From Branchiostoma floridae (lineage: Eukaryota > Chordata > Leptocardii > Amphioxiformes > Branchiostomatidae), in NCBI RefSeq assembly GCF_000003815.2, contig NC_049981.1, positions 6,252,951-6,316,950 on the forward strand: a DNA stretch of 64,000 nucleotides, in the 5' to 3' direction. Each line of letters opens with the position of its first letter. Position 1 is the stretch's first letter. A program made the position numbers and the translations under genes. A model generated the notes under the pieces. It was not told the DNA's origin, searched no databases, and worked only from the letters and a program-made list of their open reading frames with translations. This document shows, piece after piece, positions 1-64,000 of this stretch.

Positions 1-423
1 TATGGATTGATTACAAGTGGAACAAATTAGTAAATGGCCATTTTTACCAGGGTGTGCCCCCTCAGTGATGGATGTCACCCATGCTATAAATACTAACAGC
101 ACTGACAGATGAGAATCCATAGATGGATGGTACAGGAATTAGGACAGGCCTTATGGAACAGAGCTATGAATATCATAAGCTTAGGGACATGTGCTGGTAG
201 AAGTGTGCTGTATCCAGTTTCTATACATATTGATGGCTTTGGCCACTCCAACAAATTTATTGTTTCTCATACTAACCAAGGATGGACCTTATGGTTATAC
301 TTATTGTGTGGTTGTTCGAAGAGTCGCAGCTTATCTTTGATACAGTCCCTTGATGGAAAAAATATGCCCAATTCTTACATATTATCAATTGAAATACATG
401 TGTCTGGAAATGCACTTAAATAC

Positions 424-630
424 ATGTAGTCATTTGATTTTGTGGTAGGGGGAAAATGAAGTGTTTCGCGGTGGTTATGAGTTTGCGGTAGCACTATATT
501 TAGTCACATACTGTAATACATTTTGTATTAATAATAGACAAATTTTGCGATGGTTTTGAATTTGTGGTGATACAGCCTCGCGAAAACTGCGAACCTAAAA
601 CCACCGCAAACATGTCTGCATTTACAGTAT
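424..630. mobile_element. Palindromic MITE copy, TACTGTAAATGC family (degenerate)
   Basis: The left half reads 'gtggtaggggg...cgcggtggttatgagtttgcggtagcac' and the right half is its approximate complement, 'gcgaaaactgcgaacctaaaaccaccgc'. It ends in CTGCATTTACAGTA. At least eight other copies occur in this window (best at 28779-28990). No coding capacity, so it is a non-autonomous inverted-repeat element. The left terminus is eroded. Confidence 0.7.
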
Positions 631-999
631 TTGGCTTCAAAATAGTTGCTTGTTTCTGATGCATTAGTTTTTCTCTTTGCCCTAGATGTTTTTATTGTGT
701 CTTCTTGGCTTGGTGCATTTCTAAATTGAAATGTCGGAGAGCCGAGTTAGGAAATAAAGCGGTGTGACCGTAATCCACTGGTCCAATATCACTTACTCTC
801 CGGACAGAGCACAAGGTGAATCGTTAAACAATGGCTGTTAAATCCGTATGAGCAAAACGGACGGGATTACTCAATTTAGACCGACCTGTCTGTCCGAGAA
901 ATTACCTGTTCGATGGGAGAGTGGCTGGTACAACTGTCAATGAATCTTTTTGGGTTAAATCTTTTCTTTCCTAGATTTCGCAGGGTATACATGATGTAC

Positions 1000-1100
1000 C
1001 TCTACTGGGAGGGGTCGCTAGCCCGCTCCCTTTAACGTGCACGAGGCAAAAACTCTCAAATACGGAACCTCAATTTTATGTCCCTTTTGAAAGACAGGTG
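1000..1100 (-). mobile_element. SINE core fragment
   Basis: Read on the minus strand this holds a 'gtatttgagagttttt...cacgttaaaggg' core that matches the cores of the elements at 9540-9732 and 46097-46612. No tRNA-like head is attached. It is a short relic of the same SINE family. Confidence 0.5.
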
Positions 1101-1130
1101 TAGCCCCAACTGGGGTCTGTAGGGCTGCTG

Positions 1131-2960
1131 CCAGTTGAGCCATAGGGACATTCAGAGCTTGTCATATGAATCTTGAGTTATATATATACAAATGCACTAG
1201 GTGATCCAAATGTCTGGCTGGGTTTTGGTTTCTTCCGCTTTCCTATCTGGTTCTCCTCTGGACTGGTTGAACTAGGTACAGAACTATGCATCAGAGCCTT
1301 CTGGAAATGTATCAGCTCTTACAGACAAATAAACTGGGACCATCCCACAGGATTCTCTGAACTGCTCAGGATTAGTGTGGGGAAAGAAATTCAGCTGTGA
1401 CAAACTCAACTTGTATCATATGTCAACATGCTATGATCTTGGGCCTCTAGCTCTGGATCAATGGTATATGGGGTTCGAATCTCTGTTTTGCCCTTGGAAT
1501 TCTAAAAAAAACTGCATCAGTCCTCTGTTTAGGAGAGCCAAGCACATTATATGCAAGGATATACAACACACATATGATATCTTGGGGAGAGCTATACACC
1601 TTCCAAAGGAGTAGAGATTGTTTAATCTCCAAGAAGATCTATTGAGACCTGGGGCAGAGGCAGTATCCCAAAAGCTAAATCTAATCGGATACAGTTAAGC
1701 CCCTTGGATACTGTCTTTGCTCCCAATAGATATGCTTGGAGAAGGGATTTTCCTACTTACATGTAAGTTATTTACCTGAATACCTGCATTAGTGCATACC
1801 TTCTTTAGGAAGGAGGGCATTCAATCCTTATACCGCTTGCGCATGTAGCCATTTACCTTACCATCTGTATGGTACTTTTCCAAACAGAGAAATTCAGCTT
1901 CATTTATTTATTCGGAAATGTGACAAGTTATTCAGCTTCTAGTCGTTTATTTTGTTTTGATCTAATCAGAATTTGTTTGGCTGAGCGCTCAGTTTGGAAT
2001 CCCTCTGTATTGGCTGGCTTTACATATATTGTAAGTATGGTTTCTGCTCTTTATGTATTAAAAACAAACATGTAGAAGTCAATATTACATTTGAATTGCA
2101 TTTGTTTAGTATACAGTGCACAGTAGAGGAAAATTGTTTAGAGGTCTTGGCTGAGAGTGTTGGCAAAGACGTCTCAGAAAAAGCTAGTGTAAAGTGCATG
2201 TTTTTCTAACGATTTCACTCTTTTTGCAGTTACTCTCTCAAGGGCCAGTCAGGCTGTATAATGTGCATAAGCTATGTACAGGAAAATGTTAAAAATCTCC
2301 AAACAAAATATGCTCCAAACAAGTCTAACTGCTGCATCTGCTTCGAGATTATGTTCAGACTACTATATCAAGAAATGCCACCACTAAATCAGTTAGTGAC
2401 TGCCCCTCCCTCTCTTTGTTTTTGTTGATTAGTGTGGAATTGTTGCCCCTCCCCCTTCCCTGCTGTGTACCTAAACAATGGCATGCATCTGAAATGTGAA
2501 AAATAAAGTCATTATGTACTCTCTCCCATTGTCTTGTAAAGGATCTGCATTGTTCTCTTTCAATTGTGCTTGAAGCGATTGTATGCTGTGTGTATCACCT
2601 GGTTGCTTTTTGAGCAAGCAACTGAAACCAGGTGTGTATCAACTGCATGAAGCTTTCTCAGGTAAACTTTCTGTATTTAAAAGAGAGTGAGTGGACCAAA
2701 CCTTACAGTCCTGTGTTATCCTTTATGCCACTTTTGCCCACCTCAGAACAACTGTTGTGTTAAGTGAGAAAGTTTGTGTTAAAAGGTATGACTAAATCCA
2801 CTCTGTGATGCAGATGGAGTTTCAGTTTCAGTTTTAATGTTTGGACACTGGTGAATACATTTTAGCTCTGGACCTTGGATAAACCTTTACAGGTGAACTT
2901 TGAAGAAATTGAAGCTTAGAGAACTTTGTCTGTCTGATACTTTAAAATTGTATTGAAGTT
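1131..2960. other. Non-coding stretch, no gene recognised
   Basis: Only short chance reading frames occur. No exon with convincing splice sites and protein similarity was found. AT-rich, unassigned intergenic or intronic sequence. Confidence 0.5.
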
Positions 2961-2968
2961 TGCTTGTT

Positions 2969-3057
2969 TTTAATTTCATGGTAGCGGGAAAATGGGGTGT
3001 TCTCAGTGGTTTTGCGAACATAACATCAGCATGAACATTTCTGCATTTGCCATAATA
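2969..3057. mobile_element. MITE fragment, TACTGTAAATGC family
   Basis: A partial copy: 'atggtagcgggaaaatgggg' followed by 'gcgaacataac...tttctgcatttgcc'. The left terminus is missing. Confidence 0.5.
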
Positions 3058-3148
3058 GGTGCTCTCCTCCAACATTAGCGCGCTGGCTTTATGTCCTATA
3101 TCCAAAATGATACCCTTAGTGGAAGCTAGATTCTTATTACCTCCATTT

Positions 3149-4215
3149 ACCTCCATGAAAAAATGGAGGTATAGTTTTTGGTGTGTCTGTGTGTGTGTGT
3201 CTGTGTGTGTGTCTGTGTGTGTGTCCGCATATTTGTGGTCACCATAACTCATGAAGGGTTGGGTGGATTGGTTTCATACTCGGTGTGTTGGTAGTGTGTG
3301 ATGAAAGCTGGAAATGATTAGATTTTGGGCCCCCTGGCGGCTCCCCTTGGTACTGCAGCGCAACTTCCGGTTTTGCTATCTCGGTGTTCTGAACATGCTA
3401 TGGTCACGATTTTTCAGTATTAGATAGCTCTTGTGCTCAGGAAGAAATGACATACGTTTGGGCCCCCTAGCGTCTAGTTATGGGATAGCAGGGGCATTTT
3501 TGTCAAAAACTTCTGAAGAGGATAACTCAAGAAGGGAACAACGGATTTTCATCGTTTTTGGTATGTAGGTACCTTAGACAATGTTTTACAAGATAAGATA
3601 CTAATTATGCAAAATAGGAGTACATTTGCATAATTAATGAGAATATTCTATCATAGCAGTTTTTTCAATGTATCTCTTGTTCCAGACATGCTATGGTCTT
3701 GATATTTAGGTGGTAGATAGCTTTTAGCGCCATAAACAAGTGGGGCAAGTTTCAGCCCCCTAACATTTAATTGTGGAACTGCAGGGGTGTTTTTGTCAAG
3801 ACACTCCAAAGAGGATAACTGCAGAAAGGAACAACGGATTGCCTGCATTTTAGGCATGCAGGTAGCTTAGGCAAAGATGTTCATAATGATATACATGTGA
3901 TGCAAATGAGGACTTTATTTGCATAATTAATGAGGAAATTGTGTAGTTCCATTGTTTTCAATAACTGGACCTCAATACATGTAACACATTGTTGATTATG
4001 ATAGCTGGAATATAAGCAGATACCAAATATGGTAATGAGGAACTTATTTGCATAATTTATGCAAAAATTGCAAAACCACTGTATGATTAATAATGGGAAT
4101 TTTATAATTGTGACATATGTACGTTATTCAATGATTAACAACACCATGCATAAATTATGTTTATGTTTTAGTCAATTGCATGGAATTTACGAAAGCTCTA
4201 AATTTTCATGGAGGT
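3149..4215. mobile_element. 1.07-kb element with a dimeric ~290-bp interior
   Basis: The ends are complementary: ACCTCCATGA near 3149 and TCATGGAGGT near 4206-4215. The interior holds two diverged head-to-tail units (about 3390-3686 and 3687-3975). Each runs from 'gaacatgctatggtc' or 'gacatgctatggtc' through 'gaggataact..agaa.ggaacaacggatt' to 'ttgcataattaatgag'. No protein-coding frame. A non-autonomous repeat; superfamily not assignable from sequence alone. Confidence 0.55.
3180..3226 (+). repeat. (TG)n-rich microsatellite
   Basis: Runs of TGTGTG broken by TC, lying inside the 3149-4215 element just after its left end. Confidence 0.85.
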
Positions 4216-4654
4216 ATGAGGTCGCCGAACTCTAGTTTTCACTTGTGTACCTTGTTAAATACAAATGTGGCCTCAGTTAGCGCAAGACAAGCTGTATAGC
4301 CAGGTTACCCAATACTTAGCCCTGTCTGAGAAAGTTTTATGGCAGACAGTGTTTTCCCAGACAAGTAAATTGAGTCCAGCCAGTAGTACAGTAGTGATGA
4401 CTTCCCTTCTGTTCTGTGTGTAACCAGTTATTCTGGTCTATGTAAACACTCCACACTTCCTGTCATTTGGTGTCCATTCCTTCCTGTCCCCAGGGAGGTC
4501 TTCTTGTCAGGCAAGGGCTGTAGGGAGAACAGATAAGAAATGAGTAAAATATCTGAGAGATAAAGATACTTTGAGTTGTTGTTGTTGGTTAGGAAAGCGC
4601 CCTTTTCACACATGTTGTATTGAGATTGAGATAAAAGTTATGGATGAGTTGTGC

Positions 4655-4869
4655 AAAATTCTAGCCTGCAGCTGGTATCCAGCCGTATTAAAGCTTCGGA
4701 GTCTCTTAGAGTAGAGTAGAGTAGAGTAGAGTTTTTCAGTCTGGTAGGAGTATCCACTCCAGTTTGGCCTGCTCTTATGTCCTCTCGCAAAATCGCACAC
4801 AAAACTTGCGAAGAGGTCAGAAGAGACTCTGAAGCTATGATACGGTTGGATACCAGGCTACAAAATTCA
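4655..4869. mobile_element. Short TIR element with (GAGTA)n core
   Basis: The left end 'aaaattctagcctg..ctggtatccagccgtat..aagcttcggagtctc' is mirrored at the right by 'gagactctgaagctatgatacggttggataccaggctacaaaatt'. That makes inverted arms of about 45 bp around a centre with four to five GAGTA repeats. No coding content. A similar TAGCCTGGTATCC / GGATACCAGG pair occurs at 7237-7335. Confidence 0.65.
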
Positions 4870-4929
4870 GCTGTTGTGTGGCAAAAAAATATATCATAAA
4901 TGCATATAACTATATAAGACTGCGCCCCT

Positions 4930-5553
4930 TGGGCTTCCATTCTGTCACATGTTTACAGGATATATACATTCAAGATTGGCATTCTTCTATCCAGAATAAC
5001 TCAAAACTTTCCATTTATTCTACGCTAAAGGAAAGATACGGACAAAAGAAGTATCTTTCGAATGTACACAATTTCGAACTTCGTAGAGCAATTACAAAGA
5101 TAAGAATCTGTAGTCACAAACTAAATATAGAAGCCGGAAGATATTCTAAAATTCCCCGTGACCAGAGGTTTTGTCCATTCTGCCCAAATGAGATCGAAGA
5201 CGAACGTCACTTCGTTATGGATTGTTCTCGATATGATGATAAACGCACAGAGCTGTTCACATTACTTTCCACTTGCTCTAAAGACTTTGCTACTCTCTGT
5301 TCGATAGATAAACTCAACTACATTCTGGGAGGCGATAATCAGCATTGTGTACAAGTAGGCAAATATATTCACGATTGTTTATACCGTATAACCAATAGTG
5401 TAAATGACATGCTAGACCCTTTATGTTGATGTATCCATACCTATAGATATCCATATATATGTGTTTAGTTGTACTGTATTAAAGTAGTTGTTATACATGT
5501 AGACATTACGAAAGTCGCTGTACTTTTGTCGTGTCAATAAAGATTTTTTTTTT
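4930..5553 (+). pseudogene. 5'-truncated LINE: C-terminal end of a reverse transcriptase polyprotein
   Basis: An open frame ending at the TGA at 5427-5429 encodes the C-terminal part of a non-LTR retrotransposon ORF. It has a basic stretch (FELRRAITKIRICSHKLNIE), then GRYSKIPRDQRFCPFC, then DERHFVMDCSRYDDKR. That is the Cys-Cys-His-Cys arrangement that follows the reverse transcriptase domain in many invertebrate LINEs. The reverse transcriptase and endonuclease domains are absent, so this is a dead, 5'-truncated copy. About 110 bp of 3'UTR follows, ending in AATAAAGA and a run of T (about 5538-5553). Family assignment is from motif memory; the exact clade (CR1/L2-like or other) is unresolved. 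Confidence 0.75.
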
Positions 5554-5859
5554 TTTTTTGTAATACTTGTGATATTGTACATGTATTTTACACAAACAAT
5601 TTGCCATTGCAGTATGTGACTACAATGTATGGCACTACTGCGACTTTAAATCCCCATGATCTTGATACAGTACCTTTACATTCTAGCATTTATACTACAG
5701 TTATGAATATAATGTAAATCAAGTTATATTTGAAAGTCTTTCTTTCCAGGCAAATTGAATATTGTAGAAAGATGTGCTATTTAAATAAAAAGCCACAGTG
5801 ACAGTAGCTATGTAGAAATTCAGAGGGGCGAGTAAGAACAGAAAGAAACAACATCCCGA

Positions 5860-5938
5860 CTCCCGGGATTCGAACCCGCGCCGAACCCGGGCAGCCAGAT
5901 CACAAATCCAACGTGCTAACCACAACACCAAAAGCTCA
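5860..5938 (-). mobile_element. tRNA-like sequence, probably a SINE head
   Basis: On the minus strand an A-box-like GTGGTTAGCACG (plus coordinates about 5912-5923) is followed by an intact B box GGTTCGAATCC (5866-5876), the RNA polymerase III internal promoter layout. The stretch between anticodon region and T arm is too long for a canonical class I tRNA, and the T stem pairs imperfectly. I read it as a tRNA-derived SINE rather than a working tRNA gene. The body beyond the head is not clearly delimited. Confidence 0.55.
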
Positions 5939-6478
5939 AGAGCTGTTGGCGTGGTCAGTTTGGCAGCGCTAGAACCCCACTGTTACAGCTACATAACCTC
6001 ATAGAGTCATTGGAGTTTTTTACTGGCACAGTCCTGTACTTGGCTTTTTTTTCTGATGGCTAATTTTTCTGACAGCCGGTCTCCCTGATTATAGCTCTAG
6101 ATCTACACAGTACAGTGACCACTGGTATAGCACACATGTTGTTGTGACTAGGAAAGATCTCTAATTACATGGCATCCTGTCATGTTTGACACTGCCTGGC
6201 CATATTTGAGCCTACAAAGATAGGAATCATGGCACAGGGGGTAACACTACTCTGTAATCTTTGATACATGGAAGAGGACTGCTATGCAATTATGCTTTCT
6301 TTACCACTATTGATGATTTTTTCCATCAAGTTGACCATCACAAACATAAGGAATCCTGTGTATAGACTATAGTGACCACCTGTCTACATAGACCGAACTG
6401 TCTGGACCCCCAGAGTGGTCTTTTTAGGCAGTTTTGATGCAGACGCAATGTGATTGCAAACAAATATAATGTAACAAG

Positions 6479-6625
6479 TACTCTCCAAGCATAAGTCCGT
6501 TTCTGCCGATTTAGGCGTTTTTATTGTGCCGTTTTTCTTTATCGTTTATGTCACTGGAAAGCCGAAAATAAAAACGCCTGAAAACACGTCAAAACAGCCA
6601 GAGCCGAACCTCTGCTTGGAGAGTA
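6479..6625. mobile_element. 147-bp MITE with 13-bp perfect TIRs and TA ends
   Basis: TACTCTCCAAGCA at 6479-6491 is exactly complementary to TGCTTGGAGAGTA at 6613-6625. If the outer TA is the target duplication, this is a Tc1/mariner-type miniature element. No coding capacity. Confidence 0.8.
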
Positions 6626-6879
6626 AGTAACACGCTGTTTCTTCCTTGCATGCCAAAGTTACAATCCTAGCTGCTATTGGCTGTGAAAATGAGTTAGTTT
6701 GGCCTAATGACTTTTCGCACATGACCTACACTGAACTTCAACATGAATGAACTACAGACCATAGCCCAAATACCTGTGCCAAATCAAGAACACTTCCCCA
6801 ACACTCAAGACGTCTCAAGTGTCTGCCGAACAACGCAAGTCGTTCAAGTTGACTGGTCTGACACGTGACATGAAAGGGA

Positions 6880-7003
6880 AATATCGCCCAAAAGTGAAGT
6901 GGTTTACGTCATTAGCTTCGTTTTACAATCCCTGTGCTTGGCTGTTGTGTTCGTAACAAGGTCGGTTACTATGTTGGGAGTGTTGGAGGCTATACATGCG
7001 CAG
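6880..7003 (+). other. Possible first exon / promoter-proximal segment (weak)
   Basis: 'tatgttgggagtgttgg' runs into 'catgcgcag|gtaggg', a plausible donor. It would encode a short MLGVLEAIHAQ start or a 5'UTR exon. No protein similarity, and its phase does not join directly to the exon at 19333. Offered only as a candidate transcription start exon for a plus-strand gene. Confidence 0.15.
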
Positions 7004-7236
7004 GTAGGGCATAAATTTTGATAGCTAGGAAGTATTGTATGGTGTAAGGAACAGAGTTTGCGTTCTGTTTGTAATGAAATTGTGTTTAAGTCAAGTTGTT
7101 GTGTGTGGGCTTTCTACCTAAATTTGCTGCAAATCAGGGTTTTAAAAGTTAAGGCTACAATAAGCTCAAAGAATTCAAGACCCTAGGATTTAGCTGAGCA
7201 GGTACCAAGTTGGTCAGATAAAAGTCTTGTTGGTTT

Positions 7237-7335
7237 AGCCTGGTATCCACACCTATTGTATTGTATTGTATTGTCATTTCTTTGCAAAGGACGAAAGAGA
7301 TCTAGCAGTTACAACAAGTTTGGATACCAGGACAT
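7237..7335. mobile_element. Short TIR element with (ATTGT)n
   Basis: TAGCCTGGTATCC on the left is mirrored by GGATACCAGG on the right, around three to four ATTGT repeats. Same end motif as 4655-4869. Confidence 0.45.
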
Positions 7336-7639
7336 TGTAGGTTGTGTAGTATTAGTAAGGCCATTTCTTCATGTACATGTAGCTTTGGAGAACTCTACAA
7401 GTGTATTTTATGTTTAATACATCACACAGACTTGTTATTGGAACATTTTCTTTCGTCTTGAAATTTAGCTTTCAATCTATGTCTCACTAGTGTATGTTTG
7501 AATGTATTCAGTATATCATACGACATGCTTTGGGTTGGCGACTCTGGTTTCTCTCATTCCTGTGGCACTTTGTAATGCACAAAAAAATGCAGTAATGTTT
7601 GTGCTTGTTTTATGTTCACTGTTTTCGCATTGGGCACTT

Positions 7640-7764
7640 TATTTTGAACTCAAAACCACTGTGAACATTTTATATTACAGTATGTGACTGCAGTATATGG
7701 CGCTACCAAAAACTCAGAACCCTAGTGAAATTAATTCCCCGCAAACATGAATGCATTTACAGTT
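7640..7764. mobile_element. MITE fragment, TACTGTAAATGC family
   Basis: 'tcaaaaccactgtgaac', then 'ggcgctaccaaaaactc' and 'taattccccgcaaacatgaa', ending in TGCATTTACAGT. Right-hand part of the palindromic family. Confidence 0.5.
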
Positions 7765-8045
7765 GTCTAGCATCCAGTATTTGTGTCTTGTGTCTTGGTT
7801 CCATAGGAATCCATACTCTTTAATTTGAGGTTAAATGCAATTTTAATTTGTCTTTCTTTGTGTATGGATCCTTTACTTCCAAGAAGGAAGGAAGGACATC
7901 TTTTGTTATCTTTTCTACAGATAACTCAGTTTGTGCACCTGCGCCAATTAAGTTGTAACGACTTTATTGAGGCCTAATTTGTTTATCTAGTCTGTTGTCA
8001 GGGCCTAATTACCCTGCACAAGGATAGGAACAACACAGGTTTACA

Positions 8046-9101
8046 CATAGGCGGTAGGCCAAGGAATTGTCTTTGATTCGCCCGTACACCGTATCGCTGA
8101 GCATTGCCGGGGTTGGGGATTACCCGAAGGTCGGGGAAGTCGGCGAAGCCGACCAATCGGCGCAGGAGTTTTTCCACCCGAAGGTCGGCTAAGCCGACCA
8201 ATCGGCGTAGCCGATTTAGAGCGCGGCGAAGCCGCGCGGCGAGCGAAGCGAGCTAGGTGGGAAAGGCCTTTTCTACTATCGCCGTTTTCTGCAAAATTCT
8301 AATATCTAAGTCAAAACTTTCAAGTGAATTATGTTCGTCGAGTTATTTGGAGGCCATTTAACGTACAAAGAGCACATATTAGTCATTTCAAATTAAAATA
8401 AACGCCGTTGAATTTTAGCCGATTTCCGGGTCACTGCGTTACCAGCAGTACGGCGGCGGCCACACCACGTCGTCGTAAAAAAAACGCATCGGTAGCTAGT
8501 ATATTTACCAAAACGCTGGCACTAACCACATGTAATCGTTATAATCATTGATGCATTATTCTTGTAGAACGGTCCATACTTAAATAATCGCTAAAATGCC
8601 ATCTGTTTCACGAGATCTGTATTCCTAAGGAAGTTGGTATTCCTATCTCAGTTCTTACTTTCGGGTTGGCGACGTTACCGATCACGAAAATCAGACGAAA
8701 GCAGTGGAAAAAACACGGTCAAAACGTATCTGCAGTGCAGCGTAGCTTTTGTCAGCGTGTTGAAACCCTCAAACTTCTCAAATAGTACCACGAAAACCGA
8801 CAAGGCGCCTAAACGGGCCCGCCGTACGATCCCACACCACAACACAGATGATCGAAAACACCGGAAGTGGTAACGCACATCAGGGAGATCGGTTGCTTAC
8901 CCATCCAACATTTAAAGTTAGGGGAAAGGCGGCGCAAAGGATGACGGGAAATACTCGCACTAAGAAGATAGTAATCTTTGACGGGAGCATCTGAGGAGGC
9001 ATTTCCGGATTGGCGGTACACGGCGGAGTACCGTGGCAGACAGCGCGCGGCGGGGTTCCTGTTACTCAACAAAAAACACACTTCCGAGGCCTATTGCCCA
9101 T
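8046..9101. mobile_element. 1.06-kb TIR element with 8-bp target site duplication
   Basis: GGTTTACA occurs directly repeated at 8038-8045 and 9102-9109. Just inside, the left end CATAGGCGGTAGGCCAAGG is about 75% complementary to the right end, which on the minus strand reads ATGGGCAATAGGCCTCGG. An 8-bp duplication fits the hAT or P superfamilies; the CA terminus is closer to P-type ends. The interior is GC-richer than its surroundings and has only short frames without transposase similarity, so it is non-autonomous. It contains the hairpin cluster at 8105-8252. Confidence 0.75.
8105..8252. repeat. Cluster of short GAA-loop hairpins
   Basis: At least five near-adjacent perfect palindromes share a C-G-G-C stem core with GAA, TAA or GTA loops: GTCGGCGAAGCCGAC, GTCGGCTAAGCCGAC, ATCGGCGTAGCCGAT, GCGCGGCGAAGCCGCGC and a GCGAGCGAAGCGAGC-like one. 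All lie just inside the left end of the 8046-9101 element. Confidence 0.8.
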
Positions 9102-9539
9102 GGTTTACATGGAAAATCACTGTGACTCTTAAGATGTTCACTGTGTTTTCTATTTTCATGGTTTTTGAAGTGATATATGACTGCTCCTCCGTGAATTTAT
9201 TACACTGTGAACATGTGAATCTGTTGTTTATGTACTGTACTACAAAGTACAAACTGTTTTAACCAATATTCAAAACACTGCGAAAACGTCCTTTCTCCTT
9301 GTAATGCATAATTAAGCCCTAATTTACATTCTTCGGGACTGGATGCATGAGTGGTTGTAAGACAAGGCTTTCTACTTTTATTGAGTAACTGGTTAAGGAT
9401 TTCAATTACTGAGTTACACATAAAGATATACAACTTTCATACGTCACAGGTTTTTGCTTTTGAATGTAAAGGTTTGGGGTTTAAATCCATTGCAGTCTTC
9501 TCTGTTGTAAAGTTGGGAAAAATTACAGAATAATTACAC

Positions 9540-9732
9540 CTATTTCCTCACTCCACTCAGGTGGAAATGAGAACCTTGTTGTTACTAGGGACATCCTCTA
9601 GTATGGGACGTAAAGACGGCAGTCCCTTGTTTGAGGAGAGAGACACCTCCTCAACATTAAAGAACCCACCACACTTATCAATAGAACTTAGAAGTAGGGG
9701 TCCTTCCCAGTGTGAGTGGATACAACCTTATA
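9540..9732 (+). mobile_element. 5'-truncated SINE core
   Basis: 'actcaggtggaaatgagaac', 'cccttgtttgaggagagaga' and 'ttaaagaacccaccacactt' follow in the same order as in the minus-strand SINE at 46097-46612. The tRNA-like head is missing. Confidence 0.65.
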
Positions 9733-10590
9733 ATGTCCTTGTCTTATATGCGCATGTACATACCTTGTACTTTGTGCACAAAGCTTTTGTGTTAATGAAG
9801 AAAAACTTTTTCAAAAAGAAAGAAGTAAAAACAAATGATATTGAGTGTGCTGGGTAAAAACTGTGACCTATCGTTTATAGCAATAGGAAAGCATTTACAT
9901 GTACAAGTTTGGTAACAAGTTTATCCCATTATGTAACCACACACTTACAGCCCCTCCCTGCAACTTTGGACCTCTTTCAGTGTAGTCAAGTTTACACTTC
10001 GCTAATCCAAGCTAACATTTTCACTGCATGTGGTCTCCCTTCCAGTCAATAATTTCTCGCCCATTATCGTCTGTATAGCTTTTACTTGTTCATGAAAGAA
10101 AAACTTTGGAAACCCTTTTCTTTGAAATGAAACATGGGGAGTGAAAAAGAACCCCCTGACAGAATGACATCATGTTCTAAACATCGCCCGCGACAACCAT
10201 TGGACTTTGTACCTCGTAAAACTGGGGCTTTGACCTATATCAACGACCATGTATTCCAACTTTTACATTTTAGATCTACTGTACACTTTGGAATGATGAT
10301 TTTACACATGTAGAAAGCTATAATCAAGGCTGGACTACAGATACATGGGAAAGTTAAAAATATGCTTCAATCTCAGTTATAAAATGTGGAAGAAAACAAT
10401 GATACTACTAAGTGAATCTAACGTTAATGAAGTGAATGTTCCACGTTGTGTTCACGTGGTGTGTGCATGGGAGGTCGTCTGTCGGCTGATTTGCTGTCGT
10501 TGTTTGCACAACGTCAAATTTTGCTGAGTGGAGTGGACTGATGTCAGATGTTGGACCATAGTTCGGGGTCACGGTGACCAAGCATGGCCA
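9733..10590. other. Non-coding stretch, no gene recognised
   Basis: No supported exon, repeat array or element was found here. Confidence 0.4.
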
Positions 10591-10599
10591 TGTTCACAA

Positions 10600-11040
10600 G
10601 GTGGTCTGTCAAACTCTAAAGTCTGGATTTTAAACATTATTTTGGAAAAGAAGTACTGAAAAAGGTTGTACAGTTGTGTATGCATTGCAGTAGACATGCT
10701 AGGTAGGAAAGAAGTTAGTGTCATATATATATATAGGTTCATATTATATGTTTCTGTCAAATTCTAAAACTGGAATTTTCGTTGTTTTGGGGAATAGCAG
10801 TTCAGTATTCTGGTGTACCTAATGCGACTAGTAACCAGTATATATTGTGAGGTTGCACATTTGGAATTCATGGTGCGAAAGAATGATTAATGATGTATGA
10901 CTTGTAAGTTATTTAGCATTGTCATGACTAATGTCTAAAAAGTTTTCTATCAAAATCTAAGGCTGGGTTTTTGAGACCGAGGGATTATAATACTACATAT
11001 TTAAAAGAATTGAGTGCGTCCACATTTGAAATTCTTGGCA
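10600..11040. repeat. Degenerate tandem repeat, period about 150-190 bp
   Basis: 'gtctgtcaaactctaaagtc', 'ttctgtcaaattctaaaact' and 'tctatcaaaatctaaggctg' begin three diverged units at about 10603, 10752 and 10948. Each is followed by an AT-rich segment with a 'tggaattt' or 'gggttttt' motif. Confidence 0.5.
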
Positions 11041-11189
11041 AGAAACAAATTGTAAGTAATGGTTGCATGCTTTTTTGACATAAATACATATACACATGTA
11101 CACTACATTTTTGTATTTTCAAATAGAATCTACTAAATTGTTAAATTTATCAAAAGGTTTATTTTGCAGAAAGTTCTATGTTTTCTGAG

Positions 11190-11790
11190 TAGTTTGACCT
11201 TGGAAGTGGTGTTTGTTTTGAGAGAGGGACTTTACATATCAGTGGTCAAAGCGTTACAACCATTAGATTGTTTCCAAACAACCAAAACTAAAGATTTCCA
11301 TTGTGATAGAGAATATGTGGAATGTTGCCTATTGTACCATTCTTTGTGTTCTCTAGCATTGTAACCTTGAAGTGTGGTATTTATGTTCAACATGATAAAG
11401 GAACTTACTTATCTGTGACCAAGGCTTTCTATCCAGATTCCAGAGTGAGACAGTTGAAATTTTCGTTTTATTATTGTGAAATGTCAATTGTCCAGTGTTT
11501 TGTGTTCCAGTGTACTAAAACCTTGAATTGAGGTGTTTATTTTGAGAAAGGAACTTGTAATTATATACCTATTACCAAAGTATTACAACCATTTTGTTCA
11601 TACTAAGTCCCAACAATGTACATGTAAAATATTATCAGTTTTCCTATAGTATGTGACATGTAAATTTTTCCAGTGATTTTCCAGTGATTTTCCTGTACCA
11701 CAACCTTGAAGTGTGGTGTTTATTTTGAGAGAGGAACTTACATACCAGTGGCCAAAGCATTAAAACTCTTTAGTTGTACCCAAACAAGTG
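11190..11790. repeat. Tandem repeat, four units of about 160-180 bp
   Basis: Units start near 11193, 11358, 11517 and 11697. They share 'accttgaagtgtggtgttta', 'gagaaaggaactta' and 'gtggccaaagcattaaaac'. Diverged, so not recently amplified. Confidence 0.7.
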
Positions 11791-11877
11791 AAACCATCCA
11801 CGTGTGACCTAATGCTCACAGAAGAGGTGACCCTTGTCATGCCCCAGGGCAAAACTGTCTCAGTTCATGGGAGAAGC

Positions 11878-12215
11878 TGTTTGAGGACAGACATGGACCA
11901 GATAACATGGTGGGAAGGGTGGGTTACTATTGTAGGTACAAGAAGATCTTCTTCTAGTTACGCTTGGTCATTGTCATTGGTAAGTACACATGGACAAGTT
12001 ACAATCATTATTTGTATAGAAATGAACATAAAATTGATTGTTTGAGGAGAGACATTGACCAGATAATATCGTGGGAAGGGTGGATTACTATTGTAGGTGT
12101 AGGTACAAATAGACCTTCTTCTACATTGTATATGCTTGATGATTGTTGATCATTGCCATTGCTAAGTACAAATTCACAGTCATAATTCATATAGAAATGA
12201 ATTTAAAACTGATAA
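11878..12215. repeat. Two-unit tandem duplication, about 165 bp
   Basis: Both units contain 'tgtttgaggacagacatgga' or close variants, 'gggaagggtgggttactatt', 'gtacaagaagatcttcttct' (second copy altered) and 'tatagaaatgaa'. They start at about 11878 and 12040. Confidence 0.75.
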
Positions 12216-13358
12216 AAGCATTTATTATTAAAGTAAAGATAAGAAAATATTATGTACCTGGTGCTTTACTCTATAAGTTATTGGGCAGGCATGTTTTTGT
12301 TAGCCTACTTTTGTTAAAGGAACTGACGTAATCCTTTTCATCAATGAAATTAAAAAAAAAATTTCTCCCACCACTAAGTCTTATTACCTTCTTTCTTTAT
12401 GAGGTTTGGTCTATCCTGAATATCAGACCCCAACCTCAAAATATATCATGTGGTCCCTACACGATAGATATTTTTGAGATCGGGCTGTGGTCTGGTAACC
12501 AGACTTGGTAACCTACATGTAGTTCGGTCGATATATTGTACAAAGTATGTGTACATGTATATGGGCTATATTACATGTATTTGAATTTGTTGAAGAACTG
12601 CAAGAGGGAACCACAGAACAACCTAAATTTCTGTCCACGTTGGAGAGCACATGTACATAGCACATGTACATGTACATGTACATGTATGTACAGTACGTCT
12701 GACCCTGCCTTAGCTGCTGATTTATATCCACTGGGACACTCCATTAGCTCAAGGGTGGCATAGCTTAGCACCACATTATGGCAAGGGCACGCACTTGAAA
12801 TTCTACCACCAACTTGAGAAATGTCTGAAATATGTTGGTAGTAATTATTCCTTCTGGGGATGGCCGTAATGTTTGAAAACCCCAAGTTCTAACTGTCCTA
12901 TCTTCAACAGCAAAGTACTTCAACTAAGTAGTACTACTACTACGTACATGTGGCATGTTCTTTGTAGGTACTACTACTATAGTTGTCCCAATATAAAGGC
13001 AAGACATACACTTGAACGTCTGCCACTGATTTCAGAAATGTCTGGAGTATTTTGCGTTGTGAGCAATTATGACTTCCACAGGAAACAGCTCTTTCAAACA
13101 CAGGAAATGACCTAGATGTCGGCCTTCCAGTTCAGTGACCTTGGGGTGGCTATTATGTTACACAGAGGAGCTTGGTACAACTTTATAGGAGCAAACTTAC
13201 TTGTACAACTTACTACAAGTTGTAGCATTCTGTAAATACACGTATTATTACATGCAATGTTCAGAGGAAAAGTTAGATATCATAGATATTCTACCATAGA
13301 CCTTCTACTAGATCAACAGCCCCAGGACCTCTTTACCTGCAGGCATGCAGGTATGGTT
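12216..13358. other. Non-coding stretch with a (TACATG)n tract
   Basis: No gene recognised. A perfect ACATGT-type hexamer run lies at about 12650-12692, an expanded form of the TACATGTA motif scattered through the whole window. Confidence 0.5.
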
Positions 13359-13500
13359 TTCAGTGGCGTGGGAATTTTTGGAAGCTGGGGCTTTACGGCG
13401 CTGTATCTCGAGAACGGATGGTGCGAGCACGATGATTTTTGGTATGTGGGTTGGGGGTGGTGTCCTGACACTCAGGTTTGATTTTGGGCCTCCTGGTGCT
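13359..13500. repeat. Fragment of a dispersed repeat
   Basis: 'ggcgctgtatctcgagaacg', 'gatttttggtatgtgggt' and 'ttttgggcctcctggtgctt' resemble segments of the 3149-4215 element ('ttttgggccccctggcggct'). Confidence 0.35.
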
Positions 13501-13958
13501 TGTTTATATAGGAATGTAGAGTATCTAAGTTCTAACACAAATTTTAAGCAAACTTTAACTTGCACAAGTTGTAAGCTTCTGTAAATATTATTGCACAGCC
13601 ACTGTATTAAACATTTATTTTTTTAAACTGTTATAAGAGGGGATTTGCTACATCTTTTATTAGTTTTTGATTTTTTAAACCTTTATTTAGCCTTGAGTAA
13701 TGTTACATAGTCCCTTTGACCATGATCTTTCTCATATTCATACATTGTAATTACTCAAGGTTTGTACTATCAACTATCAAACAGAAGCAAAGTTGTATTG
13801 TTTTGAAAATTTGATTGGAAGTTGTATGTCAGCATTTTTATCTCAGCTGGCAAAATAGATGGTTCAAATGCTGTTATTTGCAAAGGATATACAAATTCTT
13901 TTGGTGGTTGCTCAAGACTAGATAAAATATACTGAACTGGAAGAGGAACATATGAATA

Positions 13959-14136
13959 TACAGTAGAAGCCGCTTGATTGCACACCCAATTTGCCAGCGA
14001 ATTCCGTGTAATTATCCGGCATGTGCGATAATGCGAAGTTACCCAGTTGGACCGCACCGCCACGGGATTTGGTGATTCCGTGCAATTGACCGAAGTGTGC
14101 GTTTATCCGACGTGCAATTAACTGGCTTCCACTGTA
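13959..14136. mobile_element. 178-bp MITE, TACAGTRGAAGCC family
   Basis: TACAGTAGAAGCCGCTTGAT at the left is mirrored by 'aactggcttccactgta' at the right, with TA as the probable target duplication. A diverged copy is at 21923-22131. Confidence 0.8.
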
Positions 14137-14337
14137 CAGAGTCTGAAGGGAAAAGTCTGTACATTGATACACACAATTTTATGGAGAAATGCAAAGTAAA
14201 AACTCAATTTTACTTCCACTTCCAGCCTTCTATTTTTATCTTGTCATTTTTCTTAACTTTACCTTCAAGTGTATATTACTTTATTATTACAATTATATAA
14301 TATTAGAGTAAGACCAATAATATTAATTTGAAGTGGG

Positions 14338-14542
14338 TACTGTAAATGCAGAAATGTTTACAGTATTCACGGTTTTTGGGGGGCAGTCTTACCATGAACA
14401 AAAAACACCACTAACATTTTTCCATGATAGTATATACAGTCTATGGAGCTACCGTGAACTTAAAACCGCCGCGAGCACGCAAGTTTCCCGCTACCGCGAA
14501 ATTAAATCCCCGCAAACTTACTAGTTAAATGCATTTACAGTA
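14338..14542. mobile_element. MITE, TACTGTAAATGC family
   Basis: Starts TACTGTAAATGC and ends GCATTTACAGTA. The interior has 'ggagctaccgtgaacttaaa' and 'taccgcgaaattaaatcccc'. The left arm is partly rearranged ('tttacagtattcacgg'). Confidence 0.8.
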
Positions 14543-15400
14543 TGTTGTAGTTTCATATACATGTCCATGTTTTTGTATGAGATAATGAGTGGGTTTCTTG
14601 TGATGCTTACATAGATCAAGTAACTTCCATTTTTGAACAATTGAAACTCCCATTTCAGGTCCTGTTTTTACATTGACTCTTGCATGCACGTGCATGTAGC
14701 AACAACAGACCAAGTACAATGGTAGACAGAGTTGCTGTCCATTTTGAGTGATGACTGGTGTGAGATGCTCATACATAAGTGATGCTGCTCCATTGTGGTG
14801 CATCACTAACAATACATAATCACTTTACCACAACAGATGACCACTTTATCAGTCATAATGGGCCATTATGGGAGGTGTGATGATGTACTGTTCAGTGGTG
14901 TATTCATGTAGAGGGACTGGGAAATACTAGTACAGTAGTGAGGTATTTTTAGTAGCAACTTTGGGAATTTCACTCATTTTATATTTCAGATATCATCCCA
15001 AGAAGTTGTTTTTTATTTGTATCTATTACTATTAGATGAATTACAAAAGCAATAATGAAATGCTACAATTTTTTTATGATTTTAAGTTGTTTGTATCATT
15101 CCATGTACGAGTGGTCAAGGTATTGGGTGTTGAAGTTATAGCTTATAATTTGTGAACAAAAGGGAGTATGGTAATCAAGGCCACATAATAGCAAGTGATT
15201 ATGAGGCATTGTATGATGTATTATGCAGTAATCACTGTATTCATGAAGTTATTTGGGTGATGTGTTTCTTGTTACAAAAGAACAATTCAGGTTTCCGTAT
15301 TAACACCATGTTAAGGCAGTATGATTGTACATGTATAAGTTACTAGAAAGGCCGACATTTGCTTGAGAGCAAATGCAGCATATTTCAGCCATCTCCCTCC
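14543..15400. other. Non-coding stretch, no gene recognised
   Basis: Only short chance frames. No exon or element supported. Confidence 0.4.
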
Positions 15401-16108
15401 CCATGCAACAACAGACTATTCCAAAATCACCCATGTGCAAAAATCGAACACTTTTGTTTAAAAGTCACTTCCACTAATGACACTTAATGACACCCAAAAA
15501 TGAATCTTACAAAATTCCTAGTGCAAGAATGGACTCTTCCAGTGCACCCCATGTGAATTTTCACAATAGACCAGTCCAGAAATACTCTCACTGAAAACAT
15601 GGTCAAGGTTGAACTAAGCAAAAAAGGCATGAAAAGGTAAAATAGACCAGTCCAAAAACACTTCCACTAAAAATGGAATATTGAATTATCACCTTTCTAA
15701 AACTAAATTTGAAAACATCCCCATGCAAGAATGGACTCTTCTTGCGATACCCCTATGTAAAGAGGTGCAGTCCAAAAATACATCCGCTAAAATTGGACTT
15801 GGACGTAATCACCCAAAGTCCCAAAAATGGATTTTAAAAATCCCCCCATGTAAGGATCGACTCTTCCAGCACAACCAATGTAAAATTGCAAAGTTGACCA
15901 GTCAAAAAATAACCACACTGAAACACTTTGACATATCAAATCACCAAAGTCCATAAACAACTTTCTAAAAAATGCCCCCCTCCATGCAAGAATGGACTCT
16001 TCCAGTACACCCCATGTAAAATTGCAAAATAGTCCAGTTCAAAAATACTCCCACTGAGAGACATTACATAATCAACAGTCCAAAGATGAATTTAAAAAAT
16101 ATGTACCC
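15400..16108. repeat. Decayed tandem array, period about 125-190 bp, interrupted by a transposon
   Basis: The motif 'catgcaagaatggactcttc' or variants recurs near 15526, 15721, 15846 and 15983. It is followed by 'ccatgtaaaattgcaaaata' and 'ccagt(t/c)(c/a)aaaaatactcc'. A further partial unit ('gtgccagaatgggctcatcc') resumes at about 17340 after the 16109-17329 insertion. Confidence 0.7.
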
Positions 16109-17231
16109 CAGTGTTCTCACCAGGCCTTTTCAGCATAGCGGGCCGATACGCTGTGGGCTGGAAAAATGACGCTGTAAAAAGCCCGCTACGCTGTATTTTC
16201 ACCCAGCGTAGCGGCAAAAAAATGGGGGAAAACTGGAAAAATACCGTAGTAAAAATGCGAAAGCACGTGCCAAGCACGCGCCTCCGCTGTTTCAGGAAGT
16301 TTCAGCTCGAAGGGAGGTGTTTTATAGCACCCTGCGTACCGCTATCTCGCAGCCCCCACCCAGGACCGCCCCTTGCGCGGCGTGCGTTCTGTACTGTAAA
16401 CAGAGAACCGGCACAAAACTTGTAAAAAGTTTCGGTTCAAGTCCGGTTAAAATCGGAACGGCAAGAAACGCTTCTTGGACTTGCACAAAAATAGCACTTG
16501 TATACATTCCCTTTTATGTTGCAGTATACTTGTAAATCATCTAAAACCTTCCAAAGATCGAGAAATTTGCGTTGAGAAATGACGAAAACATCGTGCGTGC
16601 ATGCAGGCAGCTAGCGGTAATGGCGGCGAAAACATCGTAAAATCTCGCAAAAAATTCTCGCGAGATCTGATGCGTCTCTGTGACGTCAGGGGAAGCTAGC
16701 GATCTCATTGGTTTAGGATAAACAACAGCAACGACCGCCATTTTTAGAGCAAATTTTACCGTATTTTACCCCGAAAATTTCTGCCGTTTTGGAGATTTTG
16801 CGGGCCCAAAACTCATATCAAAAGGAAGCAAAGGTATTCTTGTTGTTTTTACGTCCAACACCTCTTATGTGAACGCATTATTCGTCCGCCGATCGCGAAC
16901 TCGAAAGTCGGCCGGGGATTCCCCGTGCCGAGCACATGTTTCTGCGTGTTTTGTTCTGTTTACGATGAAAAAAAATACGATGGAAACAGAGACTGTCAAA
17001 GTTGTTTATCTAGAAAAAGTTGGTGGCAAACCGAACAATATTTATGAGTACTGTTGAGCTGAGTAAAGTTTGTTGTTTACGAGTTTTTAGTTGTCTTTGA
17101 TGCTTTGACTCAAAGTATCGTTACGTCAAACTGCTACAATTATCGTAGATATGCCCCTAAAAACAGATACAATAAGCCTTCTGAATAGCCTAAAATGCAA
17201 GAGCTTCCGGGGGGCTTCGCCCCCCTGGGGC

Positions 17232-17262
<31 letters not shown>

Positions 17263-17329
17263 CGGGGGCCTTTGGCGGCCCCCGAAACCCCAGCCCTGAC
17301 GCTGTGAAAAAATCCTGGTGAGAACACTG
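16109..17329. mobile_element. hAT-like non-autonomous DNA transposon, 1.22 kb
   Basis: The ends are perfect 16-bp inverted repeats: CAGTGTTCTCACCAGG (16109-16124) and CCTGGTGAGAACACTG (17314-17329). CAGTG...CACTG termini are typical of hAT-type elements. A short flanking direct repeat, TACCC(C), is seen on both sides; a full 8-bp duplication is not clear. The interior is GC-richer than its surroundings, has short frames only, and contains a strong GC hairpin near its right end. No transposase seen. It is inserted inside the 15.4-17.4 kb tandem array. Confidence 0.8.
17206..17293. repeat. GC-rich hairpin block inside the hAT-like element
   Basis: 'ggggggcttcgcccccct' and later 'ccgccgggggcctttggcgg' form strong stem-loops close to the right TIR. 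Confidence 0.7.
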
Positions 17330-17462
17330 TACCCCCTCTGTGCCAGAATGGGCTCATCCAGATAACACCGGGCTCACTGATTGGCTGCCAATCCCCTTCG
17401 AGATGTTGACTCAGGCTACGTGATTGGTTGCCTCTTTAATCAAGTTACTAGTATATATAGAC

Positions 17463-17600
17463 ATGAATGAATGAATGAATTTTATTGCTCAACAATCGCA
17501 CAGGGTACAATGTATGGCAATTAATAACAACTAATAGCTATACAGACAGTAGTACTAAGAGGCTACATACAAAACAACAACAAAACATTATTGATAATAG
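17463..17600 (-). mobile_element. 3' end of a LINE with (ATTC)n tail
   Basis: On the minus strand the sequence ends 'tgagcaataaaattcattca' followed by further ATTC units. A short tetramer tail after AATAAA is typical of CR1/L2-type LINE 3' ends. No coding part is attached. Confidence 0.5.
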
Positions 17601-17676
17601 TACAGTTATGTATGATTAATCTTATCTCGCATTTGGAAAACATTATAAACTGTGCACATGCTGTCTTCAGGTGGGA

Positions 17677-17703
17677 GAGGTCAACGACCTTGAGGTCGTT
17701 GAC
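17677..17703. repeat. Perfect 11-bp inverted repeat
   Basis: GGTCAACGACC and GGTCGTTGACC separated by a few bases. A possible dimeric binding site or hairpin; no further context. Confidence 0.6.
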
Positions 17704-17799
17704 CCTCTGGCCAGTGCAGAATTACCAAAAAAGTCCACAAATATTTCATTTTGAAGTGGTTTATGCCAGAAATTATACATGGTTCATTTGAATGAATAT

Positions 17800-18360
17800 C
17801 TAGTGCACCTATTTACCAAAATGTAGGTCATTTGGTTACAAGACCAGGGAACAGGAGCCAAAAGCGTACGTTTTTGGTCAAACAATGGCCAAAAAATTCC
17901 AAAATTAAGCATTTTGTTGTACCGTATGCCAAAGGTGTAAATGAATTCATGTGCGCATATGTAGACGGCACTCCTATACCAAAATTTCAGGTCATTTGGT
18001 TGTAAAATGGGGTTATAGGAGCCAAAAAATGTCATTTCTGGGGCAAAAAATGGCAAAAAATGCCAAAATTAAGCATTTTGCTGTACCGCATGCCAAAATT
18101 GTTTTTGGAATTTTGTGGGCATATGATCAAGGCACCTCTGTACCAAATTTTAGGTCATTCGGCTGTAATACCAGGGAACAGGGGGGCATAATGTACATAA
18201 AAATTGCAAAAAACATGAATAAAATCATTTCAAAGGAGGATATGAAAAAAATGAGAAAAAGGCACCTGGATATTGACCCACTCGACCCTTGTGCCAAATT
18301 TCAAGTAATTCGGTCCAGTTACGACGGAGTTGAATCGAATTGAAGATTTGACAGGAGAAA
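17800..18360. repeat. Three-unit tandem repeat, period about 160-170 bp
   Basis: Units start near 17812, 17976 and 18140 with 'taccaaaatgtaggtcattt' or variants, then 'ccagggaacaggagccaaaa' and 'ccaaaattaagcattttg(t/c)tg'. The third unit is followed by a conserved-looking tail ending at the hairpin at 18384. Confidence 0.65.
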
Positions 18361-18383
18361 GAAAGAAACATTACGAATACAAT

Positions 18384-18417
18384 ATATTTCACCATACCTA
18401 TGGTATGGCTGAAATAT
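18384..18417. repeat. Terminal hairpin
   Basis: TATATTTCACCATACC is mirrored by GGTATGGCTGAAATATA around a TAT loop. It may be the end of the mobile repeat that covers 17.8-18.4 kb. Confidence 0.6.
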
Positions 18418-18872
18418 AATAACAACTATAACAAAGTTGTGAAGACCCATCTAATAAAAAAATGCTGTACAAGTTTGCTGACATGCAATTTTTTTTTTAG
18501 TTGGAGAAAATGTAGGGACAAAAAAAGCTTGCACAGCCACATGCAGATTTAAATGTTAATGTGCTGTTCATGAGCATAAACTTGTTAATGTTAGAGTCAA
18601 TGTGAAGCTATTGGGAACAGATTTTTCAGATAATTAAAACCTCCGTACATCTGCTTGAGTGGTTCCCCTTCCCCTGAATGGGACACAAAGGTACACTAAC
18701 CCTGGACTCAGCTGTTTGTTAAAGTAAAGGTTAGCTAATTGGGTACCCTATTCTCCTGGCTGACATATTCCCCAACCCTGAGTGTATTCATCCATTAAAA
18801 ACTGACAGGCGAAAATCACAAAACAACCCATACGTTCTACTGTGTACAGCTGGTGTTACTGTTGGGTATGGG

Positions 18873-18896
18873 TATGTATGTGTGTGTGTGTGTGTT

Positions 18897-18935
<39 letters not shown>

Positions 18936-18960
18936 CTGTGTGTGTGTGTGTGTGTGTGTG
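18873..18960 (+). repeat. (TG)n microsatellite
   Basis: Nearly pure TG dinucleotides with single TTTG or TCTG interruptions. Confidence 0.9.
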
Positions 18961-19332
18961 ATTGTTTGGTATGGATAGTAAGAATAAGCATTAATAATTT
19001 TTTGTGTTGAACAATAGAAACAATTTTTCAGACCTTTGTCTGTTGGTTACCTTAATTCATCTTTCAGCACTTTCATATGTTCAATTTTCATTATAGGGTC
19101 CTTCTTTTTCCCTGACCTATTCTGTATTTCTACTAAAATCAGATATTATTGACTCTGCATATGATTTCCATCCTTCCAATCACCTTAAAGTTGTATAAAA
19201 TCAACCACAAACATATTAAACCCATTAGTTATGTATCTACCACTGATGAACTGATAACGGAGCAAACAATTGGTGTCCTTGTGGTCTAAAGCAAATGGTT
19301 AAATGTCCCTGTTTGGTTTGTGTTGATTTCAG

Positions 19333-19425
19333 ATTGCAAACTGATACAAGAAACCTGAAGGAAACTTTGGAGGAACTTAAAGAAGACTTGAAGAGGGCAA
19401 GTGAAATTCAAGGACAAGCAAAAAG
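19333..19425 (+). CDS. Orphan coiled-coil exon of an unidentified gene
   Basis: The segment is bounded by an acceptor (gttgatttcag) and a donor (AAAAG|gtgagg). It is 93 nt long, so skipping it keeps frame. Only one frame is open (one base, 30 codons, two bases: a phase 2-2 exon). It encodes LQTDTRNLKETLEELKEDLK followed by RASEIQGQAK. Leucines recur every seventh residue with charged flanks, an ideal heptad pattern for a dimeric coiled coil. I do not recognise the parent protein, and no neighbouring exon was found with confidence on either side. It may belong to a gene whose other exons are short or outside the window, or it may be a relic. The strict heptads, single open frame and paired splice sites make chance unlikely. 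Confidence 0.55.
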
Positions 19426-19506
19426 GTGAGGTCAAAGTTCAGGGACAGTCTTTGATAGTCTTTTCTTAGCATTGGTTTTATTTTTGTGGCTTTCAATTTT
19501 CCCCTG

Positions 19507-19712
19507 ACTGTAAAATCAGAGAAAAATGTAAAAGCAGAAGTTTTTGCGGTGGTTTAATGTTTGCGGTTTTCGCATTGCAAATTTACCGCGAACTTAAAAC
19601 CAACGCAATTTTATTCATATGATAACTTTATACTTCAAGTTTTTAAAACCTTCTTTCCTAGAATCCTACTATGGAATAAAACCGCAATAAAAGGAAATAT
19701 ATTTACAGTATT
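19507..19712. mobile_element. MITE, TACTGTAAATGC family (diverged)
   Basis: 'tttttgcggtggtttaatgt', 'taccgcgaacttaaaaccaa' and a right end in ATTTACAGTA. It lies less than 100 bp downstream of the coiled-coil exon donor. Confidence 0.6.
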
Positions 19713-20049
19713 TTGTACAAGTAAGTGATTCAAAATCTTGCAGTTTCAAGCAAGCAATGTGTTGTTTTTATATTACTGCAATGCATAGATTGAAAGCAAT
19801 GTATTTACGTGTATAGACTATACTGTTGAGGTGTTGGGTTCAAAAGTTCGAAAGGTAACTAAAGGGCTGCCAGCTTATAAATGTTTTTAATGTCCAGACT
19901 CCAAAGTCTGAAGTTATGGTTAAATTGTCATTATATTTCTTTTGTTCAGTTCAAACCCAAACATCATTGTAGAGTTGAATGTTTAAACAACATGATTGTG
20001 TAGCTATAATATTGTTTGACATTAACAGAACAAACTCAAGGTTGGTATG

Positions 20050-20760
20050 TAAAATTTGTGAAATGTTTTTTACAGGTAAAGGAAGTTTACAAACCGACTG
20101 TTGTTTTGAACTTGAAGCCATAGTTCAAATAGGATGTTGTTCAACTTCTTATTCCAAAAAATTATATGTAGTTTGACAAAGACCTTCAACACTAAATTCA
20201 AAATTAATAAATTCTGTATTAGTTTTCAGGAAGTTTTCAGGAAGTTATTAGTTTTGAAGGAAGTTATCAGTGTCTTTTGAAGGAAGTTATCAGTGTCTTT
20301 ACATCTTTTTTTTTGGCAAAAGGATGTTGTTAAAGTTAAACAACAATTGTATGTAGCTTTTGTAATACAAATGTACTTGACAATTGTCAACAACCTAGAC
20401 ATCTAATTCAAAATTAATATTTTGCAGGAGTTCTTTTTGGAGGAAGTTTGTTGTTTTGAAGCCATAGTCAGTAGCGTGTGGATGTTGATATTTGGCCAGT
20501 GTGGTATTAGAGAGTTGCAACGTTAATAACCTAGACATGGTAATTCTTTTTGGAGGACGTTTCCTGTGTTGTTTTGAACCCATAGCATGTGGATGTCAGT
20601 ATTTTGCCAGTGTGGCATTTTTGTTTAGGAAGTCATAGACATCTGATTAAAAATTAATGCTTTGCAGGAGTTCTTTTTGGAGGAAGTTTGTTGTTTTGAA
20701 GCCATAGTCAGAAGCGTGTGGATGTCAATATTTGGCCAGTGTGACATTTTTGCAGGGTGC
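20050..20760. repeat. Tandem array, ~240-bp unit made of ~120-bp halves
   Basis: Units at about 20398 and 20637 share 'tttgcaggagttctttttgg', 'ggaagtttgttgttttgaag' and 'gtggatgt(t/c)(g/a)atatttggcc'. A half unit begins near 20540, and decayed copies extend left to about 20070. Each full unit has an acceptor-like TTTTGCAG or CTTTGCAG followed by a short open stretch, but no donor. Confidence 0.7.
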
Positions 20761-20916
20761 TGTCAGTGCTATAGAGGTGGCCATTATGGCATGTTGTGGT
20801 GCTGTGAGTGTAGAAGTTGCTGTTTGAGGTGTTAATGACCCGTTTGACAGGCTGTTACTAAAGATGGTAATGGGAATTTCATGTACCATTAGGGTTGGGT
20901 TTGCACCAAGATTGGA

Positions 20917-21109
20917 TACTGTAAATGCATATAAGTTTGCTGGGATTTGATATTGCAGTAGCAGGAAAAAGGACTGTTTACGTAGCACCATGCACTGTAG
21001 TCTCCTATGTAGGAGAAGAAATGTTAGCTGTGGTTATAAGTTTGTGGTAAATTTGCAGCGCGAAAACTGCGAACATAAAATCACAGCAGAAATGTCTGCA
21101 TCTACAGTA
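20917..21109. mobile_element. MITE, TACTGTAAATGC family
   Basis: TACTGTAAATGCATATAAG at the left and TCTGCATCTACAGTA at the right. The interior has 'gtagcaccatgcactgtagt' and 'gcgcgaaaactgcgaacata', as in the 26767 and 28779 copies. Confidence 0.85.
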
Positions 21110-21922
21110 TTGTCCAGTATGTTTTGGGGAAACATTGTTAGCACACATTGTTCGGGAACCGTAAGAATAATTATTATAAAAAGCTCCAGAAATTGTGTAT
21201 AAAATGATGATAAATTTTGTTTTGTTGCTTGAAATGTACACTTTCACATGTTTTGAGGCTTATTGGTCCAAGAAAATAGCAAGAGCAAAGTAGAGGAGGG
21301 TTAAGAAAAGAGTCCTTTTTTGTCAGGTTTCTACAGTCAGTTGGCATTGTTTATGTGAAGATAGGATACTCCACCAAACAGATTCCTTTGTAACAAAATA
21401 TGGATCAAATCCTGATCCTCTCGTACCTGGACCTGAATTTTTTGTACAGGTACCCATGATCTATAATTACATGTATTAACAATTTTTTCATTCTCAGTCA
21501 CAGTTTCAAATTTATTAAATTCTTTCTGTTTGGTCTTCTCCAACCAAGTTTTCTTTTATGTAACTTGTCAATAGTTGGTAAGTGTTACATGTATATTCCA
21601 AGCCCCAGTATGCAATATTCCTTGTTAGTTATTATCTTTCTTATCTCTGGGAATCCTATTTCATTTGAAATTTGTCAGGATCAGACTAGCAAAAGATCCA
21701 TTGTATGTTACAGTTTCCCTGGTTGTTGTCAACAGTCTTGTCTGACCCTAAATAGGAACACTGCACACAAATGAGATACAGATGTCTGACCTTTTCGTAG
21801 TACACATCTCCATGTAGCCTTATATCCTCATGTAAGACATGTGACACTACACAGTGCCAATTGACCTAGTACTGGGGCATTGTATCAGTATGATAAATAC
21901 AAGGTGCTGGGTTTTTCAGTGG

Positions 21923-22131
21923 TACAGTAGAACCTTGACTAGAAGCCGTTTAATTGCATGCCCATTTTGCCTGAGTATTTCATGCAATGATCTGTTGGTG
22001 CAACAATGCAATGTTATCAACAAGTAGTTGGACCACACTGGTTTGGGATATTGGGATTCCGTGCACAAAAAAAAGCACAGTGCAATTAACAGAAGTGTGA
22101 GGTAATCCGTTGTGCAATTAACTGGCTACTA
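21923..22131. mobile_element. MITE, TACAGTRGAAGCC family (with insertion)
   Basis: 'tacagtagaa...agaagccgtttaattgcatg' and 'tgtgcaattaactggctact' match the 13959-14136 element, with extra sequence near the left end and an A-rich insertion. Confidence 0.65.
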
Positions 22132-22493
22132 TGAATGCATCATAAATGAGTGAATGACTGAATTGTTTACTTTGACATCTCATCACTTAGTTATATTATT
22201 GTATTATATTATTAGTTCACATTTAAAAATATCGAGCTTAAAAACAAGTGCCCTTAAATTCATCAATTCATAATCAAAGATTATAAATTATAATTATTGC
22301 CATGTTGCTCTATGATAGTTACAGATAACTGGTATAAGTCAAGAGTGTTTTCATTGAACTCTTTTGTTCTTTTGCATAGAACTCTTTGTTGTTGCAAGTT
22401 ATGTATAATGTTTGTGTACCTTGCATCCGTTTTCTAGCTTATTTGTCAAGTCTCAAGGACCATTTATTGCAATGGTATCCCAATCAGTCTGCC

Positions 22494-24041
22494 TTTAAAG
22501 GACAGCATCAGAAAATTTTCAATTCTTTATTTTCCAGTAGTTTACTCATTAAAAAGTTGATGTACGTCAATTTTTACATTGATCCGCCTAATATGACCCT
22601 GTAGACACGTTTGAACTTCGCGCTCTCCTCCTCTCCCCGCCGCGCTGGCCGATGACGTAATGGCCTCGTTCTGATCGTCTGAGATTGTATGACGTCACGG
22701 ATCCGAAACTTCTAGCCAGCCATTTTGCTCGGTGAACCTCGGTCCTCTCAGCGGTAAATAATCACCCCGCCATTCTGGAGTTCAGTTTGTTGTCATTGAA
22801 AATTACTTTCGTGGACCTGTAAGTCGCATTGTGAGCTGTCTACGAAGCCATAGTCCCCGGGAGACTGAACATGAATAAGCTTGCCTGCGTGTGAACCGCG
22901 CGGCGACGGAACGAAATCAAAACAATGGTGGTGGGGGAGGTTCACGCACCGTGCCATTCTGGACTATTACAAGAGCGAGTTCGGGTCAGTTCTTACCTTC
23001 TCCTTTCCGGACAGCACAGCGATAATTACACGTAAGCTTCCACGAATTTTGGTTGAATTCACAATTGTCCAACTGGCAGGGACATAAAAAAAATCATTCT
23101 CTGACAACATACCCTTGATCGCTACATATCGAACGATCCCCCTTCCGCGCCGAAACATACATACAGCATTGTTGTTTTTACATACCACACACGCCGGCAT
23201 TGTGAATGGCGCGAAATGTCGGCTTCGTTTCAGAGTCCGTGATTTGTTTTGAATGAACCCCCAGCAATCTCCGCCAAAGCTACATGATTGAAAAACCGAC
23301 CAGTCCAGATAATTTACCCGAGAAACAGAAAATAAAGTGAGAGGCGAGGCGTAACTCGCACGATCTGTACAAGTTGTGGTGCTATCTGTTTCGGCGCGAA
23401 AAGGGGGTTGTTCGCTATGTAGCGATCAAGGGTATGTTGTCAGTAGAACAAACGAGGTCTACAACTGTGAATTCAACCAAAATTCGTGGAAGCTTACGTG
23501 TAATTATCACTGTGCTGTTCGGAAAGGAGAAGGTAAGAACTGACCCGAACTCGCTCTTGTAATAGTCCAGAATGGCACGGTGCGTGAACCTCCCCAAAAA
23601 CCATTGTTTTGATTTCGTCCCGTCGCCGCGCGGTTCACCCGCTGCAGACAAGCTAATTCATGTTCAGTCTCCCGGGGACTATGGCTTCGTGTGATCGTAG
23701 ACAGCTCACCACGCGACTTACAGGTCCACGAAGTTAATTGTCAACAACAACGGACTGGCTTCCAGAATGGCGGTGTGATTTCCCGCCGAAGGGACCGAGG
23801 TTCACCGAGCAAAATGGCCAGAAGTTTCAATTCTAATTTGTGACGTCAGCGCGCAGGCAATCAGAACGAGGCCATTACGTCATCGGCCAGCGCGGCGGGG
23901 AGAGGAGGAGAGCGCGAAGTTCAAACGTGTCTACAGGGTCATATTGGGCGGCTTAATGTAAAAATTGACGTAAATCAACTTTTTAATGAGTAAACTGCTG
24001 GAAAATAATGAATTGAAGATTTTCTGATGCTTTCCTTTAAA
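22494..24041. mobile_element. 1.55-kb foldback element with ~660-bp inverted arms
   Basis: The left arm (22494 to about 23157) and right arm (about 23389-24041) are inverted copies, roughly 90% alike by eye, around a ~230-bp spacer. Matching points include 'tttactcattaaaaagttga', 'gccgatgacgtaatggcc' and 'agactgaacatgaat' with their complements. The outer ends are TTTAAAGG/CCTTTAAA; TTTAAA may be the target duplication. Arms are CpG-rich and carry CRE-like TGACGTAA. Each arm holds one version of a short frame containing VRYVAIKGML, NSTKIRGSLRVII and GKEK followed by a donor-like GTAAGA (minus strand in the left arm, plus strand in the right). No transposase recognised. Confidence 0.8.
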
Positions 24042-25239
24042 CACATGTACACACACGTGCACCTCACAGCTAAACAGGTCACATATTTCTGATGCCAAAT
24101 TCTTTATCAGATGAACCATTCAAAGTCTGCTCTAGTTTCCTGACCGGCATTGACTCACACACAGACGTATTTTGAAAACAACGCTTTCTCCACTTCCGCG
24201 GTTATTCAAAGACCGCAGGTCGTTAATCTTGGTACTTGGTTCGGCACAAATCCCCAGGATTTTGTACTTTGTTGCCGTAATTTGTTCAAATTGCCAGCAA
24301 ATTTTAGGGACAAAAGTATAGCCCAAATTGGTGGGGCCCAAATGTTGGTAGATTGGGCGTGGTCACAAGTCAAAAGGACTTCTCTTATCAAGGAACGTGT
24401 GTTCGTTTCTGCACGTATACATGCACTAGTACCTGTTTATTGTATGTATGCCCATATTTGTGAAGTATGACTTTCATTTAGTGTTTGCTGGTTGTGAATA
24501 CTAGTGATATTATTACCATTGTCGATTTCCATAAGTCATAATATACATGGTAAAACCTGCATGAAGAAGACATAGTGTACATCAAAGAAATGTTGTTGTA
24601 AAGAAGTTCATCATGTCATTTTTGCAATTGCAATGTACATGTATATTCATCTTTTGTTGCCATTGAAGTATAGCCACGTTTTACTACAATCAAAGAACCC
24701 ACATGAGCATATACAGTAGAATTTGATCCGCCAATGATTCATAGCACTTCCTGGATATTTTTGTCCGCAAAATTACCGATCTTTCATTACTTGCAATTTC
24801 AGTTTTAGTCTACAGATAACATGTTTCAGGTAGGTACTTTGTTCCTTGGCGTATACAACATGTTATTGTTAACTAGAAGGCAGGAAGTGTCAAAATTAAA
24901 TAACCAAAATGTCAGAACCAATTTTCCAAAGGTCACAAGTAACAAAGACATTGCTCATTTTCCTCTAATGGGGTAAGATTACAGACCATGGTCTGGTTTG
25001 ATTTAGGCCCATGTCTGTAAAGTGTCTGGGTATCAATGTGTAGTTGGGGAAAATACAAGGCTAGCCTTCTGACTCTGAGTCACCATTGATGTACACTGGG
25101 TGCCAGACTCTGTCCAGGGTTCTCACAGACCATGCAGCTCCTTGGCTATAATGCCAACGCATGTACCCAAGAAAATTTGAACCCATCTTCTTTACTGGCC
25201 CAAGTCCTACTTAGCAATCGCCTTTTTGTGACAGCCTAC
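24042..25239. other. Non-coding stretch next to the foldback element
   Basis: Short frames at 24150-24470 show no recognisable family and may be element debris. Nothing else supported. Confidence 0.4.
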
Positions 25240-26737
25240 ACATGTACTCTCATGTCCCTAATAAACGTACCGGGACGTTTATTTTTTTCCCAGGAAAATT
25301 CCACCCGGTACGTTCTTATTTGGGACGGTACGTTTATTATTTTTTTTGAAAATTGGGGCTTTGCTAACCAGGGACAACCGCATAATAAAAAGTTTGGGGT
25401 TTTCTGTCCATATGTCCGCGGTATTTTTGCTCAAAATTGACACTATAATTTTTCGGCCGAAGCAGCTCGGATTTCCCCTCCACTGTGACCCAAACATCCT
25501 AGCGATTATGTAAAATATCGGTCGATTTCGCTATGAATGTACAAAGTAAATGTTATTATTGGGAAAATAAGCCACCACACTGACGTTTTGAAGCACAATT
25601 TTTTATATAAACAACTTTTACAGTCTCTATTTACATCGTAAATGAACACACTGATCACATAAATTATTTTAGCATGTACAGTATATTTCCGACCATGTGG
25701 TTCCATGCGCTATCGGCAGCGACAACGGGGCGGACGAATAATTCCTTCACATAAGAAACAACAATTAGAACCTTCTTTCCCTTGTAATGTGAGTTTTGGG
25801 GCCGCAAATTCTCCAAAAACAGCAGAAATCCGTCAGTAAAAACAGCTTTAAACTTGAAGAAAAAGACCGAAACTGATCCAACATGGCTGCCAGGAATAAC
25901 ACGCACTGACAGTAAAGCTAGCACCCTGTTGGGAGCCAGATTCGAATCACTAAAATGAGGCCGTAAACGGGTGAAAATGATTTTATTTCGGTGTAATGAT
26001 GGGCTCAAAATGTCATATATATTTTCAGAGTATTGAATTTCAGAAATAATCATAAAATTTTCTAATTTTAGCGGTTTTCTAGTGTCAAAATATAATCTGT
26101 AACATATTTAGTATTTGGGCCTGAATGCTGGGCTACTTCACAGACGAGCTCTCACAAAAACTTTGTGAACAGTTTGTGTCCATTTTGGGAGTGTTGATGT
26201 GTGTTTTAATTGGTGGTTAAATGTCTAAAACATATATGGTTGAGTACTTGGAGCTATATTTATAATGATTTTATTGATATGCCAGTAATTTTAAGTAATG
26301 TACAAAAAATATTTATTGATTACTTGCTTCAATTTCTGAGTAGAAAATTCATGTATCATGTAAATTTTCACTTGTTGAATTTGAAAGCACTGTTGGCCCC
26401 CGGTTAGGAGTATGTATATACATGTATACCTTTCATTAGAAAATGGAGAAAATATTATAATTTGAACAAGATATCTATAGTTATTCAATATTCATTATTC
26501 ATACAGCTATATTTAACTGATTTGGTGATCAGGTATAAGTAAATGAAAATAACCTACCTGCTTATTATCTTCTTTCCCTTGAACAGAAGTAGCATGGACA
26601 CAGTCTACATGTCAATTTGGTCATTTTCCGGGGGGTATGTTTATTCCGGGGGGTATGTTTATTAGATTTTGAAGATTTGTCCGGGGGGTATGTTTATTCC
26701 GGAAGGTATGTTTATTAGGGACATGAGAGTACATGTA
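25240..26737. mobile_element. 1.5-kb TIR element with subterminal repeats
   Basis: ACATGTACTCTCATGTCC then CTAATAAACGTACC at the left is mirrored at the right by GGTATGTTTATTAGGGACAT then GAGAGTACATGT. Just inside both ends the motif (A/G)TAAAC(G/A)TACC recurs: about three copies on the left (25261-25345) and four on the right (26627-26717, as CCGGGGGGTATGTTTATT). Clustered subterminal repeats are typical transposase-binding arrays. Interior frames are short with no transposase similarity, so it is probably non-autonomous. Confidence 0.75.
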
Positions 26738-26766
26738 TCTTTCCAATTCCAGCCATTGCAGTGAAG

Positions 26767-26976
26767 TACTGTAAATGCATTTAAGTTGGCGGGGATTTAA
26801 TTTCCCGAAAGCATAAAAAGGACTGTTAGCAGTAGTTTTAAGTTTGCGGTAGCACCATGCACTGTAGTCTCTTACCGCCATGGAAAAATGTTTGCGGTGG
26901 TTTTAAGTTCTTGGTGAATTGGCAACGTGAAAACCATGATCATAAAACCACAGCGAAAATTTCTGCATTTACAGTA
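26767..26976. mobile_element. MITE, TACTGTAAATGC family
   Basis: TACTGTAAATGCATTTAAG at the left, TTTCTGCATTTACAGTA at the right, and the full 'gtagcaccatgcactgtagt' core. Nearly full length. It lies 30 bp right of the 25240-26737 element. Confidence 0.9.
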
Positions 26977-28778
26977 ATTGAAAACAATCCTGTAAAACTT
27001 CAGCTTCCCCTAAAATGAAATTGGCAGGTGGATTAAACACTCACTCACTGCACTGCAGTGATCCCTGGGAGTAGGAGCTGCCATTGGTATGGTTTCCAGG
27101 CTATGGTAGGCCTTCGTGGGCCCTGGGTACAGTCTGGCTTCCAGGCTACTGTTGCCAATGTAATGTAATCCATGTAACACTCTACCTAACAGAAGACTTG
27201 CTGATGGTTATCTGGCTACTTGTCTGGGTCAATGGAAACTCCTAACCTACATTTTACACATTCAAGTGGAGATGCCTCCATGGTTTACATGTGGTTTTTA
27301 CTTCAGCAGGAATTAGACTGTTCATGGAATAGCTACATGTACCACAGCTGTGTTATATCAGTCAACATAGGATAAATTCTGTCCACATTGGGGAGGAAAA
27401 GGAATTGGGAAGGTCCTTGTTCCCTTGCACATGGGAAATATGGCATGTTTCTGGAATGCTACATGTACATGTATGTAGAAGAATTATAGAAAAAAAATAA
27501 TGTAGCATGATACACATTACTATATTTATTACGTAGTACTAAGAAAAAAGAGTTTCAAATTATATTAGTCATAAGACTTAAAAAGATGCACCATGGCAAA
27601 GTTATAAGTTCTGATTGATAAACAAATTTTAAAGTAAGACTCAGTTTAGATACATTTTTGTAACTTCATCAAGCAAGTAATCATCTTCATCAAGTTGCAA
27701 CAGAATACAATAACAAGCTGAAAATGAAATTTAAGAAAAGTATTTTAATTCTAGATAAATATCCTTTTTACTAAATTTCAGAAACACCTACATGTATAAA
27801 CACAAATCAAACCAACAAAGTTCCAGTACTATCTAGTACATGTATGACTCAGGCTATACCAATAAACAAGTCCACTAGATGCTTCCTGGACTTTTCTCTG
27901 GACAGATCCAGCTTTCTATGATAACCAGATGTTGTGTCAGTCACAACAACATGTTCTACTGGACACAACATGTGTTCTCATAAAACTCTAATGAGATGTC
28001 TTGTTCTTTCCTAATACTATATAATAGGTTAGTGTTGGTACCTTTCCAACAGGGATGTCTACATGTGTTCTTAAACAGGCATTACCAATTTCGTTTCTTG
28101 GTTTCTTGAATTTTAGTGAAAAGATATTTAAGTAAAGTTAATGACAAGGAATGCCACTTAGGATGCCCAAAAATTGACCTTGACCTTTGTCGTCCCCAAA
28201 ACTACACAAATATCATTTTAGTGCATTATTATAATTCATCCTTAGCTGAAGCTTTCATTAGAATATTTGTGGCTGTCATCCTCGTGGTTTCACCCCCATG
28301 TTTGTCAGTGGTTTCTCCCTCTCCACAGACAATTAACAGTGTACGGTAAACATTTGTTTTTTGGGTTGAGTAAACTCATGATCACGCTATACAGACAACA
28401 TCACAGGAAACGGTAGGTGTGGGTTTTATATGTGTCAGGAGAAAGAAAAATGAGATATGGTTTAGGAAAAATGAAACAAATTACTTGTCAAGAGTCAATA
28501 TTTTCTTTAGACTATTTTCAGTTGTGAAAGTTAGGAACAGTGGACAAAGTGATAGTAACATCATAATGGCACCTGTGTTCTAACGTATCTAAGCATTATT
28601 GGGATGTAGATATATTTTTTAAGATTTGTGATTTCATTTATTCATTTGTTTATTTATTTGTTCAGTCATTGTTTCAATGGAGTTTCTACTGTATTTTGAA
28701 ATCAACATTCCCGGAACTCTCGAACTGCTATCTGAAACATACTTACATGTAGCACCAGTACTGTTTGGGTGGGTTATA
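26977..28778. other. Non-coding stretch, no gene recognised
   Basis: AT-rich; only chance frames. A 77-codon frame at 28116-28349 has no recognisable domain. Confidence 0.4.
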
Positions 28779-28990
28779 TACTGTAAATGTATTTAAGTTC
28801 GCGGGGATTTAATTTTGCAGTAGCAGGAAAAAGGACTTTTCGCAGTGGTTTTAAGTTCGCGGTAGCACCATGCACTGCAGTCTCTTACTGTTATGGAAAA
28901 ATGTTCGCGGTGGTTTCAAGTTCGCGGTGAAGCAGCCACCGCGAAAACCGCGAACATTAAACCACCGCAAAAGTTTCTGCATTTACAGTA
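28779..28990. mobile_element. Best-preserved MITE of the TACTGTAAATGC family
   Basis: TACTGTAAATGTATTTAAG at the left and CTGCATTTACAGTA at the right. Most of the 212 bp folds back on itself through 'tcgcggtggtttcaagttcg' against 'ccgcgaacattaaaccaccg'. No coding content. Confidence 0.9.
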
Positions 28991-30797
28991 TTATGTTACA
29001 TGTAGGTCATTAAGGGTGTGGTGGCTAAAGTTTCATTGCAGATTAGTGTGAGTGTTTTTGTCTGAGTCACAGTTCCCCTAATGGTTTACTGGTATATAAC
29101 TTGTAAACTGCCTTTAGTTTAGGTGTATCACACCAGTTTTGTACAGTACAACTACAAGCTGCAAAAGTCTGGACAATAAGTGAAAGACATGTCTTGACTA
29201 GCTAGCTCTGACTCGCACCTTACTGGCAGTACATTGTATATATACATGTACATGTATATAGCATCTACGTGTAAACTCACTTAAAAAACTTTCAAGATCA
29301 TAATGTTATTTACCTCGATGAAGATTAGACATCCAGGTAATAAGATACGGCAAAAGGCAGTTACTCAAGCAACTGGATATGATTTTGGATCCATTGGCCT
29401 TTAGACGTACATTACAAACATGTATGTTCTATGCATTGTAGCTCTTACCTTTGTCAGTAACCCTAGACACTACTGCCTGATCTACAACATAGAACACCTT
29501 GAATTTATTTATTTTTGATTATATATTCCTGCGGATCAAAATTAAAGGAGGCCGCAGTTCGACGTTAAGATGGCAGGACTCTTACTAGGAGCCAAAATTT
29601 TTGCTGTGTCACACTCATCGTAGGCTTACACTCTCAGAATCCTGTCGACACTTGTTTTGGGTAGAACTAGAAACATCCCATTCGTCCCTTGTGAGAGTGG
29701 TACATCTAAGTACAGTGCTAGTATCAGTACCCAGTATGTAATGTACAGTGTGGGTGTGCAGATAGGGCACAACATGCGTCACTACCAGCACCAAAATAGC
29801 AGCGAAACATCCACACTTGTAAGGATAGGAGATAACATGTTGATGTCACAGGTATGGCTCCCTCCTAATGTTTCACTGTACATTACATGGCCTTGGTTGT
29901 GTTTAGATACATTTGGTAATATTTTTCTTGTGGCACATGTAACCACTCATGTCAATAGTTTCTTAGCACCTTTCTAACTCTTCGGTTGACACAACCAGTT
30001 TTTGAATACACAAACTTATAAATTCCACATTTGAACTGAAGAGAAGATATGTGAGTGCCCGTTCTAATATCAGCATATATACTGATATAGCCATTGCGTA
30101 GGATACATATCTGTATAATGTTGTACCATACTATAGTTGCGATGCATAGACACGTACAGATGCATTTATATGCATATATTACAACTTGAACTTGGTGTCA
30201 TATATATTTTGTGTTATATATTAGTGTTGTAAATCATATAATATAGTTTGAGATTGATATCTGCTAATGAATTCCAGAGCTACACGTGTACGAAATGTAC
30301 ATGTAACACTGAGAAACATAAAACTTGAACTTTGGTTAACTGCAAAGTGTGCTACCATGACTGAATAAGGATTTTGTACTCAGATTGCCAGAGCTACAAA
30401 ATGTGCTTTGAAGTTTTTGTACATGTAACATTGAGAAACCGTAAGTTGTATTTTGGTTACCTAGAATAAACTGAGTGTGCTAGTATACCATGACTGAAAA
30501 AGGATTTTGTACTCATATTGCCAAAGCTACAGATATACATGTACATGTAACACTGAGAAGTTGAACTTTGTTTGATTACCTAGTAGGCTAGAGTGTGCTA
30601 CCTTGACTCTAAAAGGATTTCGTACCCAGAATGCACACACGGTTTCTCGGTATATGTCAGGACCGTACCACGCGCCGTATGACTGACAACTTCAGTATTT
30701 GTTTGCTGAGTGGCAAGGTTACCAGACAATCTGTAAACTACCCCAGGGTTTCCCACTATGGGTGCCCCCTGGTCAATGGAAGACCAGACCATCTGTA
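28991..30797. other. Non-coding stretch with dispersed short repeats
   Basis: Three diverged copies of a ~110-bp unit ('acatgtaacactgagaaaca', 'ccatgactgaataaggattt') at about 30296, 30420 and 30537. No gene recognised. Confidence 0.45.
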
Positions 30798-31173
30798 GAT
30801 TAAGGCCTAGAAAAAAAAATGTTGTGTTTCCTGTTTTTGTCCTGAAAAAATTTGGGTTGGTAAGTAGGTTTTTTTTTTTTTCTTGTTTTAGGCTGGCCAA
30901 AACTCTAGTGTGATATATTAAAGTTACAGTTGAACAAAGTAAACTGAAATGCATGAGGACACTTTCAATGTAAACTTTAATTTTGTTTATGTATAAAAAA
31001 AAAATTATCCTTCATTAGATAGGACAAGCAGTGTTTTTACTTCAATAGAAAGTAGGCTAAATAAAATTCTAACTGGAAGCTATGTGACTCAAAAAAAATC
31101 TAGGGTCAGCAGGTTTTTCTAGGGTAGGTACTAAGGTAGGGAAACAGAAAAGACATTAGTTAGGCCTAAATCA
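30798..31173. mobile_element. Putative ~375-bp TIR element
   Basis: 'gattaaggcctag.aaaaaaaaatg..tgtttcctgtttt' at the left is roughly complementary to 'gggaaacagaaaagacatta' plus 'gttaggcctaaatc' at the right. Imperfect TIRs and no coding content. Confidence 0.45.
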
Positions 31174-31679
31174 ATTTTTTTTCATGGACTTGATTTTGCT
31201 GTTAGAAAAGAAAAAAGATATCTACATGTATGTTAGTAGGTTTTAGGAACTTGGTTTTTTGAAACTTGAACACGGTTAGCAAAAATTAGAAGAAGGACTG
31301 TCTAAACTTTTGTCGTTGAACGTCATCTCTGACTAAATCTTTTTTTCCATCCTATCCACATGATGATTTGTGCCTTAAATTCTTCTGTTGTTCTATTCGA
31401 GAATAATGCGCCAGTGCTTTTGAACTTTCATCAGTACGTGCGCACATATCCAACCCCAAGTATGGATTCTTTAGCAATCATTCAGGAACAGGCACACACT
31501 ATAGCCCTACCCCAAAACATAAACTTCTGTTTATGGTAATTAGATGTAGACATGACCAAACATTTGTCACTCTTGCATCATCTTTGTCCTTGGCCTTGCC
31601 CTACAATGTACCTATCCAATCCACATAATGCAGTGTACAGTGGAGTTATGTTCTGCATTCTTCCGTTGTTCCATAGTAG

Positions 31680-32010
31680 AACAATGCCCCAATGTTGTTG
31701 AACTCAAAGCACCTTTGTGACGTCGAAAACCCTGGGCGTTGTACGAAAACAAAGCTCACCGACCCCCTCCTACCAAATCAACACAATACATCGTACGACA
31801 TAATGTCGGGCGATAAGGGGACAGGATTTTCTTTATTTTCTCCCGCGACCGTGCAAACGTCATAAACGGTAACCACCTAAACAAAGCTGGGGTGATGGCT
31901 TCATAACAAACTCCGACGGATAAACGAGTAAATAAACTGGGGGTATGAGACGGGGAAACATTAGGGCTATTCATGTTGGGGATTTGGCACCTGTGAGGGG
32001 AGGTTGTGGT
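31680..32010. promoter_or_regulatory. CpG-enriched segment, candidate promoter
   Basis: Locally more GC- and CpG-rich than its AT-rich surroundings, with a CRE-like TGACGTCG (31720) and a possible exon end 'ggcacct|gtgagg'. It lies 6 kb upstream of the CDC42SE coding start, on a gene that must have at least one upstream 5'UTR exon. Weak; could also be element-derived. Confidence 0.2.
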
Positions 32011-32961
32011 CGGTTGATTATTCTTTGTTCAAACCTAACAAAGATGTAAGAAACAAAGTCTGGATGTGATAATACATGTGCACACTTGGCAGACACCTGT
32101 TGGTATATCACATTCAAGTTCAAGCAGATTGATTATAGTGGCATTATTTTGTCCATCTTTTGTGGCCTTTTTTCATCTTTATCTCTCTTATAGAATTTAA
32201 ACAAAAAAGCTGCAAAATTCCAATAAAATAAACCCTGATTGATTTACTACTAGTATATCTGCATAGAGATATATAAGGCTGTTAGTTTTCTGGATGACAG
32301 TTTGTGGCAGATTTGTTTTTCTTTGTTGTTGAAATTATGATTTTGATATTTTCATGGGTGACTTCAGAAGATTATGTTTCAGGTCTTTTGTCAACTATGA
32401 GCTGAATTAATGAGCTTATTCCGTCATTAAGTAATTCAAAGTTACGGAACGGAATTATGGTTTATGCTAATCTAGATTTCTTGCATTTTTATCCAGTCAT
32501 CTTTTCCCCCACTTTCTGGCATTAGATTTTTGGCACTAAGCAGATTGATGATATACATAAATATGACTTGTCTTGGCCTTGGCCCCATGCCTGTAGAACT
32601 GGTGTTTTGTCAACCTTGAAGTTTATTCCCATTGATCTATGTGGGAACAACGGCTGGTTATAGGGCCAATATATTGATCTTTGTGTGAGTCAGTCAGAGG
32701 CAAGTCAATAATTATAGTACTTGTACATCTCTGCGCAATATATGCCCACCCACAACCTACAATTTACTGGCAAAACTGACATCACTGGTAAAACTGATGA
32801 ATGGAAACATTTTCATTTCGTGAGCCCAAAATTATAGTGGATGCTGTGTTAGAAAACACAACTTGCAGCAGCAGATAGTTCGACAAGTTTTCAAAGAGTA
32901 AGACATTGCTGATTGTTCGGCAACTTGCAGGTGGGTCATTCAATCTCAAACCATTGTTGTG

Positions 32962-33155
32962 AACTGTAAATGTTTCATGTATATTCGTGGTAGCACAAAT
33001 TTATTGGGTTTGTGGTAGTATTATTTTTATAGTTATGTAATGCTTAAAAAGATATTCAAGATGGTTCAAAATTTGAGTTTGTGTCTTTCCAGTGAAGCTG
33101 TAATTGTGAAAATTTCAAACATAAAACAATTGCGATTCTTTCTGCATTTACAGTA
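32962..33155. mobile_element. MITE, TACTGTAAATGC family (diverged)
   Basis: AACTGTAAATG at the left, TCTGCATTTACAGTA at the right, with 'ttcgtggtagcacaaattta' inside. Confidence 0.65.
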
Positions 33156-33460
33156 GTCTTGTAGTCTTTTGAAACATCATGACATTGTACATATTCATAT
33201 ACTTGTAACATGTACATGACATTGTCCATGTGAGTTTTTTTTTCAAGCTGTATTACAACATCTGTTAGAAGTATTATATTACTGTATATCTTTATATTGA
33301 TTTTTCTGTGGCTGTCAGTTAACATTGATTAATGTTATAGTAGTGGGCTGGTCAGAGAAACTGGGAGGAACTCACCTAAACATTAACCATGTATTGGTTC
33401 CCCTATAGTCACCTCACTATTGTTATCAATATATAAAATACGTAGGGTAATGGCATGACT

Positions 33461-33572
33461 AAAACACCAGACAATGTCTATCAATGTGAACACCAATGTA
33501 GACATGGCTGAGAAACCAGACAATGCTTATCAATGTGTACACCAAGGTACGTAGGCATGACAGGAAAACAAA
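33461..33572. repeat. Short tandem duplication, about 57 bp
   Basis: 'ccagacaatgtctatcaatg' then 'aacaccaatgtagacatg' repeats as 'ccagacaatgcttatcaatg' then 'acaccaaggtacgtaggcat'. Confidence 0.65.
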
Positions 33573-34399
33573 CATGCTGCAACGCTGTGCACTGGGGGTC
33601 ATGACCAAGGTATATAAACATATGAGTATGGGCAGGGCAAAACATTTCAGTGTGGATCGGGAAACTGTGTGTACCAGTACAGGTGTTGGAGGTGGATGTG
33701 CTTTGTTTTTGTGGTAAGACATTGTCTTCATAATCGTATATTTGTTTGTCGTTGAGTTTGATTTCTGTTATGATTTGTTGGCGAAATAGAATTTTATTTC
33801 TTTTAATCTTATTTTATGACCCACTACCCTAATCTTTAACAATCTTTTGTAACCATTTCCAAATGACATTTTTTGTAGGTTGTAGGTCTTGCTTTTGAGA
33901 CAACATGTATTTCTTCTGTATGATGTATATGTTCTTCAAGGCCTTTCATTTCAAAAGTGTATTATATTTTCTTCAAAACTCTATTGGTAATCATATTTTA
34001 GATATTTGACATAGACTTTATCTCAGAAGTTAGATACCGTTAACTCCAAGTGGAATACATTTGTACATGTACATGTGTACTGGACAACAACAAGAAGCTT
34101 CAATCATCTTACTTACATGATGTACAAAATGTAGGTGTGCAACCATGGCTAAGAAACTATTCTGATGTCTGAACGTGACCAACACTAACTTATAGTCTAT
34201 TTGTACAGTGCCGGGACGTTGCACTTAAGTTAGGAAGCTTTATAGAACAGCTGGTGCATGTCATGACTTTTGTACTTGTTCCCAGAAAAGCAGTCATGTA
34301 GAAAAATGGGATAGGCTAAACTTTTTACTTTAACGTTGGGCCATTTCAAATTATTTTCCTGGGTGTCATGTTGAAGTTAGGTTTTACAATATACAAAAA

Positions 34400-35790
34400 T
34401 TGCGTAGCATTTTACTTGAGTCACAGGGGAACCATGTGGTTCTAATTCTAAAGCCAAATACGTGTTCAGTAAGCTGACTTGAGCCGCATGTTTTTATAGC
34501 TAACTGTAGTCAGCATTTAAAGTCAGACAGGTTCAACCTAAAAGTCAAGGGTACATTAGTACTGTTACAGTTAGACGTGAGTCACAGGGGACCATGTCGT
34601 TCTAATGCCAAGTTCATGTTCACTTGCAGTGCTAGTGCCAAACGTAACTGTCCATGTTTTTCTAGTGTAGTCTGTAGTCAGCACTTGAGTCATACAGGCT
34701 GCACATGTTAGTAATTATCATAGTTCATACTAACCAAAGGGAACATTGACATTGATACACATTAACGTGACCTTGTATTAGCAATGAACATAGGATAAGT
34801 TCAGTAACTGTGTCAAAAGGTGAGTTAATACTGTACGTATATTCCCATGTTTCTTTGGAGAAGTGTAGTCAGCACTGGAGTCAGAGAGATACAATGTACA
34901 TTTGTTCTAAATCAAACTGACAGATACATTTTGTACTGTCACAGACTTGAGTCACAGGGGAACCATGTCATTCTAATGTCAAGTTCATGACACTTTGTCA
35001 GTGCCAAAAGTTGAATCTCCATGCTTTTTCAGTAGACAGTAATTTGCAGTTGTCTAGAGTCATATAGGCTGCACCTGTTAGTTATTACACTAACCAAAGG
35101 TGACTTGAACATGGATACATATCAACATGACCTCGTATTACCTCTTAACAAAGAACAAGTTTAGTAACTGTGGTAAAAGCTTTTTTGTTGAACTGTAGTC
35201 AGCATCAGAGGGATTAGTTTGTTCTAAATCAAACTGAAGGACACCGTACCATCACAGTTGCAGGAGAACAGTGTTGTTCAAATGCCAAGTTCGTGATCAC
35301 TATCAGTGCCAAAAGTTAAGTCTCCATGTTTTTCCAGTAAACAGTAATCAACGCTAAAGTGATGTAATCACACTAACCAAATGGGATGTCAATATTGTTA
35401 TACTTAAACCTCGCCTTCAATAACATATAACAACGTGTTCACTCACAGTGCCCAAAGCTTGAGGTTAGATCTTCATGTTTTCATAGTAAACTTTTAAAAG
35501 TCATGCCCAGAGTTAAAGACAATTTTCACCTGTTAGTAATCAGACTAACCAAGGGTGACTTAAGCACTGTTCTGTTTGAACTTGGATTCTAAAAACTTCT
35601 AAACCAAAGATGAAAGAAAAATATCAGTAACTGCGTCAAAAGTTGAGGTAACTCCATGTTTTTTATAGTGAACTGTAGTCAGCAGGGGTCATACAAGATT
35701 CACCTCTTACTTAGTAATCCTACTAACCAAAGGAGATACATTTAGATTTAATTTGAAAAGCTTGAACTTGCCCACCAATAACCCCTAAAC
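34400..35790. repeat. Decayed tandem array, period about 160-370 bp
   Basis: A composite unit recurs six or so times: 'gagtcacaggggaaccatgt', 'gttctaatgccaagttcatg', 'gtgccaaaagttgaatctcc', 'tttttccagtaaacagtaat', 'agtcatataggctgcacctg' and 'ttagtaatcacactaaccaa'. Anchors lie near 34416, 34575, 34945, 35255, 35440 and 35635. Units have gained and lost segments, so the array is old. Includes the conserved 'gaactgtagtcagca' block. Confidence 0.75.
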
Positions 35791-37736
35791 CGTGGTAAGC
35801 CTAGCACTGTTTGTGGTAAATACTACATTTGGCGTCCCTCCAACTCCTGTAACCCTAGAGCTTGTCTGCTTAAATTTGGAAAGGTATTTTGCCAAATTCA
35901 AGGGCACCCAGCAGGATGTCCTAGTACAAGGTAACTTGTTACAGTGACATAGTCAGTGGTGAATGTCAATTGAAATCAGATATTTCTCAAGTTCTTTTAT
36001 TCCAGTTCTGAGAATAGGTGAAGGAAAATAAAAGGTAAAGGTAGTACCATAGCATTTTTGAGCCTGTAAGTGTAAGGGCAGTGGGTTGTTTTCCATTGTG
36101 TCTAGGGCACTGTATTGGAAGGCGGAGCCCATCCCTCTCTTTCCACTGCCTTTTATGTCCCCAACCAATGTCAGGTACCCATTTTTACACCTGGTTGGAG
36201 TGAAAAAAAGTTTTGTATTTTTGTAGTTTTGTATATTTTTTTTTAAATTCAGATTTACCAGTTCAAGTCAATAAGAATTTGACAGCCGCAGAGGGCAAAA
36301 TATGTACCGAAATAGTTTTTTTTTTTTTTTTTAGCAGGCCGAAGATTTAAGGACCTTTTGCTTCTTCTATGATATGTAGTTTGGGCTCACAGTATCTAAA
36401 ATAGTAATAGAGCATGTAAAATCATACTAGATGTTATCTGTGTGACACTTATCTTGACGGAATGTGAACTCTTGTTGTGGTTGGTAGTCTAAACAAATAC
36501 CTGTCCTTCACTACTCAGATGGTGCCCTTCTACTGGGATGCACTTGGCATTTTGGGGCCATGCAGGATTATCAGAATTCAAATATGATTAATGTTTCTAC
36601 ACACAAAAACATTACAAAATGCACAAAAATGCACTTCCTTCCATATTCTGGAATTGTGTTGTTTGCAGAATCATTCTTTGACAAAAAATGTGCCGTGTTA
36701 ATATTTTGAATTTAAGCCATTTAATTTCTATATCACAACAATGACTCATTGTGGATCAGCCATAAGCATACATGAACGTATTGATTCAATGTAGACTATT
36801 CAGTATTCTGTAAACATTACATCATGAATAAACATTACTAGTACACTGTGCGCAAATATTACAAGGTTTCAGGTCGTGGTACATAACATAGTATTGATAC
36901 CAGATGTCTCTCTTCTCATACCCAGATATTATGCCTAAAATATCCCTTTATCATATCTACAGGGAATATTTTCAGTTTATCAAATACCACATGCAAGCTT
37001 GGTGATAAGATATGATAATGTTTGAATGTTTTGGTTTAGTATCGCATCTCTTGTGGTTGAAGATACACTTTGAAGTTTTGTTTCTAAAATATCTACATGA
37101 TTGTGCATGTATATGTTAAATGTTGTCCAGACTTGTAGATGTGGTTCCAAATAGTATAATGAAATAGTTAAGATAGAACTTAATGTTAACATTTTAACTG
37201 GTTTTGGAGTGGGAAGGGAACATACTCAGTAGCAAACTTTAAGGTAACCTTACCACCGAACAAACAAAAATGAACTTGTCAAGTCATAGTCTCATACTCC
37301 AAATGTTTTTGTTATGACTTTGACTTGGAAATAGAGTCATTGGTTATAATTATGTATCACAATCATAGCCAAAACATAGGCAATAGAGTGAACACCAGTT
37401 CCAACACCCAAAACACAGTTACAGTGTTATATAGAGAAAATGTTATTGCGACAACTTTATTATAATAAACAGGACAAGTAAGGTACAGTGTATGGAAATT
37501 TGTACATATACAAAATTTTATGTACTGTACATGGGAGTTGAGTTGTGCAATGACTATTCATGACTGTGTGTTGCTAATATCTAATTGTAAAAAACTAATC
37601 TAATTCATGAATAACGATAGAAACAACCTATCCAATACAAAAGGTAGTATCATATCACCTCCAAGTTCAGGTCCTAGTTTTCTACTGAAATATAGAGCTC
37701 TTGCCAACTTAGACATTCTTCTTTTCCTCCTTCCAG
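35791..37736 (+). other. Probable CDC42SE 5' intron
   Basis: Ends at the acceptor TTTCCTCCTTCCAG before the exon at 37737. No coding exon recognised. It contains poly-T tracts (36229-36244, 36317-36332). Confidence 0.45.
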
Positions 37737-37861
37737 AAGACTCCCTAACTGAGACGTCTGAAGACCCTGTGTGCTGTGAGAAGAAGCTGCCTTGTTTCTG
37801 TTGAGGTGTTTGTTTGTTTACTACCGTCACCGTGGCGACCCGGAAACTGTTCTCCATGAAG
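37737..37861 (+). other. CDC42SE: CDC42SE 5'UTR part of the first coding exon
   Basis: Preceded by the acceptor CTTTTCCTCCTTCCAG, so at least one untranslated exon must lie upstream. Continues without a break into the start codon at 37862. Confidence 0.7.
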
Positions 37862-40232
37862 ATGAGTGAGACCTGGGTCTGCTTCTCGTGCTGTTATACT
37901 GAACAACCACAACCGGTTAGTTAACTTGGTTATCATTCTTAGCCTAACTTATTAACTAACTCTAACCCAGAATTGGGTAATGGGTTTGCTTCTCGTGCTG
38001 TTACACCACAATCACAGCCAGATAGTTATCATTGTTAACTTGCCAGTTAGTTCACTTGGTAATCTTTGCTAACCTAAATCATAGTCTAGTCTAGCGCTGA
38101 CCTGTATCCAAGACTCAGGCCTACTGATAACTTTCTGACATCATTTAATTTTGTACACAATGTGTACATGTACATTGTAATATCATTTGGCCTCAGCAAA
38201 AAGTGGTCAAATTGTAGACACCACCTAGCAGTTGCCTTTCCAACTGCAACTTGCTCCTTAGGTGACAGTTACAAGCATGACATTGAGTTAAAACAAAATA
38301 TGGTATGTTTACTTTAAAGAGCTTTTGTGTGGTATGGTTCGAGACCTCGTTTACCATTTATTAATGTGTGTATTTTTACTGTGTTTTTCAGAGGAGAAAA
38401 AGAATAGACCGGACGATGATAGGCCAACCCACAAACTTTGTCCACACAGGACACATAGGCCACGGGGACATGGCAGGCAATCATGTAAGTACAAATGACA
38501 TAAGAACCACATCGTGGACAAACAGGATTGAACCCTGATTTCCAAAGAGAAAAAAAAAGAATGAGCTTGACAAAGGCTGGAAAGTTTTAGTATAGGGTTC
38601 TAGCCTGCAACCCTCTCAAAAAAAGTCTCATCTGTCCTCTCAAAAAAAGTCTCATCCTTTGACAGAATTTTGCAATGGGGACAGACAAAGATTTTGTCCA
38701 GTCTGTCCTCTGTGACTGAAAAAATTGGCATGTAAGGATTTAAATGAATAATATCTTGCAAAGATCTCCAGAAATTCAGCACAGAATGTTTTGCCATGGA
38801 ACCAAGCTGAGTCTACTTTACCAGCAAAATTTGCCCCTCAAAATGCAGGAAATAGCATGCATTTCAGTCGCATGGAAGCCTTTGGCGCTCTGCAGCATTT
38901 ACCAGGGGAAGGTCAGGAGAAAAATTCAGGCTGGCTAGAACACTGGACAAATTTCTTTTGTCCGTGTTGGAAAACGGTTAGCGTAAGATCTGAGACAAGA
39001 ATATCCAAGATGTATAGTACAGGATATTGCAAAATATCCTGTATATTGCAGGATATCTGCCTCCTTGTTCAAGCCTTCCTAATCTTAAAACCAAACATAC
39101 AGCAGGTCACCAAGCCCAGAATTGGTGCCATTCCAACTATCCCCCCTAAAGACCTTGACTTGTGACCAGTACATACATGTACATACTGACCCAACATGTA
39201 CAGATATGTCAGGAATGGTAGATTGTATCTTAGGAAGATACACATGGCCTTGTGACCTCCTTCAAGGGTTGTAGAAGGTTGTGCTACTTTTGTATAAAAT
39301 CAATCGCTTTGGTCACTACTTTGTTGTTAGTAAGAAGAAAAACGTACATTGTACATGTGTAAAGCTGACTTTGTACATGCGAAACTGTGTGGTCCAAACT
39401 GCAGAAAAAATCTCATACAGACAAATATGATCTCTTGAATTTCCCAAATTAATCTTAAGTTAGTGGTTCAAACTTTGTTGTTATTCTTCATGTTAGGACG
39501 AGGGAGACTCAGTACAACAACAGTCAAAAGTAAGCATGGCTCTTCAAGAAAACAACTGAAAGATCATGTCAGAAAATTTTCAAATCAAAGTTATATTTTG
39601 CAAATGATCGTTTCTGAGTGAAATTGTAAAATCATTTTTTTTATTAATTCTGGTCAAAAAATTATGATTGTGGTTAATTATTTTTCAAAACTTAGAGTAA
39701 GACTCAGTTTGGTGTGATTTTTTTTTTTTTAAACATATCACTATAATTCTTTGTGGATCTTTACAGGGTTTGAAAAATGTGTGCAAATTCAGCATTCCAT
39801 GTTAATAATTGTTATGAGAGTTTATTGTTCAACTTAATTTGATTTTGTTCGTATGATGTGTACAGATAAATATTTCACCCAACTACATGTGTGTTGTTAC
39901 AAGTTTTGAAAATGCTTCATGAAGCAGATGTTAATGTTAAAACAAAATGTTTCCTACACAGGGTACACATATTTACATTTAGAATGATTTAGAATGACCT
40001 TACATTTGACAGTAAAATGTGATCAGAAACAACAAGCCAGGAACAATATTGTATGTGTAAATATGTAGTCTCTATCATTGTGCTGTTATTTGATAGAATA
40101 TTTTTTTGTTTGTTTCAGATCAATTCAGTTCAGCTGCAGATGAGATCGAAGGGCGGGTATGACCACTCGTCTCCTGTCAACAACTACCAGATCAGAGCAG
40201 TAGCAGTGGGGGACTTAGCTAACCATAACTAG
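37862..40232 (+). CDS. CDC42SE: CDC42 small effector (SPEC family), four coding exons
   Basis: Coding exons are 37862-37915, 38392-38484, 39497-39529 and 40119-40232; all junctions are phase 0 with GT-AG ends. The 97-residue product begins [18 protein letters not shown]. Cys7, Cys10 and Cys11 match the cysteine cluster that anchors vertebrate CDC42SE1/2 at membranes by palmitoylation. Exon 2 gives [18 protein letters not shown] plus TGHIGHGDM, the CRIB motif that binds GTP-loaded CDC42. Exon 4 carries the family's QMRSKGGY. Known role: a small CDC42 effector in actin remodelling. The C-terminus ([14 protein letters not shown]) is not like the vertebrate one and makes the protein longer than the usual 79-84 residues. 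An in-frame ATG six bases upstream (37856) has a poorer context than 37862. Family identity is very secure; SE1 versus SE2 cannot be assigned. Confidence 0.93.
38392..38484 (+). CDS. CDC42SE: CDC42SE coding exon 2 (CRIB motif)
   Basis: Acceptor GTTTTTCAG, donor CAT|GTAAGT. It encodes the basic stretch RRKRIDR and the CRIB core [17 protein letters not shown]. The basic residues before CRIB contribute to membrane phospholipid contact in this family. Confidence 0.95.
39497..39529 (+). CDS. CDC42SE: CDC42SE coding exon 3 (33-nt micro-exon)
   Basis: Acceptor CTTCATGTTAG, donor AAA|GTAAGC, encoding [11 protein letters not shown]. Phase 0 on both sides, so skipping would be silent for frame. Too short to be found as an open frame on its own. 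Confidence 0.85.
40119..40232 (+). CDS. CDC42SE: CDC42SE last coding exon, stop codon at splice donor
   Basis: Acceptor TTTGTTTCAG. It encodes [18 protein letters not shown] then [19 protein letters not shown] and stops at TAG (40230-40232). The stop is immediately followed by GTAAGT, so TAG|GTAAGT is both stop codon and donor consensus. This is the first unit of the 23-bp minisatellite that follows. The last 17 codons plus stop recur twice more inside the array. Confidence 0.85.
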   Translation: MNSVQLQMRSKGGYDHSSPVNNYQIRAVAVGDLANHN

Positions 40233-40735
40233 GTAAGTTAGCTAACCATAACTAGGTAGGTTAGCTAACCATAACTAGGTAAGTTAGCTAACCATAACTA
40301 GGTAAGTTAGCTAACATTAACTACCAGATCAGAGCAGTAGCAGTGGGGGACTTAGCTAACCATAACTAGGTAAGTTAGCTAACCATAACTAGGTAAGTTA
40401 GCTAACCATAACTAGGTAAGTTAGCTAACCATAACTAGGTAAGTTAGCTAACCATAACTAGGTAAGTTAGCTAACCATAGATAGGTAAGTTAGCTAACCA
40501 TAACTAGGTAAGTTAGCTAACATTAACTACCAGATCAGAGCAGTAGCAGTGGGAGACTTAGCTAACCATAACCAAGTAAGTTAGCTAACCATAACTACAA
40601 ATGTAGGTAAGTTAGCTAACAATAAGTAGGTAAGTTAGCTAACCATAAATAGGTAAGTTAGCTAACCATAACTAGATAAGTTACCTAACCATAACTAGGG
40701 AAGTTAGCTTACCATAACTAGGTAAGTTGATACTG
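40210..40735 (+). repeat. 23-bp minisatellite spanning the CDC42SE stop codon/donor
   Basis: About 20 units of a 23-bp motif (GTAAGTTAGC then TAACCATAACTAG). Each restates the last codons, the TAG and the AG|GTAAGT donor. A higher-order unit of about 205 bp carries the upstream coding tail ('taccagatcagagcagtagc', 'agtgggggacttagctaacc') again at about 40317 and 40525. The array fades into single-base variants near 40735. The next clear acceptor is at 41091. Confidence 0.95.
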
Positions 40736-41254
40736 TCGCAGTACTAGATAGCTTTAAACAATGCTTCCATTTTCGAAGATGTGCAAATGTAAGGCGGGAC
40801 AGGTCCTTTACATGTACATTGCATTGTCATACAATTAGCAGGTAGTAAAAGATGTGTGGCAAAGAACTCTACTAGTATTACATGCAAATGGTTTTGAATT
40901 AAATGAAAATTGAATCATATCAATAATACAAATGTATCATGTAACATACAAGGACAAATTGTTAAGACTTTTAAGAAAATTTGCATCTTGTATAGACATC
41001 CATGTTGTTAACACTACTCTGTTTATGAAGAGGTAATACACCTGACAGGTGTACTTTTTTACTGACTGTGACTTTGTTATTGTTTTTCAGATTGCGAGAA
41101 GATAACGTGATAGGAATACGCCAAGATAATGCTGTGCAGTCAGACTTTCTATATCAACCACTACGTCCCTTAGGATATAGACATCTGTGCATATTCAAAT
41201 GATCTCCAAAGATCTCAACAGACAAGACTGTTTTGATAGAAGCCTGGTTTGGGT

Positions 41255-41515
41255 GAATACTGTCATCATGATGCCTTGGATTTTACTGGTGTACAGCGCC
41301 TTCTAGTGTCTGGGAAAGAAACTGCAGGCCCTGTCTCTGCCATGTTGGATATTATATGCACTAGTGTACAGTGCCTCCTATTGATGAAGTAAGGAACTGC
41401 AGCACCTGTCTCTGCCATACTGAGAAAAAAAACATGAGATTGCAACCTGTACATAGATGTGCTTTTAATGAAAGATATTTAGACTGGAAGATGATAATGT
41501 TATGTAGCTGACCTT
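41255..41515 (+). repeat. Copy 1 of a ~265-bp duplicated block with CTCF-like motifs
   Basis: Shares 'gatgccttggattttactgg', 'gaaactgcaggcc', 'aaggaactgcagcacctgtc', 'catgagattgcaacctgtac' and 'aatgaaagatatttagactg' with 43395-43668. Internally it holds two copies of a ~100-bp half. The reverse complement of 'gtacagcgccttctagtg' (CACTAGAAGGCGCTGTAC) resembles the CTCF core motif. Confidence 0.85.
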
Positions 41516-42207
41516 GCAGTTTTAATGGGAAGAGATAGAGGGCATTGTGGTGTAGAGGGGAGCATTAACTTTTTCATACTTTGCTTCACTGCTTGCTTTC
41601 GATCGCGAAATTTCAGTATGAACTGAAATGTCATAGCAGTTGGTTTTTAACTTCATACTTGTATTCTGTATCCATGTGTAACATTACAGTTATATTGACA
41701 TTCCTTGATTTTTTACATGGTAAATTTTAACGTGCATTGTGCATTATTATGTCTGTTTGTGTTTTCGATATCGTTTTTACCACTTTTATCATATTTTACA
41801 TGTTTCATGTTGTCTAAGTGTTGAAGGCTGGTTGGTGTCTGTATAAATGCATGGTGTATGAATAGGCTCACTTTAAATCTCCAAGTAGATGTGAGGGGAA
41901 AATTTGGCAACCCCAAAGTCAAAAACACCCGACAGCTTGAAAACGCTATGATTTTTCTCTTAACATTTACTTGGAGGTTTCTTGTTTTTGGACTAACTTG
42001 CAATATTATTGTGATTTAAACTTGCATTTCAAACTTTATAGTACTTGGGTGCATTGCATAACTACCTTAAACTTTTATCATATCATTATGAGGTACTGGA
42101 GCTGCTTTGAAAGAAAGAAAGATGATAAAAAACAACTGCATTAGGAATTCGACTTTAGGCCACAGAAAGCTGATTTTGTGGATGATATCTACGGAAGACC
42201 CTTAATA

Positions 42208-42419
42208 TACTGTAATTCCTGATTTTTTCACTGTAATGTTATGTTCACGGTTTTCACGGTGACGACTGTAACGTGAACTTATCATTACCGATAAAAAATA
42301 ATTCACAGACTTTTTTCATGCGCACTTGCCTCGACAGTGAACATTTACTTCCGAGAACAAGTTCAATTTTCTCAGACCGTGAAAATTTGGTACCGTGAAG
42401 ATAAAGTGAATTACAGTAT
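42208..42419. mobile_element. TIR element with TACTGTAATTC ends
   Basis: TACTGTAATTCC at the left and GTGAATTACAGTA at the right, with 'gttcacggttttcacggtga' mirrored by 'accgtgaaaatt...accgtgaa'. Related in plan to, but distinct from, the TACTGTAAATGC family. It sits inside the probable CDC42SE 3'UTR. Confidence 0.75.
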
Positions 42420-43394
42420 TTAGTGAATGGAAAAAAGCACAACACATTTGGTGATAGAATTAGAAACTTCACATTTACGAAATGTTTACTCATTTTGGGG
42501 CAGATTTATGGAAAACTTCAGGCCCTACCTTGCCTAAAGGCATATCAGGCTGTTAACTTCCAGTTCAATTATTTGAAAGACTTCCGAAGATTTTTTAATT
42601 GGAATTGGTCAAACGAGGTAAGTGTCCTTTGTCACAACTAGTCAGATGTGTCCATTTATAGCTTCTTCTTACCTTGCTACAACCATTGTCATTTCTTACT
42701 GCCCATGTATCGAAAGGGGAAACATTTCTTCTTTTTTCTTCAAGAAACAAGCCAAATGGATGCATTACTATTGATGTCAACCATACAATCAAATATTTGT
42801 GGCCTAATCAACTGTAGAAAATGTACTTCTAGGCCTAGGGGAAGTGAATGTTATGACTTGAAATAAGGGCAACAGCTCAAGTCATACTTGAAAGAACTAC
42901 TACACAGCAAAGGAACCTTGTAATTGTACAATCTTTATAAGGAAACTTTTTCAATTTGCTATGAATGTTTTAGAATTGTGAGTATGCCGTAGGAATTCTG
43001 CTTAACTTCAATGGTTGGAAAGAAAATACAAATGTACATATCTTACATAATATGCAATTCAATAAATATACTTTAAGGATTCTGTACAGCCCATTTGTTG
43101 CTTAAAAAATGACATCCATGTTTTTTACAGCAATTTGCCTATGTTTAGCTCATTCTACTGTACATAAGCAGATTTTTTTCGATCATGCAAGTCAAGAAAA
43201 AAAGGGAAAAAAACTTCATGAAGAATCATTGCCAATGAAGAATAAACTATTTTGAAAGAAATATGATGGTTTATTTTTGTTGTGTGTGTGTGTTCGTGCA
43301 TATGAGTGTGTGTTGGTTTGTAGGTATTAATATTTATATGTATGCTGTTTTTATGTACGACTCTTTGCATTGGAAGTGTACTAATAGTGGTGGG

Positions 43395-43668
43395 GAATAC
43401 TGTTATCTTGATGCCTTGGATTTTACTGGTGTACAGCGCCTCTTAGTGTCTGGGAAAGAAACTGCAGGCCCGTCTCTGTCATGCATTCGGTTGGATATGA
43501 CTGGCGTGCAGCGCCTCCTAATGTTTGAGTAAGGAACTGCAGCACCTGTCTCTGTCATACTGAGAGAGAAAAAAACATGAGATTGCAACCTGTACATACA
43601 TGTAGATGTGCTTGTAATGAAAGATATTTAGACTGAAAGAGGATAATGTTATGCAGCTGACTTTGTGT
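43395..43668 (+). repeat. Copy 2 of the ~265-bp duplicated block
   Basis: About 85-90% like 41255-41515 by eye. Both internal CTCF-like motifs are kept ('gtacagcgcctcttagtg' and 'gtgcagcgcctcctaatg'). Confidence 0.85.
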
Positions 43669-46087
43669 GTGTGTGTGCACGTGTGTGTTTTGGTGTACAT
43701 ACGTGAAGTGTATATGGATTTAACGTATATATGGATTTTTGCAAGTATGTATGAATATTAGTGTTGCAAGTGTATAATGAACTTATATATCTTATAGCTA
43801 AAACACTTAAATATATAAATCATTGTGATAATCTTGTTAGAGAAGTAAAATCATAACAAATAGTGCAGCATCAACTTTACAAACATTTCACCGTGGAAGA
43901 CGACAAAATTACACAACATTTGCAAACCTTTTTATTTCAGAAATCAATAATATACACCAGCAAAAAATGGCCAGAAATCAGGAAAATTATTGCAATAAGA
44001 AGTATGTACAGTGCAAGAATTGCATAAACAATCAAATATTGCCTCCTTCCTCATAGATTTTTCAGGTAAAAACGATAAGAAGAAAATAAATACACCTGTC
44101 GGAAAGTTCCAAAGAAATACTGCATCACCAAGTAACCATAAACATTCAAATCAACAGCCTATGTCAGTTGGATTACACACAATACTTCTAAGGTACAGAT
44201 AAGATAAAACTCTATCTTGGAAAAAGTGTCAGCGATCTTTGGTAAAACGTTACCAAGAATAAGACAAATATTGCAAACATTCAAATTAAAGCTATTGAAA
44301 AAGGTTCACAACAATTACGTTTCTGTAAAACTGTGAGTTTTGAAAAGAAAATGGCACTCTTGAAGTTGTCCTTTGACATGCACTTTTTGCCTTAAGTTAA
44401 ATGCATTTAATTCATCTCTCTTAGCTTCTCAACCAATAAATCAATTGCTCTGGCTGCCCTTAAATTTAAAACCCTGTGATTTTTTGGTGACCGTTACACT
44501 TTCACTGACTTGACATTTACATGTAATTCTTTGTACAAGATACAAATGATATGACAATCCTAAATGTTGTACTAAAATTTGCTGACAAACTGAGACCTTT
44601 TCTTCTGAACCAAGAACTATAGTATACCTTAAGAACTGCTCTTTATGAATGAACACCCAAGTTCATGAATGTCAAAGAATGAACATCCTCTTGCACATCT
44701 GAAATGTCTTTAAATCTATACTTATGGCATGTGTATTTAGCTGTTTTTAAATTTAAAGTATCCTCACCGGCACAAATTACTAAAATACAGTTTTACAACA
44801 TTTAATTCTCACTTTAACACTAGACGTCTTTCCCAGAACACCACTTGTATCTGTACACATGCATGCACTTGAGTATAAACCACAACCCCACATGACTTTG
44901 TGATGATTTTCAATGCAAATTTTGCAGCATAAAAAAATGCTCTTTTTGCTCACCTTATTGGTTGGCTACACTAACTTGGCAACGGTTGATAGTGAAGGAG
45001 CAAAGATCTCGTACAAAGGACTAGCCAATGACCACGTCTAATTTTTGAGACCAGCACCCTGATTGGCTGAACAGAAACTGTACATCCTGACATCATGTTA
45101 CAAATATGAAGACTTAGTCTTTGTAATAAAACTTGTTAACTTGTGTGCATCTCCTATTGTAGGTTACAGACCACTATAATATTTGGTCAAGACCTTACAA
45201 TGTGGTCAATCTTCAAATAAAAACAAAATATATTCCAGCATTCACGCTTTGTACAATCATAAATAATAACAATCATAAATGATATTACACAGCCCAAATT
45301 TTAACAAATTGAAAGTGTACATTGATTGGGCGACAGTGTATCATACCCATAGCAACTTGAGTGTATCTTATTACCTGGGTGACTTAAACCTTCATCGACA
45401 TTGTCGATTGTCATAGCAATCCCTGTTTAGGGACATGGATATTGTTTTGAGCAAAACAAAATCAATAATAAATTGCACGGAAAATACAATGTACAAAATG
45501 TATTTTGTTAAAGCTATGTATTTTAATCCTTAACCTCTTAACATGAAAAAAGTTACATACTTGGTAAAATAAGTGTTCAAATGAAATGAAATCAAAAATA
45601 AATTATCTCACAGTTCAATTCTCTGTACAATAAGGGAATAGAAATCAATTAATGAGATAATTTTCCACAGATATGCATTGATCAACACACCAAATGGTAC
45701 CTTACCCCTACAATGGAGCACTTTTTAAATTCCATACAATTTCTGAAAGTTATCAATATGTACTATGTACACTGCATTAAAGAAAAAGTCAGCCCAGGCA
45801 ATATTTGTGAAAAAGCATTATGAAGTCTATTTTGGCATACTTTGTTGAAACTTTTCAGAGTAGCCCTTAACATACATACATTACATCATATGTACATTCT
45901 TCTCTAGACTACTCAACGCTTACATAGTCAACCCAAGTACGTACAGTACGAGGGGTGATAAATAAGTTCTCAGCCTCACCTAGAAGGTGCACAACTCAAA
46001 TTTCTCATAATATACATAGCATCATTATTAAGTCTTTGAAGAAAGTGCACCAAAACTGAAATCATTGTGATCATTACTTTGTAAGTG
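43669..46087. other. Convergent intergenic region, no gene recognised
   Basis: AT-rich sequence between CDC42SE (plus) and SPPL2 (minus); it probably includes 3'UTR ends of both. At about 45947 'acgaggggtgataaataagt' resembles a lone mariner terminal sequence. Confidence 0.45.
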
Positions 46088-46096
46088 ACACCCAGT

Positions 46097-46612
46097 CATC
46101 ATCATCATCATCATCATCGGTTGACGTGATCACACATGTTCGCACATGCTTACACACGGCAGGGTTATACCGCCCCTTATGGGGTGACATACCCTTTCGC
46201 TGGCTAATTACAAGACAGGGATGCGCCAGGTCTCCCATCCGGGTGAATGATGTAAATCACCATGTGGCTGATACGGAGGTATGGAGGTTCGCCAGGCCTC
46301 CATCCGGGTGATTTGAAGTGAATCACCAACTCCCGACGAAAGGATTTGCACCAACACACACCGCACCATCCCACGTGTGGGGGTTCTTTAACGTGCATGG
46401 GTTGTGGCTCTCCCGAGAGACGGGACTCCAATTAACGTCCTATCCGAGGAACGGCCCTAGCTGAAGCTAGGTACTCATTTACACCTCAGTAAAGTGAGGA
46501 AAGTTGTGTAAAGTGCCTTTACCGAGGGCACAAGATCGGTGACACCCAGCCGGATTCGAACTCAAGACCTCAGTTCTGAGGCAAACACACTGCCGCTTCA
46601 CCACGCGAACCC
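46097..46612 (-). mobile_element. tRNA-derived SINE with 9-bp target duplication
   Basis: Flanked by the direct repeat ACACCCAGT at 46088-46096 and 46613-46621. On the minus strand it starts with a tRNA-like head: A box TGGTGAAGCGGCAGTG (about 46588-46603) and B box AGTTCGAATCC (46552-46562). The body contains 'gtgtaaatgagtacctagct', 'ggacgttaattggagtcccg' and 'cacgttaaagaacccccaca'. It ends in a (GAT)n tail (46097-46120). The body matches the relics at 1000-1100 and 9540-9732. About 516 bp and apparently full length. Confidence 0.9.
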
Positions 46613-47187
46613 ACACCCAGTAATGGTAGGTAAGAGAGTAGGAAAAAGAAATGGACAATTGAGTTGCGACTTGAGGTGTGTGGGTCACTGAAAGTCACTT
46701 CTAAAATTCTACTTGAAATATGAAGGGAATCAAACATTTTGACAATGTCTTAAAAGAATTTATGGCACGGGGATCTCGACCACTATGTCTGATCACAATT
46801 TACTCTAAGGCTAATTCACTGTATTTTTCTCGCCACATATCAACTGATTTTCAAAAAGATGTCAAAAGGAAAGTCCTAGGTAATGCCTGCAATGAGGATA
46901 TTGATAAAAAGCTTCATACTACAAAGTTGTGCGTCGAAATTTGGGTTCTTATTACTTCTGGATGAGAACTTATTGATATCCCTCGTAATTGTACAATGTA
47001 CTAACACAGGTACCGTTTTTCCTTCAACACAACCTAACAATGTACATGTAGCTCCACCCCTAAACCTTCAAATATACAGACATACACGCCACTGTACACA
47101 ATCTCACTGTTTCACAGCTGCATACATACAACAATGTAGCACTGATTACAAGACACAAGAAAGCGTTGCCACAACTCTCTACCGTTC

Positions 47188-47460
47188 CTAAGTTTGTATA
47201 GTCACATGTTTTGAGCTGGGACTGCGCGGGCCTCTAGATCTCGCCAACGCTGACCGTTGCGGGCTCCTCTGTTCTTGTACCGGTGACCCGGCGTATGGTA
47301 AGATTGCGTCGGGGTCGTTTTGGCCGTTTGTGTCTGTCGTTTTTGGCGTTGTCTCTGCTTCCCCACCCACTGCTCCCTCCTCCTCATTCGTTAAGTCTTC
47401 TCTCTCTCCTTCCCTCGTTCCTCCCTGTTCCTCGTCTTGTTGTAGTTTGTCTTCTTCATC
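47188..47460 (-). CDS. SPPL2: SPPL2 last coding exon: cytosolic tail
   Basis: 90 residues plus stop TAG (47188-47190): DEEDKLQQDEEQGGTREGER, an acidic middle, and a basic Pro/Ser-rich end (SPVQEQRSPQRSALARSRGP). Phase 0 fits the preceding exon. Such tails vary widely between SPPL2 proteins. Acceptor GTCTCTCCTTCAG. Confidence 0.85.
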   Translation of the reverse strand, partial: DEEDKLQQDEEQGGTREGEREDLTNEEEGAVGGEAETTPKTTDTNGQNDPDAILPYAGSPVQEQRSPQRSALARSRGPRSPSSKHVTIQT

Positions 47461-50400
47461 CTGAAGGAGAGACAAGATGGTAGGAGAAGATTAATAGTAC
47501 AGAGGATAGGGAAGTAATCAGTGATGCTTAGCAATACTGAATGTTACGTAATACAAAATAGATAATGCAACATATACAGATTATTGAAAGAGTTTAACAT
47601 TTTAGATTGCATCCTTTCACTACCTTTCAGCAGTGACTGTGAATGAGTGTAAATGATAAAAAATGTGGACACTATCTGAAACATCTGACTCTCAAGAGAA
47701 TGGATTATTTTGTACTGCAAGGTGCCGAATGTTTACCATTTAACAATGTTGATTGGTACAGTCCGTCCTAGAAAATTTTCCTTAATTATTTAAGTGTACT
47801 GTAATTTGAGGTTTGCTGCAAGTATTCCGAAGAAATCATTTTTCTACCACGATATCAATCAAATTAGCACTGTGCAACCTATTTCTCTAGTTTCTAATCT
47901 AAGAGCATATAGGGGAACAGGAAGACAGAGTTGCCAATGTTTCACTGTTACATTTTAGAACTTAACTAATTAGATTTACAAATTTGCCCTTTTGTATTTC
48001 CGAGGTCTGATGTTACATTGTGGAGAGAACAATAATCTTATACATCATAAGCAATCTAAATTATGATGTGTCAACTAGCTCTATAGCATCTACATGTACT
48101 TTGATAAAGTAATACTGTGGCAGCATTGTCGTTATTTCAGAGTGTAATATCATTTTGAGCTCTATTCTTTGTTTTAAGAGCATTTTGTTGGACATACTAG
48201 TAATCAATCTCAACCTACAGTTTTCTGATTTATGTTAATTTGATACGGTAACCTAACATTTCTATGTCTTTCATTGGCCAGTACTGACCATACTGATGAT
48301 GATATTGATGACTGACCATACTCGTAGTTAAATCCTAAGTTCACCTCTGTTTTAAGCATAGCAAAGTCCTAGTTCACAAATCAACATTAAACACAGTCTT
48401 TGCCTGTAGTCCTACATTTTGTAATATATACATGTGCTATCTACATGTAACATAATATACAAATGTACTATTACAAGAAAAGACAGAAACTGTTATAAGG
48501 GAATAGCAGAAATCACCTTCTTCTCCACCTTTGAGGACAATGGAAAAGAAGTTTAAGACACATGTCAAGAAGATGTGGAAACAACACGTAGAATGTAGAA
48601 GGAAGGAATTTGTGCTAAGAACAACATCAACAATTGAAAGTGCACAGGTTGACAGAGAAAGTGCTTTTACTCCGTGACAGTAGAAGAAAGTGCTTTTACT
48701 CCGTGACAGTAGAATGTACTTGAAACAAATAGAGAGGAAATATTGTACAGAAATAGTTTCATAGAATCCATCCTATTTCAGCTCCAGTTTGCATCAAAGA
48801 TCACTTCTACGCAGAATACTCAACTAGCTTCTGTTCTCATTGCAAAGTTTGTCTTCATTTTCTTGATTTTGGAAATAAAACATTTCAAAGAAGCGATAAA
48901 ACAGGGATTGAATTTCCGAATGCCTTTTAGACCTCATTTTATTTACCATTCAGTAACTAATACTAGCATCATGTAACTCAGCACCAATAGGAATACTCAT
49001 TCGATTCTAATTTTCTATAATAACTATTTCTAATAAAAGTAAATTTCAGGCACAAATCCCAATGGAAATGTTTTCTCTTAGACTATCAAAAGGTCTCCGA
49101 AACCTGTGCCAACAATGTATGTCCATAGACGGTAATTTTCTTCCGGCAAAAAATTCACCCAAAAATTTGAACTTCAAAACATGAAAATCTGATGAAAATA
49201 CATTTTTGTAAGCTAAAAATGAGAGATTTTACAATGAACAATGTAGGCTACCAAACAATAAGTGGGATAAATATAAAGACAACCCTATACATGTCAAATT
49301 ATACTGCTGGGATTAGTGATCAAAAAAGCAAACCGAGCTAGAATAGGACGGATTCCCGGATAGTGCAGAAACTGTCCAGAATGGTAATTTGAGCCCATGT
49401 TGTAATTTGATACATACTTGATCCTCTAGTAACACTCCTTCTTTCTTGTACCTCATACGTAAGGAAACCTTCAGTGCAAAACAAGCAAAAAAAAAGATCA
49501 TGCAACATTGCTAGATAAAACACTACTACAAAACAATGGAAGTGTGCTTTATAAACGTCTATTGGATCAAAGTTAAAATATCAGTACTTGTTAAAAATGT
49601 CTTAGTTTATGAAACTTCATTTCCAACAAACCAGTCAGTTGTCAAGTGCCTTCTTTAGAATTAAATTTTGCAAAATGATTTGAATAAAACTGATTGTACC
49701 TTTCTAGGAAAGAACATATTTTGTAATAGCTTTGAAAAAAGCTTTGAAATATATACTTCTTTCACCAGATTAAAAACCTTACACCCAAGTAGCAAGTTGT
49801 TAAAATGAAGACAGTGTAATAAATTCTTAACTTTCTGGCCCTCGTTTTCATTGTTAACTCCTTAAAAAGGGAGGTACAGTGTTTTCTGTATGTTTAATTG
49901 TCTAGTTATGTGTTCAGTTTTTTCAGATATTTTCTTTCAAATATTTGAGAACGAAGGAAAGAAACTTGTCTGGCCTTGGAAAACAAGTTGTGGAGAAGGC
50001 TCCTGAACTGAGTTAGGTTTGTTGGAAACTTGGTTCTGTTGTCTGTCCTCTCAGAAAAACCCCCGTAGCTTGGCTCCTCACCGAAAGTCTGCAGAAAAGT
50101 CTTCCTTAGGAACTTTTCTTGCCAGACTGGAAACAACAGAAAAGCAAAACCGTATGTGGACCGTTTTCACATCACACAGAATGCCGATTCTTCACTACGC
50201 ATGCGGAAAGGAAAAGGAAATAATATCTGTCACTGCTGATGTCTACGTGGGGATTGACGTAACAATTGTATCCAGCTGAAATTTCCGCAAAGCTTAATAA
50301 TATAATGACTGAAGATCGCAAACCGCAAAATACATTTTAGGTTGTTACAATGGACTAACAACTTTTTTGTTCAGATAAATTTGATACCATACTGCAAATT

Positions 50401-53400
50401 CATTGATCAAGACATGGCTTGAAAAAAATTTGTTTCAAATGCTCTGCATTTTTTCCATATGAAAACATGCTAAGTCTTGCAGGTACAATGTATACCAGGT
50501 AAGAAGTTCAAGACAAAAACCTATGTATTTCTGGAACTAAATCATGAAATGTTAGCCAAGCCTTCAAGCAGATTTCAGCTTTCTTTGTTCCATGCACTCT
50601 ATTCTCATGTACAAAACAATCTTTTAATCTCATCTATGAGAAAGAAAAAGAAAGAAAATCCCATATAAAATCCCCATGTGGACATCAACTTTAACTGCTC
50701 TTGTTTAAACCACTGATTGCTTTAGATTTGTAAATAATTAACGGTCAAAACTGCGCAAGCTGTACAAGAATTTGATAACAGAAATGCAAAGACCTTGAAT
50801 AATGGGAAGAATTATTGCTTTTTCAAATAAGGATGAAATGTCAAGCTTTATAATACAAGCAAAACTGTTAACCATAACTTCAACCTAAAGCTTTTGATCA
50901 GTAAAAAAAATGACTTTCCAAAAGTAAAGTAACCAGTGTTTCAATATTCACACCACCGACGTCTAACAGCGTTTTTCTGGAGAGCGGAAATTGAGAGCGT
51001 GAACGTTTCTATTCACCGTGGTTCCCCGCCAGAACTGGCGGATCTCTCCGCGCCGACAGGCCACGAAGGTGGCGGTGAGGAGCGTGCAGGGCACGAGGTA
51101 GAGCAGAGCAGGCTGGGCGTTCTTCATGAACACCAGCGCGAAGAACGTGATGATCATTCCGACACCGTACGCTGTGGTGGGAAACAGAAAACACTTAGTG
51201 ATGAGGTACAGTAGCGCCGGCTGGGCGTTCTTCATGAACACCAGCGCGAAGAACGTGATGATCATTCCGACACCGTACGCTGTGGTGGGAAACAGAAAAC
51301 ACTTAGTGATGAGGTACAGTAGCGCCGGCTGGGCGTTCTTCATGAACACCAGCGCGAAGAACATGATGATCATTCCGACACCGTACGCTGTGGTGGGAAC
51401 CAAAAACACTTAGTGAGTAGTGTACAGGGCACGAGGTAGAGCAGAGCAGGCTGGGCGTTCTTCATGAACACCAGCGCGAAGAACGTGATGATCATTCCGA
51501 CACCGTACGCTGTGGTGGGAAACAAAAACACAAAGTGAGGATGTACAGCAGTGCAGGCTGGGCGTTCTTCATGAACACCAGCGCGAAGAACGTGATGATC
51601 ATTCCGACACTGTACGCTGTGGTGGGAAACAAAAACACAAAGTGAGGATGTACAGCAGTGCAGGCTGGGCGTTCTTCATGAACACACACACATTCAACAA
51701 CAATTCGAAACATTATTTTCAAAAAGCTGACAGTAGAGATGGCTTGTTAACTGTCACAACAACAGCAGAACAGGAACTGACTTAGGACATTTCATTTGTT
51801 TGTTTGTTAAAAATCCTGGCCACAACAGTTGCAGAATATCTTTCTTTAGTGATTACTACCAACAGTAGCCGGTGTAGGTGCTTTTTGGTATGGTTCAGAT
51901 TAAAACCACACTGTATACAGCAGCCAAAGTGAGTATTCTACCACTAGGGCAATGCTGTGGCTTCATAGACTTGATGTAGCGACCATTGAGACAAATTTCC
52001 AGACTTACCTACTAGTGTTGCGAGGTAATAGATGCCCCAGCTTCCAATCTTGGTGTCAAAATACTTGCAGAATGCAATGAGGAGACCTGTGGAGATAAAA
52101 AAAAGGACATACAATCTTAACAACAAATATGAGCAAATGTGATGATTTTAAATACAGATCTAGATAGTCTGGAGAGGTGCTTTCAATTTATTTGTTGCTA
52201 GCTCCTGGGTTGATTTTAACTGCAAGTTAAAATAATCCAGAGACCCGGTCATGGATCAAAATTGCCTGGTAGCCATAGGGTGTCCCAAGGAGACACGTAG
52301 GGGTCGCCAGAAAGTGCAGGAAAACAGTCAGCCAAATTCAAAGGGGCCCCTTTTTTTTCAAAATGAGACCTTAGCATTAGAAGGGATTGCAACTGACTGA
52401 GACAGTCTGAGACAGTAAATGTAGATGGACTAAGTGCAATCATGCCATAGTCACCTGGAACCAGGATGTCCCCGAACCCCAGTAGTGAGTAAGGATTGCA
52501 CATGGCTGAGCCGGAATGTCTCAGACTGGGAACCTTCAGCACCATCGGGATCTGGGGTAAGGGACAAAGGGCAAAGGTTAAGGGTCAGTCATGTAAGGAC
52601 AAAGGGCAAAATGTTTTAGGGAGCTTACATGTAAAATAAAACATGTATGTACATGCATCTGGGTATACACACTTTGCCAGTGTATCACATACATTTTTTA
52701 GCAACACAAGAATTGCTACATATCAAACTGAAAAACCTCGCATATCTAACTCCAAGTCCAAGTTTTGTCTAAAGCTAACACTTAAAGTAGCTTTTATCGA
52801 TGAAGGCTTCTTACTCACTCTAAAGCTAGAAAAATGCCTTCTACAATATTCAAGAATCACAACAATGACATTCACTAAGTATACAATTGCTTGAAGTTGA
52901 AGGAAACGTTATATCTCATGCACTGGAGGCATAAAAAAAAGGACTGACGGAAGCTTATTATAAGAAGAAAATTACCTGCTCTGTGGCATCAGCAGGTCCT
53001 GTGGCAACGTCTACCATCACACTGGTCTGACTCTGGGTGAAATACATGGACAGAAACAACTGTCAATTAACACATCGGCATACATGTAACTTACATGTGT
53101 AGAAACCTTAGGTACAGAAACAGGGAAAACCTGGCATCTTATAATAGCTGCACAAAATTTAAAAAAATTGGTTCAAAACTAAACTAAACTAGACAGAATC
53201 TCTTATAATAACACATCTTTACAGTAAAATCATGATGCAAAACGGAAAAATTTTACCTTGTGGTTAGCTGTATTTTGTACATAAATACACTCATTCACTA
53301 ATATTGCACTAAAGTTAAACATCTTTAACACACGATTTTGTATATTTTTGGCCATCATAACAAATTAAGACCACTCCAATATATTTGTTTAGTTCTTGGA

Positions 53401-56400
53401 AATTCAAAAGTGAAGATTTAGAAACAAAAAACTGAAAACAAAGGGTTGGAAGGAAACTCAAAGCTAACAGTGTATTTAATTTTCACTTTAAAATACTATT
53501 TGCAGCAAAACAAAAACTTTCCCCTCAGAATCAGTTTTTGTGTCACCATTTTCATTTAGTTCAACAGAACTTATTTCCTAAATCTGATAAACAACCGATT
53601 GTATTGGTGTGGGCTTACATAAGATAAAACACATACTATTGGCAGCAAACAATCCTTGGTGCACCCTCCATTCTATGACCGTCACAGTACAAACTTTTGT
53701 CAAAGACAACTTACTTTTCTGCACACAGTCACAAAACACTGTTCTTTGACATAACAAAACGTTTTTGTCAACATTCACAAACGTTCCCCTCAAAGAGGGC
53801 AATGAGAAATCCACAAAGTAAAATTGGAGAAAAGAACACAAACAAAAGATTAACAGGTGGTTAAAGCAGGGCTTTCTCCAGCTTTAGATTTTTTGTTTTT
53901 CCTTTCAGTTTGAGAAAGCAAATTTCTATATCGAGCATCAAAGGCGAGAGGAATTTAAAGGGTCTGTGGGTCAATTAATTTTTTTTCCCACTTTTTAAAA
54001 TGTTATCTCCTGCATTTTGAAGGGCAAATTTTTAATGGCCTTTCTGGCAATTGATGATAATTACAAAATGTTTTTGATTTTTGGTGGGGTTTTTGTTTGT
54101 CCTGAGCAGCAAATTTCGGGTAAACGCACTACTAGTAAACTGTTGAACACAACCCACTACCACTTGACTAGCCCCTTTTCAAGCAGCCTATGTGGCCCAA
54201 GGGCTATAAAACAGATGGGCACCACCTTTGTGCACTGAAAAGTGTGGGAAAGGTTTGAATTCTTTCTAACAAAGTTAACAGGTTGAGCTGGAGGAGGATG
54301 GCTGGAGAGAGCCCTGGGAAGAGTCAGGGAAAGAAACGGAGGAATTTGGTGCCTCACCTTGGCGAAAAGAGGGATAATGAAGACAAAGAACACGTCACAG
54401 ACAAGGAGGGAGCAGCAAAAGATCGTACAAGCCTGTGTGACAACCGAGAAGGAAAAAATAAAATAACGGGCAAGTCCACTGTCAGCTCAGGGAGGAGAGG
54501 GTGGAAGGGGGAGCTAAACCTTTTAAGCAAAAATAAAGAGCAGTGTTTATGTGGCGATGTCATTTTTTCATCAAGAAAAATTTGGGAAGAGTTGTCTGAC
54601 AATATTAAATTTTGTATATCAAGAAAAATAATATGTCTTGTACAACATCGTGGAATTGTTCCATATCAATATGGAACCTTAAAAGTTGCAAATGGCTTTT
54701 TAAAACAAAAAGGACTTAAAATTCATTTTAATGGCTTTTAAAAAAGGCATTGAACTTTAAGCTTTTACATTTGCTAATGGTATTCTGACTTTTTCCAACA
54801 TTCTTATAACAAAGAGTATCATCAATTTTAAGGTAAAAGAAAGTATCTTATCAATTCTAAGATTCTAAAACAAGAAATTTCCCAAGAATAAGGTACATCT
54901 TTAAAAAATTAATACAAAGAACACTCTGAAATCAACTTGAATCCAGAGATAAAAGTATTTTTCTATAATTTTCTGTTTTGAAATTTTGAGGTTTGAAAGA
55001 AATTTGAATTCTCCCCTCTTCCCCTCTCTTCCCTTCTGAGATGGCAGCAGACCTGTCCACATGTGCTTTGACTACTGGACTCACCTTGGTGAGAAGTGGG
55101 GTTATGAAGACGAAGAAGATATCATACACAAACAACGCTGCTAACAAGATCGTGCAAACCTGCAGGGAGAAACTCACGGTCATGCTTTGTCTTTTAGGAA
55201 GGAACATGTGTGTGTAAAATGTTACATGTAGAATGATGTACATTATAGAATGTAGGCCACTTTACTCTATTTTGAAACTGTTGTACTTAGACATCATAGT
55301 CTACTAGTCTATTGTAGACTACAATTTTGTAAGTGTAAGAGAAAAAGTAGAAGTCTACTTTAGAAGTCTACGATACATTACAGTTACTAAGTAACTTTTC
55401 ATTTATCATTACATTCAGAAAACAGCTTTAGTCTACAAGAGAAGTAGATTAATGTGTAGTACGAGTTTCAGAAAACAAGCATACAATATTCAAGTTAGAT
55501 TAAGTGCAAAAGCAGAGATATCCAATTGAAATCCTGATGTACTGTAAAGCAATGTACATTTCTTACTTTCATTGAGAACATTTGAAATATATGATACAAA
55601 TTGAATGTACAATTAAGATTGGTCAACATGACTTGAAACGAGTGTCATGTTTTGACAGCATTTCACTTTTCCATGCATGCAATTAAATATATCAGGAGAT
55701 TAAACTTTAATTTAAAGCAGTTATTGCATAAGGCATATTCAGCAATATTGAAAATAAAGATGAAGATGAATCAAATTTAGACTTTCTTGCCTTTGTGATT
55801 TTGAAGTACAAATGCAATTTTACACTAAGATGTCTTTGTACAGTCAAACCTGTCTATAAGTGACCATTAAAATTTGTAACAGTGGACAGGTGGTTACTAC
55901 ATAATGTATAGATAGGATTCTTTATGCTTGTGTCAGTAGCAAGAAGAACAATTTAGCTACGTTTACTAGATGATCATCATACAAAGTAGCCCGGGTACCA
56001 TCCGGATAGTAGTTCGCTCCTATGTTCGCTTCTACTGTCCGTCTGGAGACTTGGACATTCAAACCGTTTGGTGGTAAAATCAGTTAATGAGCAAATCAGG
56101 AATGGGTTCTAGAGCGCTGGTTCCATGACAGGACCTCCCGCAAGTGAATAGGTGGGCCTCTCCGGTGTTCGAACATCGGTTCAAACGAGCGCTTGAATTC
56201 AATCCATAATTCGCTTATATGTGGGTACCAAACAGTGCCTGCGTCCAAAAGTTGGACGATTCCAGACGTCAAGATGGTCCGCATTCCCAGACGGAAACAC
56301 AGAGATGCAACTGTATATAGTGTATAGTGAACATCAGAGCTAGAAGCGACTGTATATTGTATATTATTAAATGAACGTCGGAGCGAACTACTTTCCGGAT

Positions 56401-59243
56401 GGTACCCAGGCCACATGCAAAGGTGGTCACTAAGCAAAGGCTTAACTGCTTTTTCTCAAAACTTTTGAGGTCCTTACCATGAAGCTCGGCAGACGTATTG
56501 TCTTGAGCATGTAGATACTGAAAGCTATCCCTAGGCCGTCTTGGAGAATCCATGCCCAACTGTCAGATATAAGACACAAAGTTAACTTCACGTACTTGTC
56601 TTCGAACATTATTAACCTTTGTATTAAGTAAATTCTATGGATGACATCTGCGTGTATATCAATTTTCACCCAATGATTGTACTAAATGTAGAAGTGACAC
56701 TAGCGAGGAAACCATGACTGTGGTAATTGTTGAAGTGAAACTAGTTGGATAGTTGTGAAGGTGGCACTAATATCGAAGTCAGGAGTGTAGTTGCCATTCA
56801 TATTAGCTGTACCAGTCTACTCACACTCACTCACTCTGGCGAGCTCTACTACACATACAGTACTTTAGTAAGCAAACATTTCAAATTGTGACTGCTCATT
56901 TTAACAACATTTTATGGCACTACTTTGAGTTGTGACTTTAAGACAAGAAAAGGGGCTTATTCCTACCGTTCTTTTCTGAAGATGAACCAGATGAGGGAGA
57001 CTGTCAGACAGCATGTTGCAAGGATGATGGTCTTCACACGGGGGCGCTTTTTCAACAGAGGCAGCTTGTTCTCTGGAATTCTACAGGGAAAAAATGAAGA
57101 AATACGAGTCAACTCCAGAAATTCAAGGGGTCTACTAGCACAGTGACTGAACATGTGATTGAATCCTTACCTATCCAATGTCTACATACATGTATCAGAT
57201 CGTTGCTAACTCATAAAGCTAAGTAGGAATTTCTTTTTTTTTTAATCGTGAGGTCATGTGCAACAAAGAACTTTGATCCCAACAGATGTATGTTTGCACA
57301 ATAGCAGAAAAGGGCTGCACATACACAGATGTGACATTCCTGTGTAAACTTTGAGGAGTAATAAGTCATACATTGTTAAAGAGACCACCACATTTCCTAA
57401 AGAGTATGGTCTGGTGTGTGAGGGCTGAAAAGACTATGTCTAGCCACTACCAAGGAAACTTGTACATCATCAACCTAGCACAACTACGTTCACTGATGAA
57501 GGATAGCGAGGAGAGGAGAAGGAGGGTCCAGCATGCTTCCCGTGTTGGCATCTGACGATGTTCTCGATCGACCGACCGACCGTTACCTGTAAGCTTAAGG
57601 CAGTCTTTCAGTTGCTCTAAAAAAAGAAGAGACTAGAGACTTAGGACAAACAAACACAGAGTCCCAACCTGCAGTTTCCTGGTAACCAGAGCACCAGGGG
57701 CAGCAGACACACGTACAGACCAGTCGCTGACGCAAAGCAGAAGATGAAGATGATAACGTACACTGGAGAACATAAGACCAGTTTCGATATTAGGAGGGAT
57801 ATTTGAAAAACTTCATCTCAAATCTTTTTCATCTTCAGTTTTGACAAGTCTGTCAGAAGTCAGAAGCTCTGAGGAAGATGTCTGACAGAGATCATAATAC
57901 TAGGTAAGAGACACTACTCATTGTGCAAAAAAAAACCCTCCAATATCTAGACCAGAAATTTTGTTTTGGGGTTGTTTTTCCTCTTATCTGCATGCGCCTA
58001 TCTAGATTTATCTGATTTATCTGTCTTTCGTGTCTGTCTCTGTGTGTGTGTGTGTGTCTGTCTTTGTGTGTGTCTATCCGTCTTCTTGTGCGTCTTTCCA
58101 TCAATCTCACTGTATGTATCTGTGCATGCATGTGAGTGACTGTCTTTACTAAGATTTTTTCCAATCTTAAAAAGCACAAAAATCAGAGATTTCAAGACAT
58201 ACAGTTGTGTGTGTAACACAATATTAAATAAATTCTGATTAACAGTTTTATAACAGCTACATAAAGAGAAAGCCCCAAATCTGACCTAAGTAGTTGTAGA
58301 AGAAGTAGAGCAGCAGCAGCAATGCACAGATCATGAAGACGAAGATGGCGATGAACTTGGGAGAGATCTCCACAGTCTCGATGAGCTGCTCCTGCTCCTC
58401 CTCCTGTGGTACCTCCTCCTCCTCATCCCCATCCCCATCTCTCTCCCCATCCTCTGCTGTGTACTGTCTCCTCTTCTTATGCTTCTTCCTGTTCAGACAT
58501 AGAGTGATAATTATTAGGATGTGATTAGTAAAAAATACAGCCAGGGCTACCCAACTAGCCAAAGGTTATAATCAGGAAATTAAACAGCTACATGTACATT
58601 ACGTTTACTGATACACAAGATCTATTTTTTTTCGGAACTGGTTTATACAGACAACACAAGATGCAGACAACTTTGATCTGTGTTTACTAGTGAGGCTAGC
58701 AGTCATAATATCTGTGATGCTATCTAAGATTCAATTAATAAATAATACCCTTCAATCAGTGACTCTTTTCAAAAGCATAAACACATACCAACAAATTTTG
58801 AGAGTACAACACTACATCTGAGACTTTCATAGATCTTGGACCAAGTCTCAGACCTAGTCTTGTGCTCTCGCGAGACTACCAGTTGGTCACTCCGTTCAAG
58901 GTTCAAGGTCACGTCAGTTACATGAAATACATACATGCACTGAACAATAGAAGAAGTCAGTGAAACTTTGGTTGATAGTCTCAAAACAGTACACTTTTGG
59001 GATATTGAATCTAGAACAAGTGAATAGATATTTGGATTTCTCAACTTAACCTAAACCAGAGTTATTTCTTAAGACAGCTAGAGATATGAACATGAAGCAT
59101 ACTTACTTTCCCTTGGCCGTCCCAGCCCAGTACCCCCCCACCCCTACAGTAAAGACTGCCATGAGCCAGATCACGATGAGGTTATACTCCATCAGGGGCT
59201 CTGGGGGGGAGTACATGGACACCTCCAGGTCTGCTCCCAGGGA
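47188..59243 (-). CDS. SPPL2: Signal peptide peptidase-like 2, C-terminal 454 residues (11 exons)
   Basis: Exons in transcript order (plus coordinates): 59243-59107, 58488-58286, 57762-57669, 57080-56967, 56559-56478, 55159-55085, 53032-52976, 52551-52455, 52086-52009, 51171-51017, 47460-47188. Phases match at every junction and the sum is 1365 nt. The product is the multi-pass protease domain of an intramembrane aspartyl protease. It has the first catalytic Asp in LFVYDIFFVFITP, the second in LLGFGDILVPG, and the QPALLYLVP (PAL) motif. Family members cut type II membrane stubs such as TNF or CD74 fragments in endosomes/lysosomes. A poly-acidic loop (EDGERDGDGDEEEEVPQ) lies between the first two membrane segments. 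The tail is acidic and Pro/Ser-rich, ending KHVTIQT. The signal peptide and PA domain exons lie right of the window or in the gap. Confidence 0.95.
47461..51016 (-). other. SPPL2 last intron
   Basis: 3.6 kb without another recognisable exon. A perfect 28-bp tandem duplication lies at about 48656-48714 ('gaaagtgcttttactccgtg' repeated). A minus-strand frame at 49906-50136 has no family resemblance. Confidence 0.6.
51017..51171 (-). CDS. SPPL2: SPPL2 exon: PAL motif, TM9
   Basis: Encodes YGVGMIITFFALVFMKNAQP then ALLYLVPCTLLTATFVACRR and GEIRQFWRGTT. PAL is needed for active-site conformation in the family. Acceptor TGTTTCCCACCACAG, donor ACG|GTGAAT. Its acceptor half is repeated at least four more times just upstream (see 51172-51690). 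Confidence 0.95.
51172..51690 (-). repeat. ~108-bp minisatellite repeating the acceptor half of the PAL exon
   Basis: Beyond the true acceptor (exon start 51171), full copies of acceptor plus coding start recur with exon-start positions 51279, 51387, 51509 and 51616 (steps 108, 108, 122, 107). A partial copy follows at about 51660-51680. Each copy restates TTTCCCACCACAG and the codons for AYGVGMIITFFALVFMKN plus AQPALLYL, without a donor. The first three units are in one open frame: each 108-bp step adds exactly 36 codons. Confidence 0.95.
52009..52086 (-). CDS. SPPL2: SPPL2 exon: TM8
   Basis: Encodes LLIAFCKYFDTKIGSWGIYY then LATLV between ATCTCCACAG and TAG|GTAAGT. It joins in frame to GLLIAFC after LVPG and to AYGVG of the next exon. 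Confidence 0.93.
52455..52551 (-). CDS. SPPL2: SPPL2 exon: GxGD second catalytic aspartate
   Basis: Encodes IPMVLKVPSLRHSGSAMCNP then YSLLGFGDILVP. GFGD is the diagnostic second active-site motif. Donor CCAG|GTGACT, acceptor TTACCCCAG. Confidence 0.96.
52976..53032 (-). CDS. SPPL2: SPPL2 exon: VMVDVATGP linker
   Basis: 57 nt encoding SQTSVMVDVATGPADATEQ, phase 0-0, between TTTCACCCAG and CAG|GTAATT. VMVEVATGP-like sequence follows the first catalytic segment in all SPPL2 proteins. Confidence 0.93.
53033..54357 (-). other. SPPL2 intron between alternative exon and linker exon
   Basis: No further exon seen; AT-rich with chance frames only. Confidence 0.6.
54358..54432 (-). CDS. SPPL2: SPPL2 alternative exon 'CD' version
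   Basis: 75 nt, phase 0-0, one open frame encoding ACTIFCCSLLVCDVFFVFII then PLFAK. 14 of 25 residues match the YD exon, including the catalytic Asp and the FFVFI-PL segment, but the active-site Tyr is Cys. The splice sites look functional: TTTTTTCCTTCTCGGTTGTCACACAG-type tract (pyrimidine-rich) and AAG|GTGAGG. Many differences from the YD exon are at third codon positions. Swapping it in keeps frame; including both would add 25 hydrophobic residues. Best read as a mutually exclusive cassette; a decaying duplicate is the alternative. Confidence 0.8.
55085..55159 (-). CDS. SPPL2: SPPL2 exon 'YD' version: first catalytic aspartate
   Basis: 75 nt, phase 0-0, encoding VCTILLAALFVYDIFFVFIT then PLLTK. 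YD is the first active-site motif of presenilin/SPP proteases. Acceptor TTTCTCCCTGCAG, donor AAG|GTGAGT. A second version is 650 bp downstream at 54358-54432. Confidence 0.95.
55840..55912. mobile_element. MITE fragment in SPPL2 intron
   Basis: 'acagtcaaacctgtctataa', 'gtgacc' and 'ggacaggtggttactacata' match the 'agtgaccacctgtctacata' stretch near 6370-6390. A partial inverted-repeat element. Confidence 0.4.
55989..56411. mobile_element. ~420-bp TIR element in SPPL2 intron
   Basis: CCCGGGTACCATCCGGATAG then TAGTTCGCTCC at the left is mirrored by GGAGCGAACTACTTTCCGGA then TGGTACCCAGG at the right, giving TIRs of about 36 bp. Interior non-coding. It lies 67 bp from the donor of the WAWILQD exon. 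Confidence 0.8.
56478..56559 (-). CDS. SPPL2: SPPL2 exon: WAWILQD / TM5
   Basis: Encodes WAWILQDGLGIAFSIYMLK then TIRLPSFM, one of the most conserved stretches of the family. It ends in phase 0 (ATG|GTAAGG), directly compatible with either version of the next exon. Confidence 0.95.
56967..57080 (-). CDS. SPPL2: SPPL2 exon: IPEN loop and TM4
   Basis: Encodes IPENKLPLLKKRPRVKTIIL then ATCCLTVSLIWFIFRKE. The IPEN-LP and KRP signatures match SPPL2. Acceptor CCTGTAG, donor AACG|GTAGGA. Confidence 0.93.
57669..57762 (-). CDS. SPPL2: SPPL2 exon: TM3
   Basis: Encodes YVIIFIFCFASATGLYVCLL then PLVLWLPGNC between CTCCAG and GCAG|GTTGGG. The ASATGLY segment is conserved in SPPL2 proteins. Confidence 0.93.
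58018..58140. repeat. (TGTC)/(TG) microsatellite
   Basis: A mix of TGTGTG and TGTCTG units in an SPPL2 intron. Confidence 0.8.
58286..58488 (-). CDS. SPPL2: SPPL2 exon: basic/acidic loop and TM2
   Basis: Begins with completion of a Lys codon, then KKHKKRRQYTAEDGERDGDG, an acidic run, and the hydrophobic segment FIAIFVFMICALLLLLYFF. Donor TTAG|GTCAGA. Acceptor context (CTATGTCTGAACAG) is weakly pyrimidine-rich. Confidence 0.93.
59107..59243 (-). CDS. SPPL2: SPPL2 first visible exon (TM1 of the protease domain)
   Basis: Starts after CCCCTCCCCAG with SLGADLEVSMYSPPEPLMEY, then NLIVIWLMAVFTVGVGGYWA and GTAKG, and ends AA|GTAAGT. YSPP-P and the WLMAV...GYWAG segment are family hallmarks. Its first ~65 bp and acceptor are the seed of the 94-bp minisatellite to the right. 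Confidence 0.93.
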
Positions 59244-62030
59244 CTGGGGAGGGAGAAACAAGAAAACTACATCAGGTTATACATGTACTCCATCAGGGGC
59301 TCTGGGGGGGAGTACATGGACACCTCCAGGTCTGCTCCCAGGGACTGGGGAGGGAGAAACAAGAAAACTACATCAGGTTATACTCCATCAGGGGCTCTGG
59401 GGGGGAGTACATGGACACCTCCAGGTCTGCTCCCAGGGACTGGGGAGGGAAAACAAGAAAACTACATCAGGTTATACTCCATCAGGGGCTCGGGGGGAGT
59501 ACATGGACACCTCCAGGTCTGCTCCCAGGGACTGGGGAGGGAAAACAAGAAAACTACATCAGGTTATACTCCATCAGGGGCTCTGGGGGGGAGTACATGG
59601 ACACCTCCAGGTCTGCTCCCAGGGACTGGGGAGGGAAAACAAGAAAACTACATCAGGTTATACTCCATCAGGGGCTCGGGGGGAGTACATGGACACCTCC
59701 AGGTCTGCTCCCAGGGACTGGGGAGGGAAAACAAGAAAACTACATCAGGTTATACATGTACTCCATCAGGGGCTCTGGGGGGGAGTACATGGACACCTCC
59801 AGGTCTGCTCCCAGGGACTGGGGAGGGGAAAACAAGAAAACTACATCAGGTTATACTCCATCAGGTGCTCCGGGGGGGAGTACATGGACACCTCCAGGTC
59901 TGCTCCCAGGGACTGGGGAGGGAGAAACAAGAAAACTACATCAGGTTATACTCCATCAGGGGCTCCGGGGGGGAGTACATGGACCCTCCAGGTCTGCTCC
60001 CAGGGACTGGGGAGGGGAAACAAGAAAACTACATCAGGTTATACTCCATCAGGGGCTCCGGGGGGGAGTACATGGACACCTCCAGGTCTGCTCCCAGGGA
60101 CTGGGGAGGGAGAAACAAGAAAACTACATCAGGTTATACATGTACTCCATCAGGGGCTCTGGGGGGGAGTACATGGACACCTCCAGGTCTGCTCCCAGGG
60201 ACTGGGGAGGGGAAACAAGAAAACTACATCAGGTTATACTCCATCAGGGGCTCCGGGGGGGAGTACATGGACACCTCCAGGTCTGCTCCCAGGGACTGGG
60301 GAGGGGAAACAAGAAAACTACATCAGGTTATACTCCATCAGGGGCTCCGGGGGGGAGTACATGGACACCTCCAGGTCTGCTCCCAGGGACTGGGGAGGGA
60401 AAACAAGAAAACTACATCAGGTTATACTCCATCAGGGGCTCTGGGGGGGAGTACATGGACACCTCCAGGTCTGCTCCCAGGGAGTGGGGAGGGGAAAACA
60501 AGAAAACTACATCAGGTTATACTCCATCAGGTGCTCCGGGGGGGAGTACATGGACACCTCCAGGTCTGCTCCCAGGGACTGGGGAGGGAAAACAAGAAAA
60601 CTACATCAGGTTATACTCCATCAGGGGCTCTGGGGGGGAGTACATGGACACCTCCAGGTCTGCTCCCAGGGACTGGGGAGGGAAAACAAGAAAACTACAT
60701 CAGGTTATACTCCATCAGGGGCTCGGGGGGAGTACATGGACACCTCCAGGTCTGCTCCCAGGGACTGGGGAGGGAAAACAAGAAAACTACATCAGGTTAT
60801 ACTCCATCAGGGGCTCCGGGGGGGAGTACATGGACACCTCCAGGTCTGCTCCCAGGGACTGGGGAGGGAAAACAAGAAAACTACATCAGGTTATACTCCA
60901 TCAGGGGCTCCGGGGGGGAGTACATGGACACCTCCAGGTCTGCTCCCAGGGACTGGGGAGGGAAAACAAGAAAACTACATCAGGTTATACTCCATCAGGG
61001 GCTCTGGGGGGGAGTACATGGACACCTCCAGGTCTGCTCCCAGGGACTGGGGAGGGGAAACAAGAAAACTACATCAGGTTATACTCCATCAGGGGCTCTG
61101 GGGGGGAGTACATGGACACCTCCAGGTCTGCTCCCAGGGACTGGGGAGGGGAAACAAGAAAACTACATCAGGTTATACTCCATCAGGGGCTCCGGGGGGG
61201 AGTACATGGACACCTCCAGGTCTGCTCCCAGGGACTGGGGAGGGAAAACAAGAAAACTACATCAGGTTATACTCCATCAGGGGCTCTGGGGGGGAGTACA
61301 TGGACACCTCCAGGTCTGCTCCCAGGGACTGGGGAGGGGAAAACAAGAAAACTACATCAGGTTATACTCCATCAGGTGCTCCGGGGGGGAGTACATGGAC
61401 ACCTCCAGGTCTGCTCCCAGGGACTGGGGAGGGAGAAACAAGAAAACTACATCAGGTTATACTCCATCAGGGGCTCCGGGGGGGAGTACATGGACACCTC
61501 CAGGTCTGCTCCCAGGGACTGGGGAGGGAAAACAAGAAAACTACATCAGGTTATACTCCATCAGGGGCTCCGGGGGGAGTACATGGACACCTCCAGGTCT
61601 GCTCCCAGGGACTGGGGAGGGAAAACAAGAAAACTACATCAGGTTATACTCCATCAGGGGCTCCGGGGGGGAGTACATGGACACCTCCAGGTCTGCTCCC
61701 AGGGACTGGGGAGGGAAAACAAGAAAACTACATCAGGTTATACTCCATCAGGGGCTCCAGGGGGGAGTACATGGACACCTCCAGGTCTGCTCCCAGGGAC
61801 TGGGGAGGGAAAACAAGAAAACTACATCAGGTTATACTCCATCAGGGGCTCTGGGGGGGAGTACATTTGTACATGGACACCTCCAGGTCTGCTCCCAGGG
61901 ACTGGGGAGGGAAAACAAGAAAACTACATCAGGTTATACTCCATCAGGGGCTCTGGGGGGGAGTACATTTGTACATGGACACCTCCAGGTCTGCTCCCAG
62001 GGACTGGGGAGGGGAAACAACAACAGTGAC
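59180..62030 (-). repeat. ~94-bp minisatellite repeating an SPPL2 splice acceptor (30 acceptors)
   Basis: Starting inside the first visible SPPL2 exon, a unit of 91-103 bp (mostly 94) repeats about 30 times. On the minus strand each unit has the intron end TTTTCTTGTTTCCCCTCCCCAG-like tract, the AG acceptor, and codons for SLGADLEVSMYSPPEPLMEY. It then runs NLM and stops, because the exon/intron junction is fused at 'taacctgatgtag'. Variants: G-run length, T/C at 'ggctctgg'/'ggctccgg', an added 'catgta', and an added 'tttgta' in the last two units. The non-multiple-of-three period leaves all three plus frames open for over 870 codons; these are artefacts. Confidence 0.97.
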
Positions 62031-62423
62031 TAGATGATTGAACCTTGCTACCACTATCGTTTGTGACTTTAAAGAGGATTTTAAAAATATGAATAAGAGA
62101 TTTTCATAATAATAATGAAATTCCTCCGAAGTTTCCCGTTGATATACAACCATACCACTTAGAACCCAGGACTGTGTACCTCTGACCTAGTGCCTGGCTG
62201 TCATAATTATCTGCTTATTCCTTCAGTTACAAATAAACTTTCATCAGCCCAACGATTGAGATCAGTTGGGCTGGCTAAAAATTTCTCACTGCTAAAAACA
62301 TGCGTCCTTGCAGTCCTTTAATTTGGGGCTCGGATCTCCTTAGGGTGCCCACTTAAAGTAATACAAATACACAAATGACATCTTACTAGACACTACTCTC
62401 TGTGAAGAAACATGTATGATCTA
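62031..62423 (-). other. Unique intronic sequence between the two array blocks
   Basis: No repeats of the 94-bp unit and no recognised exon. It ends at the N gap. Confidence 0.6.
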
Positions 62424-62941
62424 NNNNNNNNNNNNNNNNNNNNNNNNNNNNNNNNNNNNNNNNNNNNNNNNNNNNNNNNNNNNNNNNNNNNNNNNNNNNN
62501 NNNNNNNNNNNNNNNNNNNNNNNNNNNNNNNNNNNNNNNNNNNNNNNNNNNNNNNNNNNNNNNNNNNNNNNNNNNNNNNNNNNNNNNNNNNNNNNNNNNN
62601 NNNNNNNNNNNNNNNNNNNNNNNNNNNNNNNNNNNNNNNNNNNNNNNNNNNNNNNNNNNNNNNNNNNNNNNNNNNNNNNNNNNNNNNNNNNNNNNNNNNN
62701 NNNNNNNNNNNNNNNNNNNNNNNNNNNNNNNNNNNNNNNNNNNNNNNNNNNNNNNNNNNNNNNNNNNNNNNNNNNNNNNNNNNNNNNNNNNNNNNNNNNN
62801 NNNNNNNNNNNNNNNNNNNNNNNNNNNNNNNNNNNNNNNNNNNNNNNNNNNNNNNNNNNNNNNNNNNNNNNNNNNNNNNNNNNNNNNNNNNNNNNNNNNN
62901 NNNNNNNNNNNNNNNNNNNNNNNNNNNNNNNNNNNNNNNNN
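62424..62941. other. Assembly gap (518 N)
   Basis: Unsequenced. The bases right after it (62942 to about 63240) look like array units with many scattered substitutions. Confidence 0.99.
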
Positions 62942-64000
62942 GGGAAACAAAAAAAATACGCCCGGTTATCCTCCTTTGGCGTTTCGGGGGGGGAGGGAAT
63001 GTACACCGCCCCGTTTAACCTCTGGTTTTGGGGAGGGGAAGCAAGAAAACTTCACGGGGTTATCATCGATCCGGGGCTTTGGGGGGGGGGGGAAGGAAAC
63101 TTCCATCTCAGGTCTCAGTTCCTGGGGAGGGGGAAGCAAAAAAACGACAACTGGTTATTCTTGTCCTCCATCGGGGGTTCGGGGGGGGAGAACATGTACA
63201 CCTCCAGTTCGGTTCCCGGGGAGTGGGGAGGGGAAACAAGAAAACGTCATCAGGTTATACTCCCTCAGGGGCTCGGGGGGGGAGTACATGGACACCTCCA
63301 GGTCTGCTCCCAGGGACTGGGGAGGGGAAACAAGAAAACTACATCAGGTTATACTCCATCAGGGGCTCTGGGGGGGAGTACATGGACACCTCCAGGTCTG
63401 CTCCCAGGGACTGGGGAGGGGAAACAAGAAAACTACATCAGGTTATACTCCATCAGGGGCTCTGGGGGGGAGTACATGGACACCTCCAGGTCTGCTCCCA
63501 GGGACTGGGGAGGGAAAACAAGAAAACGAGCATCAGGTTATACTCCATCAGGGGCTCCGGGGGGGAGTACATGGACACCTCCAGGTCTGCTCCCAGGGAC
63601 TGGGGAGGGGAAACAAGAAAACTACATCAGGTTATACTCCATCAGGGGCTCCGGGGGGGAGTACATGGACACCTCCAGGTCTGCTCCCAGGGACTGGGGA
63701 GGGGGAAACAAGAAAACTACATCAGGTTATACTCCATCAGGGGCTCCGGGGGGGAGTACATGGACACCTCCAGGTCTGCTCCCAGGGACTGGGGAGGGAG
63801 AAACAAGAAAACTACATCAGGTTATACATGTACTCCATCAGGGGCTCTGGGGGGGAGTACATGGACACCTCCAGGTCTGCTCCCAGGGACTGGGGAGGGG
63901 GAAACAAGAAAACTACATCAGGTTATACTCCATCAGGGGCTCCGGGGGGGAGTACATGGACACCTCCAGGTCTGCCCCCAGGGACTGGGGAGGGAGAAAC
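62942..64000 (-). repeat. Second block of the 94-bp SPPL2 acceptor minisatellite
   Basis: About 11 units. The first three next to the gap are heavily substituted and the remaining eight are near-identical to the left block. The array continues past the window edge. Confidence 0.95.

Follow-up and report, generated by a model that had tools for sequence, protein, structure and literature searches.

A diverged duplicate of the catalytic TM6 exon in the SPPL2 gene of Branchiostoma floridae, a probable alternative exon

Introduction

The Tyr beside the catalytic Asp of transmembrane helix 6 (TM6) is part of the YD motif common to presenilin and SPP proteases. In the window analyzed here, meaning the whole stretch of 64,000 nucleotides of Branchiostoma floridae DNA, an SPPL2 gene carries two exons for this helix, one with the canonical motif (the YD exon) and one in which Cys takes the place of the Tyr (the CD exon). 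The locus thus raises the question of whether the second exon is used by the gene, and what an SPPL2 protein built with it would do. A natural isoform with a kept Cys, if true, would be a ready-made experiment on the role of the Tyr beside the TM6 Asp, and would mean that splicing can retune an intramembrane protease. If the CD form were in addition active with another specificity, this would be a presenilin-type protease whose active site is altered naturally, under the control of splicing.

Our preferred answer is that the TM6 exon was duplicated in tandem long ago, giving the SPPL2 gene a second such exon, and that this exon is a used alternative that swaps TM6. Judging from the DNA sequence, we put the probability of this reading at about two in three (0.66), a figure that covers use of the exon and not activity of the protein. 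Transcription of the CD exon, its use in place of the YD exon and an altered activity of the product are what we infer from the comparisons below.

The SPPL2 gene and its two TM6 exons

On the minus strand of the window, exons from 57080 to 50963 encode the catalytic half of the protein, matching human SPPL2A and the Pfam family Peptidase_A22B. Human SPPL2A (PDB 9k92), which belongs to the same peptidase family, A22B, over the catalytic half, aligned with residues 11-218 of the 219-residue query at a phmmer E-value of 7.4e-72; the SPPL2 subfamily label refers to this catalytic half only, and was given because no PDB entry other than SPPL2A matched at E up to 0.001. The gene was divided into the following features.

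56967..57080, minus strand: SPPL2 exon upstream of the TM5 exon, IPENKLPLLKKRPRVK...FRKE, with donor ACG/GTAGGA (aligned to human SPPL2A)
56478..56559, minus strand: TM5 exon WAWILQDGLGIAFSIYMLKTIRLPSFM, whose one donor (last base 56478) lies ahead of both candidate alternative exons (sequence, SPPL2A alignment)
55085..55159, minus strand: YD exon, canonical catalytic TM6, 75 nt, phase 0-0 (sequence, SPPL2A alignment, donor score)
54433..55084, minus strand: intron separating the YD and CD copies, 652 nt (sequence)
54358..54432, minus strand: CD exon, diverged duplicate of YD, 75 nt, phase 0-0, stop-free, Tyr replaced by Cys, Asp retained
52976..53032, minus strand: exon 3' of CD (SQTSVMVDVATGPADATEQ; SQTSVMVDVATG, the SQT exon) with the common acceptor, first base 53032
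52455..52551, minus strand: exon bearing the second catalytic Asp, LLGFGDILVP, GxGD motif (SPPL2A alignment)
52009..52086, minus strand: TM8 exon LLIAFCKYFDTKIGSWGIYYLATLV (SPPL2A alignment)
50963..51171, minus strand: PAL-motif exon, open to the stop at 50963
51095..51685, minus strand: tandem array of a 108-bp unit, 5.4 copies, covering the PAL exon on its acceptor side and separate from the YD/CD duplication

The family motifs are present, namely YD in TM6 (FVYDIFF, in the YD exon), GxGD in TM7 (LLGFGDILVPG, exon 52551-52455) and PAL in TM9 (NAQPALLYLVP). Unlike SPPL2a/b, the putative CD isoform has CD for YD (LVCDVFF in the CD exon), so that one residue of the family motif is missing while the Asp is retained. 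Against the Peptidase_A22B profile, which has a curated cut-off of 23.3 bits, the protein scored 257.8 bits with the YD exon, 237.7 with the CD exon and 199.2 with neither.

Homology of the two exons and their splice sites

The YD exon (55159-55085) reads VCTILLAALFVYDIFFVFITPLLTK and the CD exon (54432-54358) reads ACTIFCCSLLVCDVFFVFIIPLFAK; each is bounded as AG/.../GT and contains no stop codon. The two align without gaps over their 75 nt, with 51 identical nucleotides and 14 identical residues out of 25, and the 24 nucleotide differences are distributed over codon positions 1, 2 and 3 as 7, 5 and 12. Relative to YD, the CD exon exchanges the active-site Tyr for Cys and gains two more Cys, with the FFVFI-P-K core and the Asp kept. 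The initial annotation had described a duplicated catalytic SPPL2 exon in YD and CD versions, and the duplication proved real in its length (75 nt each), phase (0-0), identity (14/25 residues) and spacing (652 nt); a direct reading of LVCDVFF against FVYDIFF likewise confirmed that the CD copy keeps the Asp, exchanges the Tyr for Cys and is free of stops.

The homology of the two exons is certain at the sequence level. Across the 64-kb window, read in all six frames, the runner-up 25-residue match to YD had 8 identical residues, against 14 for CD, which rules out the CD exon as a chance open reading frame. Elsewhere in the three introns, 12 stretches of 75 nt lie between AG and GT; four of these are open, and the best of the four agrees with YD at 5 of 25 residues. 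When the CD peptide was compared with the whole genome assembly (513 Mb, 431 contigs) at E up to 10, in a search that scores its best candidates only, it matched two loci, the YD exon and its own position. We discarded an allele or second gene copy as a source of the exon, as DNA queries of 361 bases around CD and 401 bases around YD matched the window alone in a search that skipped very common words; the genome DNA search with CD and its flanks showed a single haplotype for this region. No further duplicated exons were found for TM4, TM5, SQT, GFGD or TM8 on the minus strand of 64000-50900, where the best off-target matches had 6 to 10 residues.

Splice sites were scored with approximate human consensus frequencies. 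Among the 421 GT dinucleotides in 58000-51700, the YD donor ranked 1st and the CD donor (AAG/GTGAGG) 2nd, and among the 358 AG dinucleotides the YD acceptor ranked 8th and the CD acceptor 18th. These ranks (2nd of 421, 18th of 358) bear out the earlier judgment that both sites of the CD exon are sound. When the interval was widened to 64000-50900, including the repeat arrays, the donors were again 1st (YD) and 2nd (CD), of 916, with the acceptors 47th (YD) and 81st (CD) of 809.

Age of the duplication

Synonymous divergence between YD and CD was 0.93, 0.82 or 1.00 by three counts drawing on some 17 synonymous sites; bootstrapping set its lower 2.5% limit at 0.35 and left it unbounded above. 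Because dS is about 0.8-1.0, we regard the duplication as old. Alignments of the intron flanks of YD and CD did not rise above mononucleotide shuffles for any of the four flank pairs (P = 0.07-0.47), and the long divergence claimed at the outset is upheld by both the dS of 0.82-1.00 and these unalignable flanks.

At the cephalochordate synonymous rate of 4.65e-9 substitutions per site, with the time unit taken as years (PMC12862219), a dS of 0.35 to 1.0 corresponds to approximately 38 to 108 million years, a rough conversion in that the dates underlying this rate differ from those of PMC5430900. At the pedigree rate of 5.89e-9 per generation given in the same paper (PMC12862219), the corresponding figures are approximately 30 to 85 million generations. 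In the dating of PMC5430900, B. belcheri separated from B. floridae and B. lanceolatum at 28.2 Ma and Asymmetron split off at 46.0 Ma; the paper adds that earlier estimates were two to four times older. Judged by divergence, a CD copy should be found in other Branchiostoma on the younger dating, and not necessarily on the older ones.

Constraint on the CD exon

The nonsynonymous divergence of YD and CD was 0.31-0.33, and dN/dS was at least 1 in 2.9% of 2000 bootstraps. The pairwise ratio is an average over the CD branch and a YD branch under constraint, and for CD alone it may be nearer 0.6. We compared the CD exon with simulated neutral drift, in which YD was the ancestor and exactly 24 differences were introduced into each of 4000 copies per setting, over nine settings that combined three transition biases with 0, 4 or 8 synonymous changes assigned to the YD branch.

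The result depended on the property compared. Stop-free neutral copies sharing 14 or more residues with YD arose with P = 0.0195 to 0.24. Among stop-free neutral copies, BLOSUM62 similarity to human SPPL2A reached the CD value with P = 0.0017-0.028, and hydropathy did so with P = 0.001-0.010. The two properties jointly, with stops counted as failures, gave P = 0-0.0008 over the nine settings. For the Pfam comparison, the first 20 of 30 stop-free neutral copies made (21 others having been dropped for stops) were scored; they ranged from 217.1 to 238.3 bits, and one of the 20 exceeded the 237.7 bits of CD. The shortfall of CD in this profile may be due to the profile rewarding Tyr. Retention of the Asp together with seven chosen residues had P <= 0.001, to which we give no weight, as the residues were picked after seeing CD. 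GC3 is 0.64 in CD and in YD, and the GC content of the three introns is 0.33-0.37.

The initial annotation had argued that the conservation of the exon points to selection. That argument is weak on identity alone (P = 0.02-0.24) and on the Pfam score (1 of 20), and stronger on the joint test of SPPL2A similarity and hydropathy (P at most 0.0008). Taken together, these sequence comparisons suggest that, over most of its existence, the CD exon continued to encode a membrane helix, though they do not prove that it still does; a function of the exon is likely.

The same measurements bear on the possibility that CD is a relict, an exon that was once functional and is now unspliced or spliced only as noise, so that the change of Tyr to Cys and the additional Cys would be early signs of decay. 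Such a history would account for the loss of the YD-motif Tyr and for a Peptidase_A22B score 20 bits under that of YD, and both the identity test and the one neutral sequence in 20 that beat CD's Pfam score are compatible with it. A decaying exon is nevertheless difficult to reconcile with a sequence that has no stop or indel, a near-optimal donor, a sound acceptor and exonic GC3, and simulated drift almost never reached the joint SPPL2A similarity and hydropathy of CD. Late decay after long selection is still compatible with these observations; overall we consider a relict unlikely.

Expected effect of the Tyr to Cys replacement

A close comparison is the presenilin 1 (PS1) mutation Y256S, in which, as in the CD exon, the Tyr just before the TM6 Asp is replaced by a small residue. 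It differs from the CD case in being a human disease allele, in having Ser rather than Cys and in affecting a presenilin rather than an SPPL2. Y256S is described as an allele of familial Alzheimer disease that shifts cleavage, showing normal endoproteolysis, high Abeta42 besides Abeta43 and altered substrate crosslinking (PMC6945062). A second study groups Y256S with mutants whose high Abeta43 accompanies severely impaired PS1 function, and its simulations show a helical stretch around Y256 moving D257 out of active distance (PMC9929099). Given the latter report, the analogy may point to partial loss of function.

On account of these Y256S data (PMC6945062, PMC9929099), our preferred mechanism is one in which the enzyme still cuts, with cleavage changed or weaker. 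The tandem-duplicated TM6 exon would have stayed a working splicing unit, and the TM5 exon would be joined to CD instead of YD by the spliceosome in certain cells or at certain stages. The resulting SPPL2 would have a different sixth helix that retains the FFVFI-P-K core along with the catalytic Asp, and that has Cys at the position of the active-site Tyr and two further Cys. By analogy with PS1 Y256S, the likeliest outcome would be an active protease with product and substrate preference changed or reduced. The full form of this proposal, in which two intramembrane proteases come from one SPPL2 gene by a swap of the helix with a catalytic Asp, the CD form being active with a different cleavage specificity, perhaps since before the living Branchiostoma species, is tentative and on balance doubtful.

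A CD helix could instead fold and be unable to cut without the Tyr, so that the isoform would bind substrates or compete with the YD form. This would be a sub-case of alternative-exon use and its odds overlap with those given above; we hold it to be about as unlikely as a relict. The absence of the YD-motif Tyr and the displacement of D257 by a helical stretch at Y256 in the PS1 simulations (PMC9929099) would fit a dead scaffold, whereas the retained Asp would be needless in one, and PS1 Y256S is still active (PMC6945062).

Joint inclusion and mutual exclusivity

The use of CD as an alternative exon does not by itself imply that YD and CD exclude each other, as had been proposed for this locus. 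We found no feature that supports mutual exclusivity. At 75 nt the exon length is divisible by three, the introns are of the GT-AG type and the copies are 652 nt apart; of the simple exclusion mechanisms (short intron, U2/U12 mismatch, frame incompatibility), none applies at YD/CD. No selector-like sequence common to the flanks upstream of YD and CD rose above shuffles. In a test of ungapped complementarity between introns, the pairs I1-I2 and I1-I3 were at chance, and I2-I3, the introns flanking CD, reached 37 against a maximum of 36 in 60 shuffles, through an AT-rich stretch that is too weak to claim. The test showed no convincing intron pair for competing RNA structures. One-or-other use of YD and CD is offered here only as a hypothesis.

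These properties leave room for CD to act as a cassette or decoy, included together with YD or skipped along with it to give an in-frame, misfolded or inactive SPPL2 that would lower output or be dominant negative. Length and phase permit all four splice combinations (YD, CD, both, neither), each in frame and stop-free over the exons joined, and a 652-nt intron with ordinary GT-AG sites poses no barrier to double inclusion. There is also a precedent in a described PS1 splice form without exon 8, and thus without D257 (PMC3962361). That form resembles the present case in that a member of a related protease family is alternatively spliced at the exon for the catalytic Asp of TM6, but it drops the exon and D257, whereas in SPPL2 the second exon would substitute and the Asp would be kept. 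Double inclusion would insert a 25-residue hydrophobic stretch between the catalytic Asps and presumably upset the topology, and a decoy has no need of the resemblance to a working TM6 that CD has kept. A cassette or decoy role appears quite improbable to us.

Comparison with known exon duplications

Tandem homologous exons that are mutually exclusive are a known kind, represented in a human data set (PMC5740500), and CD shares with such exon clusters a homologous neighbor, equal length and phase, and compatible splice sites. YD and CD resemble them in being adjacent homologues of identical length and phase with the same neighbors and no stop. They differ in that nothing we found would enforce exclusivity, whether by frame incompatibility, by U2/U12 mismatch or by a short intron. 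The term 'SPPL' is absent from the main text of PMC5740500. In the open-licence literature, including that on amphioxus and covered partly by titles and the first parts of abstracts, we came across no account of an SPP/presenilin protease in which splicing exchanges a catalytic helix.

Minisatellite arrays and other observations

Amphioxus genomes contain mirage minisatellites, which are copies of exon-intron boundaries (PMC3087553), and arrays of this boundary type occur in both the SPPL2 gene and an SPP-like gene of the one genome. Like mirage minisatellites, the SPPL2 arrays carry copies of exon-intron boundaries; the CD exon, unlike their near-identical tandem units, copies one exon as a whole, splice sites at both ends included, and lies 652 nt from YD with 32% divergence. 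A mirage origin of the CD exon was rejected because no tandem array covers YD or CD and the flanks of CD differ from those of YD.

Within the SPPL2 gene, the 108-bp array at 51095-51685 (5.4 copies) holds acceptor-like and PAL-motif coding sequence, and is thus of the mirage type at a catalytic-motif exon. A 94-bp unit is repeated 29.9 times at 59179-62020 and 8.8 times at 63029-64000 (the window end), the latter also readable as 5.1 copies of a double unit; a run of N lies between the two 94-bp arrays, which span the start of the SPPL2 exon SLGADLEVSMYSPPEPLMEYNLIVIW. In the SPP-like gene (G000:C2:25016804-25017328; L027 4804-5328), a 58-bp unit forms an array of 9.1 copies over the donor side of that gene's own YD exon, and among the eight copies listed one has YV for YD and one contains a stop.

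The intron before the YD exon contains a MITE-like inverted repeat at approximately 55985-56420, with arms near GGTACCATCCGGA...AGTAGTTCGCTC. A contig of 942 bases (C90) was considered as an SPPL2 copy and rejected, as by eye it matches the SPP gene. This contig (G000:C90:1-942; L016) carries, again by eye, a variant piece of an SPP exon together with degenerate copies of an exon-donor boundary, and is perhaps an unmerged haplotype.
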